A stretch of 64,000 nt of DNA, taken from NCBI GenBank assembly GCA_020073605.1, contig JAIQEW010000003.1, forward strand, positions 124,001 to 188,000, in the 5' to 3' direction. Of the stretch, positions 1-64,000 are shown piece after piece. The DNA is from Terriglobia bacterium (lineage in GTDB: Bacteria > Acidobacteriota > Terriglobia > Acidiferrales > UBA7541). The notes beneath the pieces are model-generated. The model ran no database searches and was not told where the DNA came from. It saw only the letters and a list, made by a program, of their open reading frames with translations. A program made the translations under genes and the position numbers. The number at the start of each line of letters is the position of its first letter. The stretch's first letter is position 1.

Positions 1-365
1 CGCTCACGACGCTTGCGCGCACGAACCGGCGAAACGATCTCCGGCGTCTGCGCGAGATCTGCCACAAGCATGGCGTCGCGCAAATCGTCGTCGGGCTTCC
101 GCTGCACATGACCGGGGAGACCAGCCCGATGGCGGAGGAATCCGCGCGATTTGCCGCGCGCTTGCGGAAAGATCTTGGCATCGAGGTGGATTTGCAGGAC
201 GAGCGACTGACGAGCTGGGAGGCGGAGCAGACCGTGGCAGAAACAAGATCATCCTCACGCCGCAAGCGCGGGCCGCTGGACGATGTGGCCGCCGCGATTC
301 TGCTGCGCGAATATCTCGAACAAAAGCGCGGGCCGGCGCGCGGCGCCGTGGCGGAAAAGGATTAG
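1..365 (+). CDS. ruvX: Putative pre-16S rRNA nuclease / Holliday junction resolvase-like RuvX (YqgF family), 3' part only
   Basis: The frame is open from the window edge (first complete codon at base 3) and ends with TAG at 363-365, so the N-terminus is missing. What remains shows the C-terminal YqgF/RuvX signature: a hydrophobic strand ending in VVGLPLHMTG, then a DERLTSWEA motif, then the acidic DDVAAAILL helix. Conserved acidic residues of the RNase H-like active site lie in DERLTS and in the DD pair. Known family members mature the 16S rRNA 5' end. mltG starts 6 bases downstream, and ruvX beside mltG is a common bacterial arrangement. An internal ATG at 108 is not the start because homology continues upstream of it. 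Confidence 0.88.
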   Translation, partial: LTTLARTNRRNDLRRLREICHKHGVAQIVVGLPLHMTGETSPMAEESARFAARLRKDLGIEVDLQDERLTSWEAEQTVAETRSSSRRKRGPLDDVAAAILLREYLEQKRGPARGAVAEKD

Positions 366-371
366 CCGGCG

Positions 372-1427
372 ATGCGGCGGCTCGGAATCCTGACGCTGCT
401 CGCGATCGCCGCACTGGGCGCGGGCGCGGGCTGGCTCGAGTCGCAGATCGGCCGTCCCTATCGGAACCACAGGCCGGGGAAGATCTTCGTGGAGATTCCG
501 CACGGAACCTCGCGGTGGGGAGTCTCCGGAATTCTCGCGCAAAACGATGTGATCCGCAGCCGCCTGGCCTACGCTCTCTTCAGCATCTGGCACTACCGCA
601 AGCGGCCGCAAGCCGGCGAATATTACTTCGACCACCTGGTGAACTCGCGCGAAGTGTTCTGGAAGATCGCGCACGGCCAGATCTTCGTCCACACCGTGAC
701 CGTGCCGGAAGGCTGGACGATGTTCGACATCGCGGCGGAGCTGGAACGGCAGGGCGTCTGCAACCACGGAGACTTCCTCGCGGCAGCGCACGATACCTCT
801 TTGGTTTCGGACCTGGCGCCACATTCGACCAGTCTCGAAGGATTTCTCTTTCCCTCGACCTACGAATTCACGCGCCGCGCCACATGCGAGCAAGTGGTGA
901 AGCGCATGGTGCAGGATTTTCGAGCCGTATGGGAAACGCTCCCCGCTTCGGATACGGCGCAGAGCCCCGGTGGATTGACGCCCGCGCAAGTGGTTACGCT
1001 GGCGTCGCTGGTGGAGCGGGAGACGCCGAACGCGGAAGAGCGGCCGGTGGTGGCCGGAGTGTTCTACAATCGGTTGCACAAGGGCTACCCGCTGCAATGC
1101 GATCCGACGGTGCAATACGCGATGGAATTGCAGGGGCATCCGAGAACGGACGTGCGTCCCAAGGACTTGCGCGTGAATTCACCCTATAACACCTATCAAC
1201 ATCGCGGCCTGCCTCCGGGCCCGATCGCGAATCCCGGCGAAGCGTCGCTGCGAGCCGCGCTCACCCCGGCGCCGACCGATTATCTGTTTTTCGTTGCCAA
1301 CGACGAGGGCGGCCACTTCTTCAGCCGCACGCTCGCGGAACACAATCGCAACGTCGCGCGCCTTCGGCGGCTGCTTGCCGCGGACGCGCGCGCGCAGGAC
1401 CCCGCATCCAAGAAAACGCAGCACTGA
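372..1427 (+). CDS. mltG: Endolytic murein transglycosylase MltG (YceG-like)
   Basis: The 351-residue product has an N-terminal membrane anchor (about residues 4-22, LGILTLLAIAALGAGAGWL), a LysM-like region (about 35-110) and a C-terminal YceG catalytic domain. The catalytic motif LASLVERET lies at about residues 210-218, with glutamates at 215 and 217, and is followed by the family motifs VAGVFYNRL, PLQCDPTVQYA and SPYNTYQHRGLPPGPIANPG. MltG cleaves nascent peptidoglycan strands at the inner membrane and sets glycan length. Length matches the family. The ATG at 372 follows ruvX by 6 bases, so the two are probably cotranscribed. The last 20 residues are Arg/Ala/Lys-rich and look dispensable. 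Confidence 0.93.
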   Translation: MRRLGILTLLAIAALGAGAGWLESQIGRPYRNHRPGKIFVEIPHGTSRWGVSGILAQNDVIRSRLAYALFSIWHYRKRPQAGEYYFDHLVNSREVFWKIAHGQIFVHTVTVPEGWTMFDIAAELERQGVCNHGDFLAAAHDTSLVSDLAPHSTSLEGFLFPSTYEFTRRATCEQVVKRMVQDFRAVWETLPASDTAQSPGGLTPAQVVTLASLVERETPNAEERPVVAGVFYNRLHKGYPLQCDPTVQYAMELQGHPRTDVRPKDLRVNSPYNTYQHRGLPPGPIANPGEASLRAALTPAPTDYLFFVANDEGGHFFSRTLAEHNRNVARLRRLLAADARAQDPASKKTQH

Positions 1428-1435
1428 GGCCGCTC

Positions 1436-2023
1436 TTGAGCGCCAGCCATTCCAACAAGCATTCTTCCGGCGAAGCTTCGACGAAAAAGGCGCTGATTCT
1501 GGAAGCAGCGCGCACGTTGGGCAAGCCGCGCTTCACTCCCGCGGAGATCGAGCAGATTCGCCGGCAATTGATCGCGCATCTGGGCGCGCAGGGAAAGACC
1601 TCGGCGGATTACATCGTGAGCGTGCTCGAGCAGGCGGGAATGCGCGTGGTCCTTTCCACGCGTGCGGACACGGAAGGGCGCTACGAAGAGGAGTTCGCCG
1701 ACCTGCTGCACTTCTCGACGTTCACCGAAGCGGAGATGTGCCTGGTGCGCCTCGACGAGCTATTGCGGAAATTCGTGGTGGAGGGCGAGCGCAGCGCCGC
1801 CGAGCGCGTCCGCGAAGTCGCGCGCCTGGGACGCCGCCGCGCGGAGATGATCGCGCGGAACCACAAGGTGGACGCCGGGAAGCGCGCGCAAAAGGAAGAG
1901 GTCGCCCGGTGGTTTGCGGTCTGGCTCGAGACGCCGGGCGCGTTTTTCGACTGGCTCGAAGTACGGAAACAGTCTCCTGAATTCCGCGAAAAATTCCCAC
2001 ACGGATTCGACGACGAGGATTAG
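1436..2023 (+). CDS. Conserved-looking hypothetical protein, 195 residues
   Basis: The gene starts at TTG 1436 with GAGG six bases upstream, overlapping the end region of mltG, and is probably in the same transcript. The product is soluble, charged and predicted mostly helical, with no signal peptide or membrane segment. After a low-complexity Ser-rich start, residues 25-60 resemble a small helical domain (RFTPAEIEQIRRQLIAHLG), and the C-terminal half is strongly amphipathic with many Glu/Arg. I do not recognise a family. It directly abuts the next gene, so the two products may act together. Coding is supported by third-position GC bias, the Shine-Dalgarno sequence and the tight spacing. Confidence 0.75.
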   Translation: MSASHSNKHSSGEASTKKALILEAARTLGKPRFTPAEIEQIRRQLIAHLGAQGKTSADYIVSVLEQAGMRVVLSTRADTEGRYEEEFADLLHFSTFTEAEMCLVRLDELLRKFVVEGERSAAERVREVARLGRRRAEMIARNHKVDAGKRAQKEEVARWFAVWLETPGAFFDWLEVRKQSPEFREKFPHGFDDED

Positions 2024-2587
2024 ATGTACCTGCTCGATATCGAAACGCTCGACTTGGGCGCCGACGTGCGGGCCGTGGGGCTCGACCTGGTCGAGGCGGA
2101 TGAAAATCGCGAACCCGTGCGCGGGACCGACGCGGCGCGCATCTGGAGCCGCGTGCTGTCGGCGATGGCCGGGGAAAAAGCATGGGCGCTCGATTTCTTC
2201 AGCCATGTCGACCGGGTCCGGGATTTCTGCGAACGCCACCAGATCGCGTTTCGGGAGGCCAGCCAGAGATCGATTGTGATCCCCGCTCCGGAGGCCGCGG
2301 CCCTGGAATCCTTGATCGATCGCTTCCAGAACGAGACGTTCGGGGCGCGCGCCGGAGGACCCGTGAACGGGGACGCCGGAACTGATTCCGCACTGGAAGG
2401 GGAGCTGGCACGGCGCGGCGTGGATGCTTACCACCAGGCGTTCGCGAGGTATTTGTTCTGCGCCATCTGCGGGTTTGAGGATGGATCGCTGGTTTTGCTG
2501 AGCGAGAAAATCGGGGCTGGTGAGGTAATCCGCCGGGTGCGGCCAGTGCTGCAAGGCCTCGGCGTGGAAATCCATTTGCCGGCTTGA
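2024..2587 (+). CDS. Hypothetical protein, 187 residues
   Basis: ATG 2024 follows the upstream stop codon (TAG 2021-2023) with no gap and has GAGG five bases before it, which indicates translational coupling. The product is a soluble, acidic alpha/beta protein without signal peptide or membrane segment. It has two hydrophobic strand-like stretches near the start (YLLDIETLDLG, VRAVGLDLVEA) and a second set near the end (LFCAICGFEDGSLVLLSEKIG). No catalytic motif or known family is recognised. It closes the ruvX-mltG-unknown-unknown run. Confidence 0.75.
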   Translation: MYLLDIETLDLGADVRAVGLDLVEADENREPVRGTDAARIWSRVLSAMAGEKAWALDFFSHVDRVRDFCERHQIAFREASQRSIVIPAPEAAALESLIDRFQNETFGARAGGPVNGDAGTDSALEGELARRGVDAYHQAFARYLFCAICGFEDGSLVLLSEKIGAGEVIRRVRPVLQGLGVEIHLPA

Positions 2588-2683
2588 TCCCTGCCCTACC
2601 CCCGTTGTCTGGTCCGAAACCTTGGTACATCGGTACCATATCGCCCGCCAGTCGTTCTAGTACACTCGCTTAGAGAGCACTAG

Positions 2684-5530
2684 ATGCAACCATCGACGGG
2701 TGAAATGACAGTGCCCAGTGAGTCATCGGTCCCCAACGCCCGCGCTTTTGTCCGCAGTCTCAACGTCTTGCTTAAGTACTGTAGGCTCTATGGCCTAGAG
2801 CACCTTCGCTCCGCTGGTCAGTTTGAAGTCGCCTGGAATGAGCTGGAAGAGGCGGTGCGGTCGGCCGGACAGGCTGGCCTTCTGTTAGGTTCCTCGGGTT
2901 CCCAGTTGCTGCTGGATGGCGTACCCCTCGAGTCAACCCAAGCCGAGCGCAGTTTCGCCGATCTGCTTAATACCGCGGGCGTGGCCAGCATCGCCTTCCT
3001 CCCAAGTGTGGAGCGGGGAGACTTAACAAATCTCATCAAGGCATTCATGGAGACCGGCCCCAAAGCCGGTCCGCTGACCGAGCGCCTGGAGCAGTATTTC
3101 GGCTCGCGCAGCAATGCCGGAATTCACGTCAACGAGATTCGGTTCGTGGCGGAGGACGCTGCCTTCTCCGAGGCGCGCATGGCCGCCCAACTGACGGTAA
3201 AGACACTCGGCGGCGACGCCGAACGCGTCCAGGATTGGTTCCGTAGCCCAGAGAAGATGATCCAGCTGATCGCGGCCGCCGAAGGCTCGCGTGGCGGGCC
3301 GGGTGGACCCGGAACCGGAGCTGGGCCTGGAACTGGAGGAGGCACGGGAACAGGGGGCGGCGCGGGTTCAGGACCCGGAACGGGGTCTGGTGCAGGAACG
3401 GGTGGAGGAGTCACAGGTGTCTATGGCGCAGGCGGTTCTGGCACCGGGGGCCCGGGATCGGGTGGAGGTTCGGGACTACTTGGAGGATTGATCAGTGGCG
3501 CGCCTGGCGGCGGAGGTGTCGCTGGTGACCTGCCGGCGATGGGCGAAGCCGAGATGCAGAGCCTGCTGCGGCTGCTCGCCCAATTCGGCGAGGCGGCGCA
3601 CGGCAAGAGCGCGCAACCTCCCGACCAAGTTTCGTGGACGCAAAAGCTGGCCGCGCTGCCACAAAACGCGCAGGTGACATTGCGGCAGGCGCTGGCGACC
3701 GTGGCGGCGAAGACTCCTTCGGCGAAGGTGGACGAGAACATGCTGCTGCGGCTGGCGGAGGATCTCGCGATTCGCTTCGCGCTCGATCGCTTCCAGCGCG
3801 GCGAGGTGCGAGTCAACGCCGTGCGCCAGATGCTCGACAAGATGGGGCACGAGCTCGAAACCCTGCGAAAGCTCCTCAAGGCCCGCGAGGACAAGATGGC
3901 GACCGCAGGGCTTTCCGTCGAGTCGCACGCGGACGTGCTCGACCGGCAGTTCTGGGCCGCCGTGCCGGAATCGGGCAAGCGCGCCGTGCTGACTTCGAGC
4001 GAAGCGTGGTGCATCCCGCCGCGCAACGTGCAGCAGTACGTCGAAGAGCTGCTGGGGCGCGGAGACGCGGACGCGGCCGGAGATGTGCTGCTCAAATACG
4101 CATCGTGCGTGCGAAACAAGGACGCCGAGGCCCGCAAGAAGGCGGCCATCGGGCTGGGCCAGCTCGCCGGGCTCTACAGCAAGGCGGCGAGCCAGCGGTT
4201 GCAGGACGCGCTGACGCAGATCGGCCAGCAACTGGCGGCGGAAAAGGATGCGGAGCTACAGACGCTGCTGAGCGCCGCGTTCGTGAGGCTGAGCCAGGAA
4301 TCGGCCTCGCGGCGCTACTACCGCGCGATGCAGCAGGCGCTCGATTCGTTGACGGACCTCGAGGAACTGCGCCCTGCCGCGGCGCAAAGCCTGCGTCCGC
4401 GACTGGGTGTCGAGAACCGGATTTCGGAATTCATCGAAGAAGCGCTCACAGCCGAAGCGATGCCCGAAGGCCTGGTGGGCTTGCTCATGCGCGTTCCACA
4501 AGGCGCGGCCGAGCATCTGGCGGTGCGGCTGGCGCGTTCGGGACGGCGGACCGAGCGGGAGAACATTGTCCAACTGGCGAAGGCCGTCGGGAGCGCGTGC
4601 GCCAGGCACCTGAAGGAAGTGCTCAAGTCCGAACCGCCCACCAGAGCGGCGACGGTGGTCGGACTGCTAAGCCGGCTTGACGCGCAAGCCATTGATGATC
4701 TTTTGCCGCTGCGCCTGCGCAACGGCGGGCGGGCGTTTCATGATGCTGCTGTGCGCCAGCTCTCGATTGCGGGGGCGCCGGAGCGCGGCCAGCTGCTGGC
4801 GAACTCGCTTGAGATGCTCGACCCCTTGGTGCTGCCGCTGGCACTCGACGAAATCGGGATGTGCGCGGATCAGAATACGGCCGCGAAGCTGCTGAGGCTG
4901 GCCGAGGGAGAAATCCTGCCGGACGGATCGGAATACTTGCGCGTGAAGGCAATCGAAGCGCTGGGCCGGATGCGCGCGAACGCTGCGGCGGGACATCTGC
5001 GGCGCTTCGTGGAGGCGCGCAAAGCATTCGGCTGGGCCTATCCCGAAGAAATCCGGATGGCGGCGGCGCAGGCGCTCATGAAGCTCGATCCGGAATGGAT
5101 ACAGTCGTTCCTGCCGCAATCGGGCCTGGACGAAAAGGTGATGGCGCTCGCGCCGCTCGATCCGATCCCGGACCGCGATGTCGTGCGGCATCGCCGATAC
5201 CGCCGAATCCGGCTGCCGCGAAACGTGCCCGCGGTGATCACGTCGGCGCGCGGGAAGTATTCCTCCGCGATCAGCGTGCTGAGCCTGGAAGGCGGGCTGC
5301 TCAGCGGCGACGTGCAGCTTGCCGTGGGAACCGAAGCGACGCTGAAGATTCCCGCCGGGCTGCGCTCGATCAACATGCAAGCCATCGTGCGATTCGTGCG
5401 CTCGCATCAAGCCGGCTTCGAGATGGTCGGGATGGGGCTCGAAGACCGCGCGAAGCTCCGCAGGTTGCTCATCTCACTCGGCAGTCCGGACACCACCGCG
5501 AGCCAGCCTCAGATACCTGAACAGGTCTAA
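2684..5530 (+). CDS. Large helical-repeat protein with Gly-rich linker and C-terminal PilZ domain
   Basis: The 948-residue product has no signal peptide. Residues 1-200 form a helical domain. Residues about 203-278 are an extreme Gly/Thr/Ser/Pro linker. Residues 280-820 are a long run of Ala/Leu-rich helices that looks like HEAT-type repeats. The last about 110 residues are a PilZ domain, with the RRYRRIRL arginine motif (about 836-843) followed by the LSLEGGLLSG turn that replaces the canonical D/N-x-S-x-x-G. PilZ domains usually bind cyclic di-GMP. The first third has more A/T than the rest. ATG 2684 has only a weak AGAG upstream and a short possible leader after TACACT (2661-2666). Domain names are my reading of sequence patterns; repeat number was not computed. 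Confidence 0.82.
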   Translation: MQPSTGEMTVPSESSVPNARAFVRSLNVLLKYCRLYGLEHLRSAGQFEVAWNELEEAVRSAGQAGLLLGSSGSQLLLDGVPLESTQAERSFADLLNTAGVASIAFLPSVERGDLTNLIKAFMETGPKAGPLTERLEQYFGSRSNAGIHVNEIRFVAEDAAFSEARMAAQLTVKTLGGDAERVQDWFRSPEKMIQLIAAAEGSRGGPGGPGTGAGPGTGGGTGTGGGAGSGPGTGSGAGTGGGVTGVYGAGGSGTGGPGSGGGSGLLGGLISGAPGGGGVAGDLPAMGEAEMQSLLRLLAQFGEAAHGKSAQPPDQVSWTQKLAALPQNAQVTLRQALATVAAKTPSAKVDENMLLRLAEDLAIRFALDRFQRGEVRVNAVRQMLDKMGHELETLRKLLKAREDKMATAGLSVESHADVLDRQFWAAVPESGKRAVLTSSEAWCIPPRNVQQYVEELLGRGDADAAGDVLLKYASCVRNKDAEARKKAAIGLGQLAGLYSKAASQRLQDALTQIGQQLAAEKDAELQTLLSAAFVRLSQESASRRYYRAMQQALDSLTDLEELRPAAAQSLRPRLGVENRISEFIEEALTAEAMPEGLVGLLMRVPQGAAEHLAVRLARSGRRTERENIVQLAKAVGSACARHLKEVLKSEPPTRAATVVGLLSRLDAQAIDDLLPLRLRNGGRAFHDAAVRQLSIAGAPERGQLLANSLEMLDPLVLPLALDEIGMCADQNTAAKLLRLAEGEILPDGSEYLRVKAIEALGRMRANAAAGHLRRFVEARKAFGWAYPEEIRMAAAQALMKLDPEWIQSFLPQSGLDEKVMALAPLDPIPDRDVVRHRRYRRIRLPRNVPAVITSARGKYSSAISVLSLEGGLLSGDVQLAVGTEATLKIPAGLRSINMQAIVRFVRSHQAGFEMVGMGLEDRAKLRRLLISLGSPDTTASQPQIPEQV

Positions 5531-5566
5531 GCGCCGCGAACGAGTTTCTTCCGTGCGGGTGTGCCC

Positions 5567-5929
5567 TCAGGAAGCCTTGCGCTCTTCCGTGGAAATCATC
5601 GAAGGAAGAATCCGGCGATAGGGCCGCAGGCTGAAGAATTTCTCGCGGCAGGGGTCGCAGCGATAGGCGGGAAAACCGAGGAAGCGCTGCGCATAGACCA
5701 GAATGCCGTCCTCAACGCGCCCTCGCGCGATGCGCTCGAGATCGAAATTCCCGCACCGCGGGCAATGAGCGTAACGCGAAAACGCGAGCGCCACGCTGCG
5801 GGCACGAAAGCGAAAATCGCACGTGTGGCATCGCCAGGGGCGCAACCCGAGCCCCGTGCAGACGAAATCGATGAGGCCGCTGCGATGCGAGCGAAAGCAA
5901 TCCGCGCTCCGGCACTGCGGGCAGATCAT
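5567..5929 (-). CDS. Double zinc-ribbon protein of unknown function
   Basis: The product has four CxxC knuckles (CPQC, CHTC, CPRC, CDPC), which is enough for two zinc ribbons, and a basic C-terminus with many Arg. The chosen ATG at 5929 has GGAGGA 11 bases upstream, and the first zinc knuckle then begins at residue 3. An upstream in-frame TTG at 5971 would add 14 basic residues and cannot be excluded. The gene converges on the PilZ gene (36 bases apart) and diverges from queF. The likely role is nucleic-acid or protein binding, but nothing in the neighbourhood defines it. Confidence 0.7.
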   Translation of the reverse strand: MICPQCRSADCFRSHRSGLIDFVCTGLGLRPWRCHTCDFRFRARSVALAFSRYAHCPRCGNFDLERIARGRVEDGILVYAQRFLGFPAYRCDPCREKFFSLRPYRRILPSMISTEERKAS

Positions 5930-5999
5930 TTTGCTGGGTTTCCTCCGCTTATGGCGCGACAGCATATCCAAATACCACCCGCCGGGGCAATAGTTGCGG

Positions 6000-6019
6000 G
6001 TCCGGAGAAGGCCCCGGAC
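6000..6019. other. Short inverted repeat between divergent genes
   Basis: GTCCGG (6000-6005) and CCGGAC (6014-6019) are separated by eight bases. The repeat lies between the zinc-ribbon gene (minus) and queF (plus), upstream of a possible -10 element TAAGAT at 6024-6029. It could be an operator or a chance GC palindrome. Confidence 0.25.
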
Positions 6020-6050
6020 GGTGCTAAGATACCCGTCGAGAGGAACGCGA

Positions 6051-6461
6051 ATGCCCGACTATACCGCCGCGCACGCGCGCGCGGGGATCGACGCCAAGCT
6101 CCCCAAGCTCGAGACCTGGCCGAATCATTTTCCCGGCTACGAAATCACGATCCGCTTTCCCGAATACACGTCCGTTTGTCCGAAAACGGGACTGCCCGAT
6201 TACGGTGCGATCACTCTTCAATATCAGCCGAACAAGCTCTGCCTGGAACTGAAAGCCCTGAAGATGTATCTGCTCGCCTACCGCAACCTCGGAATCTTTT
6301 ACGAGAATGCGGTGAACCGGATGCTCCGCGACATCGTCGCGGCAATCCACCCCGCATGGTGCCGCGTGACGGGCGAATTCACGCCGCGCGGGGGGCTGAC
6401 CACCACGGTCGAAGCACGCTGGCCCCGCCGGGTTGGCAACGCGGGCCGAGCTAGGGGATAG
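6051..6461 (+). CDS. queF: NADPH-dependent 7-cyano-7-deazaguanine reductase QueF (short, unimodular form)
   Basis: The 136-residue product carries the unimodular QueF core: catalytic cysteine C43 in TSVCPKTG and the general acid D50 seven residues later in LPDYG, as in characterised enzymes. It also has the LELKALKMYLLAYRNLGIFYENAVN segment typical of the family. It reduces preQ0 to preQ1 in queuosine synthesis. ATG 6051 is chosen because GAGGAAC lies just upstream; a TTG at 5994 would add a non-conserved basic extension. The N-terminal side is short, as in the Bacillus type. No preQ1 riboswitch was recognised upstream. queG, the last queuosine step, lies separately at 40.5 kb. Confidence 0.93.
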   Translation: MPDYTAAHARAGIDAKLPKLETWPNHFPGYEITIRFPEYTSVCPKTGLPDYGAITLQYQPNKLCLELKALKMYLLAYRNLGIFYENAVNRMLRDIVAAIHPAWCRVTGEFTPRGGLTTTVEARWPRRVGNAGRARG

Positions 6462-6528
6462 ACTTCGCTCCCCGGCTCGGCGATAATTCAGCCGGTCCGC
6501 GAGCAGTGCTCGCCACCAAGGAGGCTCG

Positions 6529-7383
6529 ATGAGTTCGACGCCGAACATTCCCGATACCCATGCAGCTGAGGCAGGGGTTCTGCCGCGCTGGGTCACGGTG
6601 CTTTTCGTTGTCGCATTTGCGCTGGTCGGTTACCTGCTCTACGGAAACTATTCCGAGCGGCAAGCGCTGCACAAGACGCAGGACGACGCGGCGCAAAAGT
6701 CGCAGGCCATGCTCTCGGAACTCGACAAGACGAATTCCCGTATCGCCGACCTGAAGGGGCAATTGGACGTGATGTCGCAGAAGCTCGGCTTGACGGAGGA
6801 TGAACTGGCGCGCGCCCGCAGCCTCGCGCAAACGGCGCGCTCGGAGCAGCAGAAGAGCGACGTGCAGTTCCGCCAGGCGATCGGAGCGGTCCAGGCGGAC
6901 ACAACGACGAAATTTGGGCAGATGTCGACGCAACTCAGCGGGACGCAGACCGACCTGAACGCCACGAAAGCCGATCTCGAAGCCACCAAGGGCGCAATGC
7001 AGAGCATCAAGGGCGACCTGGGAGTTCAGAGCGGGCTGGTCGCGCGGAATCACGACGAAGTCGAAGAGCTGAAGCGGCTGGGCCAGCGCGACATCTTCGA
7101 GTTCACGCTCAGCAAATCGTCGAAAGGTCCGGAGCACGTTGGCCCGATTCAGGTGCAGCTCCGCAAGACCGACACCAAGAAATTCAAGTACACGCTCAAT
7201 GTGGTGGCCGACGACAAGACGATCGAGAAAAAGGACAAGACGGCCGGCGAGCCGGTGCAGTTCTACGTCCGCGGCGCGCGCGCGCCTTACGAGATCGTGG
7301 TGTTCGACGTCACGAAGGATCAGGCGAAAGGCTATCTGAGCGCGCCGAAGTCCGCGACGGCCGGCCCACCGCCGGGTAATTGA
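6529..7383 (+). CDS. Membrane-anchored coiled-coil protein, 284 residues
   Basis: A near-perfect Shine-Dalgarno AAGGAGG precedes ATG 6529. The product has one membrane segment (about residues 22-41, VTVLFVVAFALVGYLLYGNY), then a long coiled coil (about 45-185) rich in Gln, Asp, Lys and repeating LxxTxxDLxAT heptads. A compact C-terminal domain (about 190-275) is beta-strand-like, with Lys-rich strands. The topology predicts a short cytoplasmic N-terminus and a large extracytoplasmic part. No family is recognised. A GATAAT -10-like hexamer lies at 6481-6486. The next gene encodes a secreted VWFA-related protein, so a cell-envelope role is likely but unproven. Confidence 0.8.
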   Translation: MSSTPNIPDTHAAEAGVLPRWVTVLFVVAFALVGYLLYGNYSERQALHKTQDDAAQKSQAMLSELDKTNSRIADLKGQLDVMSQKLGLTEDELARARSLAQTARSEQQKSDVQFRQAIGAVQADTTTKFGQMSTQLSGTQTDLNATKADLEATKGAMQSIKGDLGVQSGLVARNHDEVEELKRLGQRDIFEFTLSKSSKGPEHVGPIQVQLRKTDTKKFKYTLNVVADDKTIEKKDKTAGEPVQFYVRGARAPYEIVVFDVTKDQAKGYLSAPKSATAGPPPGN

Positions 7384-7425
7384 CCGGAAGACGAACAGCG
7401 AGTGGAGATTCGCTCTGCCCGTCCG

Positions 7426-7457
7426 GCATTGCGGGGATCGAAAGATCCTCGCAATGC
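7426..7457. other. Strong GAAA-capped hairpin between two genes
   Basis: Fourteen bases (7426-7439) pair with 7444-7457 with only one G-T wobble, closing a GAAA tetraloop at 7440-7443. It is directly followed by GGAGGG (7458-7463). There is no T tract, so it is not a classical terminator. It could be an RNA processing or stabilising element, a translational control hairpin for the downstream gene, or a repeat unit. Confidence 0.75.
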
Positions 7458-7481
7458 GGAGGGATACATACAGCACGCGCT

Positions 7482-8549
7482 TTGATTCGTGTCTTCCGCC
7501 AGCCGCGTTACTCTCTCCGGACACCCTGCGTTTCCTTCATAGCCGCCGCACTTGCATGGGGCGTCTCCGTGCCCGCGTGCCGGGCACAGCAATCCGCGCC
7601 GCCAGCGCAGCAACCGCTCCAAGCCAAGACGGAACTCGTGAAAGTGGACGCGAGCGTCCTGGACAAGCGCGGGAATTTCGTCAGCGGCCTGACGCAGGTG
7701 AATTTTCGCGTGCTCGACAACGGCATCGAGCAGCCGATCGCCTTCTTCGCGCCGGTGGAAGCGCCGGCGCAAGTGCTGGTGATGATCGAGACGAGTCCCG
7801 CAGTTTATCTGATCCACAACCAGCATCTCATTGCCGCGTACGCGCTTCTGGACGGGCTGGCGCCGGATGACGCGGTCGCGCTCGTAACCTACGATCGGGC
7901 GCCGCAGGCGATTCTTGGGTTTACCCCGGATAAGTCCGCGCTTCTGGCGGCGTTGGACAAGGTGCAGTACACGATCGGAATGGGAGACTTGAATCTCTAC
8001 GATTCCGTTTCGGCGGTGCTCGACTGGCTTGCTCCCACACCGGGCAAGCGGGCGATCGTGCTGCTGACGACGGGGCTCGATTCCTCTCCATCGGCACGCT
8101 GGGATGCGCTTGCGCGGAAACTCCGCGGGGATGACGTGGTCGTTTACTCGGTGGCGCTCGGCGGCTCACTCCGCGGGGAACCAAGCAAGAAATCGAAGCC
8201 GAAGAAGAGCGCGCCAGAATCCGGCGCGGAGCAAACCGGCGAATCGCTCGAGACCAGCGGCTCGGACGGCTTCGCGAAAGCCGATCGCGCTCTTCTGGCG
8301 CTTGCGACCATCACCGGCGGGCGAGCCTATTTTCCGGAATCGGAGAAGGATTTCGTGCCGATGTACCACGAAATCGCGTCTGCTCTTCGGCATCAATACG
8401 TGCTCGGGATTGCTCCGGCGCGCGACGGGCAGTTCCACACGCTCACCGTCGCGGCAAATGAAAACGGCGGCCAGCCGGCGGCGCATCAGGCGAAGCGGTC
8501 TGAATACCGCGTGCTTGCCCGCGCCGGATATCTGGCCCCGGGGCCTTGA
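7482..8549 (+). CDS. Secreted VWFA-related protein (acidobacterial type)
   Basis: The product has a signal peptide ending at about CRA|QQSAPP, then a short strand VKVDASVLDKRGNFVSGL typical of the acidobacterial VWFA-related family, then a von Willebrand A-like fold to about residue 240. A charged Lys/Ser linker follows, then a C-terminal part with RHQYVLGIAPARDGQFH. The metal-ion site is degenerate: the usual DxSxS is replaced by ETSPA, so metal binding is doubtful. The start is uncertain. TTG 7482 places the signal peptide at the N-terminus, whereas the longest frame starts at TTG 7380 and would run through the strong hairpin at 7426-7457. The GGAGGG at 7458 has no ordinary start codon at proper spacing. 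Confidence 0.8.
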   Translation: MIRVFRQPRYSLRTPCVSFIAAALAWGVSVPACRAQQSAPPAQQPLQAKTELVKVDASVLDKRGNFVSGLTQVNFRVLDNGIEQPIAFFAPVEAPAQVLVMIETSPAVYLIHNQHLIAAYALLDGLAPDDAVALVTYDRAPQAILGFTPDKSALLAALDKVQYTIGMGDLNLYDSVSAVLDWLAPTPGKRAIVLLTTGLDSSPSARWDALARKLRGDDVVVYSVALGGSLRGEPSKKSKPKKSAPESGAEQTGESLETSGSDGFAKADRALLALATITGGRAYFPESEKDFVPMYHEIASALRHQYVLGIAPARDGQFHTLTVAANENGGQPAAHQAKRSEYRVLARAGYLAPGP

Positions 8550-8553
8550 CTCG

Positions 8554-8559
8554 TATAAT
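8554..8559 (+). promoter_or_regulatory. Possible -10 element TATAAT
   Basis: A consensus TATAAT lies 42 bases upstream of the ATG of the aspartyl-protease-like gene. No good -35 is seen at 16-18 bases. A TTGACT lies only two bases upstream, which is too close to serve. Confidence 0.3.
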
Positions 8560-8601
8560 CTCAGTGCGCGCTCCGGAAGGCAGAAGCGCGCGGGGGGCTG
8601 C

Positions 8602-9807
8602 ATGAAGCGGCGGATTGCATTTGGGTTGGCGGCGACGGTTGCACTGTGCCTGGGGATGACCGCGCGGCGCGGACCGCACGCGCAAACCAACGCCGCGCCG
8701 GCGCAACAGCCGGCCACCTCGGCGCGGTTCGCGCTCGGCGGAAACGCGGCGGAGATTCCCGCCGAATTCATCGGCGATCTCGTATTCCTGCCCGTGCACG
8801 TGAACCAGAGCCAGCCTTCGCTTTTCGAACTCGATTCGACCGCGGCGGTTACCTCCGTGGATCCCAGCCGCGCGGCGGAGCTGGGCATCGGCATCCCGCA
8901 GGCGCCTGTGCTGAACTTGAGCGGCGTGGATATCTCGCTCGATTCGCTGCCCCAGTTCGCGAAGAAGGATTTCAGCGCCCACGTGGGCCGCCCCTACGAA
9001 GGAAGGCTCGGCAACGATATCTTCGCGGGCGTCGTGATCGAGGTGGATTACGCGCGGCAGGGCGTCCGGTTCTACGATCCCCCCGCCTACCGATATGCGG
9101 GAAACGGAACAGCTCTGCCCCTGACTTTTTCGGGCGGGATGCCCGTGGTGCAGGCGAAGTTCAGCGGCGCGGGCGGCAAAATGGTCGAGGCCGGCTTCAT
9201 CGTGAACACGGCTCTCGACGCCTCGTTGGTCATATCGCAGCGGTACGCTCAGGCGCACCGCCTCTCCACGTCACACATGAAGACGATTCCCGCCACGGAC
9301 CAGGAGTTGGGCGGCGGAGAAGGCGGCGTCTTCGGCAGGCTGAGCGAATTCCGGATCGGCCCCTACCGAATCGAACAGCCGATCGCGGATTTCGCGAAAG
9401 AAAATCTTCCGGCTGAAAACGACGCTCGAATCGCCGGCGAAATCGGCGGAGGAATGTTGCGCCGCTTCAATGTGGTTTTCGATTACGCCCGCCAGCAGTT
9501 GATCCTCGCTCCGAACGGCGACTTCCGCTTCGACGACGAGGAAGACACGAGCGGAATCTCGATCATCGCTGGCGGGCCGGGATTGAAGGAATTTGAGGTC
9601 ACAGACGTGCAGCCCGGCACGCCGGCAGCGGACGCGAAGATTCAGAAAGGTGACGTGATTGCAGCCGTAGATGACGAAGCCGCCGCCGATCTTTCGCTGG
9701 CGGCAATCCGCAAGCTCTTCCAGCAGGTCAGCCACAAATACAAGCTTCTGATCGAACGAAACGGCAAGTCGCTCCCGCTCACGATTCAGACGCGCCGCTT
9801 ACTGTAG
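8602..9807 (+). CDS. Secreted aspartyl-protease-like protein with C-terminal PDZ domain, active sites degenerate
   Basis: The 401-residue product has a signal peptide (about 1-28), two retropepsin-like halves and a PDZ domain (about 315-400, with GLKEFEVTDVQPGTPAADAKI and KGDVIAAVDD). In pepsin-like proteins each half carries D-T/S-G. Here the first half reads ELDSTAAVTSVD, keeping Asp78 but with Thr80 for Gly. The second reads FIVNTALDASLVI, with Asn201 where the Asp should be. It is therefore probably not an active protease and may bind peptides. ATG 8602 follows GGGGGG. The gene lies 52 bases after the VWFA-related gene. Confidence 0.8.
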   Translation: MKRRIAFGLAATVALCLGMTARRGPHAQTNAAPAQQPATSARFALGGNAAEIPAEFIGDLVFLPVHVNQSQPSLFELDSTAAVTSVDPSRAAELGIGIPQAPVLNLSGVDISLDSLPQFAKKDFSAHVGRPYEGRLGNDIFAGVVIEVDYARQGVRFYDPPAYRYAGNGTALPLTFSGGMPVVQAKFSGAGGKMVEAGFIVNTALDASLVISQRYAQAHRLSTSHMKTIPATDQELGGGEGGVFGRLSEFRIGPYRIEQPIADFAKENLPAENDARIAGEIGGGMLRRFNVVFDYARQQLILAPNGDFRFDDEEDTSGISIIAGGPGLKEFEVTDVQPGTPAADAKIQKGDVIAAVDDEAAADLSLAAIRKLFQQVSHKYKLLIERNGKSLPLTIQTRRLL

Positions 9808-9837
9808 TTTCATCCGGCGGCGGGATTCGGCTGCTCC

Positions 9838-12285
9838 CTAATCAAACTTGCTGAGAGTGGCGGCCATCTGACTGAGGCGCGCATCCACCTTGGCGAAGAC
9901 CGTGCCGGATTCAAACTTTCCGGCGGCATTGCGCTTGCCGGCGCGGACGCCTGTGAGAACCTCGATTCCTTGCTCGACGGTCGCGATCGGGTAGATGTGG
10001 AAGCGGCCCTGAGCCACGGCTTCGATCACTTCATCGCGCAGCATCAGATCATCCACATTTTCCGCGGGGATGAGCACGCCCTGTTTTCCAGTAAGGCCTT
10101 TGAGGCGGCAGACGTCGTAGAAGCCTTCGATCTTCTGGTTCACGCCGCCGATGGGCTGAACGTCTCCCTGCTGGTTTACCGAACCCGTGACGGCAAGCTC
10201 CTGCCGAATCGGCAAATCCGAGAGAGCCGAGAGGAGCGAATAGATTTCCGTCGAGCTGGCGCTATCGCCATCGACGCCGGAATAGGATTGTTCGAAGCAG
10301 ACGCTGGCGGAAAGCGAGAGCGGTTTATCCTGCGCGAACGTGCGCCGCAGGTAGCCGGAGATAATCTGCACGCCCTTGTCGTGGAATTTGCCGCTGAGAT
10401 TCGATTCCCGCTCGATATTGATGATGCCCGTCTTGCCGAGCGCGACCGACGCGGTGATGCGCACGGGCTTGCCGAAAGCATAGCCTCCGATTTCCATCAC
10501 GCTGAGGCCATTGACCTGCCCCGCCCGGTCACCCGTCGTGTCGATGAAGACGAGATTTTGCTCGATCATCTCGCGGATTTTCGTTTCGAGCAGATTGTGC
10601 CGGTCGATTTTCGCGTCGAGGGCTTTCCGCACGTGGCCGGCCGTGACGATGCGATTTCCGTTGTGCCGGGCCGTGTAGCAGGATTCGCGGGCGAGATCGG
10701 CGAGATCGAAGAACCGCGTCGTGATTTTGCCGCGGCGTCCCGCGAGGCGGACGCCGTGCTCGAGAATCGCGGCGATGGCGGTGCGGTCGAAGTGCAGGAG
10801 TTTTTCGTCCTCGATCAGCTTTCGGATGCGCCCGCCGTAATGGCGCAAAACGTCTTCACTCCAATTCATTTCCTCGTCGAATTCGACGCGGACTTTGAAG
10901 ATCTTTTTGAAGTCGTCTTCGTAATCGTAGAGGAGCTCGTAGATTTCCCGGTCGCCGATCAAGATGATCTTTGCCTTCACGTCGATCGGCTCGGGCTTGA
11001 GCGGGCTGGCGCTGAACGGGAAAAACATATCCACGGGCTGAATTTCGAGCTTGCCGTGATTGAGCGTGCGCTTCAGCGTGCGCCACACGCCGCTTTCCGA
11101 CATCGTATCGAGGGCGTACATCACCAGGAAGCCTCCGTCGGCGCGGAGGAGCGAGCCGCCGCGCAGGTCCATGAAATCGGAGTTCCAGCCGCCGCGAGCG
11201 TCGTAGCTGCGATGCACGGTGCCGAAAAGGTTCGCGTACGTGGGAATCGTCTCAAAGATCACGGGACACTTTTCCTGCTCCGTGTGCGCGAGGATCACGT
11301 TGACGCCATAGCTGCGGAAAGGATCGCGTTCGGAGCGTTCCGGGCGGGGGCTGCCTCCGCCCTCGGAAGGAGGCTGCTCTTCTTCGCCTTCGCGCTCCTT
11401 GAAAGGGTCCAGATTATCGAGGACGTGGTGGCGGACTTCCTCGAGATATTCGGAAATCTGCGCGCTGGGGTACTTTTCCTTGAGCTCCTCGATCACGCCA
11501 TCCACCAGCACGGAGGCGGCTTCCTGTTCGAGGTAGCTCATCTCGCTGGCAAGCTCCCGGGAAAGCGAAAGCGTCCGCCGGTAAACGATGGTGAATTCCT
11601 GCCGGAACTGGTCGTACTTGCGCTCGAGCTCTTCGGCAGCCGTGTTTTCGAGCTTTCCGTCCTGGACCATCTTGGGGATTTCCTCGATGGGCACCATCTG
11701 GCCGTCGAGAACGGGGAAAATTTCGGGCAAAGCCACGGCGCCGACCTGCATCCGGCCGAGGGCGAACTGCTCGCGCGCGATGCGCCGCGTAAAGTCGTCC
11801 ATCAACTCTTTTTCACGTTGCGTGAATCGCTCGACGATGCGCGTTTTCTGGCGCTGGAACGGCTCCCCTTCGAAGACTTGCGGGATGCGCCTGCGGAGGA
11901 AGTCGATTCCCGATTCGACTTCTTTCTTAAACGCGTTCGCCTGGCCGCGCGGCAAAGTCAGCAGGCGGGGGCGGTCTGCGTTCTTGAAATTGTTGACGTA
12001 GCAGCGGTCCGGCGCGGGCTCGATCTGCGGATGCATTTCCTCGATCATCCGCACGATCATGCCTCCGCGGCTCGTCCCGGAGAGGCCGCAGACGAAGAGG
12101 TTGTAGCCGGAAGCGGTCATCTCGACGCCCATGCGCAGGGCGCGAATCGCGCGCTCCTGTCCCATGTCGCCCGAGACCGGCTCGACATCGGCCGTCGTCT
12201 CGAACGGTATGCGGGCGGGATCGCAGCGCCACCGGAGTTTTTCCGGAGGCAGGCCCGGGTGTTGCGGTTTGGAGTTCTTGGCCAT
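9838..12285 (-). CDS. Lon-family ATP-dependent protease (LonB/YcbZ-like, S16 peptidase)
   Basis: The 815-residue product has an N-terminal ATPase-like part with a P-loop-like GLSGTSRGG at residues 67-75, a long helical insertion and a C-terminal S16 protease domain. The catalytic Ser675 lies in GVDGDSASS and the catalytic Lys718 in GGVNQKIEG; the 43-residue spacing equals that of classical Lon. The P-loop lacks the usual lysine, with Arg73 in its place, which to my knowledge occurs in this subfamily. ATG 12285 is preferred because AGGA precedes it at proper distance; TTG 12300 would add five residues. A minus-strand permease gene ends 51 bases upstream. The role is probably ATP-dependent degradation of damaged proteins in the cytoplasm. 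Confidence 0.88.
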   Translation of the reverse strand: MAKNSKPQHPGLPPEKLRWRCDPARIPFETTADVEPVSGDMGQERAIRALRMGVEMTASGYNLFVCGLSGTSRGGMIVRMIEEMHPQIEPAPDRCYVNNFKNADRPRLLTLPRGQANAFKKEVESGIDFLRRRIPQVFEGEPFQRQKTRIVERFTQREKELMDDFTRRIAREQFALGRMQVGAVALPEIFPVLDGQMVPIEEIPKMVQDGKLENTAAEELERKYDQFRQEFTIVYRRTLSLSRELASEMSYLEQEAASVLVDGVIEELKEKYPSAQISEYLEEVRHHVLDNLDPFKEREGEEEQPPSEGGGSPRPERSERDPFRSYGVNVILAHTEQEKCPVIFETIPTYANLFGTVHRSYDARGGWNSDFMDLRGGSLLRADGGFLVMYALDTMSESGVWRTLKRTLNHGKLEIQPVDMFFPFSASPLKPEPIDVKAKIILIGDREIYELLYDYEDDFKKIFKVRVEFDEEMNWSEDVLRHYGGRIRKLIEDEKLLHFDRTAIAAILEHGVRLAGRRGKITTRFFDLADLARESCYTARHNGNRIVTAGHVRKALDAKIDRHNLLETKIREMIEQNLVFIDTTGDRAGQVNGLSVMEIGGYAFGKPVRITASVALGKTGIINIERESNLSGKFHDKGVQIISGYLRRTFAQDKPLSLSASVCFEQSYSGVDGDSASSTEIYSLLSALSDLPIRQELAVTGSVNQQGDVQPIGGVNQKIEGFYDVCRLKGLTGKQGVLIPAENVDDLMLRDEVIEAVAQGRFHIYPIATVEQGIEVLTGVRAGKRNAAGKFESGTVFAKVDARLSQMAATLSKFD

Positions 12286-12336
12286 CCGGCGTCCTATCAA
12301 TTCTTTCGAAGGCCGTTACTCTAGCACGGCGTCAAT

Positions 12337-13407
12337 CTAGTTCCCACCGGGGCTGGGCGCTTTGTTTCCAGCGCGTGCGCTGGGAGCGTACAGATCGAGA
12401 AGACTCGCCGCGGTGGCCACTACGATCGGCCCGAGAACCACGCCGAGCATCCCGAAGACTTCGATCCCTCCGAGCACGCTGATGAAGACTAGCAACCCGC
12501 TCATTTCGGCGCGGCCGCTGATCAGCCAGGGGCGCATGAGATTGTCCACCGTGCCGACGATCACAATGAAGAAGGCCGCGAGCAAAATGCCATGGCCCAG
12601 GTGCCCGGTGACCGCGAGGCCAATTGCAGCAGGTACCCAGATAATTGCAGATCCCACCACGGGCACGAGTGACAAGAAACCGATCATCACGGACCAAAAA
12701 ATGGGCGCCGGGATGCCGGCCACGGCAAATGCCGCCCCGCCGAGCGCGCCCTGCACGGCCGCAATCACCAAGCTCGACGTGACGCTGGCGAAAATCAAGT
12801 TGCGCGCGTCGCTGAGCATGCGGTCGCGGTGAGCGAGCTCGAAAGGCAGCAATTCCCTGAGTCGGGCGACGATCGAGCTGCCGTCGCGATAGAGATAAAA
12901 CATCGCCAGGATCGTGACGCCGAGATCAAACAGGAATACGGCGGTGTTCTTCAGGACGGTGCCGACGCGCGCGGCGACGAATTGCGCCACCTGTTCGCCA
13001 TACTGACGCGCGGACATGGCCAGGCTTTCCGAGCTCACTCCGGGGAATCGCTGCTGTATCCATCCCGAGACTTTTCCCACCCACGCCAGATGGCCGCCCG
13101 CGGCCTGGAGCTGAATTGACTGCACCGCAACCACGGCTTCCCGGACAAACGCGAACATCAAGAACAGCGTGGGCACGATCAGAATCAGCGTCACGCCCAC
13201 GGTGCTCAGAGCGGCGGCCACCGCGGAACCCCAGCGGCGCGCCAGCCACTCATAAGCCGGATACGTGACAACCACCAGAACGGCGGCCCAGGCGAGCGCC
13301 GCCAGAAAATGAGCGAAAACCAGATAGACGAGATACACGAGCAGGATCACGATGCCGTAGAAGAAGGCGTCGCCCAGCTGCTTCTGCGATTTCAGCTCGG
13401 TGGTCAA
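12337..13407 (-). CDS. AI-2E family transporter / PerM-like permease
   Basis: The 356-residue product is very hydrophobic, with about seven or eight membrane segments: a pair at residues 12-60, one near 67-95, a cytoplasmic or periplasmic helical region at 95-160, and a C-terminal bundle from 160 to 335. The C-terminal part includes FLSLVPVVGSAIIWVPAAIGL and the family's VDNLMRPWLISGR motif followed by GGIEVFGMLGVVLGPIV, both diagnostic of PF01594. The TTG start at 13407 has GAGG five bases upstream. Family members export small molecules or act in Na+/H+ exchange; the substrate cannot be read from sequence. The Lon-like gene follows in the same direction. Confidence 0.88.
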   Translation of the reverse strand: MTTELKSQKQLGDAFFYGIVILLVYLVYLVFAHFLAALAWAAVLVVVTYPAYEWLARRWGSAVAAALSTVGVTLILIVPTLFLMFAFVREAVVAVQSIQLQAAGGHLAWVGKVSGWIQQRFPGVSSESLAMSARQYGEQVAQFVAARVGTVLKNTAVFLFDLGVTILAMFYLYRDGSSIVARLRELLPFELAHRDRMLSDARNLIFASVTSSLVIAAVQGALGGAAFAVAGIPAPIFWSVMIGFLSLVPVVGSAIIWVPAAIGLAVTGHLGHGILLAAFFIVIVGTVDNLMRPWLISGRAEMSGLLVFISVLGGIEVFGMLGVVLGPIVVATAASLLDLYAPSARAGNKAPSPGGN

Positions 13408-13501
13408 GTCGGCCTCGCTTTCGGTGCTCCGGCAAGAAGACTGATAGTTGCAATCCCCGCGATTGTCAACTCCGGCAGCGCCGCAGTGGGGGCGGTGCGG
13501 A

Positions 13502-13510
13502 TGCTATAAT
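13502..13510 (+). promoter_or_regulatory. Extended -10 promoter TGcTATAAT
   Basis: TG at 13502-13503, one base, then TATAAT at 13505-13510. This is a consensus extended -10 element, which needs no good -35, and none is seen. The predicted start point would be about 13517, giving a leader of roughly 23 bases for the small zinc-ribbon gene at 13540. Confidence 0.6.
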
Positions 13511-13539
13511 CGACGAAGATTCTCACCGAGATTGCCACC

Positions 13540-13698
13540 ATGACGCATCCTGCCTGCCAGCACAAGCGCACTCGACTGGTCGCCAAGGACAAAGACGCCG
13601 AGTACGTGGAATGCCTCGACTGCGGCGAAATTCTCGAAGCCGGAGAGATGGAGAAAAAAGAAAGCGCCGGCTTCGACGAATCGCTGTCCGACGCTTGA
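13540..13698 (+). CDS. Tiny zinc-ribbon-like protein, 52 residues
   Basis: ATG 13540 to TGA 13696-13698. The product has CxH near the start (C6, H8) and CLDC at residues 25-28, enough for one zinc site, followed by an acidic tail (EILEAGEMEKKE, then FDESLSDA). A consensus extended -10 sits 30 bases upstream, which supports expression. A diverged partial copy lies at 14352-14465, and conservation between the two over the acidic tail shows the frame is real. The function is unknown. The small size and zinc knuckle suggest a protein-binding or RNA-binding accessory role. Confidence 0.7.
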   Translation: MTHPACQHKRTRLVAKDKDAEYVECLDCGEILEAGEMEKKESAGFDESLSDA

Positions 13699-13793
13699 GC
13701 CCGGCGCGGGTCCTCCCAAAAGAACCCTTTCAAGCGATGGTTGCGGGGCGTAAAATCTGCCGCAATTAGAGTTTCCTGTTCCGGGAGGTGACC

Positions 13794-14252
13794 ATGTGGA
13801 AGTACGTATCGGTTCTCTCGATCCTGGTGCTTGTGGGGCTTGCGGCATCGGCCCAGCAAAGCCAAAAGCCCGCCGACAACAAGCCACCCGGCGAGTTCAA
13901 GATTCCCCCCGAAGCCGCGGCGCAAACCAATCCCGTCAAGCCGAACCCGGAATCGATTGCCCAGGGCAAGAAGGTGTACGGCTACGATTGCGCGATGTGC
14001 CATGGCGCGGACGGCGACGGCAAAGGTGACCTCGCCGTCGAGATGAAATTGAAGATCCCCGACTACCGCGACCCCGAGTCGCTGAAGGACAGGACAGACG
14101 GCGAGCTCTTCTACATCATCCAGAAAGGCAAAGGCGATATGCCGCCGGAGGGTGACCGCGCGAAGCCGGATGGGCTTTGGAGCCTCGTCAACTACGTCCG
14201 GTCGTTCGCGAAGAAGGGCGCTTCGCCGCCGGAGAAGCCGCCGTCGCCTTAG
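13794..14252 (+). CDS. Exported c-type cytochrome, single haem
   Basis: The 152-residue product has a signal peptide (MWKYVSVLSILVLVGLAASA, residues 1-20), a Pro-rich spacer and a class I cytochrome c domain. The haem attachment motif is CAMCH at residues 66-70, followed by GADGDGKGD, and the likely distal Met lies in GDMPPEGD. It acts as a periplasmic electron carrier. ATG 13794 is chosen because GGGAGG ends seven bases upstream; the GTG at 13788 overlaps that ribosome site. A TAAAAT hexamer at 13751-13756 may be the -10. The tail is Pro/Lys rich. Confidence 0.9.
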   Translation: MWKYVSVLSILVLVGLAASAQQSQKPADNKPPGEFKIPPEAAAQTNPVKPNPESIAQGKKVYGYDCAMCHGADGDGKGDLAVEMKLKIPDYRDPESLKDRTDGELFYIIQKGKGDMPPEGDRAKPDGLWSLVNYVRSFAKKGASPPEKPPSP

Positions 14253-14351
14253 TGTCGCGTGTCAGAGCGTTTTTGAGCATCTGGGACATTCGGGGTTACC
14301 GCTGGCGGAGGGGCATCCCAACGGAATGACTAGTCGCCAGCAACGAGCTTC

Positions 14352-14465
14352 GTGAACTGCGGCGAGATTCTCGAAGCCGGAGAGATGGAAAAGAAAGAAG
14401 GCGCCGGCTTCGACGAATCGCTCTCCGATGCTCGACTCGCCGGAAGTTCTCGAGATACCCGTTAG
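14352..14465 (+). pseudogene. Truncated second copy of the tiny zinc-ribbon gene
   Basis: From about 14353 to 14430 the sequence repeats codons 27-52 of the gene at 13540 with few changes: CGEILEAGEMEKKE, then GAGFDESLSDA. The N-terminal zinc ligands (CxH) and the first cysteine of the CxxC are missing. The original stop is lost, and reading continues into LAGSSRDTR before TAG at 14463-14465. It is most simply a duplicated and decayed 3' fragment left after the cytochrome gene. A GTG at 14352 could open the frame, but no ribosome site is present. Its stop overlaps the stop of the convergent TPR gene. Confidence 0.75.
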
Positions 14466-15826
14466 CGATTATCCTTCGGAATATCGAGATTCGGATTGAG
14501 ACGGTGGGCCTCGTTGAACTCTTTCACCGCTGCGTCGTAATCCTTCATGTGGCTGAGAGTGATGCCGAGGTTGTAGTGCGCCTGGGCGAAATCGGGGCTT
14601 AGCCGAATTGTTTCGCGGTAACGATCGGCGGCCGGTCCATACCGTCTCTTGTTAAAGAGCACGTTCCCCAAAGTGAAGTGCGCGCCCGCATTATCCGGCT
14701 GGATCGCGATCAACTTCTCCAGTATCGTTTCCGCGCCATCCAGGTCGCCGGTTCCTACGAGCGCGGTCCCCAACCCGAGCATGGCTTCCGGAAAGCCTGG
14801 TTGCGTTTCGAGCGCTTTTCGGAAACTCTCGACGGCTTCCTTGGGCCGGTTCAGGCTCAGATAGAGAGTGCCAAGATTGCAGAGCCCGTAGGCGGAGCGA
14901 GGATCCAAAGCCAGTCCCTTCTGGTAGGCGCTGATGGCGTCGTCAGGTTTGTTCTGATCCCCATACGCGCGCGCAAGGCTGAACTCCACTTCGGCCTGGT
15001 TCGGTTTGAGCGCCAGACTTTTCTGAAAGCCGGCGATCGCCTCGTCAAGATGTCCCTGGTTGTAGAGCAGGCGACCCAGTTCGAACCACATCCCCGGATC
15101 GTTGGGGCTGGTTTGGGCAGTCTGGCGATACACGTCAATGGCTTCGTCGGTGCGACCTGCCTGATTGAGCGTAGCTGCGTAGCCCGCGCGGATGTCCATG
15201 GCATCCGGCTTGAGAGCGAGGGCCTGCCGATATGCGGAGACGGCATCGTCCCATTGCTGCTTGGAAGCAAGCGCTGCTCCCAGATTGTTCAGGGCATCAA
15301 CGAAGTGGGGCGAACGCGCAAGTGCCCTGCGGTAGTTCGTGATGGCGTCGTCCACGCGGCCCATGGAAAACAGCGCTGCGCCCATACCGTTGCGGGCCTC
15401 GGGTGAATCTGGCTGGAGGGCAAGGGACTTCTGATATGCAGCGATCGACTCCTCGTACTTTTGTTCGTGGTAAAGCGTGAGTCCCATGTTGCTTTGGATG
15501 ATCGGATCGTTGGGCCTGAACTTCAGCGCTAGAGTGAAGTCGGTCAGGGCCTCGTCGTACTTTTTCTGCGCGTCGAGGGCGAGACCGAGATTGCTGAGAG
15601 CGTCCGGATACCCGGGATTGATCGCAAGCGCCTGCCGGTAGAGGGCAATGGCTTCGTCAACCTTGCCCTGTAGATAGAGATCACGCCCGCGGTTATAGAG
15701 CCTGGTGGCTGCGTTGGATTGCTCGACCGAGACCTGTTGCGCCCGCACAACGCTTCCGCAGGCCGCAATGCATGCGAGTGCCAAGACGTACGCAGCAAAT
15801 CGGCGGTCAGGCAGCTTTGAGTGCAT
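14462..15826 (-). CDS. Secreted TPR-repeat protein
   Basis: The 454-residue product has a signal peptide (about residues 1-30, ending VVRAQQ) followed by about eleven consecutive 34-residue tetratricopeptide repeats of the classic type (e.g. ALNNLGAALASKQQWDDAVS, AHYNLGITLSHMKDYDAAVK). The repeats fill the protein to its end. ATG 15826 is chosen because AGGAG lies ten bases upstream and the signal peptide then starts correctly; an ATG at 15865 would add 13 residues. TPR arrays form protein-binding superhelices. The signal peptide places it in the periplasm or at the cell surface; the partner is unknown. Confidence 0.88.
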   Translation of the reverse strand: MHSKLPDRRFAAYVLALACIAACGSVVRAQQVSVEQSNAATRLYNRGRDLYLQGKVDEAIALYRQALAINPGYPDALSNLGLALDAQKKYDEALTDFTLALKFRPNDPIIQSNMGLTLYHEQKYEESIAAYQKSLALQPDSPEARNGMGAALFSMGRVDDAITNYRRALARSPHFVDALNNLGAALASKQQWDDAVSAYRQALALKPDAMDIRAGYAATLNQAGRTDEAIDVYRQTAQTSPNDPGMWFELGRLLYNQGHLDEAIAGFQKSLALKPNQAEVEFSLARAYGDQNKPDDAISAYQKGLALDPRSAYGLCNLGTLYLSLNRPKEAVESFRKALETQPGFPEAMLGLGTALVGTGDLDGAETILEKLIAIQPDNAGAHFTLGNVLFNKRRYGPAADRYRETIRLSPDFAQAHYNLGITLSHMKDYDAAVKEFNEAHRLNPNLDIPKDNR

Positions 15827-15959
15827 CCGGCAAATTCTCCTGTGAATTTCAGCGGAGGATACCATGCCCGAACGCCGCGGTGCGAGTTCAGGAGTATCCC
15901 TAGCGTGAACTTATATTTTGAGTTACGCTCTGCGCCTCAAGGCTACGCCTTCTGCCAGG

Positions 15960-17501
15960 ATGCTCTTCAAGACCTTCAGCGCCGCAGTGTTTGGAATTGA
16001 CGCCTATCTCGTCGAGGTCGAGGTGGACGTCGGTCCCGGCCAAGCCGGGCTGTTCAACGTGGTCGGCTTGCCCGACAACGCCGTGCGGGAGAGCCGCGAG
16101 CGGATCAAGGCCGCCGTGCGCAACTGCGGCTTCGATTACCCCGCCTACCAGGTTGTGACGGTCAACCTCGCGCCCGCCGACATCCGCAAGGAAGGCTCTG
16201 CATTCGATTTGCCGATGGCATTGGGGCTTCTCGGGTGCCAGGGGACATTCTTCGGAAAGATTCTCGACTCGTACGTTTTCCTGGGAGAGCTGTCGCTGGA
16301 TGGCGGAGTGCGGTCGGTGCGAGGCGCGCTTTCGGCGGCGCTGGCCGCGCGCGAGCGCGGGATCAAGAATCTCGTCGTGCCGGAAGCGAACGCGCGAGAA
16401 GCCGCCGTGGTCGAGGGAACGCGCGTGTTCGCCGTCAAGTCGCTGCCGCAGGTGGTGGACCTGATCAACGCGCCGGAATCGTTCAAGCCGATTGAGGTCG
16501 ATACATCGCAGATGCTGGCGGAGGCGAGCCAGTACGCGGTCGATCTGCGCGACGTGCGCGGGCAGATGGCGGCGAAGCGGGCTCTCGAGGTTTCGTGCGC
16601 GGGGAGCCACAACATCTTGCTCATCGGCCCACCCGGCGCGGGCAAGACGATGCTTGCCAAGCGCATCCCCACGATTTTGCCGCCGATGTCGCTCGAAGAG
16701 GCGATCGAGACGACGCGCATCCACAGCGTTGCGGGCGTGCTCGAAGACGCGCGAGGGCTGGTGGGCACGCGCCCCTTCCGCTCGCCGCACCATACGATCA
16801 GCGACGCGGGCCTGATCGGAGGCGGAGCGATACCGAGGCCGGGAGAGGTTTCGCTCGGCCACAACGGCGTGCTGTTCCTCGACGAGCTGCCCGAATTCCA
16901 GCGCAACGTGCTCGAAGTGATGCGCCAGCCGCTCGAAGACGGATGCGTGACGATCGCGCGGGCCGCGGTCTCGGTGAGCTTCCCTTCGCGGTTCATGCTG
17001 GCCGCGGCCATGAACCCCTGCCCCTGCGGATTCTTCGGCGACGCGACGCGCGACTGCCACTGCTCGCCGCCGCAGATCCAGCGCTATGTGTCGAAGATTT
17101 CCGGGCCGCTGCTCGACCGCATCGACATCCACATCGAAGTGCCGGCCGTGAAATACAAGGAACTGCGCGGCGAGGCGGAGATCGAAAGCTCCGCAAGCGT
17201 GCGCGAGCGAGTGCTGCGGGCGCGGGATATTCAGCTCGAACGGTACAAAGGGGAGAAAAATCTTTACGCGAACGCACAGATGCCGCCGAAGCTGATCCGC
17301 AAGCACTGCGCGATTTCGGCCGAGGGCGAAAAGCTGCTCGAAACGGCGATTCAGCGGCTCGGCCTTTCCGCGCGCGCGCACGACCGCATTCTCAAGGTGT
17401 CGCGGACCATTGCCGACCTCGATGGGGCGCCGTCGATCGAGCCCAAGCACCTGGGCGAAGCCATCCAGTACCGCACCCTCGACCGAACCTACTGGGCATG
17501 A
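15960..17501 (+). CDS. comM: YifB/ComM-family Mg-chelatase-like AAA+ ATPase
   Basis: The 513-residue product has the ComM/YifB order: an N-terminal Lon-protease-like fold (about 1-170, with [22 protein letters not shown]) and a AAA+ module. Walker A is GPPGAGKT (residues 223-230) and Walker B is [11 protein letters not shown] (303-313). A four-cysteine segment (PCPCGFFGD...DCHCSP) and the C-terminal Mg_chelatase_C domain ([19 protein letters not shown]) follow. The product helps branch migration of incoming DNA in transformable bacteria. ATG 15960 is preferred over TTG 15918 because homologues begin just before the [13 protein letters not shown] strand. A TATATT hexamer at 15912-15917 may be the -10. 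Confidence 0.92.
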
Positions 17502-17599
17502 CGCGCTGGGCCTTGGCGCTCCCCCCGGGCGCATTGACGGCCATGCTGCGGCTGTGATACGCATAACCGCCTGATTCATCGGGGTTTTCTTCGATTCCC

Positions 17600-18058
17600 A
17601 TGGCGGCCCAAACGCAACGCCTCGAGGTCACGCTGGATACGCAGCTCGAAAGCGTGGACCTTGCCGAAAACATCGTGACGCGCGTCGCCGAAGCAGCCGG
17701 TTTCGGCGAGGATGACGTGCACAAGGTGGGGATGGCGGTGCGCGAGGGCGTGATCAACGCCTACAACTACGGCAACTGCCAGGACAAGAAGAAGAAGATT
17801 CTGCTGGCGGTGGAATTCGAGCCGGAGCAGATGGTGGTGCACGTGATTGATGAAGGATGCGGCTTCCAGCTGAACGACGTGGAAGACCCTCTGGCCGATG
17901 AAAACCTGCTGCGCACATCGGGACGCGGGATTTTTCTGATGCGCGCCTTCATGGACGATCTCGTGGTGCGGCGCGGGCCGGCCGGAGGAACGGACTTGGT
18001 GTTGTCCAAGAAGCTCCCGCATCGCGTTTCAGGCAACGGCCGGTCCCAAGCGGAGTAG
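17600..18058 (+). CDS. RsbW/SpoIIAB-like anti-sigma factor serine kinase (HATPase_c_2)
   Basis: The 152-residue product has the GHKL ATP-binding motifs in order: the N-box with Glu49 and Asn53 in REGVINAYNYGN, the G1 box DEGCGF (84-89) and the G2 box SGRGIFLMR (107-115). Small size and lack of a histidine-kinase phospho-acceptor domain fit the RsbW-type kinases, which sequester a sigma factor and phosphorylate a STAS antagonist. The next gene encodes exactly such a STAS protein, 20 bases on, so the two probably form a partner-switch module. No sigma factor gene lies nearby. Confidence 0.88.
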   Translation: MAAQTQRLEVTLDTQLESVDLAENIVTRVAEAAGFGEDDVHKVGMAVREGVINAYNYGNCQDKKKKILLAVEFEPEQMVVHVIDEGCGFQLNDVEDPLADENLLRTSGRGIFLMRAFMDDLVVRRGPAGGTDLVLSKKLPHRVSGNGRSQAE

Positions 18059-18078
18059 AATGTTTTTCTGAGGTTTTC

Positions 18079-18423
18079 GTGTCCCTACAAGGAACATGCC
18101 GTGAGGCGGGCGACGTCGTCGTGGTGGATTTCGGCGGCAAAATCACGCTGGGCGAAGGCAGCGCAATGCTCAGGCGGATAATCCGCGAGTTGCTCGACAA
18201 GGGGCATCGCAAGATCCTGCTCAATCTGGACGACGTCGATTACATCGACAGCTCCGGCATCGGCGAGCTGGTCGGGGCGTACACGACCGTCCGCGGCACG
18301 GGCGGCGAGTTGAAACTCGTCTATCTCACGAAACGCGTCCGCGACATTCTGCAAATCACGCGCCTCTACATGGTCTTCGACGTACAGGCGGATGAAGCCG
18401 CCGCGCTGACCAGCTTCCGCTAA
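18079..18423 (+). CDS. Anti-sigma factor antagonist with STAS domain (RsbV/SpoIIAA-like)
   Basis: The 114-residue product is a single STAS domain. The motif YIDSSGIGELVGAY places the phosphorylatable serine at position 58, in the same DSSG context as SpoIIAA. It starts at GTG 18079, 20 bases after the RsbW-like kinase gene; a GAGG lies just upstream. Dephosphorylated antagonists bind the kinase and free its sigma factor. Here the kinase comes before the antagonist, the reverse of the Bacillus rsbV-rsbW order. A phosphatase partner is not adjacent; the PP2C at 31.6 kb belongs to another cluster. Confidence 0.88.
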   Translation: MSLQGTCREAGDVVVVDFGGKITLGEGSAMLRRIIRELLDKGHRKILLNLDDVDYIDSSGIGELVGAYTTVRGTGGELKLVYLTKRVRDILQITRLYMVFDVQADEAAALTSFR

Positions 18424-18674
18424 ACCTCGCAAGACGCCGCCATTCCCCGCTGCGGACGCAGAATTTCCCTGCATTGTCCCGCCTCCGTCGGCCGGCCGGT
18501 GAGGCGCTCCAAACTCTGGACAGCGAATTCGGTTTATGCAAGAATCCCGCCGCTGATGGGGTCTTGTAATTCCGTGGGGGGAGCGCGGGTCCTGTTTCGC
18601 GTGGAATTTTTCGTGCTGCCAGTCGGCGTTACGAGCACCTGAATCGGGAGATCACTCGAAGAGGAGTAGATACG

Positions 18675-18881
18675 TTGGCTCGAGAACAGGGTGTGGTGAA
18701 GTGGTTCAATGCTTCGAAGGGGTACGGGTTCATCCAGCGCCAGTCGGGGGAGGACGTGTTCGTCCACTTCTCGGCCATCGAGATGGATGGATACAAGTCG
18801 CTGAATGAAGGCCAGCTTGTCGAGTTTGAGGTCCGTCAGGGCCCCAAGGGCTTTCAAGCTGAGAACGTCACCAAGGTTTAG
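18675..18881 (+). CDS. Cold-shock domain protein (CspA family)
   Basis: The 68-residue product is one cold-shock domain with both RNA-binding motifs, KGYGFI (RNP1) and DVFVHF (RNP2), and the usual [11 protein letters not shown] start. It binds single-stranded RNA/DNA and acts as an RNA chaperone. The start is TTG 18675 with AGAGGAG eight bases upstream. The 250 bases before it contain no gene, leaving room for a long 5' leader such as those that make csp mRNAs cold-responsive; no specific fold was identified. A terminator-like hairpin follows 18 bases after the stop. Confidence 0.93.
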
Positions 18882-18899
18882 CACACGCTGAGTTGGGGT

Positions 18900-18923
18900 C
18901 CCGTTTCGGACAGCCGGAACGGG
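18900..18923 (+). terminator. Terminator-like hairpin after the cold-shock gene
   Basis: A ten-pair stem (18900-18909 with 18914-18923, one G-T wobble) closes an ACAG loop. The following GTCCATTCCCTCTCGTT is only partly T-rich, so termination may be incomplete. Confidence 0.6.
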
Positions 18924-18963
18924 GTCCATTCCCTCTCGTTGCGGCGCCCTGCGCCGGACGGCT

Positions 18964-18988
18964 CGCGGCCGCTGAGGCGGCGGCCGCG
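18964..18988. other. GC-only inverted repeat CGCGGCCGC / GCGGCCGCG
   Basis: Nine-base arms (18964-18972 and 18980-18988) flank a seven-base loop, in the gap between the cold-shock gene and the TPR gene. No T tract follows on either strand. It could be a second structured element or a GC-rich chance palindrome. Confidence 0.35.
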
Positions 18989-19059
18989 GACGCCGCAATT
19001 CGCTCGCGTGCCGGTTTGTGATAACATTCAAATTCTGACAGATTCCCCGAGGTGCAGCT

Positions 19060-19773
19060 CTGGCTCAGCATATTTCCCGCAAGGAACTGAAGAAGGATGA
19101 AGTGCGCGAGACCTTCGCGCACGGCGCCGAAGCCGTTCTTTCGCACCAGCAACTGACTTCGTACCTCCTGATCGCGGCCATTGTGGTCGCGGTGGGCATT
19201 TTCGGCTGGAGGACGTACGCCCAGCGGCAGAGCGTGAAGGCTTCCGCCGCTTTTGACGACGCGATGAAGATCTTCCAGGCGCCCGTCGGAGTGCCGGCCG
19301 CGGCGGGCGAGATCACCTACACCGACGCAACCAAGAAGTTCACGGACGCGGAGCAGAAGTTTTCCGACGTGTCGTCGAAGTATCCGCGCACGCGCTCCGG
19401 CGAGCTTGCGCGCTACTACTCGGCGCTGAGCCTCGAGAAGCTCGACAAGAACAATCAGGCGAAGCAGTTGCTTCAGGGCCTCGTGGGCAGCAGCGATGCA
19501 GAGGTGGCGGGCCTGGCGCAGTTCGAGCTGGCCGGTCTGGACGACCGGATGGGCCAGGGCGATGAGGCGGTCAAGCTCTATCAACAGCTGATGGCGAAAC
19601 CGACTGTGCTCGTGCCGAAGCCGGTGGTGATGCTGGCGCTCGCTGGGCACTACGTCGAGAAGAATCCCTCCGAGGCGGCGAAGCTCTACGCCCAGATCAA
19701 GTCCGAATACCCCGACACGCCGATTGCCGAACAGGCGGATCAAGCGCTCGCTCTTCTGGCCGGCAAATCCTGA
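19060..19773 (+). CDS. Membrane-anchored TPR protein, YfgM-like, probable CTG start
   Basis: The product (237 residues if started at CTG 19060) begins AQHISRKELKKDEVRETFAHG, has one membrane segment (about residues 34-53, YLLIAAIVVAVGIFGW), then a periplasmic TPR-like region (about 70-235) as in YfgM/TPR_21 proteins. Those act beside the SecYEG translocon and periplasmic chaperones. CTG 19060 is favoured: GAGG ends eight bases upstream, the frame has no ATG, GTG or TTG between the preceding stop (19036-19038) and GTG 19102, and the basic pre-membrane segment looks like true coding sequence. The alternative start is GTG 19102. Confidence 0.82.
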   Translation: MAQHISRKELKKDEVRETFAHGAEAVLSHQQLTSYLLIAAIVVAVGIFGWRTYAQRQSVKASAAFDDAMKIFQAPVGVPAAAGEITYTDATKKFTDAEQKFSDVSSKYPRTRSGELARYYSALSLEKLDKNNQAKQLLQGLVGSSDAEVAGLAQFELAGLDDRMGQGDEAVKLYQQLMAKPTVLVPKPVVMLALAGHYVEKNPSEAAKLYAQIKSEYPDTPIAEQADQALALLAGKS

Positions 19774-19782
19774 ACGGCGGGG

Positions 19783-20931
19783 ATGGCAGCGATGCCGCTC
19801 GAATCCCACGCCATGGACGTGCGGCGCTCGCGCGGACGCCGCTTTCCTGAGCCGCAACATCCCTACCGGAACGACTACGCGCGCGACCGCGACCGCGTAA
19901 TCCATTCCCGCGCTTTTCGCCGGCTCGAAGCGAAAACGCAGGTTTTCACGACGCGCTATTCCGATCATTTCCGCAACCGCCTCACGCACACCCTTGAAGT
20001 GTCGCAAATCGCGCGGACGGTGGCGGGGGCGCTCCATCTGAATACGGATCTGGTGGAGGCGCTCGCGCTCGTCCACGATATCGGCCATCCGCCCTTCGGA
20101 CACGCGGGAGAGCGGCAGCTGGATCAGCGCATGCGCGAGCATGGCGACCGCTTCGATCACAATCTGCACGCGCTGCGCATCGTCGAGCAGTTCGAGCAGC
20201 GCTATCTCGATTTCGCCGGGCTCAATCTCACGTTTGAAGTGCGCGAGGGAATCATCAAGCATTCGCGCGACTATTCCGCGGCGGAATTCCCCGCGCTCGC
20301 TGAATATCTTCTCGAGGAACGGCCGCCGCTCGAATCGCAGCTGATCGATCTGGTGGACGAAATCGCGTACAACACGGCTGACCTTGACGACGCATTTGAA
20401 GCGCGGCTGCTCGATTTCGAGCAGCTTTGCGCGGAGGCGCCGGCCTTCGGGGCGGCGTATGAGGACGTGAACCGCCGGTATCCGCGCGGGCTGCGCAAGC
20501 TGAAATTCAACGAGGCGCTGAAACGCGTCCTGAACCATCTCGCCACCGACCTGATCGAGAACACGCGCCGGCAGGTGGAAGCGAGCGGCGTTGAAACTGT
20601 CGAGGACGTCCGCCGCCAGGAAAAGAGACTTGCGGGATTTTCGTCCGAGGCAGCCGGGCAGAACGCCGACCTGAAGCGATTCCTTACCTCACGCGTCTAT
20701 TCCCATCCGGCGATTGTCGAGGATCGCGACCGTTCGGTCGGCGCGCTCGACGCGCTTTTCCGCTTTTTTGTCGAGCATCCGGACCGCATGCCCAAACAAC
20801 ATGCCCGGCTGGCGCAAAGCGAGCCGCCTCACCGGGTCGTCTGCGACTACATAGCAGGGATGACCGACCATTTCCTCCTGCGGCAGTGCCACGACCTGTT
20901 CGGCGGCCCGGCGCCACCGGAGACAAGCTAG
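19783..20931 (+). CDS. dgt: Deoxyguanosinetriphosphate triphosphohydrolase-like protein (HD domain)
   Basis: The 382-residue product carries the dGTPase HD signature: RAFRRLEAKTQVF, then RNRLTHTLEVSQIART (H69), then HDIGHPPFGHAGE (H98, D99, H102), then the helical FDHNLHALRIVEQ and a later YNTADLDD. These coordinate the metal that hydrolyses dNTPs to nucleoside and triphosphate. The length matches the short bacterial type. ATG 19783 lies nine bases after the preceding gene; ATG codons at 19792 and 19813 are alternatives because homology begins only at about residue 25. Confidence 0.9.
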   Translation: MAAMPLESHAMDVRRSRGRRFPEPQHPYRNDYARDRDRVIHSRAFRRLEAKTQVFTTRYSDHFRNRLTHTLEVSQIARTVAGALHLNTDLVEALALVHDIGHPPFGHAGERQLDQRMREHGDRFDHNLHALRIVEQFEQRYLDFAGLNLTFEVREGIIKHSRDYSAAEFPALAEYLLEERPPLESQLIDLVDEIAYNTADLDDAFEARLLDFEQLCAEAPAFGAAYEDVNRRYPRGLRKLKFNEALKRVLNHLATDLIENTRRQVEASGVETVEDVRRQEKRLAGFSSEAAGQNADLKRFLTSRVYSHPAIVEDRDRSVGALDALFRFFVEHPDRMPKQHARLAQSEPPHRVVCDYIAGMTDHFLLRQCHDLFGGPAPPETS

Positions 20932-21132
20932 CGGCGAAGCGCGGTACCGGAAATCGGCCCAAAGGCGCCCGCGGCGGTCAAGGGGTCGTGGTGAGCGGTT
21001 GCGTGCAATGTCGAAAGCAACTTCAAATTCTCAGTCCGTTCGCGCCACTTGCTCGATGAGATTTTGCCGGCTACGGTTAGTGAGCTATGCAGGAAAGAGT
21101 TGCTAGTCACATCATGGTAAACTCGGTCCTAA

Positions 21133-22323
21133 ATGGAGCAGGTTCACGAAAGCTCGCACGGTCTTAGGTACTACTGGGAGTACGTAAAGCGCTTCGGCAA
21201 AGAGTCGTTTGAGACGTTGTTGAAAGATTTCGCGATTGCCCTAGTGCTTGCGATTATCCCCGTCATTCTCGCGTGGGGCGACCGCAATGTGTTGCAGGGC
21301 GCGTTACTCGCAGTCGAAGCGATAGGTCTTTTCTTCGGTGTCGTCGCCCTACGACACTTGGTCCACACTTCTCTTATCCTGTTCCGCGAGCGCGCCCATC
21401 CAGAGAACGGTGGGATTCGGTACACGCATTGGGGCTACGGAATGTGGGGCGCCGGCCTCTTGCTCGCGCTAATCGGCGGAATTTCCTACGGAGCTTTCCA
21501 CGGATGGCTTCGCAAACTGCCGGCCGTCGTGTTGAACGTACCCGCTCCGACCCCGCCAACGATTACGCAAGTAACGAGCACGCCTCAGAGCAATGCCGCG
21601 CGTGAAGCCAAAACCCCAAAACTTCCAGCGCAAGGCGTAGCCTCACAAACCACTACGCCGAACTCAGCGACTCAGACTCCATCCCAAGCGCCTCCGCAGG
21701 TCGCTCAAGCGCCGCCTCCCGCGACATTCCTCGATCGAGTCATCCAAGAAAACCGCGGACTGACTCCCGGCGACCGTGACCGACTCTCGAACGAACTCTA
21801 CGACTGCGACCAGTTCATAAAACAGAGCCAAGCGGTCGGATATAAGTTGGACAACGAATTCGTCAAACTCAACAGCGATAGACAGAGCGGCGCACTCGCG
21901 AAGAATGTTGACGATCACATTAGGTTTCTAAAAGACTTGGACACATCCGCATGGGATCAGTATCACGGGCTGCAAAAGTTTCAGGACAGATGGCGATATT
22001 TCTCGGACCAAACTGAATACGTGTTCGGTGACAATCCGTTCAACGCTGGGGAGGGTTTGCTCGTTAATGCGATCGAAGGAATGGCTGGCAGCCTGACTTC
22101 ATGGTCCAAAATCTCGAATCGAGATCAGCAAGACATTCTTGCCATCGAGGGGCAATCCCAAGTCGCTTATGAAGCGGATCTGCGCCACTTCTTCGATTGG
22201 GTGAACGGAACTCTTGCGCGAATTAAGCAGATGAGACAATCGCTCGACCCGAACGGGGTTGTGCAACCGATTCCCACCAACGCTACCGCGCCCGCTCCGA
22301 CAATGTTCACATCGAACCTATGA
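21133..22323 (+). CDS. Unrecognised membrane protein, 396 residues, different base composition
   Basis: The product has two adjacent N-terminal membrane segments (about 33-49 and 52-76), a third at about 103-125, a Pro/Thr/Gln-rich linker (about 135-195) and a soluble helical C-terminal domain (200-380) rich in Asp, Gln and Asn. No known domain is recognised. Codon use is visibly more A/T-rich than in the flanking genes (codons such as CTA, CGA, TCA, GAT, ATA), and it is isolated by 200-265 base gaps on both sides, which suggests acquisition by transfer. ATG 21133 has no clear ribosome site. The topology suggests a short cytoplasmic N-terminus and an extracytoplasmic C-terminal domain, but this is uncertain. 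Confidence 0.72.
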   Translation: MEQVHESSHGLRYYWEYVKRFGKESFETLLKDFAIALVLAIIPVILAWGDRNVLQGALLAVEAIGLFFGVVALRHLVHTSLILFRERAHPENGGIRYTHWGYGMWGAGLLLALIGGISYGAFHGWLRKLPAVVLNVPAPTPPTITQVTSTPQSNAAREAKTPKLPAQGVASQTTTPNSATQTPSQAPPQVAQAPPPATFLDRVIQENRGLTPGDRDRLSNELYDCDQFIKQSQAVGYKLDNEFVKLNSDRQSGALAKNVDDHIRFLKDLDTSAWDQYHGLQKFQDRWRYFSDQTEYVFGDNPFNAGEGLLVNAIEGMAGSLTSWSKISNRDQQDILAIEGQSQVAYEADLRHFFDWVNGTLARIKQMRQSLDPNGVVQPIPTNATAPAPTMFTSNL

Positions 22324-22526
22324 GCAGAAAGAGCCCCACCTTTCCGACCCACGATCGGGACACGAAAACCGTCAGAGGCGGCCCTGCCGGTCGGCAGGCG
22401 GGCGTTACGAAACGGGAGCCGGAACCGGGCTAATTGCGAGGCCTCTCCTCGAGCTGCGTCCAATAAGCTAACGCAACTTCGCTATTTCTCCGGTGTCGGC
22501 CGCGACAATTCCGCTGGGAGGCTTCC

Positions 22527-22554
22527 TTGACATCGCAAGCAGCGGTCATATAAT
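22527..22554 (+). promoter_or_regulatory. Near-consensus sigma-70 promoter for the yceD-rpmF-plsX-fab operon
   Basis: TTGACA at 22527-22532 and TATAAT at 22549-22554 are both perfect hexamers separated by 16 bases. The predicted start point is about 22561, giving a leader of about 27 bases before ATG 22588. Confidence 0.85.
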
Positions 22555-22587
22555 GGCTTTGCGCCTCGAAAAAAGCGGGGAAATCCA

Positions 22588-23121
22588 ATGTTTCTGGATG
22601 TAAACGAACTCGCCCTCCGAAAGACGCGCATCCGGAAAAGCTACTCCCCGGGAACGCTCGACTTTCACTCCGGAGAATTCCGCCAGGTAGAGCCGCTGGA
22701 AGTGCGCGCCACGGCGGAGCTTGTGGACGGCCAGATCCGCATCTACGGGAACCTGCACACGCGGGTCGAGATGGTGTGCGCGCGCTGCCTGGATACCGTG
22801 GTGGAAGAAATCAGCCGGGACTTCGATCTCTTTTACCGCCCGATGACTTCGATCGCGAACGACGAGGAAATGCACCTGAATCTGGACGATACGGAGATTG
22901 CCTTCTTCGAAGGAGACGGCCTTTTTCTGGCCGATGTCCTCGCCGAGCAGGTGAATCTCACGCTCCCCATGAAGGTGATCTGCTCGAGCGATTGCCGCGG
23001 GCTTTGCCCCCATTGCGGCGCCAACCTGAACAACGAAGAATGCCGCTGCGAAAAGAACGGCTCCGACCCCCGGCTCGCCCCCCTCGCGCGGCTGAAGCAG
23101 GACTGGTTCAAAAAGCAATAA
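22588..23121 (+). CDS. YceD/DUF177 family protein
   Basis: The 177-residue product fits YceD: an N-terminal beta-rich domain, a CARC knuckle at residues 64-67, and a C-terminal cysteine cluster (CSSDCRGLCPHCGANLN, then CRCE), giving two likely zinc sites. Members of this family almost always precede rpmF, as here (63 bases), and are linked to 23S rRNA accumulation or ribosome assembly in plants and bacteria. A near-consensus promoter lies just upstream, so this is the first gene of the operon. Confidence 0.9.
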   Translation: MFLDVNELALRKTRIRKSYSPGTLDFHSGEFRQVEPLEVRATAELVDGQIRIYGNLHTRVEMVCARCLDTVVEEISRDFDLFYRPMTSIANDEEMHLNLDDTEIAFFEGDGLFLADVLAEQVNLTLPMKVICSSDCRGLCPHCGANLNNEECRCEKNGSDPRLAPLARLKQDWFKKQ

Positions 23122-23184
23122 AACGCTACACTACTAGTTTCCATTCAGGCCGATCTGAGTAGCGGCCTGTCACGAGGAGCCGGA

Positions 23185-23373
23185 ATGCCCAATCCAAAGC
23201 GAAGACACTCCAAGAGGCGCACATCGACCCGCCGCGCCCACGATCATCTTCATCCGCTGTCATTGGCCGAGTGCCCGAATTGCCACGAAAAGAAACTGCC
23301 CCACCGGGCGTGTTCGAAGTGTGGCCATTACAAGGGTCGCGAGGTGATTGACACCGCGGCCAAGACAGCCTAA
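23185..23373 (+). CDS. rpmF: 50S ribosomal protein L32
   Basis: The 62-residue product has the L32 start MPNPKRRHSKRRTSTRRAHD and the zinc-binding pair CPNC / CSKCG in the usual spacing, ending GHYKGREVI. GAGGAG lies five bases before ATG 23185. It is a structural component of the large ribosomal subunit. The rpmF-plsX-fab gene order is widespread and ties ribosome and membrane synthesis together. Confidence 0.97.
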   Translation: MPNPKRRHSKRRTSTRRAHDHLHPLSLAECPNCHEKKLPHRACSKCGHYKGREVIDTAAKTA

Positions 23374-23418
23374 GTTTCCCTCGCCTGACGTTCCAGAGCG
23401 GTGTCCCTGGGAGCCAAG

Positions 23419-24435
23419 ATGACCACGATTGCCCTTGATGCGATGGGGGGCGACCATGCACCTCGCACGGAGGTCGAAGGCGCGATTCTGGCCGCGCGCG
23501 AACTCGACGTGCGCGTTCTGCTCGTCGGCAACGAGACGGCCCTCCAGCAGGAACTGAGCCGCCACAAGCATAGCGGCCTCCCGATCGAAATCGTGCACGC
23601 GGCGGAAGTGATCACGATGCACGATTCTCCCTCGCAGGCGTTTCGCCGGAAGAAGGAGAGCTCGCTGCACGTGGCCGCGCGGCTGGTCCGCGACGGCAAA
23701 GCGGAAGCGATGGTGAGCGCGGGGAACACGGGCGCGGTGATGACGGTCGCGCGATTTGTGCTTGGCCTGTTGCCGGCGGTGGACCGGCCGGCGCTTGCCG
23801 TGGCCTTTCCGAACATGAAGGAAAAGGTCTCGGTGATCCTCGACGTCGGAGCGAACGTGGACTCCAAGCCCGAGCAGCTCGAGCAGTTTGCCGTGATGGG
23901 CGAGATCTACTACCGGGCGATCTGGGGCGCGCGGCGGCCGCGGGTGGCGCTGCTTTCGATCGGCGAGGAAGAGGCCAAGGGCAACGAACTCACGCGCGAG
24001 GCCGCGATTCTGCTGAAACAATTGCCGCTGAACTTCACGGGCAACGTCGAGGGCCGCGACGTGTTTCGCGGCAACGTGGACGTGATCGTCTGCGACGGTT
24101 TCATCGGCAATATCGCGCTGAAGATCAGCGAAGGCGCCGTCGAGCACATCCGCGCGATGCTGAAGAAAGCCATCAAGAGCAGCCTCGCTTCCCAGCTCGG
24201 CTACGCGCTCTCGAAGCGCGCGTTCGATGATTTCCGCAAGCGCACGGACTACTCCGAATACGGAGGCGCGCCGCTGCTGGGCGTCCGCGGCGTCACGATC
24301 ATCGGGCACGGCCGGTCGAATCCCAACGCCATCAAGAACGCAATTCGCGTCGCGGCTGAACTCTGCCGTTCGCGCGTCAACGAGAAAATCGAACAGGAGC
24401 TTTCCGCCATCGCCGCAGTCCCCGCCCGCGGCTGA
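23419..24435 (+). CDS. plsX: Phosphate acyltransferase PlsX
   Basis: The 338-residue product starts with [13 protein letters not shown], the PlsX signature, and contains [50 protein letters not shown] and the final [13 protein letters not shown] helix. It converts acyl-ACP to acyl-phosphate, the first step of phospholipid synthesis in the PlsX/PlsY route. ATG 23419 is preferred because GGGAG sits six bases upstream; a GTG at 23401 is in frame. fabD follows after 23 bases. Confidence 0.96.
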
Positions 24436-24458
24436 TCCCAACGGAGACTGCCATCGCC

Positions 24459-25418
24459 ATGAGCAAGCTCGCATTCCTTTTCCCCGGCCAGGCCTCGCAG
24501 TATCCGGGCATGGGCCGCGATCTCGCCGCAAACTTCCCGGAATCGCGCGCCGTGTTCGACGAGGCGGACGCTTCGCTCGGCTTCGCGATCTCGAAGCTTT
24601 GCTTCGAAGGGCCTGAAGAAGAGCTCAAGCTGACGGAGAACACGCAGCCGGCGATCCTGACGGTTTCGGTGGCGGCTTATCGAGCGCTCGAAAAGCGCGG
24701 CATCACCCCGGATTTCACGGCGGGACACAGCCTCGGAGAGTACTCCGCGCTGGTGGCCGCTGGTGCGCTCGATTTTTCCGCCGCGGTGAAGATAGTCCGT
24801 CAGCGCGGGCGGTACATGCAGGAGGCGGTGCCTGCGGGCGAAGGCGCGATGGCCGCGATTCTCGGCCTCTCCCCCGCGGACGTCGCCGAAGTTTGCAAGA
24901 AAGCTGCGGGAGGCGAAGTGGTCTCTCCGGCGAATCTGAACTCCCCGGAACAGACCGTGATCGCAGGCAGCGCGGCGGCGGTGAAGCGTGCCGTCGAGAT
25001 CGCCTCGCAATCCGGCGCCAAGCGCGCCGTGATTTTGCCCGTCTCGGCGCCATTCCACTGCGCGCTGCTGGCTCCCGCGCAGAAGCGCCTCGAGCCGGAC
25101 CTGCGCGCCGCGAAGTTCGCCGAGTTGCGGTTCCCGCTGATCACCAACGTGGACGCCGAAGTCGTCACATCGGGCGAAGAAGCGCGCGAAGCTCTGATTC
25201 GCCAGGTGACGATGCCGGTGCGCTGGCTCGATTCGGTGCATGAGATGGTCGATCAGGGCGTGAATATCTTTGTCGAAGTGGGGCCGGGAAAGGTGCTTTC
25301 GGGATTGCTGCGGCAGATTGACCGCTCTGTGCGCTGCTTTAGCGTGGAAGACGCCGCAAGCCTGCAAGCCACGCTCGACAAGATCACCCAAGCGCGCGCC
25401 GAAGCGCCGGAGAGCTAG
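24459..25418 (+). CDS. fabD: Malonyl-CoA:ACP transacylase FabD
   Basis: The 319-residue product begins SKLAFLFPGQASQYPGMG and carries the nucleophile Ser91 in AGHSLGEYSAL, the oxyanion-loop glutamine in FPGQ, and the catalytic histidine in VSAPFHCALL. VEVGPGKVLSGL near the C-terminus is also typical. It loads malonyl onto ACP to feed chain elongation. Length and motifs match the housekeeping enzyme. It lies between plsX and fabG in a single transcription direction. Confidence 0.96.
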   Translation: MSKLAFLFPGQASQYPGMGRDLAANFPESRAVFDEADASLGFAISKLCFEGPEEELKLTENTQPAILTVSVAAYRALEKRGITPDFTAGHSLGEYSALVAAGALDFSAAVKIVRQRGRYMQEAVPAGEGAMAAILGLSPADVAEVCKKAAGGEVVSPANLNSPEQTVIAGSAAAVKRAVEIASQSGAKRAVILPVSAPFHCALLAPAQKRLEPDLRAAKFAELRFPLITNVDAEVVTSGEEAREALIRQVTMPVRWLDSVHEMVDQGVNIFVEVGPGKVLSGLLRQIDRSVRCFSVEDAASLQATLDKITQARAEAPES

Positions 25419-25422
25419 TTTC

Positions 25423-26169
25423 ATGTTCTCGCTCAAGGACAAAGTCGCCCTCGTCACCGGCGCCTCGCAAGGCATCGGCCGCGCGACGTCGCTCGCGCTG
25501 GCTGAGGCCGGAGCCAAGGTGGCGGTCGCAGCGCGCAGCACGGAGAAGCTGGCGTCGCTCGTCGGTGAAATCGAAGCCGCGGGAGGCGAAGCGCTCGCCG
25601 TGCCCATGGACGTGGCGGACGCCGCGCAGGTGAAGACCGGCTTCCAGCAAGCGCTCGCGAAGTTCGGCCGGCTCGACATTCTCGTCAACAACGCCGCCGT
25701 GACGCGCGACACGCTCGCGCTGCGAATGAAACTCGAGGACTGGGACGCCGTGCTGCGGACGAATCTCACGGGCGCGCACCTCTGCATCCAGCAGGCGCTC
25801 GGAGCGATGCTCAAGCAGCGCTCAGGGCGCATCATCAATCTCACGTCCGTGGTCGCCGAGACCGGCAACGCCGGGCAGGCCAACTATGTGGCATCGAAGG
25901 CCGGCCTGATCGGCCTCACGCGCGCCATCGCCGTGGAGGTCGCTTCGCGGAGCATCACCGTGAACGCCGTGGCGCCGGGCTTCATCGAAACGCCGATGAC
26001 CGACCCGCTTTCTCAGGAACTGAAGGACAAAATGAAGTCGCTCATTCCGCTTGGTCGTTTCGGGAAAGACCGCGAGATCGCAACGACGATCGTGTTTCTC
26101 GCGAGCGAAGAGGCCGCCTACATCACCGGGCAAGTACTCGATGTGAATGGCGGCATGCACATGGGATAG
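25423..26169 (+). CDS. fabG: 3-oxoacyl-ACP reductase FabG
   Basis: The 248-residue SDR protein has the TGASQGIG cofactor motif at residues 12-19, NNAAV at 89-93, and the catalytic Ser142, Tyr155 and Lys159 (SVVAETGNAGQANYVASK), followed by the FabG-type PGFIETPMT and the C-terminal VLDVNGGMHMG. It performs the NADPH-dependent reduction of 3-oxoacyl-ACP. ATG 25423 is four bases after the fabD stop. There is a 162-base gap before acpP. Confidence 0.96.
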   Translation: MFSLKDKVALVTGASQGIGRATSLALAEAGAKVAVAARSTEKLASLVGEIEAAGGEALAVPMDVADAAQVKTGFQQALAKFGRLDILVNNAAVTRDTLALRMKLEDWDAVLRTNLTGAHLCIQQALGAMLKQRSGRIINLTSVVAETGNAGQANYVASKAGLIGLTRAIAVEVASRSITVNAVAPGFIETPMTDPLSQELKDKMKSLIPLGRFGKDREIATTIVFLASEEAAYITGQVLDVNGGMHMG

Positions 26170-26331
26170 TATTTGCGCCGCCAGGCTTGCTTGCTGTTGC
26201 GTCCGGCTGAAACACGTGCAAGGTTGACCCGACGTGAAGCCCCGCATAGAATGGGCAGGTTAAATAGGGGCGCAATTTTCCCGGCGTGTAGCCCAGGGTC
26301 CAAGATCGCCGATATCGGAGGAACAATCAGA

Positions 26332-26574
26332 ATGGCCAGCGTCGAAGAACGCGTGAAGCAGATAATTGTCGAGCAACTCGGTGTGGATGAAGGCGAAGTA
26401 ACTCCCAGCGCTTCGTTCGTGGACGACCTCGGCGCCGACTCGCTCGACACGGTCGAGCTGGTAATGGCCTTCGAGGAAGCGTTCGGCATCGAAATTCCCG
26501 ATGAGGATGCCGAGAAGATCGCCACGGTGAAGGACGCGATCGAGTACATCGACAAGCACTCCAAGGGGAAGTAG
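26332..26574 (+). CDS. acpP: Acyl carrier protein
   Basis: The 80-residue acidic product has the phosphopantetheine attachment serine at position 37 in [17 protein letters not shown]. Helices and charge pattern match AcpP throughout. GGAGGA lies about eight bases before ATG 26332. It carries growing acyl chains for the FabD/G/F/H enzymes encoded around it and elsewhere in the window. Confidence 0.98.
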
Positions 26575-26618
26575 GCAGTCCCGCCGAGCCGTCCCATCTT
26601 GAACAGGAGAACCTTCCC

Positions 26619-27863
26619 TTGAGCCGCCGAGTTGTCGTGACGGGCGTTGGACTCGTATGCGGTTGCGGCATCGGGACCGAAGAGGTCTGGCGCAACCTGC
26701 TCGCTGGAAAGAGCGGCATCGGCCGCGTTACGGCATTTGACGTTAGCGCCTTCGACTGCCAGATCGCCGGCGAAATCAAGAATTTCGATCCCCTGAACTG
26801 GGTCGAGAAAAAAGAACTGAAAAAGATGGCCCGGTTCATCCAGGTCGCCATGGCGGCTTCGGATTTCGCGATGCGCATGGCCGGCCTTGAAATCACTCCG
26901 GAATTCGCCAACGCAGCGGGCGTCTATATCGGTTCGGGGATCGGCGGATTCGACGTCATCGAGCGTGAGCACTCGAAGTACTTGAACGGCGGCCCCGGCA
27001 AGATTTCCCCGTTTTTCATTCCTTCGGCAATCGTGAATCTGGCGGCGGGCAACGTCTCGATCCGCTACGGCGCGAAGGGGCCGAATTCGGCCACGGCCAC
27101 GGCGTGCTCCGCCGGAGCCCACGCGGTTGGCGACGCCTTCAAGATCATCCAGCGCTCCGCCGCGGAGGTGATGCTCGCGGGCGGTTCGGAAGCGGCCGTG
27201 ACGCCGATGAGCATTGGTGGCTTCGGCGCCATGCGCGCGCTTTCAACACGCAATGACGAGCCCGAGCGCGCCAGCCGCCCGTTCGACGCCCAGCGCGACG
27301 GCTTCGTCGTAGGCGAGGGTTCGGGCATGCTCGTCCTCGAATCGCTCGAATTCGCCCAGCGCCGCGGCGCGAATATCATCGCGGAGATCGTCGGCTACGG
27401 AATGTCCGGAGACGCATATCACATCACGCAGCCCGCCGAGGGCGGCGATGGCGGATATCGCGTTACGCTCGCAGCCGTGAAAGATGCGAAGATTTCGACG
27501 GACGACGTCGGTTACGTGAACGCTCACGGCACTTCAACGCCGATGGGCGACGGAATCGAAACGGCCGCGCTCAAGCGCGTCTTTGGCGACCGCGCGAAGA
27601 AGGTGCCGATCAGCTCGACCAAGTCGATGACGGGGCATTTGCTCGGCGGAGCAGGCGGCCTCGAAGCCGGCATCAGCATCTTGGCGCTGCGCGATCAAAT
27701 CCTTCCGCCAACGATCAACTACGAAAATCCCGATCCCGCCTGCGACCTCGACTACGTCCCGAACAAGGCGAGAAAAGCCGAAGTCACGTACGCGCTCTCG
27801 AATTCCTTCGGCTTCGGCGGGACGAATGCGTCGCTCTTGTTCAAGCGATGGGAAGGCCGCTAA
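26619..27863 (+). CDS. fabF: 3-oxoacyl-ACP synthase II FabF
   Basis: The 414-residue product has the Cys-His-His triad of elongating condensing enzymes: C163 in ATACSAGAHA, the first His in NAHGTSTPMGD and the second in MTGHLLGGAGG, with GFGGTNASLLFKR at the end. It elongates acyl-ACP with malonyl-ACP. It starts at TTG 26619 with CAGGAGA upstream. etfB begins two bases after its stop, an unusual junction that suggests cotranscription with electron-transfer flavoprotein. Confidence 0.97.
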   Translation: MSRRVVVTGVGLVCGCGIGTEEVWRNLLAGKSGIGRVTAFDVSAFDCQIAGEIKNFDPLNWVEKKELKKMARFIQVAMAASDFAMRMAGLEITPEFANAAGVYIGSGIGGFDVIEREHSKYLNGGPGKISPFFIPSAIVNLAAGNVSIRYGAKGPNSATATACSAGAHAVGDAFKIIQRSAAEVMLAGGSEAAVTPMSIGGFGAMRALSTRNDEPERASRPFDAQRDGFVVGEGSGMLVLESLEFAQRRGANIIAEIVGYGMSGDAYHITQPAEGGDGGYRVTLAAVKDAKISTDDVGYVNAHGTSTPMGDGIETAALKRVFGDRAKKVPISSTKSMTGHLLGGAGGLEAGISILALRDQILPPTINYENPDPACDLDYVPNKARKAEVTYALSNSFGFGGTNASLLFKRWEGR

Positions 27864-27865
27864 CC

Positions 27866-28636
27866 ATGAAAATCGGAGTCTGCGTAAAACAAGTGCCCGC
27901 AAAGGACGCGCCGCTCGCGATTCTCGAAGGCGGCGCGTGGATTCGCGAATCCGACATCGGATTTGAGACGAACGAGCCGGACACGTTTGCCCTGGAAGAG
28001 GCGCTGCGCCTGAAGGAAAAGCACGGCGGCGAAGTCGTGGCGATATCGATGGGCCCGGAGCGCGCCAAGCAAACCATCAAGGAAGCGCTCGCGAAAGGGG
28101 CCGAGCGCGGCATCCACGTCTCCGATCCCGACTTCTTCAAGCTCGATCCGCTCGCTTCGGCGCGTTCGCTCGCCGCGGCCATTCAATCCGAAAACTTCGA
28201 TCTGATTCTCACCGGCCTTCAGAGCGACGACCAGGGCTTTGGGCAGACCGGCGTGCTGCTCGCCGAATTGCTCGGCCGCGCGCATGCCACGATCATCATG
28301 TCGATCGAGGTCACCGGCGAGCGCATGAAGCTCAAGCGCGAGCTGGAAGCCGGATGGTTCCAGTGGGTCGAGCTGCCGCTCCCGGCCGTGCTCACGATCC
28401 AGTCGGGCATCAACAAGCCGCGCTACGCCACGCTCAAGGGCATCATGGCGGCCAAGAAGAAGGAGATTGTCACGGTCGAGCGTGCGACGCTGGGCGTTCC
28501 CGATGCGCGAACGCAGCAAGTGGAGCGGATTTACATACCGCAGAAAACGAAGAAGACGGAGTTCATCACGGGTTCGCCGAAAGAGGCTGCGGCGAAGTTG
28601 CTCGAAAAACTCCGGCACGAAGCGCGGGTCCTTTAG
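27866..28636 (+). CDS. etfB: Electron transfer flavoprotein beta subunit
   Basis: The 256-residue product begins MKIGVCVKQVPA and contains the ETF-beta segment FETNEPDTFALEEALRLKEK, GLQSDDQGFGQTG in the AMP-binding loop, and VELPLPAVLTIQSGINKPRYATLKGIMAAKKKEI, the family recognition region. With EtfA it moves electrons from acyl-CoA dehydrogenases to a quinone oxidoreductase or bifurcating partner. ATG 27866 is preferred over an upstream in-frame ATG at 27848 that lies inside fabF. GGAAGG lies about ten bases upstream. Confidence 0.95.
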   Translation: MKIGVCVKQVPAKDAPLAILEGGAWIRESDIGFETNEPDTFALEEALRLKEKHGGEVVAISMGPERAKQTIKEALAKGAERGIHVSDPDFFKLDPLASARSLAAAIQSENFDLILTGLQSDDQGFGQTGVLLAELLGRAHATIIMSIEVTGERMKLKRELEAGWFQWVELPLPAVLTIQSGINKPRYATLKGIMAAKKKEIVTVERATLGVPDARTQQVERIYIPQKTKKTEFITGSPKEAAAKLLEKLRHEARVL

Positions 28637-28639
28637 ATC

Positions 28640-29629
28640 ATGAAAATTCTTCTGATTACCGAGCAGCGCGAAGCCAAGTGGAACAAAGTCAGTTTCGAGA
28701 CCCTCGCCGCGGCCCAGCAGATCGCCCTGCAAGCGAAGGGCACGCTCTCCGGCGCCGTCATCGGCAAGGGGGTTGCGGCGCTGGCGGACGAGCTTGCGGG
28801 TTACCAGCTCGACGAAGTGCTCCTCCTCGAGCACGACCTTCTCGAACAGTACACGCCGGACGGATATTCAATCGCGCTGCGCCAGGTGATTGACAGCGCG
28901 AAGCCGGATCTCGTTCTGCTCCCCCACACCTACCAGGTTCGCGATTTCGCGCCGAAGCTGGCGGCGTCTTTCAGCAGAGGAATGATCGGCGACTGCATCG
29001 GCTATCGCCACGAAGGCGGCAAGCTGATCTTCGTCCGCCAGATGTTTCAGGGCCGCACGGCAGCCGACGTTGCCTTCACAGGCGAACCGCCGTGGGTCGT
29101 GTCGTTCCAGGCCAGCGCGTTTCGCGCCGATCTGGCCGCGAAGCACGCAGGCGGCAAGGCGCCCGTGAAGCCCGCGAGCGTCGATTTGAAGCCGGAACAG
29201 ATTCGCACGAAGCCGCTCGAGCTCTTCCGCGAAGCGAAGCAGGCCGTTGACCTGACGCAAGCGCCCATACTCGTGTCGGTCGGACGCGGCATCAAGGCGC
29301 CCGAGAACATTCCCATGGCGGAAAAGCTGGCGAAGCTGATGGGCGGCGAGATCTCCGCGTCGCGCCCGATCTGCGACGAAGGCTGGCTGCCGATGGACCG
29401 GCAGATCGGCAGTTCTGGCCAGACCGTGGTGCCGAAGCTCTATCTCGCGCTCGGCATCAGCGGCGCCATCCAGCACGTGGTGGGAATGAAAGGCTCGCGC
29501 ACGATCGCCGCCATCAACAAGGACGCCAACGCACCGATTTTCGAAGTAGCCGATTACGGCATCGTCGGCGATCTATTCGAAATCGTGCCCGCCCTGATCG
29601 AAGAGCTCGAAAAGACCAAGACGAGCTGA
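28640..29629 (+). CDS. etfA: Electron transfer flavoprotein alpha subunit
   Basis: The 329-residue product has the N-terminal ETF domain and the C-terminal FAD-binding domain, whose conserved stretches are [50 protein letters not shown] and [20 protein letters not shown]. It begins three bases after etfB, the normal etfB-etfA order. No dehydrogenase or ETF:quinone oxidoreductase gene follows, so its redox partner must be encoded elsewhere. Confidence 0.96.
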
Positions 29630-29654
29630 TCCCCAAACCCCGCCTTTGGACGCG

Positions 29655-29903
29655 TTAGTCCTTCGGCTTCAGTTTAAGCCGGCTTTTGTTTTCTTCGAGG
29701 AAATTGCGGAGGTTGTCGGCGGCGTCGAGCAGCCGGACCCACTGCTCGTAATAGAGTGTCACCGGGAAGCGCCCGAGGCCGTAAACGCTCACTCCCCCTT
29801 TTTCGCCGACGCGAAATTCGAGGCTGCCTTTGGGTCTCGAGCCCGCCTGCTTTTCGAGTTCCGCGATGCGGGCGAGTAATTCTTCCTTGGTTGGTTCGGC
29901 CAT
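29655..29903 (-). CDS. Small conserved-looking hypothetical protein, 82 residues
   Basis: ATG 29903 has GGAG seven bases upstream. The product begins with a short helix (KEELLARIAELEKQ) that may form a coiled coil, then a beta-rich stretch with two strand pairs (SLEFRVGEKGGVSVYGLGRFPVTLY), and ends with a helix (WVRLLDAADNLRNFLEENKSRL). It has no membrane segment and no metal site. The gene converges on etfA with a 25-base gap. The function is unknown. Confidence 0.7.
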   Translation of the reverse strand: MAEPTKEELLARIAELEKQAGSRPKGSLEFRVGEKGGVSVYGLGRFPVTLYYEQWVRLLDAADNLRNFLEENKSRLKLKPKD

Positions 29904-30032
29904 GGTTTGACTCCGTGTGATATCTGCGTGGCGGAATGATACCAGTTCGAGAGAGCGGCGAGGGCTTCGAATTTCGAACGAGAGCGATTATCCTAGGGCC
30001 TGACCAGACCTGCCCGATGTAGGAGGAACGAA

Positions 30033-30782
30033 ATGGCGAAAATCGCGACGCAAAAGGTGACCCTGCAAGTGGCCGACGGATCGTCGATGAACGCGTACGT
30101 GGCGCGGCCGGCGGAAGAAGGCAAATTTCCGGGGATGATCGTTTTGCAGGAAGCGTTCGGAGTGAACGCGCACATCCGCGACGTCACCGAGCGTATCGCG
30201 CGGGAAGGTTACGTGGCGATCGCACCGGAGCTCTTTCATCGCAGCGCGCCCGGCTTCGAGGGAACGTACGACAATTTCCCGGCCGCCATGCCGCACATGC
30301 AGGCGATGACCGTGCCGGGCCAGAGCGCCGATATTCGCGCCGCGTACGACTGGCTGCGCGCCCACGCGCAGGTCTCGCCGGATCGCATCGCGAGCATCGG
30401 ATTCTGCATGGGCGGACGCGCGTCGTTTCTTGCGTGCGCGACGATCCCGCTGCAAGCGTCGATTTCGTTTTACGGCGGCGGGATCGCGCCGAGCATGATG
30501 CCGGGGTTGCTCGACCGTGCCGGCGACTTGCATGCGCCGATTCTTCTTTTCTGGGGCGGCCTCGACCACCACATCACGGCGGAGCAGACGCACGCGGTCG
30601 AGGATGCGCTGGCCAAAGCCAAGAAGGCGTACGTCAACGTGACCGTCTCTTACGCGGACCACGGATTTTTCTGCGACGCGCGCGGGAGTTATAACGCGCA
30701 GGCGGCGGGGCTGGCCTGGAAGTTATCTCTACAATTTCTCGACACGTACGTGAAAGGCGCCGCCGCGACGGCCCACGCCTAG
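30033..30782 (+). CDS. Dienelactone hydrolase family alpha/beta hydrolase
   Basis: The 249-residue product matches the carboxymethylenebutenolidase fold: nucleophile Cys125 in SIGFCMGGRA, Asp178 in FWGGLDHHI and His210 in YADHGFF. The supporting Glu40 lies in LQEAFGVNAHI. Dienelactone hydrolases open lactone rings in chlorocatechol breakdown; relatives with this sequence act on varied esters, and no aromatic pathway genes are nearby, so the substrate is open. AGGAGG lies ten bases before ATG 30033. Confidence 0.9.
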   Translation: MAKIATQKVTLQVADGSSMNAYVARPAEEGKFPGMIVLQEAFGVNAHIRDVTERIAREGYVAIAPELFHRSAPGFEGTYDNFPAAMPHMQAMTVPGQSADIRAAYDWLRAHAQVSPDRIASIGFCMGGRASFLACATIPLQASISFYGGGIAPSMMPGLLDRAGDLHAPILLFWGGLDHHITAEQTHAVEDALAKAKKAYVNVTVSYADHGFFCDARGSYNAQAAGLAWKLSLQFLDTYVKGAAATAHA

Positions 30783-30800
30783 CGCCCGATGGACGCAGGA

Positions 30801-30825
30801 TTGGCGATCCTGAAAGGATCGTCAG
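30801..30825. terminator. Hairpin between convergent genes
   Basis: An 11-pair stem (30801-30811 with 30815-30825, including two G-T pairs) closes a three-base GAA loop. It sits between the convergent hydrolase and FHA genes and overlaps the last bases of the FHA gene. No T tract follows on either strand, so it may be a weak bidirectional stop or a 3'-end stabiliser. Confidence 0.45.
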
Positions 30826-31556
30826 TCGCGGTAAACGAATTCGAGCTCGATGCCGGCGACCGCGATCACGTCGCCCGAGGAAAGCTTGGTCGGGTGCGCG
30901 ATCGGCACGCCGTTGACGGTGGGCACCTTGTCGGCCGCGCCGATGTAGTAAGAATGATCGTCGCGGCGGTTGATCTGCACCGCGACCCTCGGCGCGAACC
31001 AACCCCTCAGCTTCACGGTAGCCATCGCCGATTTCCCCACGACGGTCAGCTTATCGTTGAGCGAGTATTCCCGCTGGTTCGTTTTGCCCTTTCGCACCAC
31101 GATCGTCGGCACCTTCAATCGCGCCGGAGCGACCTGCGAGCTTTCGCCGACGGCCGCAACCTTCTGAAGAAATTCGCGCCGCTCTTTCGTGTCGAGCATG
31201 ACGGTTTCGTTGATCTTCGGCGCGGCGGGCCGCGTGCCGCCGTTTCCGGACGCGAACCCATCCAGGTCGCGGGAATCCGACACGACGATTGTGTGCTTTC
31301 CGATGGCGACGGAATCGCCGGCCTTCAGCGTCACCATCTTCACGCGCTGCCCGTTGACGAACGTGCCGTTCAGGCTGCCGAAATCCTCCAGCATCAATCG
31401 GCCCTCTTCGTTGAAGACGCGGGCGTGGTAGTGCGAGATCGCCGGGTTGTCGATCACCAGGCCGTTGTCCGGCGAGCGGCCGATGCTCACTTCCTTTGCG
31501 CCGACAGGCACCTCTCGCAAGACTGCATTTTCGAACTTGAGCACGAGCTTTGGCAT
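30822..31556 (-). CDS. FHA-domain protein with a second degenerate FHA-like domain
   Basis: The 244-residue product has an N-terminal FHA domain (about 1-95) with all phosphothreonine-binding signatures: IGRSPDN, AISHYHARV and SLNGTFVNGQRV. After a linker, residues about 160-240 repeat the fold weakly (VVGKSAMATVKLRG, then VPTVNGVPI and LSSGDVIAVAG) without the Arg and Ser/His ligands. ATG 31556 has GGAGG six bases upstream. It is the last gene of the kinase-phosphatase-FHA run and probably binds proteins phosphorylated by the kinase at 32.5 kb. Confidence 0.88.
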   Translation of the reverse strand: MPKLVLKFENAVLREVPVGAKEVSIGRSPDNGLVIDNPAISHYHARVFNEEGRLMLEDFGSLNGTFVNGQRVKMVTLKAGDSVAIGKHTIVVSDSRDLDGFASGNGGTRPAAPKINETVMLDTKERREFLQKVAAVGESSQVAPARLKVPTIVVRKGKTNQREYSLNDKLTVVGKSAMATVKLRGWFAPRVAVQINRRDDHSYYIGAADKVPTVNGVPIAHPTKLSSGDVIAVAGIELEFVYRD

Positions 31557-31612
31557 TTCAATCCTCCGCAAGAAAACCAATTTCGCAAATCGATTACCCG
31601 GGCTTCGCGGCG

Positions 31613-32440
31613 CTACACCGAGTTCTTAATCCATTTCCCGAGGCGTCCGATCCGGGCAAACGCGCCCACCGGCTTCGCGGCGCGGCGCAATACGATGGCC
31701 GTGATGTTGTCTCCGCCTCCCGCCTGCTTCGCAAGATCGATCAGGCGCTCGGCGGCTTCCTGCGCGTCGTCGCTTTCGCCGAGCACCGCGGCGATCTGCG
31801 CATCCGAGAGCTCGCGCGTAAGTCCGTCGGTGCAGAGCAGCACCGTGTCTCCATCCATCACAAGCTCTTCGGTTACGTCCACCTCGACTTCCGGATCGAT
31901 GCCGAGGGCGCGGATCAGCACGCTTTGCAGCGCGCTACTGCCCGCTTCCTGCTCGGTCATGTGACCGTGGCGCATCGCTTCGGCGACGAACGAGTGGTCC
32001 CGCGTGAGCTGCTCGAGATCGCTGCCTCGCAGGCGATAGGCGCGGCTGTCTCCGACGTGCGCCAGACTCATGCGCTCATCGACGAATCGCACCGCGACGA
32101 CCGTGGCGCCCATCCGCTGCTCGTTTCCATTTTGCTGCGCGGCGCGGTGAACGGCTTCGTTGGCCAATCGCACGGCGCTCGCCAGGCGATTCGACTCGGT
32201 GGAGACTCCGTCGACGCGCCCGCCCGAAAGGGGCAGAGCCGGCTTCGCCTCCGCTTCGCGGCAGTGGGCGAGAATCGTGTCCACCGCCAGCCGGCTGGCC
32301 ACTTCGCCGGAGGCGAGCCCGCCCATGCCGTCCGAAAGAGCGAAGAGATTCATTTCTGGCGCGAGGCGAAAGCTGTCCTCGTTGTTTTCGCGGACGCAGC
32401 CGGTGTCGCTCTGCGCTCCGAAATCCATTTCCATCGCCAT
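31613..32440 (-). CDS. PP2C-type serine/threonine phosphatase
   Basis: The 275-residue product has the PPM motifs in order: DTGCVRENNEDSF, ALSDGMGGLASGEVAS, GATVVAVRF, LAHVGDSRAYRL, LTRDHSFV, LLCTDGLTRELSD and GGGDNITAIVLR. The metal-binding aspartates are present. It dephosphorylates Ser/Thr proteins, presumably targets of the kinase just upstream. ATG 32440 is preferred because GGAGG sits five bases before it and homology starts at FGAQSDTG. ATG 32527 would overlap the kinase gene by 11 bases and add 29 residues. Confidence 0.92.
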   Translation of the reverse strand: MAMEMDFGAQSDTGCVRENNEDSFRLAPEMNLFALSDGMGGLASGEVASRLAVDTILAHCREAEAKPALPLSGGRVDGVSTESNRLASAVRLANEAVHRAAQQNGNEQRMGATVVAVRFVDERMSLAHVGDSRAYRLRGSDLEQLTRDHSFVAEAMRHGHMTEQEAGSSALQSVLIRALGIDPEVEVDVTEELVMDGDTVLLCTDGLTRELSDAQIAAVLGESDDAQEAAERLIDLAKQAGGGDNITAIVLRRAAKPVGAFARIGRLGKWIKNSV

Positions 32441-32516
32441 GCCTGCCTCCGGCCGGTCGATCTGGGTCGCAAGCCGCGCGCCCTCGGTAGGGCGGATCCA
32501 GATCCTGAGTCGGACT

Positions 32517-34244
32517 TTAGCGCTCATTTCCCAGCGGATTCTTTACCAGCCGCACGCCGGAAAATCCCTGGGTCTTGAGCCAATCCATCACGCTTTCCAC
32601 ACGCTCGGGCCCGAATGGGCCTGTAAGAACGACAAAGAATTCAGTATCCGCGTTGTGACGCGGAATCACGGCCACGGGCAGCCCGAGTCCTTCGATCTTC
32701 CTCGCCGTGATCTGGGCGCGCTCTTCGCGCTCGAACCGGCCGATCCACAAATAGCTCGGCGTATTGTCGTTCACGGGGGGCACCGCAACCGGCTCGGTCT
32801 CGCCGAACGCCTTATCAGCGCGCCGCTGCACCTCTTGAGGCGAAACCTCGGGACGCGCGGGCTGAGGCCGGTTCTTCGCAGGTGCGGGGGCGTCTGCCGG
32901 CGCATGTTTGGCCGGAGCAAGCGCCGCGGATTTGACGGGCGTTGCGGGCGTCGGCTCAACAGGCTGCGCCGCATCGGGCTCTGCCGCGGCGGGAACTGCT
33001 GCGGGAGTTTGCGCGTCGGGAATCTCGGACGTGAAGTCCGGCGGCCCCGGCGCTGCCAGCGGAGCGGGGGCAGGAAGATTATCAGCCGCCTGCGCGGCCT
33101 GCACCCAGCGCCATCCGGCATACGTGCCGACAACCAGCAAAGCCAACATCAAAACCCACACGACCGGGGACGGGCGATTCGTTTCGGGCGCCGGGTACAA
33201 CACCGGAGCGGCCGGTGTGCCATTCATCGAATGGCTTGGCGCGAGGATCACGAGAGCCGGGGCCGTCACCGGAGCGCCGTGTGTGCGCAGGGCGCTTTCG
33301 AGATCGGCGACTGTCTGGAAACGTCTCGGCGGCTCCTTCTCGAGACACTTTAAGATAACGCGCTCGATGGAGACGGGCACCGTGGGTTCGACTTCGTGCG
33401 GCGGCGTAGGCGCTTCGCGCATCTGCTTCAAGGCGACTGCGACCGCATTCTCGGCCCGGAACGCAGGCGCCCCTGTGAAGACCTCGTACACGATCAATCC
33501 CAGCGCGTAGATGTCCGTTCGGTAGTCGACCGATTTTCCGGCCACCTGCTCGGGAGCCATGTACGCGGGCGTGCCGACCATCGCACCCGTGAGCCGGGTG
33601 CCGGCTTCCATCGACCGCGCGATGCCGAAGTCCATGATCTTCACGTTGCCCTGGGCGTCGATCATCACGTTTTCAGGCTTCAGATCGCGGTGGACGATTC
33701 CCTGGATATGAGCTTCCTTGAGGCCCGAGCAGATCTGCCCCACCAGATCGATCGCTTTGCGGAGCGGCAGGCCGCCGAAGCGATTGAGCACCGACCGCAG
33801 GCTTTCGCCCTCCACGAATTCCATCGAAGTGTAGGCAATTCCGTTGATGCGGTTGAACTCGTGCACGCGGCAGACGTTCTTGTGCGTGATCTTTCGCGCG
33901 AAGAGCAGCTCGTTCTTGAACCGGTCCATCATCGCCTGATCCGACGCGATTTCAGGTTTGAGGAGCTTCAGCGCGACGGTCTCGCCCGTTTCGCGGTCCC
34001 GCGCCTTGTAGACGTTGCCCATGCTCCCATGTCCGGCTTCGGCGAGGATGTCGTAACGCTGGGAGAGCGCCGCGAGAGCCGCGGCGCTGAGATGGGTCGT
34101 GGCCGGGGCGATTGGCGACGATTCCGCAATCAAAGCGGTCGCCTCTGGAACGTCGCTCAACAGCAATGTCTTCTGCTGCTCGGTTCGTCGGCGCACGTCT
34201 TCCGAGGGCGGCAATTCCGCTTTCGAATTGGTCGGTCTGGTCAT
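32517..34244 (-). CDS. Transmembrane Ser/Thr protein kinase with C-terminal SPOR domain
   Basis: The 575-residue product has a Hanks-type kinase domain (about 64-320): GHGSMGNVYKAR loop, Lys93, HRDLKPEN (Asp187), DFG (Asp205) and GTPAYMAPEQ. After a spacer comes one membrane segment (about 360-382), then a Pro/Ala-rich stretch (390-495) and a C-terminal domain (about 497-575) that matches SPOR: YLWIGRFEREERAQITARKI then EFFVVLTGPFGPERVESVMDWL. SPOR domains bind glycan strands lacking stem peptides, so the outside may sense septal peptidoglycan. Bacterial kinases of this class more often carry PASTA repeats. PP2C and FHA genes follow on the same strand. Confidence 0.92.
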   Translation of the reverse strand: MTRPTNSKAELPPSEDVRRRTEQQKTLLLSDVPEATALIAESSPIAPATTHLSAAALAALSQRYDILAEAGHGSMGNVYKARDRETGETVALKLLKPEIASDQAMMDRFKNELLFARKITHKNVCRVHEFNRINGIAYTSMEFVEGESLRSVLNRFGGLPLRKAIDLVGQICSGLKEAHIQGIVHRDLKPENVMIDAQGNVKIMDFGIARSMEAGTRLTGAMVGTPAYMAPEQVAGKSVDYRTDIYALGLIVYEVFTGAPAFRAENAVAVALKQMREAPTPPHEVEPTVPVSIERVILKCLEKEPPRRFQTVADLESALRTHGAPVTAPALVILAPSHSMNGTPAAPVLYPAPETNRPSPVVWVLMLALLVVGTYAGWRWVQAAQAADNLPAPAPLAAPGPPDFTSEIPDAQTPAAVPAAAEPDAAQPVEPTPATPVKSAALAPAKHAPADAPAPAKNRPQPARPEVSPQEVQRRADKAFGETEPVAVPPVNDNTPSYLWIGRFEREERAQITARKIEGLGLPVAVIPRHNADTEFFVVLTGPFGPERVESVMDWLKTQGFSGVRLVKNPLGNER

Positions 34245-34389
34245 AGTTCGACACTTTTAGAATAGGCAAGGAGGGCGTTTCCAGCTATGGTACGCGGCGC
34301 GAATGTGAGGAAAGAGTATCCTGTACTTGGGTCCTAAAAGGCTGTTGAGAAACGAGTTGCGTCGCCCTGCCGGGTGCGGGCGAGAAAGC

Positions 34390-34405
34390 ACAATTCGAGA
34401 ATTGT
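34390..34405. promoter_or_regulatory. Operator-like inverted repeat between kinase and ugd genes
   Basis: ACAATTC (34390-34396) and GAATTGT (34399-34405) are perfect seven-base arms around two bases. The element lies 82 bases before ugd and upstream of the divergent kinase gene, a place where a repressor could act on either. No regulator is identified. Confidence 0.35.
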
Positions 34406-34486
34406 CTTGCCGGGTCGAGTCGCCTCCATCAAAATGAAATCTCCTTCTAGCTGCGTTGGGCAATTCCTTGTAAGCGGGAGACTCGA

Positions 34487-35839
34487 TTGAAGATTTCTGT
34501 GATCGGTACGGGCTATGTGGGCCTGGTGACCGGAGCTTGTCTCGCGGAAATAGGGCACGAAGTGGTGTGCACGGATAACGACGCAGCCAAGATCAAGACC
34601 CTCGAATCCGGCGGCATCCCCATCTATGAACCCGGACTGGAAAAGGTGATTCCGAAGGCCCGCAAGGAGGGCCGGCTGAGTTTTCGCGCCAATCCGGCCG
34701 ACGCCATCGGCGCCGGCGACGCGATCTTCATCTGCGTGGGCACGCCACCGCTGCCGAACGGCGATGCGGACTTGAGCGCGATCGACCACGTCGCGCGCCT
34801 GGTGGCCACTGAAGCCAAGTCCCCCAAGCTCGTGATCGAGAAGAGCACGGTTCCGGCGCGAACGGGCCAGGAGCTGAAGCGCGCTCTTTCCGTTTACAGC
34901 CGCAAGAGCAACGTGAAATTCCACGTGGCTTCGAATCCCGAGTTCCTGCGCGAAGGCACCGCGGTCGAGGATTTCCTCCATCCCGACCGGATCGTCGTGG
35001 GCGTCGAGGATGAGGCTGCGGAGAAGCAGCTCAAGGAAATCTACCGGCCCGTGCTGGAGCGGACATTCACTTGTCCTGTGCATGCGACCGGGTGCCCCGA
35101 TGGCCCCGCGCCGGCATGGCTCGTGACGACGATCAATAGCGCCGAGCTGATCAAACACGCTTCGAATTCATTCCTCGCGTTGAAGATCTCCTACGCGAAC
35201 ATGGTGGCGGATCTTGCCGAGCGGCTGGGCGCCGATATCGGAGAGGTGGTCCGCGCGATGGGAATGGACCCGCGCATCGGGCCGAGTTTCCTCTCCGCCG
35301 GATTGGGCTTCGGAGGATTCTGCCTGCCCAAGGACTTGCAGGCGTTCGTGCATCTCGCGGAGCGCTCGGGCGTGGATTTCGCGATGCTGAGGGAAGCGGA
35401 GAAAATCAACAAAGGGCGCATCGACCGCTTCTTTGAGAAACTTCGCGAAGCTTTGTGGGTGATTCGCGATAAGCGGGTCGGCGTCCTCGGCCTCGCATTC
35501 AAACCCAATACGGACGATATCCGCTTTGCGCCGGCCATCGACTTGGTGGAACGCTTGCTCGTGGAAGGCGCGCGCGTCCGCGCGTACGATCCCGAGGCCA
35601 TGGAAAGGGCGCGCGCGGTGCTGCCCAAGGTCGATTACGTCAAAAGCGCTTACGAGGCCGCAAAGGACGCCGAAGCGCTGCTCATCGCCACGGAATGGGA
35701 CGAGTTCCGCAAGCTCGATTGGGAAAAGATCAGGGATACGATGGCGCGGCCGCTGATCATTGATGGGCGCAACCTGCTCTCGCCTCGCGATATGAAGGAG
35801 CGCGGTTTCGAGTATCGCTCGTTTGGCCGGCCGGATTAG
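34487..35839 (+). CDS. ugd: UDP-glucose 6-dehydrogenase
   Basis: The 450-residue product has the NAD-binding start ISVIGTGYVGLVTGACLAE, the middle helical domain with FLREGTAVEDFLHPDRIVVG, the catalytic Cys279 in GLGFGGFCLPKD and the C-terminal GLAFKPNTDDIRFAPAIDL. It oxidises UDP-glucose to UDP-glucuronate. It starts at TTG 34487 with GGGAG seven bases upstream. It converges with a UDP-glucuronate decarboxylase gene 35 bases away, so the pair makes UDP-xylose for surface polysaccharide. Confidence 0.95.
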   Translation: MKISVIGTGYVGLVTGACLAEIGHEVVCTDNDAAKIKTLESGGIPIYEPGLEKVIPKARKEGRLSFRANPADAIGAGDAIFICVGTPPLPNGDADLSAIDHVARLVATEAKSPKLVIEKSTVPARTGQELKRALSVYSRKSNVKFHVASNPEFLREGTAVEDFLHPDRIVVGVEDEAAEKQLKEIYRPVLERTFTCPVHATGCPDGPAPAWLVTTINSAELIKHASNSFLALKISYANMVADLAERLGADIGEVVRAMGMDPRIGPSFLSAGLGFGGFCLPKDLQAFVHLAERSGVDFAMLREAEKINKGRIDRFFEKLREALWVIRDKRVGVLGLAFKPNTDDIRFAPAIDLVERLLVEGARVRAYDPEAMERARAVLPKVDYVKSAYEAAKDAEALLIATEWDEFRKLDWEKIRDTMARPLIIDGRNLLSPRDMKERGFEYRSFGRPD

Positions 35840-35874
35840 CTAACACTTCGCGGGACGAAATTCCAGGCGAAGAT

Positions 35875-36825
35875 TCAGACGGCGCGGCCCGGCGACTCGA
35901 CCCTCTGCCGGAAGAACTCGTAGGTAAGTTTCAATCCATCTTCCAGCTTTACCTTTGGCTCCCAATTCAGGATGCGGCGCGCTTTCGTGATATCCGGGCA
36001 GCGCTGCTTGGGATCATCCTGCGGCAGGGGACGGAACACGATTGGCGCCTTGGTTCCCACGAGGGCGCGCACGCGCTCCGCGAATTCCAGAATCGTGATT
36101 TCCTGAGGATTTCCGACATTCACCGGTTCGTGCTCGTTCGATTCGAGCAGGCGGTAGATCCCGTCGATCAAATCCGAGACGTAGCAGAAGCTGCGTGTCT
36201 GCTTGCCATCGCCGTATACCGTGATGGGCTCGCCGACGAGCGCTTGATACAGAAAATTCGGCAGCGCCCGGCCGTCGTTCAAGCGCATGCGAGGCCCGTA
36301 GGTATTGAAAATCCGCACGATTCGCGTATCCACGCCGTGGTAGCGGTGATAGGCCATGGTGATCGCTTCCGCGAATCTCTTGGCTTCGTCGTAAACGCCG
36401 CGCGGCCCGATCGGGTTTACGTGTCCCCAATAGGATTCCGGCTGCGGGCTCACCTCCGGGTCGCCGTAACACTCAGACGTCGAGGCCTGCAGAAACCTGG
36501 CCTTCTTGGCCATCGCCAGGCCCAGCGCGTTGTGGGTGCCAAGCGCTCCCACTTTCAGCGTCTGGATCGGAAACTTCAGGTAATCCGGCGGGCTTGCGGG
36601 CGAGGCGAAGTGAAGCACCGCGTCGACGGCACCCGGAACATCGATGTACTTCGAGACGTCCTGCTGGGCGAACTTGAACCGCGGATGTGAGAGCAGGTGA
36701 GCAACGTTTGAATCCGCGCCCGTGACAAGGTTGTCGAGACAAAGAACGTCCCAGCCTTTTTCGATGAAGAAATCGCAGAGATGAGAGCCGAGAAAACCCG
36801 CCCCGCCTGTTATGACAACGCGCAA
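35875..36825 (-). CDS. uxs: UDP-glucuronate decarboxylase (UDP-xylose synthase), SDR family
   Basis: The 316-residue product has the Rossmann motif [11 protein letters not shown], the catalytic set Thr116 and Glu118 in STSECYGDP with Tyr145 and Lys149 in YDEAKR, and [22 protein letters not shown], which is characteristic of UXS rather than dTDP-glucose dehydratases. It decarboxylates UDP-glucuronate to UDP-xylose. The start is TTG 36825, which has AGGAG five bases upstream; a longer frame from 36915 lacks homology in the extra part. It converges on ugd, which supplies its substrate. Confidence 0.92.
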
Positions 36826-37165
36826 AGAATCTCCTTGGCCGGCAGATTCGGCCAGGACTCGTTCGATCTGATTATCCCCGAAAACATCGGTGGGAAGAAG
36901 GACGCGGGCAGCCACTTGTGCGGCTTCCCAAATCGGGGCCCAGGAGCGATCATCATTTGGCTTGGAATCCTCGTGAGGTCCCTGGGGTGCCGTCTCCAGG
37001 ATGCAATGGATTTTCGCCGCGCGTTTGCCCGGTCCGGTTGCCCCACATAGTTGCTTAATACGCTATTGCTTGCGGTCATTCTCAGACCTTCGACTCTCTT
37101 TTCGTGTTCTAAATAATAGGGGCAATTCATTGAAACCACGAGGCGGGATGATTCAAGGAGCGGCT
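36826..37165. other. 340-base intergenic region between divergent genes
   Basis: No gene is seen here. The region must hold promoters for both uxs (leftward) and the Ig-like protein (rightward). An A/T-rich stretch CTAAATAATAGG at 37110-37121 could be the rightward -10. AAGGAG at 37155-37160 is the ribosome site for ATG 37166. No terminator is obvious. Confidence 0.5.
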
Positions 37166-39382
37166 ATGGCGAAGGCGAAGCGCGCGGGATTCCCTCCCAT
37201 TTTGTGCCTGGCGATGCTGTTTTTCCTTCAGAATAACGGCTGCGCCAGCTGCGCGGGTGTCCCGTCGAACTTCAACGCCGTTGTTTTGACGCCGAGCGCG
37301 ACCCAAGTGGGTCCTAACGGGGTAGTCACCATCGGTGCTGCCGTCCCGAAAGATTCGACAAATTCAGGTGTGAGTTGGACTCTCACGCCGGGACCGGGCG
37401 CTCCGGTGCCCCCGGGCACCCTCGGCCCGACGACTATTACGCAGGCTACCTACACTGCACCGGCTTCGGTAGCGGCCAAGTTCACCGTCGTAATCACAGC
37501 CACCACGTTAGCCGTTGGAATAGTGCCTCCCGAAACGAACTCCGTTACTATCACCGTCAACCCGCCGCAGCCACTGAATATCACCACGACCACGTTGCCG
37601 GACGGTGTAGTCGGCACCGTATATCCAGCAGGTACCAAGTTGCAGGCCACCGGCGGCGTTCTTCCTTACACGTGGTCGCCTGTACCTAGCCCGGTGGGAT
37701 TTCCCCCTGGATTGACACTCGCTGCGGATGGAACCATTTTGGGCACCCCCACTACCGCCGGGCCCTTCAGCTTCCAGGTGCAGGTCACCGACAGCGACTC
37801 GCCGCCCGTGACCACCCCTCTGAAAGCGCTGACCATTAACGTCACGAATTTGCTTAATGGCCACTACGCGTTTGAATTCAGCGGGTTCAATTCCAACGGC
37901 ACGGTGGTTGTGGCCGGCAGCTTCGTGGCGGACGGGCTCGGAAACATCGCCGGCGGAGTGGAAGATTTCAATACCCTCCAGCCGCTGGCGCAGAACCAGA
38001 TCCCCCGGACCTTCACCGGCACGTACACTCTTGGTCTGGATGCTCGCGGCCAACTGGTTTTCAGCAGCCTCACGGGATCGCCCACATATGATTTCGCGAT
38101 CGACTCGAAAGGTCTCCACGGCCGCATGGTGGAATTCGACGCCACGGGGATACGCGGATCGGGCCAGCTCGAGCAGCAGAACACTTTCACCTGCACGTCG
38201 AGTACGCTCCCAGGAACGGCTGGCACGGATTTCGTGATCGGCGTCTCCGGCGTGGCCGGAAATTTTACAGGAATCTCGCCCGGTCCCGCGGCGATGGTGG
38301 GCCGGTTCACTGCCGAGCCAACGACCTCTGGCGTTCCCGGAACGATCGATAACGGTGAGGCAGACGTAAACGTTCCCAATCTCGCTGACACCAAGTCGCC
38401 GCTTTCAGGCCTCTTCCAGACAACGTCTCAGGCCGCCCGCTGTCAAATGAGCATTACGCCCACGGGGTTTGCGACTGAGACGTACAGCGTCTATCCGATT
38501 TCCTCGACGAGTGGGAAGCTGACGGAAGCGTTCGTCGTGGAGACCGACACCGTGAGCCAAACCACTCCCTACGTCACGGTGGGCAAGATGATTCAGCAGG
38601 TCGGGTACCCCTTTACGACGGCGAGTAACTCCTTCAGCGGACCGAGCGTCGGCGGCCTATCGGGCAACGCCATTCCGAGCGGACAGAGCGCATACTCGCC
38701 CTTTGTGTCCGTGGCGCAGCTCTCTCCCGCGGGCGGCGGCCCGTTCGCAATGCAGCTTAGCTACAACTTTGGCGGAACGGTCGTCAGACTTCAAGGCGCG
38801 GGCGCCATCGCGGCAAGCCTCAATAACGGCGATGCTTTTGGGCGTGTGGATACGAATCTAATTAGTACGTCCGATCCTGTGCCAATCTTCTACGTCATCA
38901 ACACAAACGAAGCCTTTTGCATCCTCGACAATTTGAGTGCCGCGGTCATCGGAGTTTTCGAGCCTCAGTCGAAAGGGCTGGACTCGAACAACCAACCGTT
39001 CACGACGTTCACTGCCGGTAGGATCGCTGGGACCTTCGCAACGGGCACTTCAGGACCCGACACGACCGCCACCCCCGATTTTTCCGGCGTGACGACGCTC
39101 GACGGCATTTCGGTAGTGAGTGGAACGCAGGATACGAGCACCACGCTCGCCAACACTGCGGGCCAAACCGTGACGGGCACTTATGCTATCAGCGCGACTG
39201 GCTCGGCAGACGGCAGCGGCACGTTCACGCTGTCCGCGCCGGCGACCTTTACGGGCGACTTCTACATCGTGTCGCCACTGAAGATCGTGATGATTTCGAC
39301 CACGGTATCCACTCCACCAGACACAAATCCCGTCCTCATTTTCCTGGAAGATTGCACGACCACTTCCTGCGGGGGAAACTAG
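37166..39382 (+). CDS. Secreted lipoprotein-like Ig/beta-rich surface protein
   Basis: The 738-residue product begins with a basic, hydrophobic signal (AKAKRAGFPPILCLAMLFFL) before a cysteine-rich NNGCASC, so it is either a lipoprotein or cleaved. An Ig-like strand set with SVSWTLTPGPG-type motifs comes first, then a cadherin-like He_PIG domain (about 130-215, with VVGTVYPAGTKLQATGGVLPYTW and FQVQVTDSDSP). The rest is beta-rich, Gly/Thr/Ser-heavy sequence starting YAFEFSGFNSNG, with repeated GSFVADGLGNI-type turns. ATG 37166 is chosen for its AAGGAG at six bases; the frame is open further upstream. It is a typical acidobacterial surface protein of unknown ligand. Confidence 0.82.
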   Translation: MAKAKRAGFPPILCLAMLFFLQNNGCASCAGVPSNFNAVVLTPSATQVGPNGVVTIGAAVPKDSTNSGVSWTLTPGPGAPVPPGTLGPTTITQATYTAPASVAAKFTVVITATTLAVGIVPPETNSVTITVNPPQPLNITTTTLPDGVVGTVYPAGTKLQATGGVLPYTWSPVPSPVGFPPGLTLAADGTILGTPTTAGPFSFQVQVTDSDSPPVTTPLKALTINVTNLLNGHYAFEFSGFNSNGTVVVAGSFVADGLGNIAGGVEDFNTLQPLAQNQIPRTFTGTYTLGLDARGQLVFSSLTGSPTYDFAIDSKGLHGRMVEFDATGIRGSGQLEQQNTFTCTSSTLPGTAGTDFVIGVSGVAGNFTGISPGPAAMVGRFTAEPTTSGVPGTIDNGEADVNVPNLADTKSPLSGLFQTTSQAARCQMSITPTGFATETYSVYPISSTSGKLTEAFVVETDTVSQTTPYVTVGKMIQQVGYPFTTASNSFSGPSVGGLSGNAIPSGQSAYSPFVSVAQLSPAGGGPFAMQLSYNFGGTVVRLQGAGAIAASLNNGDAFGRVDTNLISTSDPVPIFYVINTNEAFCILDNLSAAVIGVFEPQSKGLDSNNQPFTTFTAGRIAGTFATGTSGPDTTATPDFSGVTTLDGISVVSGTQDTSTTLANTAGQTVTGTYAISATGSADGSGTFTLSAPATFTGDFYIVSPLKIVMISTTVSTPPDTNPVLIFLEDCTTTSCGGN

Positions 39383-39401
39383 ACCTGTTCTCTGAAGGCT
39401 T

Positions 39402-40400
39402 TCAGTAGGCCCAGCGCATCAGCACCGCGCCGGTGGTATAGCCTGCGCCCACGGCGATCACCAGCACGAGATCGCCTTTGCGCAGCCGCTTCTGTTCCAC
39501 CGCATCGACCAATCCCAGCGGAATCGTGGCGGCCGTCGTGTTCCCATAGCGGTCGATATTGATCAGCACCTTTGAATCATCGAGGCCAAGCCGCTCCTGC
39601 ATCGCGCGAATGATGCGAAGGTTCGCCTGATGCGGCACCACGAGCGCGAGATCGCGGCTCGACACTCCGTTGCGCTCCAGAATCTGGCAAGCCAGCTCGC
39701 TCATCCGCCGCACCGCGTATTTGAAGACCTGCTGGCCCTCCTGATGCACGTAGTGCATCCGCTTCTCGACCGTTTCGGCCGACGGCGGATGAAGCGAGCC
39801 GCCGGCGGGCATGTAGAGATTGCAGCCGCCCGAGCCATCGATCTCGTGGACGAAATCGATGATCCCTTCGGCATCCGAAGCGGCAGGCTCGAGCAGCACG
39901 GCGCCGGCGCCGTCGCCGAACAGCACGCAGGTGGCGCGGTCCTTGAAATCCAGAATCGAGGTCATCACGTCGCTGCCGATGACCAGGACTTTCTTGTGCG
40001 ATCCCGCGCCGACGAACTGCGCGCCCACCGTCAGAGCGTAGGCGAAGCCCGAGCACGCCGCGGAGAGGTCGAATCCCCAGGCGTGCGTCGCCCCCAGGCG
40101 GTCCTGGATCAGGCAGGCGGTGGCGGGAAAGAGCATGTCCGGCGTGACCGTGGCCACGACGATCATGTCGATTTCTTCCGGGCGCAATCCCTTCAGCGCC
40201 AGCAACTTCTTCGCAGCTTCGGTTCCCAGATGCGACGACGCAACTCCGGTGTCCGCAAAATGCCGCTCGCGGATGCCGGTGCGTGTGCGAATCCATTCAT
40301 CGGTCGTGTCCACGATCTTTACGAGGTCGGCGTTGGTGACGACCCGTGGCGGGAGGTATCCGGCCACTCCGGTGATTTTCGCGGCGATCCGCTGGCTCAT
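39402..40400 (-). CDS. fabH: 3-oxoacyl-ACP synthase III FabH
   Basis: The 332-residue product has the initiating condensing-enzyme triad: Cys116 in [13 protein letters not shown], His in [11 protein letters not shown] and Asn in [29 protein letters not shown] near the start is diagnostic. It condenses acyl-CoA with malonyl-ACP to start fatty-acid chains. ATG 40400 has GGAGA upstream, and the longer frame to 40541 runs into queG's promoter side. It lies away from the main fab operon at 22.5-27.9 kb. Confidence 0.95.
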
Positions 40401-40539
40401 CAAGTTCTCCGTTGTCGCAGGAAGCGTTGGTGATTGTATGTAATCGCGCGGTGCGGTGACAAGCAAAACACACGGCGAGTTCATAATCGCATGTTGCGAA
40501 GTTTTCGCCCGGGCGCATCTCCTGAGGCATGATGGGGGC

Positions 40540-41742
40540 ATGACACCGGCCGAACGAACGCGGTGGATCGGCGAGCGGGCGCGCGCCGCGGGATTCGACC
40601 TGTGTGGCGTTGCTCCGGCGGATCGAGAGTCCTTGTCTGCAACAGGCGTCCGAAACGATGCTCCGATCGACTGGTTTGAGGAGCTCGGCCGCCTGCCGGA
40701 GTGGCTCGCGCGCGGCTATGCGGGTGAGATGAAGTACCTGCACGACCCGCGCCGCTCCGATCCGCGGCGGGTGCTCGAAGGCGCGCGAAGCCTGATTGTG
40801 GTCGCGATGAATTACAACTCGCCGCTGCCCCTCTCAACGGCGCTTCCCGCGGACGCCGATGGCGATTCGCCGCGCGGATGGATTTCGCGCTACGCCTGGG
40901 GTGACGACTACCACGACGTCATCCAGCAGAAACTGAAGGCGCTGATCGCGGAAATGCGCGCGCGATTTCCCGAGCCATTCGATGCGCGCGCGTATACGGA
41001 TACGGGCCCGATCGTCGAACGCGTGGCGGCAAAATACGCCGGTCTCGGCTGGCTCGCGAAGAACACGTGCCTCATCAATTCGCGGCTCGGCTCGTGGCTT
41101 TTCCTGGGAGTGATCGTCACGACGCTCGCTCTTGAGCCTACCCTTGGGCCGGGCGCGGCGCCCCCGGCCGATCTTTGCGGCACGTGCACGCGTTGCCTCG
41201 ACGCGTGCCCCACGCAAGCGTTCCCTGAGCCGTACGTGCTCGATGCACGCCGCTGCATCTCGTATCTTACGATCGAGCTGCGCGGCGAAATCCCGGAAGA
41301 GCTTCGTCCGCAGATGGGCCGCGCCGTGATCGGCTGCGACATCTGCCAGGACGTGTGCCCGTGGAATCGCAAAGCCCCGGTGACGGCGGTGGCCGCATTC
41401 CAGCCGCGGGAAGTGACCGAAGAACGAAACCCGAATCGCGAATCGCGCGTTTCGTTCTTTGCGCCGGAGCTGGAATGGCTCGCGTCGCTTTCGCAGCAGG
41501 AATTCAGCGCAGCCTTCCGGGGGAGCGCGGTCAAGCGGGCGAAGTGGCGCGGCCTGGTGCGAAACGCGTGCGTGGCGCTGGGAAACTCCGGAATCGCGTC
41601 CCATCGGGACGCCTACTCGCGCATGGTTCGCCTTCTCGAGCGCCTTGCTTCGTCCAGTGACGCGCTCATCTCCGACCACGCCCGATGGGCGCTGGAACGC
41701 TTGGCGCAAGCGGGCGCGGCAAAAACAGCGCGAAAAACATAA
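40540..41742 (+). CDS. queG: Epoxyqueuosine reductase QueG
   Basis: The 400-residue product has the QueG order: an N-terminal domain starting [17 protein letters not shown], the conserved [27 protein letters not shown] with the key Asp, and two ferredoxin-like 4Fe-4S clusters ([16 protein letters not shown] and [13 protein letters not shown]). A HEAT-like C-terminal extension follows, as in the longer QueG type. It makes queuosine from epoxyqueuosine in tRNA wobble positions, using cobalamin. The long frame upstream overlaps fabH; ATG 40540 has a G-rich ribosome site (GGGGGC). Confidence 0.95.
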
Positions 41743-41846
41743 TGGACATCGAATTGCGGTTTTTGCGATACTTTCTCGTTCGAGCGGTGACCTACCCTCC
41801 TTCCGGGAGCGAGCCGCATCCTAATAAAACCCAGGATTAAGACTCT

Positions 41847-42323
41847 ATGAGAGCAAGTCATCGATTCGTTTTTGGTCTGCTCATTTTCCTCGCGGCGGGC
41901 ATCGGTGCGTCGCGCCTTTTGTCCCGTGAAAGCTTGGCGGCTCCCGCGCAGAAGAGCTCGGTCGCTCCCGCCACGCAAAGCATGGTGGATCGCGGGCGTT
42001 ATCTGGTCGAGAACGTTGCGATGTGCGAGGAATGCCACACGCCGCGCGATGCGAACGGCGACCTGGATGAATCTCGGCGGCTTCAGGGCGCGCCAATCTG
42101 GATCCTGCCGGTGCACCCGAATCCGAATTGGGGAATGAATGCGCCACCTCTCGCTGGCTTCGGAGGTTACACGGACGAGCAGGGCCAGGAAATTTTGGAA
42201 AAGGGAGTGGGACCGAACGGTCTGGCGGTCCGCCAGCCGATGCACATCTACCACATGAATCACGCGGACGCGCAGGCCATCATCGCCTACTTGCGCTCCC
42301 TGCCGGGCACCTATCCGCACTAA
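41847..42323 (+). CDS. Exported single-haem c-type cytochrome
   Basis: The 158-residue product has a signal peptide or anchor (about 1-30, RFVFGLLIFLAAGIGASRLL), then RGRYLVENVAMCEECHTPRDANG with the haem motif CEECH at 60-64. The likely distal Met is in RQPMHIYHMNHADAQAI, near the end. The ending IIAYLRSLPG is the usual C-terminal helix of this fold. It resembles the cytochrome subunits of dehydrogenase complexes, but no dehydrogenase gene is adjacent. The gene converges on the Big/PQQ lipoprotein gene with a nine-base gap. Confidence 0.88.
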   Translation: MRASHRFVFGLLIFLAAGIGASRLLSRESLAAPAQKSSVAPATQSMVDRGRYLVENVAMCEECHTPRDANGDLDESRRLQGAPIWILPVHPNPNWGMNAPPLAGFGGYTDEQGQEILEKGVGPNGLAVRQPMHIYHMNHADAQAIIAYLRSLPGTYPH

Positions 42324-42332
42324 TTCCGGGAG

Positions 42333-44294
42333 CTACGGCAACAGGCCGTACACATCCAGCTCCGTCTGCGTTCCAACGTAAACTTTCCCGTTTGCAATCG
42401 TAGGGACCGCAAACTTCACCGCTGCGCCGGCCGTGTCGGCGACGAGCGTGGAAGAGTACAGCGGCGTCGAGACGTTGCTGGCATCATAGGCGTACAGCAC
42501 GGCAGGCCCCGGCGACAGCGTATTCGGGAAGCCGTAGTCCGTCGAATCGATCGCCCAGACGACTCCGTTTGTGGTCCCGTGCGCGGAAATCGAAGGAGTC
42601 GCGCCCGGAAATGAAAGGCCATGAGTGGCCGCGGTCGAAGGCGTCGCAAGCCGGCCGCTGCTGAGCGAAAACGCCTGGAGCACATCGCCGGAAGCCCAGA
42701 AGTAGACGGTGTTGTTCCAGTACGCAGGCGAACTCCACATGCCACCGATTTGGGATTGAATTTCCTGGACAATCTGTGCGTCCGTGCCGTTGCAGTTGCT
42801 CGAACAGTAATGCTTGTTGCCAGACGTGAGTTGGTCCCGATCGGCAACGTAGATGGTCCCCTCTTTTCCCGCCTGCACGAGCTCGTGGGCATGGCTGCCG
42901 GGTTGATCCGGGAGAAGAAGCACTCCGCCCGATCCTAGGTCGATATCCCCGCCATTCAGGCTGTCCTGATTGAACGGTGTAAAGTAGTCCGCTAGAGACA
43001 GGGTTGTTCCATCGAAGAATAGTTTCAGAATGGTGTCGCCCAAATCTGTCGCGGGCACGTGGCCGGTATCAAAATTTCCGTTTCCCGAAACGATATATAT
43101 GTTGCCATTTGAGTCCGCGGCGATGCCTGCGCCGGACATCCAGAATCCTCCCATCCTGCCGTTCGGGGACTCGTTGAAAATCGCTTTCTGGGAAAGCGTG
43201 GCGGCATCGTACGCGAAAATCCAACCGTGATAGGGAGTGCTATCGCAATGGGAGGCGTACGCCAGATAGAGCATTCCGTTAAGCAGAAGCAGGCCCGGCC
43301 GGTTGTTATGCTGCAGTGCGTCGAACGTGCTTCCGGAAACCACAACAGGCGACGATGCCTTCTCATTTCCCGTTGTGATGTCGAGCGCATGGAGGCGGTG
43401 AACAAAATTGCCGCTCTCCTTTGACTTTGCCTCGACGTACATCGTGCCAGTACTCGGATCGATCACCGGGGTGCTTGTGACTCCGAGTTGCGGAACCAAG
43501 TCTGTGCAGCCGATATCAACGCCCCCTCCACTGCCGCTGGTTACGGCGCTGGCTCCGCTCGCCCCGCCATGAGCGGTGTCGAGCAGATTCGCGTGCCACA
43601 ACGGGTTTGCGTTGGCGCCACTGTTCGTCTCGGCGTCAAACGCGTACACGCTGTCGTTTTCCGTCGCCACGTAAACGACGTTGTGCGTGCCCTTCCCCGA
43701 AATCGCTACATTCGGCACGTAAAGCGGTTGCGCGTAGATAAATCCGTCCACCGGCTGCGAGAATTTCTTGCCGAAACTTGCTGGGGTCGAGACTGCTGCG
43801 GGCGTGAGGATAGTCTCATTCAGATTCTGGCCGGTGCGCCCGATATCGTTGTGCTGCGTGAAGACTCCTGCAAACCCATTGCCCGTATGGCTTGTGACGC
43901 TCAGGATCGAAACACCCGTCACTCCGCTCATCACGGCCTTAATCGAAGTAAAGCCCGCGCTCTGGCCTCCCGGGAGCGCCGCGCTCGTGGCGTGTCCTGT
44001 CGAGTCGATGGAAGCTGCGCCAGTGTTCGACGAACTCCATGTGGCGCTCGACGTCAAGTCCTGCGTGCTTCCGTCGTTGTAGTGGCCCGTGGCCGTGAAG
44101 GTTTGGGCTGCGCCCGCGTCCGCGATCGCGGGGTTCTGGGGGCTCACGACGACGGTTTCCAGGGTCGCGGTCGGAGGAGGAGGCGGCCCGCCGCCCGAGG
44201 AGCTATTGGAACCGCACCCGGACACCCATAGCACCGCGCAAGTGGCTATGAATAAATGGCTTAACAGGCGTGTGGCACGCCAGAAACTCACCAT
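42333..44294 (-). CDS. Lipoprotein with Big domain and PQQ-like beta-propeller
   Basis: The 653-residue product has a lipoprotein signal ending LWVSGCGS, a Ser/Gly/Pro tether, a bacterial Ig-like Big domain (about 42-130, TATLETVVVSPQNP then TWSSSNTGAASIDSTGHAT), and a large beta-propeller-like region. The propeller shows motifs such as HNVVYVATENDSVYAFDAETN and GTIYVADRDQL, as in PQQ-type or BamB-type repeats. It is probably exported to the cell surface. ATG 44294 has GGGAGG eight bases upstream. The propeller lacks the clear PQQ-ligand residues of alcohol dehydrogenases as far as I can see. Confidence 0.82.
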   Translation of the reverse strand: MVSFWRATRLLSHLFIATCAVLWVSGCGSNSSSGGGPPPPPTATLETVVVSPQNPAIADAGAAQTFTATGHYNDGSTQDLTSSATWSSSNTGAASIDSTGHATSAALPGGQSAGFTSIKAVMSGVTGVSILSVTSHTGNGFAGVFTQHNDIGRTGQNLNETILTPAAVSTPASFGKKFSQPVDGFIYAQPLYVPNVAISGKGTHNVVYVATENDSVYAFDAETNSGANANPLWHANLLDTAHGGASGASAVTSGSGGGVDIGCTDLVPQLGVTSTPVIDPSTGTMYVEAKSKESGNFVHRLHALDITTGNEKASSPVVVSGSTFDALQHNNRPGLLLLNGMLYLAYASHCDSTPYHGWIFAYDAATLSQKAIFNESPNGRMGGFWMSGAGIAADSNGNIYIVSGNGNFDTGHVPATDLGDTILKLFFDGTTLSLADYFTPFNQDSLNGGDIDLGSGGVLLLPDQPGSHAHELVQAGKEGTIYVADRDQLTSGNKHYCSSNCNGTDAQIVQEIQSQIGGMWSSPAYWNNTVYFWASGDVLQAFSLSSGRLATPSTAATHGLSFPGATPSISAHGTTNGVVWAIDSTDYGFPNTLSPGPAVLYAYDASNVSTPLYSSTLVADTAGAAVKFAVPTIANGKVYVGTQTELDVYGLLP

Positions 44295-44334
44295 GGCACC
44301 GACCTCCCAGACCACCAAGTGTCCGCTATAGTAA

Positions 44335-44350
44335 CACTGTAGGAACAGTG
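44335..44350. promoter_or_regulatory. Operator-like inverted repeat CACTGT / ACAGTG
   Basis: Perfect six-base arms (44335-44340 and 44345-44350) flank four bases, 41 bases upstream of the lipoprotein start at 44294 and close to its likely promoter (a TATAG-containing stretch). It could be a repressor or activator site. Confidence 0.35.
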
Positions 44351-44479
44351 CGGCGATACCCTTGACGCCTAAGAGGCACGTATGCCGCGCAAGGCTTTCG
44401 CTAATTCGCCGCCCTGCCGCTATGCCGTCTGTCCCGCCGCGGACTCGCACTATTCGAGTGGGGTCGATGCGCGCTCCGG

Positions 44480-44485
44480 TATAAT
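44480..44485 (+). promoter_or_regulatory. Consensus -10 TATAAT eight bases before the start codon
   Basis: TATAAT ends eight bases before ATG 44494, so the expected transcription start would fall at or next to the A of ATG. No Shine-Dalgarno is present between. This fits a leaderless mRNA. No good -35 is seen. Confidence 0.5.
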
Positions 44486-44493
44486 CGGCCGCG

Positions 44494-46113
44494 ATGGAAG
44501 AGCGGCTGGAAGCGGCGGTGAAATGGCTGCTCGGGCCTGAAACCGCGAGCGAAGGAGGTCCCGGCCACCTCTGGCCGCGCTGGGTTTTTCTCCGGGCGCT
44601 CGGACTCTTCTATTTTTCCGCGTTCTATTCGCTTCTGTTTCAAATCAAGGGACTGCTCGGCCCAAACGGAATCCTTCCTGCGGGCGACTATCTTCAGGCG
44701 GTCGCGGGGGCGATCCCCGGGAAGCGGTTCTGGTTTGCGCCCACGCTCTACTGGTTTGGCTCGAGCGATCATGCCCTGATGGCGGTCTGCTGGCTGGGCG
44801 TTATCGCGTCGGTTCTGCTGGTCGTCAACGTGTGGCCGCGCGCGGCTCTCGCGGTGTCATTCGTCTGCTTTCTTTCGTTCGTCACGGCCGCGCAGGATTT
44901 CTCGAGCTACCAATCGGACGGCATGCTGCTCGAGGCGGGCTTCATCGGGCTGTTTTTCGCGCCGGCGGGTTTCTGGCCGGGCCTCGGCCGCGCACATCCG
45001 CCGTCGCGCGCGAGCCTGTTTCTGCTGCGATGGGAGTGGTTCCGGATCTACTTCGAATCCGGTTTCGTCAAGCTCGCGAGCGGCGACTATTCCTGGCGCC
45101 ACTTCACGGCGATGGACGACTATTATCAGAATGGCCCGCTGCCGACGTGGATCGGCTGGTACGTGCAGCATCTTCCGCACTGGTTCCACGCCTCAACGGT
45201 CTTTTTCACGCTTTCGATCGAGCTGGTGCTTGTCTGGATGCTGTTTCTTCCGCGGCGGTTCCGCATCGCGTGCTTCTGCATCGTGACGCCCTTCGAGATC
45301 TCGATCATCCTCACGGCGAACTACACGTTCTTGAATTATCTCGTCCTGTCGCTTGGATTCTTGCTGCTCGACGACCGCGTCATCGAGTGGCTGGTTCCGC
45401 GCCGGATTCGAGAAATGATCGACCGGCACCCTGCGCAGGTCGCGGCCGTGGAAACTTCGCAAGAGGCGTGGCGCGCGCGCTGGCGAAAGCGGCTTGCGCC
45501 CGTGCGCATGACGATCGCGGGTGTTTGCCTTGGTCTGGTTTTCTACGCGACGACGGCGTTGCTGCTGTGGATGTTCGTGCCCGGCCTGCCGCTGCTGCTG
45601 CAAAAGCCGGTGCAAATCCTCGAGCCTTTTCGCATTGCGAACCGCTACGGGCTGTTTGCGGTGATGACGCACGAACGCTACGAGATCGAATTCCAGGGTT
45701 CGCCCGACGGAAAAACGTGGACGCCGTATCCTTTCCGCTACAAGCCTCAGGACCTGAGCAAGCCGCCAGGAATCTATGCGCCCTATCAGCCGCGCTTTGA
45801 ATGGAATTTGTGGTTTGCGTCTCTCGGATCGCGGAGCCAATACCGCTTCGTCCTTTGGACGGAGGAGCGCCTGTTGCAAAACGAGCCGGATGTTCTCGCG
45901 CTGTTTGCCGCCAACCCTTTTGCGGGCGCGCCGCCGAAGCAGGTGCGCAGCGTGGTCTACCAGTATTGGTTCACGGATATGAAGACGAAGCGCGAGCAGG
46001 GCGCCTGGTGGCGGCGGGAGCTGCACGGCGAATATGCGCCGTCGCTCGAGCGCGAGCCGGACGGGAAAATCATGATGCTCGATTTCGCTGTTCCCCAGCT
46101 TCCCTCGGAGTAG
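44494..46113 (+). CDS. Lipase maturation factor-like polytopic membrane protein
   Basis: The 539-residue product has about seven membrane segments between residues 28 and 370, with WVFLRALGLFYFSAFYSL near the start, the central motif LLRWEWFRIYFESGFVKLASGD and the following MDDYYQNGPLPTW, all typical of the LMF family. A soluble C-terminal part (about 395-530) includes FRIANRYGLFAVMTHERYEIEFQGS. Vertebrate LMF1 helps lipases fold; the bacterial role is unknown. ATG 44494 may be leaderless (TATAAT eight bases upstream). Confidence 0.88.
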   Translation: MEERLEAAVKWLLGPETASEGGPGHLWPRWVFLRALGLFYFSAFYSLLFQIKGLLGPNGILPAGDYLQAVAGAIPGKRFWFAPTLYWFGSSDHALMAVCWLGVIASVLLVVNVWPRAALAVSFVCFLSFVTAAQDFSSYQSDGMLLEAGFIGLFFAPAGFWPGLGRAHPPSRASLFLLRWEWFRIYFESGFVKLASGDYSWRHFTAMDDYYQNGPLPTWIGWYVQHLPHWFHASTVFFTLSIELVLVWMLFLPRRFRIACFCIVTPFEISIILTANYTFLNYLVLSLGFLLLDDRVIEWLVPRRIREMIDRHPAQVAAVETSQEAWRARWRKRLAPVRMTIAGVCLGLVFYATTALLLWMFVPGLPLLLQKPVQILEPFRIANRYGLFAVMTHERYEIEFQGSPDGKTWTPYPFRYKPQDLSKPPGIYAPYQPRFEWNLWFASLGSRSQYRFVLWTEERLLQNEPDVLALFAANPFAGAPPKQVRSVVYQYWFTDMKTKREQGAWWRRELHGEYAPSLEREPDGKIMMLDFAVPQLPSE

Positions 46114-46185
46114 GCTGCGGATCGCCCCGCTCCTCTTGCAGGTCTGACTTTGCCACGCAGCGATAATTCCTATAGCCTGTCTGTG

Positions 46186-46206
46186 ATGCCGCGAGCCCGC
46201 CTATGA
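46186..46206 (+). CDS. Possible six-codon leader ORF overlapping the RNase R start
   Basis: ATG 46186 opens a frame of six sense codons whose TGA (46204-46206) overlaps the rnr ATG (46203-46205). The -10-like GATAAT (46162-46167) and TATAGC (46171-46176) lie just upstream. Neither start has a clear ribosome site, so the leader could couple translation to rnr, or be chance. Confidence 0.2.
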   Translation: MPRARL

Positions 46207-48728
46207 GGCGACAACACACGATTGAGCAAAAGGAGCCGCGCCCCGATCAGGTGACGCGAGAGCAGGTGGTCGCGCACCTTGCCACGCTCTCGCAACCAGC
46301 CAGCATCCGCCAGATTGCGCACGGAATGGACCTCAAGCACCACGGCCGGCGTTTCCTTCCTCGGGTAATCCAGCAACTCAAGCGGCAGGGTGAAATCGAG
46401 GAGATTCACGGCGGGCGTTACCGTCTGGCCGGTCAGAAGAAGGCGCCAAGCGCCGCTCCGGGCCGCGCCACGGCGGCGAACAGCGCTGCCGCACCTTCGG
46501 CTGCGGCGGCGAAGCGGTCGCGCGATCCGAACTTGGTCTCGGGCCGGATCGTCGCGCATCGCGATGGCTACGGTTTTCTTGTACCAGACGAGCCGATGCC
46601 GCGGGTCGAGGGCGATCTCTTCATCGGTCGCGATAATCTGGGCGATGCCATGCACGGCGATCACGTGCTGGCGCGCATCGAGCGCCGCCGCGCGGATGGA
46701 CGCGCCGAAGGGCGCGTGGTGCAGATCCTCGAGCGCGAGCATCCGACCGTGGTCGGCCTGTTCCGCTACGGCCCGCACGGCAACCACGTTCTCCCGTACG
46801 ACACGCGCATCCTCCATGAGGTCTTGATCCCGCCGGGCCACGAGCTCACTCCTGAGTTGCAGCAGAAGCTTGGAGTGACGCCGACTCGGGAACCGGCCTC
46901 GATGCGCCACATGCGCCTCCCGGAACTCGACGGCGCGGTCGTAAACGCCGAAATCACGCGCTATCCGAAGGGCGGCCTTGCGCCGGCGGGCCGCGTGCTG
47001 GAAATCCTCGGCCGGCCGGGCGAAATCGGTGTGGATGTCGAAATCATCATCCGGAAGCACCATCTGCCGCATGTTTTTCCGGACGAGGTGGTGGCTCAGG
47101 CGCAGGCCACGCAACAGCAGCTCGGCGACGACGACCTCCGCGGGCGGCGCGATTTCCGCCACTTGCCCATCGTGACGATCGACGGCGAAACCGCGCGCGA
47201 TTTCGACGACGCGGTCTGCGTCCGGCCGCTGCCGAACGGGCACTACGAGCTGCAAGTGCACATCGCCGATGTCGCAAGCTACGTGCGGCGCGATTCGCCG
47301 CTCGACCGCGAAGCGCGCCTGCGCGGCACGTCCGTCTATTTCCCGAACCGCGCCGTGCCGATGCTCCCGGAGGAGCTTTCGAACGGTATCTGCTCCCTGA
47401 ATCCGCATGTGGACCGCCTGGTGATGAGCGCAATCATGGAAATGGACGCGGATGGGAAAATGACGGGCGCCGCATTCACCGCCGGCGTCATCCGCTCGGC
47501 CGAGCGGATGACGTACACCAACGTCAACAAAGTGCTCGAGGGCGACGCGGAAATGACCGAGCGCTACGCGCCGCTCGCCGAAGAATTCCGGCGGATGAAA
47601 GAGCTGGCGCTGCTGCTGAATCGCCGGCGCCACGCGCGCGGCTCGATCGATTTCGATCTTCCCGAACCCGTGATCGAATTCGATGTCGAGGGCCGCATGC
47701 TCAGCATCGTTCGCAGCGAGCGCAATATCGCCCACCGGATCATCGAGGAGTTCATGCTCGCCGCCAACGAAGCCGTGGCGGAATACCTCGAGAAGCGCGC
47801 GATCGCTTCGCTGCACCGCGTGCACGAGAAGCCCGACCCGAAAAAGGTGCTCGAATTCGAGGAACTCGCGCAGGCGTTCGGCTACTCGCTCGGAGTGGAC
47901 GATCTCGCCGAACGCCGCGTGGCCGTGCGGCACGGCCACGTCAAGCCGCCCATGAAGGCGAGCGGCGGACGCGGGCGCATGCGTCCCATGAGCGTGACCT
48001 TTCCGGCGGCGGAGGAAGTCGATATTCGCCCGCAGCACTACCAGCGGCTCACCCAGAAAATCGCCGGAAAGCCCGAGGAGCGAATCCTTTCCTACCTGAT
48101 GCTGCGGTCGCTCAAGCAAGCGCGGTACGCCGCCGATCTGCTCGGCCATTTTGCGCTGGCGGCGAAGGAGTACACGCACTTCACTTCGCCCATTCGACGC
48201 TATCCGGACCTGATCGTCCATCGCGCGCTGAAATGGGCGCTGGAAAATCCATCGGTGCCGCCGGCCCGCGCATCGATCCCGCATGCGCGCTCGGGGAAGG
48301 AAGTGTCCGTTCCGACGCTCGGGCCGTATCGCCGCGTGGAGCTGGAAGAATTCGCATCGGAAAGCTCGGAGGCCGAGCGCCGCGCCGACATGGCCGAGCG
48401 CGAGCTGATGGAATGGAAGACAGCGCAGTTCATGGAGAGCCACCTCGGCGAGGAGTACGACGCGCTGATCATCTCCGTGCAGAAATTCGGGTTCTTCGTC
48501 GAGCTGACCGAGATTTTCGTCGAAGGGCTTGTGAGCATCGATCGCCTCGAGGAGTCAACCGGCCAGCGATGCATCTATCGCGACCGCGACCATACGATCG
48601 TCACGGAGCCGCATCGCGGCACGCGCGGCGCCGCCGCAAAGAAGATTTTCAGGCTGGGCGACCGCGTGCAAGTGCGCGCCGAACGCATCGATCCGTTCCG
48701 GCGCCGCGTCGAGTTTTCGCTGATTTGA
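46203..48728 (+). CDS. rnr: Ribonuclease R
   Basis: The 841-residue product has an N-terminal helix-turn-helix (about 15-75), cold-shock-like domains (about 110-300), the RNB catalytic domain (about 310-660, with IDGETARDFDDAVCVRPL carrying the metal-binding aspartates and FTSPIRRYPDLIVHR) and a C-terminal S1 domain (about 745-841). It is a processive 3'-5' exoribonuclease that degrades structured RNA. ATG 46203 is the only reasonable start in frame. The gene begins 90 bases after the LMF-like gene and stands before a dehydrogenase gene. Confidence 0.95.
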   Translation: MRRQHTIEQKEPRPDQVTREQVVAHLATLSQPASIRQIAHGMDLKHHGRRFLPRVIQQLKRQGEIEEIHGGRYRLAGQKKAPSAAPGRATAANSAAAPSAAAAKRSRDPNLVSGRIVAHRDGYGFLVPDEPMPRVEGDLFIGRDNLGDAMHGDHVLARIERRRADGRAEGRVVQILEREHPTVVGLFRYGPHGNHVLPYDTRILHEVLIPPGHELTPELQQKLGVTPTREPASMRHMRLPELDGAVVNAEITRYPKGGLAPAGRVLEILGRPGEIGVDVEIIIRKHHLPHVFPDEVVAQAQATQQQLGDDDLRGRRDFRHLPIVTIDGETARDFDDAVCVRPLPNGHYELQVHIADVASYVRRDSPLDREARLRGTSVYFPNRAVPMLPEELSNGICSLNPHVDRLVMSAIMEMDADGKMTGAAFTAGVIRSAERMTYTNVNKVLEGDAEMTERYAPLAEEFRRMKELALLLNRRRHARGSIDFDLPEPVIEFDVEGRMLSIVRSERNIAHRIIEEFMLAANEAVAEYLEKRAIASLHRVHEKPDPKKVLEFEELAQAFGYSLGVDDLAERRVAVRHGHVKPPMKASGGRGRMRPMSVTFPAAEEVDIRPQHYQRLTQKIAGKPEERILSYLMLRSLKQARYAADLLGHFALAAKEYTHFTSPIRRYPDLIVHRALKWALENPSVPPARASIPHARSGKEVSVPTLGPYRRVELEEFASESSEAERRADMAERELMEWKTAQFMESHLGEEYDALIISVQKFGFFVELTEIFVEGLVSIDRLEESTGQRCIYRDRDHTIVTEPHRGTRGAAAKKIFRLGDRVQVRAERIDPFRRRVEFSLI

Positions 48729-48744
48729 AATGGGAGAGCCACGG

Positions 48745-49614
48745 ATGAAGCCAAAGGTTGGATTCATTGGACTGGGATTGATGGGCGGGCCGATGGCGCG
48801 GAACCTGCTGCGGGCCGGGTTTCCGCTCGTCGTCTGGAATCGCACAAAATCGAAGGCGGACGATCTGGTTCGAGACGGGGCCACGCTCGCGGCGGATCCG
48901 CGCGAAGCGGCGGCGCTGGCCGACGTCCTGATCACGATCGTCAGCGATCCGCCCGCGCTCGAGGAAGTTCTTTTTGGGCCGAGAGGCGCGTTCGAAGGGC
49001 TGCGCGCCGGCTGTACGCTTGTGGATTCGAGCACGATCTCTCCCGATCTGGCGCGGCGCGTGGCGAAAGCGTGCGGCGAACGAGGCGTCGATTTTCTCGA
49101 TGCGCCCGTCACGGGCGGCACGTGGGGCGCGGAGAAGGGTGAACTCGTTTTCATGGTCGGCGGCAAGGCCGAGGTGCTCGATCGCGCCAAGCCGGTGCTC
49201 GAAGCCATGGGCAAGAAGTTCATTCTCCTGGGACCGAACGGCGCGGGCCAGACGGTGAAACTTGGCATGAACCTGCTGCTTGCGTTGCAGGTGGACGCGT
49301 TCGCGGAAGCGTTGGCGCTCGTGACCGCGGCGGGCGTCCCGGCCGAGCGGCTGATGGAGGTGCTTCAATCGAGCATGGCTCGCTCGGGTGTGCTCGACGT
49401 GAAAGCGCCGCTGATGGTGAAGGGCGAGTTTCCCGCGAGTTTTCCTCTGAGGCTGATGCACAAGGACCTGCGTCTTGCGCTCGAGCTGGCCCACGCGAAC
49501 GGAACAAAGCTGCCGGCCGCCGAAGCTGCCTACACGGCGTACAGCGCCGTCAAGGCCGCGTCGAAAGACGATCCCGATTTCGCCGCCGTCGCCCGATTTT
49601 GGAAGCAGGGGTGA
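48745..49614 (+). CDS. NAD(P)-dependent beta-hydroxyacid dehydrogenase (3-hydroxyisobutyrate dehydrogenase family)
   Basis: The 289-residue product has the cofactor motif GFIGLGLMGGPMARNLL at residues 6-22, the substrate-binding FLDAPVTGGTWGAEKGEL and the catalytic Lys in GQTVKLGMNLLLAL. Members reduce tartronate semialdehyde, methylmalonate semialdehyde or similar short 2-hydroxyacid partners; the sequence alone does not pick one, and glyoxylate reductase-type relatives are equally possible. ATG 48745 is preferred (GGGAGA eight bases upstream) over ATG 48730. Confidence 0.9.
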   Translation: MKPKVGFIGLGLMGGPMARNLLRAGFPLVVWNRTKSKADDLVRDGATLAADPREAAALADVLITIVSDPPALEEVLFGPRGAFEGLRAGCTLVDSSTISPDLARRVAKACGERGVDFLDAPVTGGTWGAEKGELVFMVGGKAEVLDRAKPVLEAMGKKFILLGPNGAGQTVKLGMNLLLALQVDAFAEALALVTAAGVPAERLMEVLQSSMARSGVLDVKAPLMVKGEFPASFPLRLMHKDLRLALELAHANGTKLPAAEAAYTAYSAVKAASKDDPDFAAVARFWKQG

Positions 49615-49700
49615 TCCTCCTTCGCGATAAAGCTGCTACGGAGGACAGGGGGGAGTGGCGGCGAACCGCGAGTACCCGCCACGGCGGGTGCAAAGCGAAT

Positions 49701-49783
49701 ACATGCTGCGAAAACTTCAGCGCAAGTGTAGGCGTTCCGCGCTGACTTTTTTTCGGCGGGATTAAAATCCCGCCCTTCTACCC
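49701..49783. repeat. REP-like element, copy A
   Basis: The copy starts ACATGCTGCG and ends with a perfect nine-pair palindrome (49755-49763 with 49766-49774, GGCGGGATT/AATCCCGCC) followed by CTTCTACCC. Copy B at 50038-50120 aligns along its length. Confidence 0.65.
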
Positions 49784-49866
49784 AGAGGCTGCGCGGCTTC
49801 GCTTCACGTCGGTGCTCCTGCGATCCGTCACTGCAAAACCGTCTTCGCAAGGATCGAAAAGTGTGT

Positions 49867-49922
49867 CGAGTAGTTGGTGCCACTTTCCTTTGTTTTCTGT
49901 GACTTACGACCACAACTACTCG
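49867..49922. repeat. Long-spaced inverted repeat
   Basis: CGAGTAGTTG at 49867-49876 and its exact reverse complement CAACTACTCG at 49913-49922 flank 36 bases. Weaker complementarity continues outside (AAGTGT against ACACTT). It could fold as a stem in RNA, or be a small mobile-element remnant. Confidence 0.6.
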
Positions 49923-50037
49923 GCATGGTGTGACACTTCTTTTGGCAATATTCGAGCCCCGGAATTGATGCGAGAGAAGTGACCGGAACAGAGAAGCAGG
50001 GACGAGGAGTGAGGCGCGAGGGACGGGAACGGCGAGC

Positions 50038-50120
50038 ACATGCTGCGAGAAAGACAGCACAAAGGTAAGCGCTGCGCGCCGGCGTCTTATGTCGGAGCTG
50101 AAGCTCCGACCCTCCTAAGG
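50038..50120. repeat. REP-like element, copy B
   Basis: It aligns with copy A from ACATGCTGCGA onward and ends with its own perfect nine-pair palindrome (50091-50099 with 50102-50110, GTCGGAGCT/AGCTCCGAC) followed by CCTCCTAAGG. The palindrome sequence differs from copy A, but position and pairing are kept. Confidence 0.65.
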
Positions 50121-50263
50121 CCGGAAGCGCGCTCCGATAGAACCTGCGCGTCGGGTGCGTCTGATTCAGTTTTCAAAGAGCGTCGAACCCTCGTCAAGAG
50201 GGCCAGGAAAATTGGCGATTAGAACGGGTCGCCGTCATCTATTTTCAGCAGGTTAGGGGCGTT

Positions 50264-50290
50264 TCTAATCGCGGGAGTGGCGATTAGAAT
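50264..50290. repeat. Ten-pair hairpin with a nearby direct copy of one arm
   Basis: TTCTAATCGC (50264-50273) pairs perfectly with GCGATTAGAA (50281-50290). A further copy TGGCGATTAGAA lies at 50214-50225, matching 50279-50290. The same 12-base word is thus present twice directly and once inverted within 77 bases. Confidence 0.6.
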
Positions 50291-50524
50291 TGGGCGCAGA
50301 GAGGTTGGGAAGCAGTCGTTTACGCCGCGTAGTTGTCCGCCGAGTTCTCGCCTTCGATTCTGTTTGTCCATCTCCGTTCTCAACTTTCAAGTCTTCAACA
50401 TCCTTTTCACGCTGGCACATTGTTGCGCACGCGTCAAATGGTTGCTGGTGTGGACTTCGGCCAGGCAAAGGTATCTCGTCCTTAGAGACCAAGTGCCAGA
50501 TGGTGGATCACCTGCCGGTCACAG

Positions 50525-53500
50525 CTACTTCGTGGGTGAGTACCGCATCTCCTTTGTCCATTCGCGGTGATTCCAAAAGTCGAAGCGCACGTTCATCTTC
50601 ATAGATGCTTGGCCTTGCCAAAACCAGATGCCTTGGACCTTATTCGAATAGAGGAAGATTTCATACGTGGGCCCGAATGAAAGGCTGGGCCAAACTTTGA
50701 AATTCAAGGCTGTTTCGGAGTCGGAACGGAACCGCGTATCGATGGGTTTATCGTCTCTGTTGTTGAAGAAATAGTTGCCGTCCTCGTCGATCTGCCAGGA
50801 AACGGTGGAGGAGAAAGGCACGACGGTATGCCAATTCCAATACACGCCGTTCACGCGAAGGTTCGGCCGCCGTAGCAACAATTGATCCGTGTTGTCGGGA
50901 TTGGGAATCAGGCGGACAGCATTCAGTTCGCCGCCGCTTTCCAGGCCCGCCTCGATCCAGCTTACGCGGTCCACCCAGCGAAGGCCCGCTCTGGGCAGGA
51001 GAAGATAGGTGCGGCTCAGGTCGAACGGCTGAGCGACAGATGGTTTTCCGCTCGATGCCAGGGATTCGATGAAACCCGGCAGGGGGTTCCAGAGCTGCGT
51101 CTCGGTGTGAAATGTGAATACCGGCTCGAGATGCGGCAGCTTCCGATTGCGTACGTGCAATGCCAGGCCTGTATCCGTCGACCACAGATTTTGCTTCTGG
51201 CTGATGATCCGGGCCGCGCTGGGCTGCCCGGTGTACTGTGCGGAGTAGCGAAGTTCTTCGGCCTGGAAGAGCTCGACGTGTTCCCATGAATAGCTGTACT
51301 TGGCCGGGAGATCGAACTGGAGTGTGTGTCCACGCGGCGTGGTGAGCTGCGTGACGGGGCTGCCGGGAAAAAGGTTCTTGAGCTGTGCATCCGAGAACTT
51401 ATGATTGACGGAAGAAAAACTAAGGCTCGCGTTGTTCAGCGTCAAAAGACTCGGGTTCGAGGGATTGATGCGGAGCGCACCGAGGCCTCTTTGCTGCACA
51501 GCGTTATCGAGCGCCGTCGTAGCTGTAGTGGACGCCATCTCCCCTGGAACCTTGTGGACCAGGTGAGGATCGATCCAGTCGTGAAACTGCTGTGCGGATG
51601 TCTGTCCGGCACGATTATCGGATGGCTTTATTTCGAGGGCGTCGAAGTAGTTTTCGCGATCAATCCGTTGCTGACATTGACTGCCCGAGGCGTACGGCAT
51701 GATCGCACGGCAGGCGACAGAACTTATGGTTTCAAGTCTCTTGGGGAAATCACCGGGTACTCGAGGTGGCTTAACAGCGGCGGCCGCAAGGTCGGGGTAA
51801 CCCGTGTCTCCGACGCCGATGTAGTCAGAGGTTGCGACAACGTACAAGCGATTCTTGTCAAGCGGGACATCATTCACCAGATACTCATCCCGGTCGGCGT
51901 CATGCCGGATGCCGACATAGACGAGAGAACGCTGCCGCTCGTCGGTCAACGAGAGTGCCGAAGCGTCGTCGGCCTTGTATTTGTCAGACTGCTGGAGGGC
52001 CTGGATCAACGCGCTACCGGGCATATTGAGTGGGATCAGAAAGTCACCTTTCCACAGGATTCGGTCGAGTATCTTCTGGAGAGCCCCCGGCGTGACCCCG
52101 GCGTCGTTGACGCCGCTAGGGATGTCGACATAGAAGTCGCGGTCCTGGAGCAAGACGACATCTGCACCAAGTTCTTTCTGGATGGCGCACATCGTGAGTG
52201 TCTTGATTAATTCACTGTTCGATGAAGCTGGTTCCGCCAGCCCGCAGCCGTTCTGTAATGCGGTCTTCGCGGCGTTCCAGAAGACAAGAGGACTCGATGG
52301 GGACTGCGGCACCGAACCGGCACGCAGCATTTCGGAATCAACCGTCCATGCACCCTTAGGGGCGGGATCAACGCTGATGTTGAGCGAACCGATCGGCACG
52401 GGTTCGTCCTGACCGAACGACGTGGGGTCGTATGATTTTGGCACTGCTATGATTCCTTGATAGTCCCGGGGAAAGCTGTCCCCTGGCGTCCAATCGTATG
52501 TGGTTTTGTGAAGGCCGGAGGCCAGCTCCGGATCGGCGGCCGTTATGACTACGTCGAACCCCCCCAGCCGCGTTGCAAGAGCCTGCGCGTGCTGCGGCCC
52601 CATTTGGGCGAGCAGGATTTTGAGTCCGTCAAATCTTTTCCCGTGTTCCTTTTGGTAACACCAGAGGAAGGCGTCAACAGTCTCCCGGATTCCCTCAGCG
52701 GGGTCTCGAACAGCCGCCGTGGTTTTGTAGGGAGCCGGATGGCCTTCTTCATCCACGTTTTGCCACTGCAGGTTCAGGGCTCCGACGTAATCGGGTATGT
52801 CGGGATCAAGCGCGCCGAAGATGGCGACATCCAGAGGCTTACCTTGATCTGGATCGGCTTTAACAAAAGTGTATGGCCGGGGATCCGCAGCCGAAGGCTG
52901 CTGTGACGGAAAGGAGAAGAGAGGCTGATAGACAGAGAAGCGCTGGCAATAGAGTTTGGCGCCGTTTTTGATAGGCGGAAGATTGTCTCCCGTGAGGCAC
53001 AGCCCGTAGTTCTGATTAGGTTGCAGTGGTTTTGGAAACTTTAGGAGAAAGCCGACCGAGTTGCGGTCCATCCAGACGTACCAATCCAGAGGGGTCTGCA
53101 AGCAGGGGGATCCCGCTTCGACGGGGATAGAGTTCGGACGTCCAGGTTCAGCGCTCTGGCACAGATAAACCTTGTTCTGGGTGCTATTGAACTTATCCAC
53201 GATACCTTTGAGGCGAGATGCGTCCTCCGAACACTTGCTGGCGGCTGGGCAACGCCCGCTATTGAGGGTGTTGGCCAGAAAGGCTTTGAGTGCCTGGTCT
53301 GTTTGGGGCTGACCAGCGTTCTCATCGTAGATTAGGCGATACAACATGCGGCTCGAATCGGAGCCATTGGGGTCGAGCTTCATGAGCTTGATGGTGGCAC
53401 CAGGCAGCCAGGGATAAACCTTCTTCCCGTCTGCCGGGGACAACAGTGACGGGAATGGCGGGTCTGACGCAGAAGCAAATTTCGACGGCCAGTGCGGGGC

Positions 53501-54256
53501 GAACCCCAACTTGAATTCATCGTCCGGCAGAGGCTTGTGATCGTCTTTCCATGAAGTGTCGATAATGAGATTGGACGCGAGCATCTGAACGGACTTTCCG
53601 GTTGGATTCGAAGCCAGGAAGCGAGCGAGGTTTCGGAGGCGTTCGGGACCGAAGTAGAAATCGTGCCTGCCCGGGACGACGGCGGTGTAGCCCTCGCGGA
53701 GGAGGAAACATGCGACGTTGTCGGCAGGAATGAGACCCTTGCCGGCGCGCAGGAAGCGCTCGAGGTCCTTCATCGGAGGTACCTCGTCCGCGCGAATCCA
53801 TTTTCCTGCCGGCTGTGTGTGCAAGACTAACCCCGGGTTTGCAAGGTCGTCCGGATACCAAATGTATTGGTCTTTGCCCGCCGGTTGGACCACGCCTTTA
53901 GTCGGCTTGAGGGGATCCGGAGGCGGATCGAAGGTGCGCGCCTCGAATCGGGGGGCGAAGTTGTCGCCGGTTCCGACAAGGATGGCGTTGGGCGCGGATT
54001 GACGCGCTGCATCAAATGCCTTCGCCTCCCGGCTGCCGTTGTCGAGCGCCGATGAGTCGCAGGTATCCGCGACTTTGCCCGACTGAAGGTCGGGCGCACG
54101 GAAGTAGCCCATTAGACGGCCGGTATAAACGATTTGGGTCTGACTTTTCCGGGTCGCGTCAGCAGGCCCCGAATCGCCAGCGCGGAGCCCCGTGGGAATG
54201 GAAGAGAAGAGGATGACGGCTAGACCCATGGCACGCAAGACAGTCGTCTTGAGCAT
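50525..54256 (-). CDS. Secreted 5'-nucleotidase-like protein, catalytic residues lost, with C-terminal beta-rich domain
   Basis: The 1243-residue product has a signal peptide (about 1-27, GLAVILFSSIPTGLRAG). The metallophosphatase-like part (about 40-590) aligns by pattern with UshA-type enzymes, but ligands are changed: TGRLMGYF (45-52) where TNDxHGxF is expected, GTGDNF (95-100) keeping its Asp, GRHDF (196-200) in place of GNHE, and ITAADPE where a GHxH is expected. A nucleotidase C-terminal-type region (about 610-850, VGTGYPDL-like SDYIGVGDTGYPD) follows, then a beta-rich segment of about 300 residues (950-1243). ATG 54256 has GGAGG six bases upstream. Activity is doubtful; a binding role is possible. 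It stands alone. Confidence 0.78.
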   Translation of the reverse strand: MLKTTVLRAMGLAVILFSSIPTGLRAGDSGPADATRKSQTQIVYTGRLMGYFRAPDLQSGKVADTCDSSALDNGSREAKAFDAARQSAPNAILVGTGDNFAPRFEARTFDPPPDPLKPTKGVVQPAGKDQYIWYPDDLANPGLVLHTQPAGKWIRADEVPPMKDLERFLRAGKGLIPADNVACFLLREGYTAVVPGRHDFYFGPERLRNLARFLASNPTGKSVQMLASNLIIDTSWKDDHKPLPDDEFKLGFAPHWPSKFASASDPPFPSLLSPADGKKVYPWLPGATIKLMKLDPNGSDSSRMLYRLIYDENAGQPQTDQALKAFLANTLNSGRCPAASKCSEDASRLKGIVDKFNSTQNKVYLCQSAEPGRPNSIPVEAGSPCLQTPLDWYVWMDRNSVGFLLKFPKPLQPNQNYGLCLTGDNLPPIKNGAKLYCQRFSVYQPLFSFPSQQPSAADPRPYTFVKADPDQGKPLDVAIFGALDPDIPDYVGALNLQWQNVDEEGHPAPYKTTAAVRDPAEGIRETVDAFLWCYQKEHGKRFDGLKILLAQMGPQHAQALATRLGGFDVVITAADPELASGLHKTTYDWTPGDSFPRDYQGIIAVPKSYDPTSFGQDEPVPIGSLNISVDPAPKGAWTVDSEMLRAGSVPQSPSSPLVFWNAAKTALQNGCGLAEPASSNSELIKTLTMCAIQKELGADVVLLQDRDFYVDIPSGVNDAGVTPGALQKILDRILWKGDFLIPLNMPGSALIQALQQSDKYKADDASALSLTDERQRSLVYVGIRHDADRDEYLVNDVPLDKNRLYVVATSDYIGVGDTGYPDLAAAAVKPPRVPGDFPKRLETISSVACRAIMPYASGSQCQQRIDRENYFDALEIKPSDNRAGQTSAQQFHDWIDPHLVHKVPGEMASTTATTALDNAVQQRGLGALRINPSNPSLLTLNNASLSFSSVNHKFSDAQLKNLFPGSPVTQLTTPRGHTLQFDLPAKYSYSWEHVELFQAEELRYSAQYTGQPSAARIISQKQNLWSTDTGLALHVRNRKLPHLEPVFTFHTETQLWNPLPGFIESLASSGKPSVAQPFDLSRTYLLLPRAGLRWVDRVSWIEAGLESGGELNAVRLIPNPDNTDQLLLRRPNLRVNGVYWNWHTVVPFSSTVSWQIDEDGNYFFNNRDDKPIDTRFRSDSETALNFKVWPSLSFGPTYEIFLYSNKVQGIWFWQGQASMKMNVRFDFWNHREWTKEMRYSPTK

Positions 54257-54414
54257 CGGATGCCTCCAAGTGGTTGTTGCGTTAGAAGCCGCGCGAGGAA
54301 AGGTACAGTTACTTATCTAATAAGTCAACTACTTCATATAAACGAAGATTCGGCGGCGGAGGGCGTCCTTCGCGACTGTCCATTCCCACGAACTATGCTT
54401 CTTATTTGTAAGGA

Positions 54415-55428
54415 CTACGATAGCGGGTGGGGCGGGAAGAAGGCGAGGGGGAGATCGCGGACGGTGCGGAGGCCGGCAGGGGCGGCGAGGATCGACGGAA
54501 TGGCGTTGACGGCGATGGCGGCGGTGGCGATGTCGCCGTGCGTGCCGCCGGGAATCGTGAGAGAAAGATTCGGCTCGCCGCGCAATTCGACCGTGTCGGC
54601 GGGATGCTTTGCACCGACGTACATCTGAAGCTCCATGAAGATTTTGTCCTGGCCTTTCGAAGTGCCGCGGGCGATCTGATGGACTCCCGCGACTTGACCT
54701 GGCGCGACTTCGAGGAACGGCGTCTTCACGGTCTCCTTGGCGATGACGGGCTCGATGGTTTCCGAAATGTCGTCGATGACCAGGCCGAGACCGTCGGCGA
54801 CCATGGCGACCGATTCGGGCAGGCCGTGATGCTTGATGATGCCCGCGGCGACCTGCGCGCGGAATTCTTCGGGCGTCATGCCCGCGCCGATTTTCTTCTG
54901 CAGCGGCAGGCGGCGCTTCGATGCGTCCACGATGCGCACGGCTTTGGCAAAGTCCACGCGCTGCGCCACGGCGGAGAGCACGAGGACGAGCTTATCCATC
55001 ACAAAGCCCGGGTTGACGCCTGTGCCGACCAGCGCGACGCCTTCCTCCTTCGCGGCGGCGTCGAGCTTCGCGGAAAGCTCGGGGTGCTTGCGGTAAGGAT
55101 AGGAAAGCTCCTCGCAGGTCGAGACGACGCAGCAGCCAGCGGAGAGGCATTCGAGGAGTTCATCCATCACGGCCGCGAGTGAGGACGAAGTGGTGTGCAT
55201 GACGACGTCGACGGGCTTTTCGAGCACGGTGTGCGCGTGGGCCGAAACGGGCACGCCCCAGGGCGCGTCCGGTGCGCCGACGATTTCGCCGAGGTCGCGC
55301 CCGGCCTTGGCGGGATCGCGGTCGACGCCGCCGACGATTTCGACCGATTCCTTCTCCCGCAGCAGGCGGGCGATCGAAGCCCCGATGGGGCCAACACCGA
55401 ACTGCACCACGCGAATCTTCTTCCTCAC
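54415..55428 (-). CDS. DapB-fold dehydrogenase, 2,4-diaminopentanoate dehydrogenase-like
   Basis: The 337-residue product has a Rossmann start with FGVGPIGASIARLL (residues 10-23), GGVDRDPAKAGRDLGEI in the cofactor-selecting strand, and a DapB-type core (VVMHTTSSSLAAVMDELLECLSAG, VGTGVNPGFVMDKL). In contrast to dihydrodipicolinate reductase there is no clear HHxxK catalytic motif, which fits the 2,4-diaminopentanoate dehydrogenase branch. The substrate is unproven. ATG 55428 is the family-consistent start. No ornithine-fermentation genes are nearby. Confidence 0.8.
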   Translation of the reverse strand: MRKKIRVVQFGVGPIGASIARLLREKESVEIVGGVDRDPAKAGRDLGEIVGAPDAPWGVPVSAHAHTVLEKPVDVVMHTTSSSLAAVMDELLECLSAGCCVVSTCEELSYPYRKHPELSAKLDAAAKEEGVALVGTGVNPGFVMDKLVLVLSAVAQRVDFAKAVRIVDASKRRLPLQKKIGAGMTPEEFRAQVAAGIIKHHGLPESVAMVADGLGLVIDDISETIEPVIAKETVKTPFLEVAPGQVAGVHQIARGTSKGQDKIFMELQMYVGAKHPADTVELRGEPNLSLTIPGGTHGDIATAAIAVNAIPSILAAPAGLRTVRDLPLAFFPPHPLS

Positions 55429-55564
55429 GGTACCTTCCTTCGGCGTCCAGAGAATTCCCTAAGGTAAGGCCTTCGCCAGAGGACTGCAACGGGAAAGAGA
55501 TGGGAAAATAGAAAAGGGAAATTGGAAAGTTCGGTGGAGCAGGCGCTCGAGACGTGCAAAGCAG

Positions 55565-55600
55565 ATCCCTCACCCCGCCAAAAGCGCGGGGATTCGGGAT
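55565..55600. repeat. REP-like imperfect palindrome
   Basis: ATCCC and CCCCGC on the left (55565-55577) pair with GCGGGG and GGGAT on the right (to 55600), with a small internal loop and CAAAAGC at the tip. It lies between the stop of the L13e-like gene and the start of the dehydrogenase gene. Confidence 0.5.
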
Positions 55601-55623
55601 GACAACGTAAAGAAATGTTGACG

Positions 55624-55893
55624 CTAGAAGCGGGAGCGGGTGGCGCGGATGTATTCGCGCAGAGTCGAGACGTTGGGGCCGTAGGAGCCCACGCGGCCGG
55701 CGTCCACCGGCAAGCCGAGAAGCTCGGCTTGCTCGATGCTCAGGCCGGCATCGTCGAGTTCAGCCAGGCTGTAGCCCTCGGCGGGCACGAGGCGGTCGCG
55801 CCGGGAACGATCCAGAGGGCGCGGCGGGCGCCGCGTATGCGTGCGCTTCCGCACGATATCGAAGAAATCATCCCAGTCTCGGCGGGTCCACAT
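55624..55893 (-). CDS. Small protein resembling ribosomal protein L13e
   Basis: The 89-residue product begins MWTRRDWDDFF and is basic early (RPPRPLDRSRRDRL). Its second half, VPAEGYSLAELDDAGLSIEQ followed by ELLGLPVD and a final NVSTLREYIRATR, follows the eukaryotic/archaeal L13e pattern: GF/YxLxELxxAG, then GI/LPVD, then NVxxLxxY. ATG 55893 is chosen because AGAGG lies six bases upstream; a longer frame reaches 56061. A structural RNA-binding role is plausible, but membership of a bacterial ribosome is not shown by sequence alone. Confidence 0.6.
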   Translation of the reverse strand: MWTRRDWDDFFDIVRKRTHTRRPPRPLDRSRRDRLVPAEGYSLAELDDAGLSIEQAELLGLPVDAGRVGSYGPNVSTLREYIRATRSRF

Positions 55894-56234
55894 CGTGTCC
55901 TCTCCTCTAAGTACGCGCGAATCATCCAATTGGATGCATGACAGGCGCTTTGGGTAGCATGAACCTTGGCGCCCAGTCCACTTTCGCCCCGGGGTAGGAA
56001 CGAGGCAGATTCTAACCCCACTACGAGGGGAAAGTCGCGCCGCAACCCGGTGTGTATCCATTGAGTTATCGCATTTTACGCACCAGGCGAGGGCGCCTGC
56101 TCGGGTTTCGCCTGCCCGGCAGAAAGCGGCGCCAGCTACACGGGGCCGCCTGCGGCTGCTATACTTTCCTGCAAGGAAGGGCCGAAAGTACGGCGCAGAT
56201 CGTGAAGGAATTGTGTGAGCTGTGAGAAGTGTCC
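55894..56234. other. 341-base intergenic region
   Basis: The region contains no clear gene. A stretch at about 55985-56070 looks tRNA-like at first sight on the minus strand but does not form a cloverleaf. An extended -10 (56157-56165) belongs to thiI. No TPP riboswitch signature was seen upstream of thiI. Confidence 0.5.
56157..56165 (+). promoter_or_regulatory. Extended -10 promoter TGcTATACT
   Basis: TG at 56157-56158, one base, then TATACT at 56160-56165, 69 bases before ATG 56235. It has the same layout as the extended -10 at 13502-13510. No clear -35 is present. Confidence 0.5.
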
Positions 56235-57488
56235 ATGAATAATCCTGTCATCGTCGTTCACTACCACGAGCTGTGGCTCAAGGGCGGCAACCGCCGCTTT
56301 TTTCTGGGCAAACTTTTTACGGCGTTGCGGCAGGCGCTGCAAGGAATTCCCGTGGAGCGGATCGAGCAGCCCGGCGACAGGTTCGTGGTCCGGCTGGGTG
56401 CGGGAGCAGCGTTGGATGAGGCGATCCGCCGCGTCGAACGCGTGCTCGGGGTCGCATACTTCGCCGTGGCGCGCCCGGTGGAAAGAGACATGGACGCGCT
56501 TTGCCGCGCCGCGTGGGAAGAGACGGAGCCGCTGCGTTTCGCGACGTTCGCGGTGCGCGCCAAGCGCAGCGACAAGACGTTTCCCCATTCAACGATGGAG
56601 ATCGAATCCGCGGTGGGGCGCCACCTGCTGGAAACACTTCGCGCGCAGGGCCGCGACGTGCGCGTGCAATTGAAAGATCCCGAGCTGACGTGCCACGTCG
56701 AGATCACGCCGGGGCCGCTGCTTGTATACGCGAGAAAGATTCCGGGGACGGGAGGCCTGCCGGCCAATACCGCGGGGCGCATCACGTGCCTGCTCTCGGG
56801 CGGCTACGATTCGGCGGTGGCCGCATATCACATGATGAAGCGCGGCGCACACCTGAGCTTCGTGCACTTCTACGGCACGGGGGCGCGGCCGGGAGAGTCC
56901 TCGCTGCACGTGGCCAGCGGGCTGGTGCGGGCGCTTGTGCCATACCAGTTTCGCGCCAAGCTCTACCGCGTGCCGTTCGAAGCTATCCAGCGCGAGATCG
57001 TCCGCGCAGCGCCCGAGGGCGTACGGATTCTGCTATACCGGCGGATGATGCTGCGGATCGCGGATGCGTTTGCGCGGCGCGACCGCGCGCTGGCGCTGGT
57101 CACCGGCGACAGCCTGGGCCAGGTGGCTTCGCAGACGCTGCGGAACCTGGTCGCCGTGGATGCAGTGGCGCGGATGCCGGTGTTCCGCCCGCTGATCGGC
57201 ACGGACAAAATGGACATCCTGGCGACGGCCAAGAAGATCGGGACGTACGACATTTCCTCGGAGCCATTCCACGATTGCTGCCCCGTTTTCTTGCCGCGCA
57301 GTCCGGAGCTATCCGCGACAGCGGACGAACTGGCGAAGGCGGAAGCCAATCTCGACGTTGAGGCGCTGGTTGCGCAGGGAATCCGGGGAGCGACGATCGA
57401 GAAGTTCAGTTTCTCGGAAGGACGGGTGGAAGCGACCGAGCCGGTACCCGTCATGCCAGCCGATCAGCATCGCACCGCGATCGCGTAG
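56235..57488 (+). CDS. thiI: tRNA sulfurtransferase ThiI without rhodanese domain
   Basis: The 417-residue product has an N-terminal ferredoxin-like/THUMP region (about 40-165, with the SDKTFPHSTMEIE stretch) and the adenylation PP-loop CLLSGGYDSAVAAY (Ser188-Ser193). A later GDSLGQVASQTLRNL matches the ATP-dependent core. HDCCPVF carries the cysteine pair of the core. It ends without the rhodanese domain that E. coli ThiI carries, so sulfur relay must use another protein. It makes 4-thiouridine in tRNA and may also supply thiamine sulfur. ATG 56235 is preferred over GTG 56229; GAGAAG lies five bases upstream. Confidence 0.92.
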   Translation: MNNPVIVVHYHELWLKGGNRRFFLGKLFTALRQALQGIPVERIEQPGDRFVVRLGAGAALDEAIRRVERVLGVAYFAVARPVERDMDALCRAAWEETEPLRFATFAVRAKRSDKTFPHSTMEIESAVGRHLLETLRAQGRDVRVQLKDPELTCHVEITPGPLLVYARKIPGTGGLPANTAGRITCLLSGGYDSAVAAYHMMKRGAHLSFVHFYGTGARPGESSLHVASGLVRALVPYQFRAKLYRVPFEAIQREIVRAAPEGVRILLYRRMMLRIADAFARRDRALALVTGDSLGQVASQTLRNLVAVDAVARMPVFRPLIGTDKMDILATAKKIGTYDISSEPFHDCCPVFLPRSPELSATADELAKAEANLDVEALVAQGIRGATIEKFSFSEGRVEATEPVPVMPADQHRTAIA

Positions 57489-57512
57489 GGACGCCGCGAC
57501 TGAGGATAAAAG

Positions 57513-57538
57513 GCCCGCCCCGGCAAGCCAGGGCGGGC
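57513..57538. terminator. Bidirectional Rho-independent terminator
   Basis: A perfect eight-pair stem (57513-57520 with 57531-57538) encloses a ten-base loop between the convergent thiI and RRM genes. On the minus strand it is followed by CTTTTATCC, a proper T-rich tail, so it terminates the RRM gene; on the plus strand it is followed by TAGATTTG, a weaker tail for thiI. Confidence 0.85.
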
Positions 57539-57573
57539 TAGATTTGAGCGTGGATCACACGCAACGGGAGAAG

Positions 57574-57945
57574 CTACCGGTCGCGGCCGTATCCGCCGCG
57601 CCCGCCACCACCGCCGCCGCGCCCGCCACCGCCTCCACGGCCACCACCACCTCCGCCGCCATGGCCTCCGCGTCCACCGCCTCCGCCGCCACCTTCCCGC
57701 TGCGGACGGGCTTCGTTGACCACGAGCGCGCGGCCGAGAAATTCCTTGCCGTTTAGAGCCGCGATGGCCTTTTCGGCTTCCGCATCGTCGCGAATTTCGG
57801 CAAAGCCGAACCCGCGCGGTTGACCGGTAAACCGATCGCGAAGCAGAGTGAGAGAATCGGGCTGCACGCCGATCTCCGAAAACAGGGCCTGCACTTCCTC
57901 TTCGGTAGCCTTGAACGACAGATTGCCCACGTACAGTTTCTTCAC
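57574..57945 (-). CDS. Glycine-rich RNA-binding protein with one RRM
   Basis: The 123-residue product has one RRM (about 1-82): KKLYVGNLSF (RNP2), RGFGFAEI (RNP1), and the usual alpha/beta spacing, followed by a Gly/Arg-rich tail (RGG-type repeats). It starts at GTG 57945 with AAGGAG seven bases upstream. Bacterial proteins of this type bind single-stranded RNA and often respond to cold. A terminator follows the gene. Confidence 0.92.
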   Translation of the reverse strand: MKKLYVGNLSFKATEEEVQALFSEIGVQPDSLTLLRDRFTGQPRGFGFAEIRDDAEAEKAIAALNGKEFLGRALVVNEARPQREGGGGGGGRGGHGGGGGGGRGGGGGRGGGGGGRGGYGRDR

Positions 57946-58203
57946 GGTGGTGCTCCTTGTGTCTGCCCAGGTGCGGCGGGACACGGGATACGAGGCTGAA
58001 GAGGCAGGATCTGGGCCCGCAAGCAAGCCAGCAACGCGCCGGCCTCCCCGGGCTGAAGCGAGCACCCCAGCAACTCAGGAGCATCTTGCGGCAACTTAAC
58101 CCCGCAGTCAACCTTCGCGGGGGCGAGGCGGCCGTGTGGCGGCCGCGCGCGGAGGATCATCGAGAAAATGGGCTTCTGAGGTTCCGGCTGCCGGAGCGGG
58201 TCT

Positions 58204-59421
58204 CTAGGTGCGGTAGCTCGCGTTGATGTGGACGTATTCCTGTGTGAAGTCGCAGGTCCAGACGCGGGCGGAGCCGCTGCCGGAGCGCAAATCGACGCGG
58301 ACCGGCACGTATTTCTCGAGCATCTTTTCGTGCGTGGCAGCCTCGTCGAATGGATGCTCGCGGCCATGGCGGCATACGGATATGCCGCCGATCCAGATGT
58401 CCGCGCGGCTCGGGTCGAATTTCGCGCCGGACCGCCCGGCGGCGGCAAGGATTCGTCCCCAGTTGGGGTCGGCGCCGGCGAACGCCGTCTTCACGAGAGG
58501 CGAATTCGCAATCGTGCGAGCAATCTGATCGGCGGCGCGGTCCGAGGACGCGCCGCGGACTTCGATTTCAATCACGCGCTGCGCGCCTTCGCCATCCTCG
58601 ACAATCGCCAGCGCGAGCGATTTGCACACGCGCAGAAGGGCGGCGAAAAAGCTTTTGTAGCCCGCGCCAGCCGTGCTCGCGATTCTTTGAGCGCCCGATT
58701 GGCCGTTGGCAAGGACGGCGACGGTGTCGTTGGTGGAGGTATCGCCATCGACCGTAATCGAATTGAACGTCGGGCCGACGGCGGCTCGCAAGGCCCGGTC
58801 GAGCACCTTGGGCGAAATCGCGGCGTCGGTGGCCAGGAAGGCCAGCATCGTGGCCATGTTCGGCTGGATCATCCCCGAGCCTTTCGCGCAGCCGAGGATG
58901 CGGACTTCCTTTCCGCCGATGCGGCACTTGGCGGCAGCCCATTTCGGCTGGGTATCGGTGGTCATGATCGCGCGGGAAAACTCCTCGAAGGCCCCGGCGT
59001 CGGCGCTGCGCGCGCCGACCAAGTCCGGCACCGCATCCAGAATCTTTTCGACCTGGAGCGGAGCGCCGATGACGCCCGTGGAGCAGACGAGAATTTGCGT
59101 GGGATCGACGTCGGTAAGCTCGGCGGCGAGCTTGCGAGCGGTGGCGATCGAGGCCGGGTAGCCGTCCTCGCGCGTGCAGCAATTCGCGTTGCCGGAATTG
59201 ACGATCACGGCGCGCATACTGTCGCGCGATTTTTCCAGGTGCTCGCGCGAGGCAACCACCGGGGCGGCGGCGACCAGGTTCGTCGTGAATACGGCCGCGG
59301 CTGCCGCGGGCGTCGCGCTGACGAGGATGCCGAGGTCGAGCCGCGTGCGCTTGAGACCGCAGTGCGTGGCGGCGAACGTGAACCCTCGAGGCACGTCCGA
59401 TGCAGAGAGGTGCGGATTCAT
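58204..59421 (-). CDS. argJ: Bifunctional ornithine acetyltransferase/N-acetylglutamate synthase ArgJ
   Basis: The 405-residue product has the autoproteolytic site KGSGMIQPNMATMLAF, with the nucleophile Thr191 at the new N-terminus of the beta chain, and NSGNANCCT, VCSTGVIG and DTSTNDTV, which are typical of ArgJ. It recycles the acetyl group from acetylornithine to glutamate, replacing ArgA and ArgE. Its ATG overlaps the argH stop by one base (TAATG). It is the last gene of the arg operon in this window. Confidence 0.95.
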   Translation of the reverse strand: MNPHLSASDVPRGFTFAATHCGLKRTRLDLGILVSATPAAAAAVFTTNLVAAAPVVASREHLEKSRDSMRAVIVNSGNANCCTREDGYPASIATARKLAAELTDVDPTQILVCSTGVIGAPLQVEKILDAVPDLVGARSADAGAFEEFSRAIMTTDTQPKWAAAKCRIGGKEVRILGCAKGSGMIQPNMATMLAFLATDAAISPKVLDRALRAAVGPTFNSITVDGDTSTNDTVAVLANGQSGAQRIASTAGAGYKSFFAALLRVCKSLALAIVEDGEGAQRVIEIEVRGASSDRAADQIARTIANSPLVKTAFAGADPNWGRILAAAGRSGAKFDPSRADIWIGGISVCRHGREHPFDEAATHEKMLEKYVPVRVDLRSGSGSARVWTCDFTQEYVHINASYRT

Positions 59422-60830
59422 TATGGGTTTTCCTCGAGCTTCGCGATTCGTGCGTTGAAATCCGCGAGGGCGGCGCGAACCGCTCCTGGAGCAGTGCCTC
59501 CTGCGACTCCGCGCCGAGCGAGGGCCGATTCGAGCGTGAGCACCGTGCTGAGGTCGCGGCCGAACAGGGGCGAGAATTGCTTCAGCCGTTCGAGCGGCAT
59601 TTCCCGGATCGATTTTCCATCCTGTTCGGCCGCGCGCAATACTTTGCCTACGATTTCGTGGGCCTCGCGGAACGGAATGCCTTGAGCGACAAGGTAATCG
59701 GCGACCTCCGTGGCGACGAGCGCCGGATCCTGCGCCGCTTCGCGAAGCCGCGCTTCACGAAACTTCGTGGCGGCGAGGGCCGCGGCGGCAATCCGGGTCA
59801 TCGCGAGAGCCTGATCGTGCGCCGCGAAGAGCGGCTCTTTGTCCTCCTGCAAGTCGCGCTGATAGCTCGAGGGGAGGCCTTTGCACGTGGTAAGCAGCGC
59901 GAAGAGCGAGCCGTAGATGCGGCCCGTCTTGCCGCGGATCAGCTCCCAGGCGTCGGGATTCTTCTTCTGCGGCATCAGGCTGCTGCCCGTGGAGTATTCG
60001 TCGGGCAGCTCGATGAATCCGAATTCGGGAGAAGCGAAGAGAACCATGTCCTCGGCGAGCCGCGAGAGGTGCATCGCGAGCGTCGCCAGCGCGAAAAGAG
60101 TTTCCAGCGCGAAGTCGCGGTCGCTGACGGCGTCGAGGCTGTTGGCGGTGATGCGCGAAAATCCGAGATCGCGCGCAAGGGCCTTCCGGTCCAAAGGGAA
60201 CGCGCAACCCGTGAGCGCGCCCGAGCCGAGCGGGCAAGCGTCGGCGCCGGCCGCTGCGGCGGCAAGACGCTCGGCGTCGCGCTGAAATGCCTCGCCGTGG
60301 GCCAGAAGCCAGTGAGAGAGCAGCAACGGCTGGGCATGCTGCATGTGCGTGGTGCCCGGCATCGGTATGCCGAGATTAGCCTTGGCCTGCGCGGCAATTG
60401 CCCGGACGAGCAAGCCGAGCGCGCCGCGGATCTCCCGCACCGCTTCCTTCACGTACATGCGGAATTCCGTGGCGACCATTTCATTGCGGCTGCGGCCGGT
60501 GTGCAACTTCGCGCCCAGCGGGCCGAGTTTTTCGATCAGGGCGGTTTCGGCGAAGTGGTGGACGTCCTCGGCTTTCGATGCGTCGAGCCATGCGACGTCG
60601 GATTTCGCGCGAGCCTCGATTTCATCGAGCGCAGCAACGAGCCGTTCGCCCTCTTCGTTGGTGAGAATTCCCGCGGCGGCAATGGCGCGCGCCCAGGCGC
60701 GGTCGAGCGCGAGCTCCTGGGGCAGCATCCGGCGGTCGAAGCTCCACGAGCGCTCGAATTCGTAGAACGATGCGTCGGGGGCGCGCTCGAAGCGGCCGCC
60801 CCACATCTTCTGACTTTCCGGAGCGGTCAT
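59421..60830 (-). CDS. argH: Argininosuccinate lyase ArgH
   Basis: The 469-residue product has the fumarase-superfamily signature [16 protein letters not shown] with the catalytic Ser, [17 protein letters not shown], and the proton-shuttle histidine in [15 protein letters not shown]. It splits argininosuccinate into arginine and fumarate. ATG 60830 overlaps the argG stop by four bases (ATGA), which suggests coupled translation. The longer frame to 61076 is argG sequence in another phase. Confidence 0.96.
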
Positions 60831-62023
60831 CGCACCGCGGCCTCGAGCGGAACGGTGATGGGCAGCGCGAAGAGGTTGATGAAGCCTTCGGCATCCTTCG
60901 GGTTGTAACCGGTCATGCTGAAGCTGGCGAGACCGGGGCGATAGAGCGAATAGGGCGACTTGCGCGACGTGGCGTTCACGTTGCCCTTGAAGAGCGACAG
61001 CGCGACCGAGCCGGTGACGCGCTTCTGCGAGCTCGTGAAGAATGCGTCGAGAGCTTCCCGCAGCGGCGTGAACCACATGCCGTAGTAAACCATTTCGGCG
61101 TAGCGCAGCGAGAGAATCTGCTGGTAGTGCGCCGTTTCGCGGTCGAGGCAGAGCGATTCGAGTTCGCGATGCGCGGCGACGAGCAGCGTGCCGCCCGGCG
61201 TCTCGTACGCGCCCCGCGATTTCATGCCCACGAGCCTGTTTTCGACGATGTCCATGCGCCCCACGCCGTTCGCGGCGGCGATTTCATTTAGTTGGTCAAT
61301 CAGCGCAAGCGGCGCGAGCTTCTTGCCGTTGACGGAGACGGGAGTGCCGGCTTCGAAGCCGATTTCGACGGTCGTCGGCTGATCGGGCGCCTTGGCGGCC
61401 GAGGTGATCCACTTCCACATGGACTCTTCCGGAGCGTTGGCAGGATCCTCGAGGACGCCGCCCTCGTGGCTCAAATGCCAGATGTTGCGGTCGCGGCTGT
61501 AGATGTCTTTCGTCGTCTGCTCGACCGGGATGTTGTGCGAGCGAGCGTAGGCGATCGCCTCTTCGCGCGAGTTGATCTTCCATTCGCGCCACGGCGCGAT
61601 GATGGCGAGCTCAGGAGCAAGCGCCTTGGCGGCGAGCTCGAAGCGCACCTGGTCGTTGCCTTTGCCGGTGCAGCCGTGCGCCAGCGCATCCGCGCCGACT
61701 TTCCTGGCAACCTCCACCTGCCTCTTGGCGAGCAGCGGGCGGGCAAACGACGTGCCGAGCAGGTATTTGTGCTCGTATACGGCTCCGGCGCGAAGCGTCG
61801 GCCAGATGTAGCCGGTGATGAACTCCTCTCGGAGATCTTCGACGTACGCCGCGCTCGCACCGGTGGCTAGAGCCTTCTTGTGCGCGGCTTCGAGATCCTC
61901 GCGCTGGCCGAGATCGCCGATCATGGCGATCACTTCGCAGCCGCCGTACGTCTCCTTGAGCCACGGAATGATGATGGAGGTATCGAGTCCTCCGGAATAG
62001 GCCAAAACAACTTTCTTGGGCAA
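60827..62023 (-). CDS. argG: Argininosuccinate synthase ArgG
   Basis: The 398-residue product begins [23 protein letters not shown] with the PP-loop SGGLDTS and has [24 protein letters not shown] and [25 protein letters not shown], all family signatures. It condenses citrulline and aspartate with ATP. It starts at TTG 62023 with AAGGAG six bases upstream. The argF stop lies ten bases away. It precedes argH with ATGA overlap. Confidence 0.96.
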
Positions 62024-62033
62024 CGGATTCTCC

Positions 62034-62975
62034 TTAACTGAGCAGCGTGTGCAGGATTGCTTTCTGAACGTGCAGGCGGTTTTCCGCCTGGTCGTAAATG
62101 ATGGAGCGCGGCGAGTCGATGACTCCGGCGGCGACTTCGAGTCCGCGGTGCGCGGGCAGGCAGTGCAGGAACACGGCGTCCGGCGCGGCCTGCGCAAAGA
62201 GCGCTTCGTCCACCTGATATCCGGCGAAGGCCTTTTCGCGTTCGGAGGCTTCGGCTTCCTGGCCCATGCTCGCCCAGACATCGGTATAGACGGCCTGCAC
62301 GCCCGCAACAGCCTCCGCGGGCGAACGCAGGATTTCGATCTTGCCGCGCGTTTCGCGGGCCACGCGCTTTGCCTCGGCAACGACGGCGCTGTCGGGCTCG
62401 TAGCCGGCGGGCGTGGCCACGCGGACGTGCGCTCCGCAGCGCGCGCCGATCGTGAGGAGCGAATGGCACATGTTGTTGCCGTCGCCCACGTAGGCGAGCT
62501 TCAGGCCGCGCAGCCCGCCGAAGCGCTCTTCGAGGGTGAAGAAATCGGCGAGCGCCTGGCACGGATGAAACTTGTCCGAGAGCGCGTTGACCACCGGGAC
62601 ATTGGCGTTGGCGGCCAGCTCTTCGAGCGTTTCCTGCGCGAAGACGCGGGCGACGATTCCCTGCACCCAGCGCTCCAGATTTTTCGCAATGTCGCGGACC
62701 GGCTCGCGCTCGCTCAGTTTCGCCGAGGTGTGGTCGAGAAAGATCGAAGTGCCGCCGAGATTGGCGATGCCGACCTCGAACGTCACGCGCGTGCGCAGCG
62801 ACGGCTTTTCGAAGATCAGGACGAAAACGCTTCCGGCCAGCGCACTGCGGTATTTCCCGGGATGCGCTTTCATGCTGGCGGTCAGGCGGAAGAAATCCCG
62901 CATCTGCGCCGGATTCCATTCCATGCCGGTGAGGAGATCGTTCTTCAAATTGATGGACGTGGCTACAGAAGTCAT
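62034..62975 (-). CDS. argF: Ornithine carbamoyltransferase ArgF
   Basis: The 313-residue product has the carbamoyl-phosphate motif [24 protein letters not shown], and the ornithine-binding HCLPAHRG near the end, together with [10 protein letters not shown]. It makes citrulline from ornithine. GAGG lies six bases before ATG 62975, which is two bases after the argD stop. The upstream frame continuing to 63986 belongs to argD in another phase. Confidence 0.96.
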
Positions 62976-62977
62976 AT

Positions 62978-64000
62978 TCACCTCGCCGCAGCCACGGCCA
63001 GTGGTTGCGCGTGAGTTTCTTCCGCCGGCCCCGCGGGGGACGGCTTTTTCGCCGATTTTGCAGCTCGAGCCAGCACGGCTTCGAATTTTTTCAGAAATTC
63101 CGCGACATCTTGCTTGCGAATGATGAACGGCGGAAGAAGCCGCAGAATGTGTTCGTGCGTGCAATTGATCAGAAGCCCGCGGCGCAGCGCTTCCTGAACG
63201 AATGGAGCGCCCTCGACCGCGAGATCGATTCCCAGAATCAGCCCCTCGCCTCGAACTTCCCGGATGAAATCGAAGCGGGCCGCCAGCTTGTCGAGGCCGG
63301 CGCGCAGCTCCGCTCCACGCGCGCGGACGTTGGCGAGCAGTTGCTCGTCTTCCACGATCGTGAGGAACTCGAGCGCCGTGGCGCAGACCAGCGGGCCGCC
63401 GCCGAATGTGGACCCGTGCATCCCGGGAGTAAAGGCGGACGCGAATTTGTCGGTGGCGATCATTGCCCCGAGCGGAAGGCCGCCCGCCAGGGGCTTCGCG
63501 ACCGTGACGATGTCCGGAAGCGCAGCGAACTTCTGGTACGCAAAGCGCCGGCCCGTGCGGCCCAGGCCGGACTGAATTTCGTCGGCGATCAGCGCGGCAT
63601 CGTGATCCGATGTGAGCGCGCGCGCCCGCTGCCAGAATTCCTCGCTGACAAGATGGACGCCGCCCTCGCCCTGGATCGGCTCGATCACGACGGCGCAGAC
63701 GGTATCGTCGAACTTCGCGTCGAGATCCGCCACATCGTTGAAGCGGACAAATTCGACGCCGGGAACGAGCGGGGCAAAGGGCTCGCGATACTTCGCCGTG
63801 TGCGTGATTGAAAGCGCGCCCATCGTCCGCCCGTGAAACGAATTCTCGAGCGCGAGGAAGCGCGTCTTCGGCGGAGCACTGCCAGCGGCGGCCTTGGCGT
63901 GCGCGTAGATTCGCGCGAGCTTCAGCGCTCCTTCGACCGCTTCGCTGCCGCTGTTGGAGAAGAAGACGCGGTCGAGCCCGGACCATTCGGCGAGCTTGCG
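62978..64000 (-). CDS. argD: Acetylornithine aminotransferase ArgD, 5' end beyond the window
   Basis: The frame is open to the right window edge, so the N-terminus is missing. The visible part contains VFFSNSGSEAVEGALKLARIYA, ENSFHGRTMGALS, VIEPIQGEGG, LIADEIQSGLGRTG, the PLP-binding lysine in VTVAKPLAGGLPLGA and GSTFGGGPLVCATALE, all of the class III aminotransferase type. It makes acetylornithine from N-acetylglutamate semialdehyde. The stop is two bases from argF. Earlier arg genes (argB, argC) would lie to the right. Confidence 0.94.
   Translation of the reverse strand, partial: RKLAEWSGLDRVFFSNSGSEAVEGALKLARIYAHAKAAAGSAPPKTRFLALENSFHGRTMGALSITHTAKYREPFAPLVPGVEFVRFNDVADLDAKFDDTVCAVVIEPIQGEGGVHLVSEEFWQRARALTSDHDAALIADEIQSGLGRTGRRFAYQKFAALPDIVTVAKPLAGGLPLGAMIATDKFASAFTPGMHGSTFGGGPLVCATALEFLTIVEDEQLLANVRARGAELRAGLDKLAARFDFIREVRGEGLILGIDLAVEGAPFVQEALRRGLLINCTHEHILRLLPPFIIRKQDVAEFLKKFEAVLARAAKSAKKPSPAGPAEETHAQPLAVAAAR

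Follow-up and report, generated by a model that had tools for sequence, protein, structure and literature searches.

In the window (the whole 64,000-nucleotide stretch of Terriglobia bacterium DNA analysed here), one open reading frame on the minus strand fills exactly positions 50525–54256, starts with ATG, has no internal stops and encodes P0001. Its parts are listed below by window coordinates, with residue numbers in brackets.

50525..54256, minus: whole gene for P0001, a 1243-aa pseudo-5'-nucleotidase with a predicted C-terminal barrel (open reading frame, Pfam, profile alignment, fold)
54179..54256, minus: probable Sec signal peptide (1–26; by inspection)
53540..54139, minus: metallophosphatase-like domain, first half (40–239; hhalign and predicted fold, limits approximate)
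54098..54127, minus: YTGRLMGYFR (44–53) in place of xxNDxHGx; Asp replaced by R47, His by M49 (alignment)
53951..53974, minus: GTGDNFAP (95–102) in place of GGDxxQG; D98 kept (alignment)
53648..53677, minus: VPGRHDFYFG (194–203) at the site of xxGNHEFDFG; R197 instead of Asn, H198 retained (alignment)
52847..53539, minus: beta-rich insertion (240–470; predicted fold and alignment, limits approximate)
52337..52846, minus: metallophosphatase-like domain, second half (471–640; hhalign and predicted fold, limits approximate)
52598..52615, minus: LLAQMG (548–553) at the site of xxTHxG; Q551 instead of His (alignment)
52526..52549, minus: VITAADPE (570–577) in place of xxxGHxH; His absent (alignment)
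51791..52189, minus: 5_nucleotid_C domain (690–822) with former substrate loops LLQDRDF, LWKGDF and GDTGYPD (Pfam and motifs)
50528..51469, minus: predicted outer-membrane beta-barrel of about 12 strands (930–1243; model and fold matches)

The insertion of about 230 residues, which an earlier, sequence-only reading of the gene had missed, sits within the phosphatase domain; it carries conserved cysteines (C385, C420 and C437) and looks Ig-like by eye only.

The 5'-nucleotidase-like head and its metal-site positions

The N-terminal part of P0001 had been read as a UshA-type metallophosphatase fold and its middle as the nucleotidase C-terminal domain, and both assignments were borne out. The sole Pfam match of P0001 is 5_nucleotid_C (PF02872, residues 690–822), at E 1.4e-5 and 25.7 bits against a cut-off of 23.6; a search of NCBIfam gave no match. 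At E up to 1, PF02872 was matched by 24 of the 26 family heads and PF00149 (Metallophos) by none; by comparison, P0003, an Acidobacteriota 5'-nucleotidase with intact motifs (G276), matched PF00149 at E 8.5e-12. Profile–profile alignment by hhalign of the 26 heads with seven Acidobacteriota 5'-nucleotidases gave a probability of 98.8 (pairwise E 9.2e-17) over 449 columns spanning both domains. It paired TGRLMG with NDIHG, GTGDNF with GGDVLQ, PGRHDF with IGNHEF and AQMGP with THLGV, and the GHTH stretch of the nucleotidases fell beside a gap close to AADPE. This approach superseded a MAFFT alignment of a family pair with one nucleotidase, in which the N-terminal part came out misaligned. The reference nucleotidases, classed as genuine by motifs only, were P0003 and six loci (L041, L045, L047, L048, L049 and L052) from 14 examined; L053 (part masked) and seven other loci, in which the frame picked was not the nucleotidase, were left out. 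One of them, L052:358-2184 +, has GDHTD at the GHxH position and intact motifs elsewhere. The predicted head fold had UshA, CD73 and SoxB among its best solved-structure matches, and in sequence searches of the PDB an eight-row profile matched UshA at E 0.026 and P0001 alone gave one chance-level match (E 2). Judged as a UshA-type protein, P0001 has the 5_nucleotid_C domain and the N-terminal metallophosphatase fold and lacks a PF00149 match, the set of dimetal ligands with the catalytic His, and the substrate motifs.

Eight metal-binding or catalytic positions were followed, defined by the residue numbers and ligand list of UshA. P0001 keeps two of them, D98 and H198, and no member of the 26-row alignment keeps more than three. 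Counts at the N-terminal motifs are out of 25, since one row lacks its N terminus. The first-motif His and the GNHE Asn are absent from all 25 members, and a basic residue (Arg or Lys) takes the place of the first-motif Asp in 16/25 and of the GNHE Asn in 20/25. The THxG His survives in one of 26 members, with Gln (Q551) in the other 25. Neither GHxH His was found in any of the 26, although this placing is the least sure, because hhalign has a gap there and the tally comes from an ungapped reading after the preceding strand. Members that retain the first-motif Asp (3/25) or the GNHE His (13/25) may, judging from the alignment, bind one metal weakly. All three motif changes noted previously (TGRLMGYF, GRHDF and ITAADPE) are thus present, the Asp of GTGDNF is kept as D98 (Asp in 24/25), and the losses extend across the family; the profile alignment places no intact ligands elsewhere. 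Two details were new, namely the loss of a further ligand (the THxG His, now Gln551) and the retention of H198 in GRHDF.

The substrate side of the cleft has changed as well. In what we call subfamily I, to which P0001 belongs, the second-domain loops read LLQxRD for NxGxxR, LWKGD for LPFxN and GDTGY for GGDGY, and D707 is invariant (26/26). Because substrate loops and metal motifs are both replaced, the cleft appears rebuilt on both sides. The residues that are now nearly fixed (Y44, T45, D98, D199, Q551, R706, D707, W735, K736, D738 and Y820) probably lie in one cleft, by homology to the UshA loops that face metal and substrate. Columns at most one residue from the former ligands had a mean pairwise identity of 0.62, against 0.28 for the rest of residues 40–640 (insert included), a value reached by 50 of 20000 random placements; with two, three or four neighbours per side, 13, 18 and 17 of 20000 did as well. 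This signal holds only when one to four neighbours on each side are counted: the eight ligand columns alone had an identity of 0.44, as high as or lower than 2472 of 20000 random placements, which is not significant. In the C-terminal domain, the substrate loops, with limits drawn after viewing the alignment, had an identity of 0.58 versus 0.27; that of the beta-rich insertion was only 0.24. In the three closest pairs, head dN (0.068–0.093) was well under dS (0.30–0.41), which argues for purifying selection on the head. The family thus combines homology to enzymes, missing essential residues and purifying selection, as pseudoenzymes do; the inactivity itself we infer.

For the beta-rich tail that had been seen after the nucleotidase part, structure modelling predicts an outer-membrane barrel. 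Its model (residues 930–1243) has about 12 strands, with a pLDDT of 73.6 and a pTM of 0.62. Fold matches included the autotransporter barrels NalP, EspP and EstA, and OmpG, NanC, FadL-type and BamA barrels matched equally well; identity to the barrels listed was 4–13 percent. The modelled strand number may agree with the 12-strand barrel of type Va autotransporters, given this pLDDT and pTM and with autotransporter and other barrels tied among the fold matches. From sequence and model, the tail would anchor the protein in the outer membrane.

Family distribution and a second subfamily

A search with the single protein found one match in 61 genomes, the window's own, with none in 19 same-genus genomes or in 41 others. 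Across the class, a two-row profile gave matches in 10 of 399 genomes, counting the window's own and one fragment, and again in none of the 19 same-genus genomes. An eight-row profile matched 18 of 237 genomes in group f7 (17 without G777) and 10 of 300 in group f11 (9 without G900); G777 and G900 were excluded as members, having matched at E 7.0e-4 and 6.3e-4 through the C-terminal domain only, in frames of 515 and 516 aa. The genome_contigs collection gave no relative with the single protein and one with the two-row alignment, L008, from a Bryobacterales bacterium (Terriglobia, Acidobacteriota in the NCBI taxonomy) and counted as the same gene as G645:C452. Plasmids, searched in protein mode, contained no family member, and neither did viral contigs. 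The alignment of 26 members, which have long open frames, draws on 25 genomes, as G760 carries two diverged copies (L103 and L107). Kept outside the alignment were the copies of G736 (stop-interrupted, on two contigs) and G911 (stops), a fragment in G500 (139-aa frame) and the C-terminal pieces L114 (G806) and L076 (G878), and four members cut by contig ends (L113, L066, L069 and L071) were retained. The interrupted copies (L039:7448-9838 and L083/L091, in G736 and G911) are perhaps decayed or misassembled.

In a tree of the 26, the window protein and that of G314 (f11) formed a pair (support 100/100) that fell on the f7 side, with its 18 sequences; the six other f11 members lay apart, the f7 group was weak (75/56) and the root is arbitrary. 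The gene has a GC content of 57.6 percent, against 62.6 elsewhere in the window, and only 13 of 603 gene-length windows were as low, all overlapping the gene. The dip, to about 57 percent against about 63 percent elsewhere, covers window positions 49300–54300, that is, the gene and its downstream gap. At most other loci, the GC of the family gene is close to that of its flanks. Horizontal acquisition of the window gene is likely. The window genome has four other PF00149 matches and no further match to 5_nucleotid_C.

Searching the phylum with the head profile matched 32 of 396 genomes, mostly weakly and in the C-terminal domain; the 32 include the window's genome and G314, and proteins were examined for L117, L118, L124, L126 and P0003 (G276). 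Three of these loci (L117:472-2829 +, L118:556-2817 + and L124:517-2805 +), from genomes of the same phylum as the window and another class, encode proteins of 753–785 aa that we call subfamily II. Their phosphatase motifs are replaced by TSGLxG, DAGRTxxPYAESR, F(A/V)PxxMD and xHSxG, and the second domain retains NxGxxRPV and GGD, with 5_nucleotid_C matches of 1.2e-11 to 3.4e-16. In the tail, DUF3078 matched P0011 above the cut-off and P0012 below it, and did not match P0010. An hhalign comparison of subfamily II with the nucleotidases (probability 99.5, E 3.1e-23) paired an Arg with the Asp retained in subfamily I, and a His with that of THxG. The alignment with subfamily I (97.3, E 2.4e-11) began in the second domain and reached the first part of the tail. 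Common descent of the head–tail fusion in the two subfamilies is plausible from these alignments, by which the site is lost by a different route in each. A further search of 177 genomes matched 43, with a whole-length match only in G074; from this search, L159 has intact motifs and the L144 stretch has no open reading frame of at least 700 aa.

Neighbouring genes were compared across 25 stretches with flanks of uneven length. Setting aside the family gene and internal frames, no neighbour cluster occurred in more than five stretches. One cluster of five held frames that by eye were sensor-kinase-like and response-regulator-like, and one of three held sulfatase-like frames (also by eye); both were judged too general. 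In one genus clade (L035, L036, L100 and L114), genes for a cytochrome and a reductase adjoin the family gene; Pfam names, checked there for L036 and L100 only, were multihaem cytochrome c in both and nitrite/sulfite reductase in L036, where the cytochrome gene lies tail to tail with the family gene. L108 (L108:423-4509 +) and L109 have in common two genes of about 600–700 aa near the family gene; in L108 the nearer carries TrkA_N and the other has no Pfam match. No neighbour was taken as a functional link, and none recurs often enough to suggest a ligand. Promoter and terminator counts were near the shuffled level.

Candidate function and competing explanations

The sequence-only reading had proposed a surface pseudoenzyme that perhaps binds nucleotides or nucleic acid. 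The pseudoenzyme part stands, on sequence and family-wide losses; the surface part stands in part: the tail is a predicted outer-membrane barrel, and the head may face either outward or into the periplasm. Binding of nucleotides is possible for P0001, and nothing points to nucleic acid. We favour, at about an even chance of being right, an envelope pseudoenzyme that holds a small anionic ligand reversibly between its domains and captures or senses it instead of hydrolysing it. A putative signal peptide would export the protein, the barrel of about 12 strands would anchor it in the outer membrane, and the head would retain the two-domain shape of UshA and CD73. With most dimetal ligands gone, water-activated phosphate cleavage should be lost, as judged from the alignment. 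The cleft would have been rebuilt rather than abandoned: with two former ligand positions mostly Arg or Lys, basic side chains may stand in for the metal ions and hold an anionic, perhaps nucleotide-like, ligand. Capture or sensing would occur at the outer membrane, with ligand–barrel coupling as a candidate next step. In the accessible parts of PMC10454023 and PMC8475336, UshA is described as rotating its domains by 96 degrees and binding the base with its second domain, which would make a clamp of this kind natural. Subfamily II, whose nucleoside-binding domain retains NxGxxR and GGD beside replaced phosphatase motifs, would count in favour of binding; subfamily I has lost even the nucleoside motifs, which leaves room for a ligand other than a nucleotide.

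The same rebuilt loops could instead belong to a still-active enzyme using metal-poor or metal-free chemistry, with D98, D199, Q551, R706, D707, K736, D738 and Y820 forming a different catalytic site. They are the best conserved part of the phosphatase region, and their near-fixed Asp, Arg, Lys and Tyr exceed what a purely structural role needs. However, Gly, Pro and aromatic residues make up much of what is conserved, the candidate acid/base H198 occurs in only 13 of 25 members, and hydrolases of this fold are not known to function once the metal site is gone; we think such an enzyme unlikely. We consider equally improbable a structural, adhesive or scaffolding protein whose barrel displays the head as an autotransporter displays its passenger, the old cleft serving as a protein–protein contact. 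The NalP, EspP and EstA matches and the large insertion with its conserved cysteines would suit such a protein, but the other barrels match as well, and conservation sits in the ancestral active-site loops rather than in the insertion. The sporadic occurrence of the family, with stop-interrupted copies in G736 and G911, might suggest the product of a decaying pseudogene; the long open frames of 26 members, purifying selection in close pairs and the recurrence of its motifs in heads with 20–38% identity to the window head largely refute this, and we regard it as very improbable.

If the preferred reading, reversible binding by an envelope pseudoenzyme, is true, the family offers a route from hydrolase to metal-free receptor that can be followed through many diverged sequences, and Acidobacteriota gain an outer-membrane binding protein open to testing. 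A bolder and rather unlikely extension is a new class of outer-membrane receptors or receptor-channels in which a two-domain, nucleotidase-derived clamp, with Arg or Lys for metals, would take an anionic, nucleotide-like ligand and a 12-strand barrel in the same chain would serve uptake or signalling, remodelled separately in at least two Acidobacteriota subfamilies.

Comparison with known systems

UshA, CD73 and NadN combine PF00149 with PF02872. P0001 differs from them in that most metal ligands are replaced, PF00149 is undetected, the substrate motifs are changed, about 230 residues are inserted and an outer-membrane barrel is predicted at the C terminus; annotation by its lone Pfam match would imply a working 5'-nucleotidase. 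SoxB, a sulfate thiohydrolase, has its fold in common with the P0001 head, retains the dimetal site and has no barrel. The barrels of NanC, OMPLA and the autotransporter translocators NalP, EspP and EstA have 12 strands; they resemble the tail model in fold and approximate strand number, and sequence comparison showed no family that includes both.

Among the titles and opening lines of abstracts in the open-access literature, with subscription journals and preprints outside this scope, we found no example of an outer-membrane barrel joined to a dead 5'-nucleotidase. In PMC10454023, Acidobacteriota are tabulated as lacking ushA-like and cpdB-like genes under that paper's criteria, whereas our analysis found 5'-nucleotidases with intact motifs in this phylum. 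A parallel in architecture, as far as the accessible part of PMC10454023 describes them, lies in the LPXTG-anchored AdsA and Nt5e of Gram-positive bacteria, which, like P0001, join a nucleotidase head to a C-terminal envelope anchor; these, however, are enzymes anchored in the cell wall, whereas P0001 has lost most of its metal site and is predicted to be anchored by a barrel.
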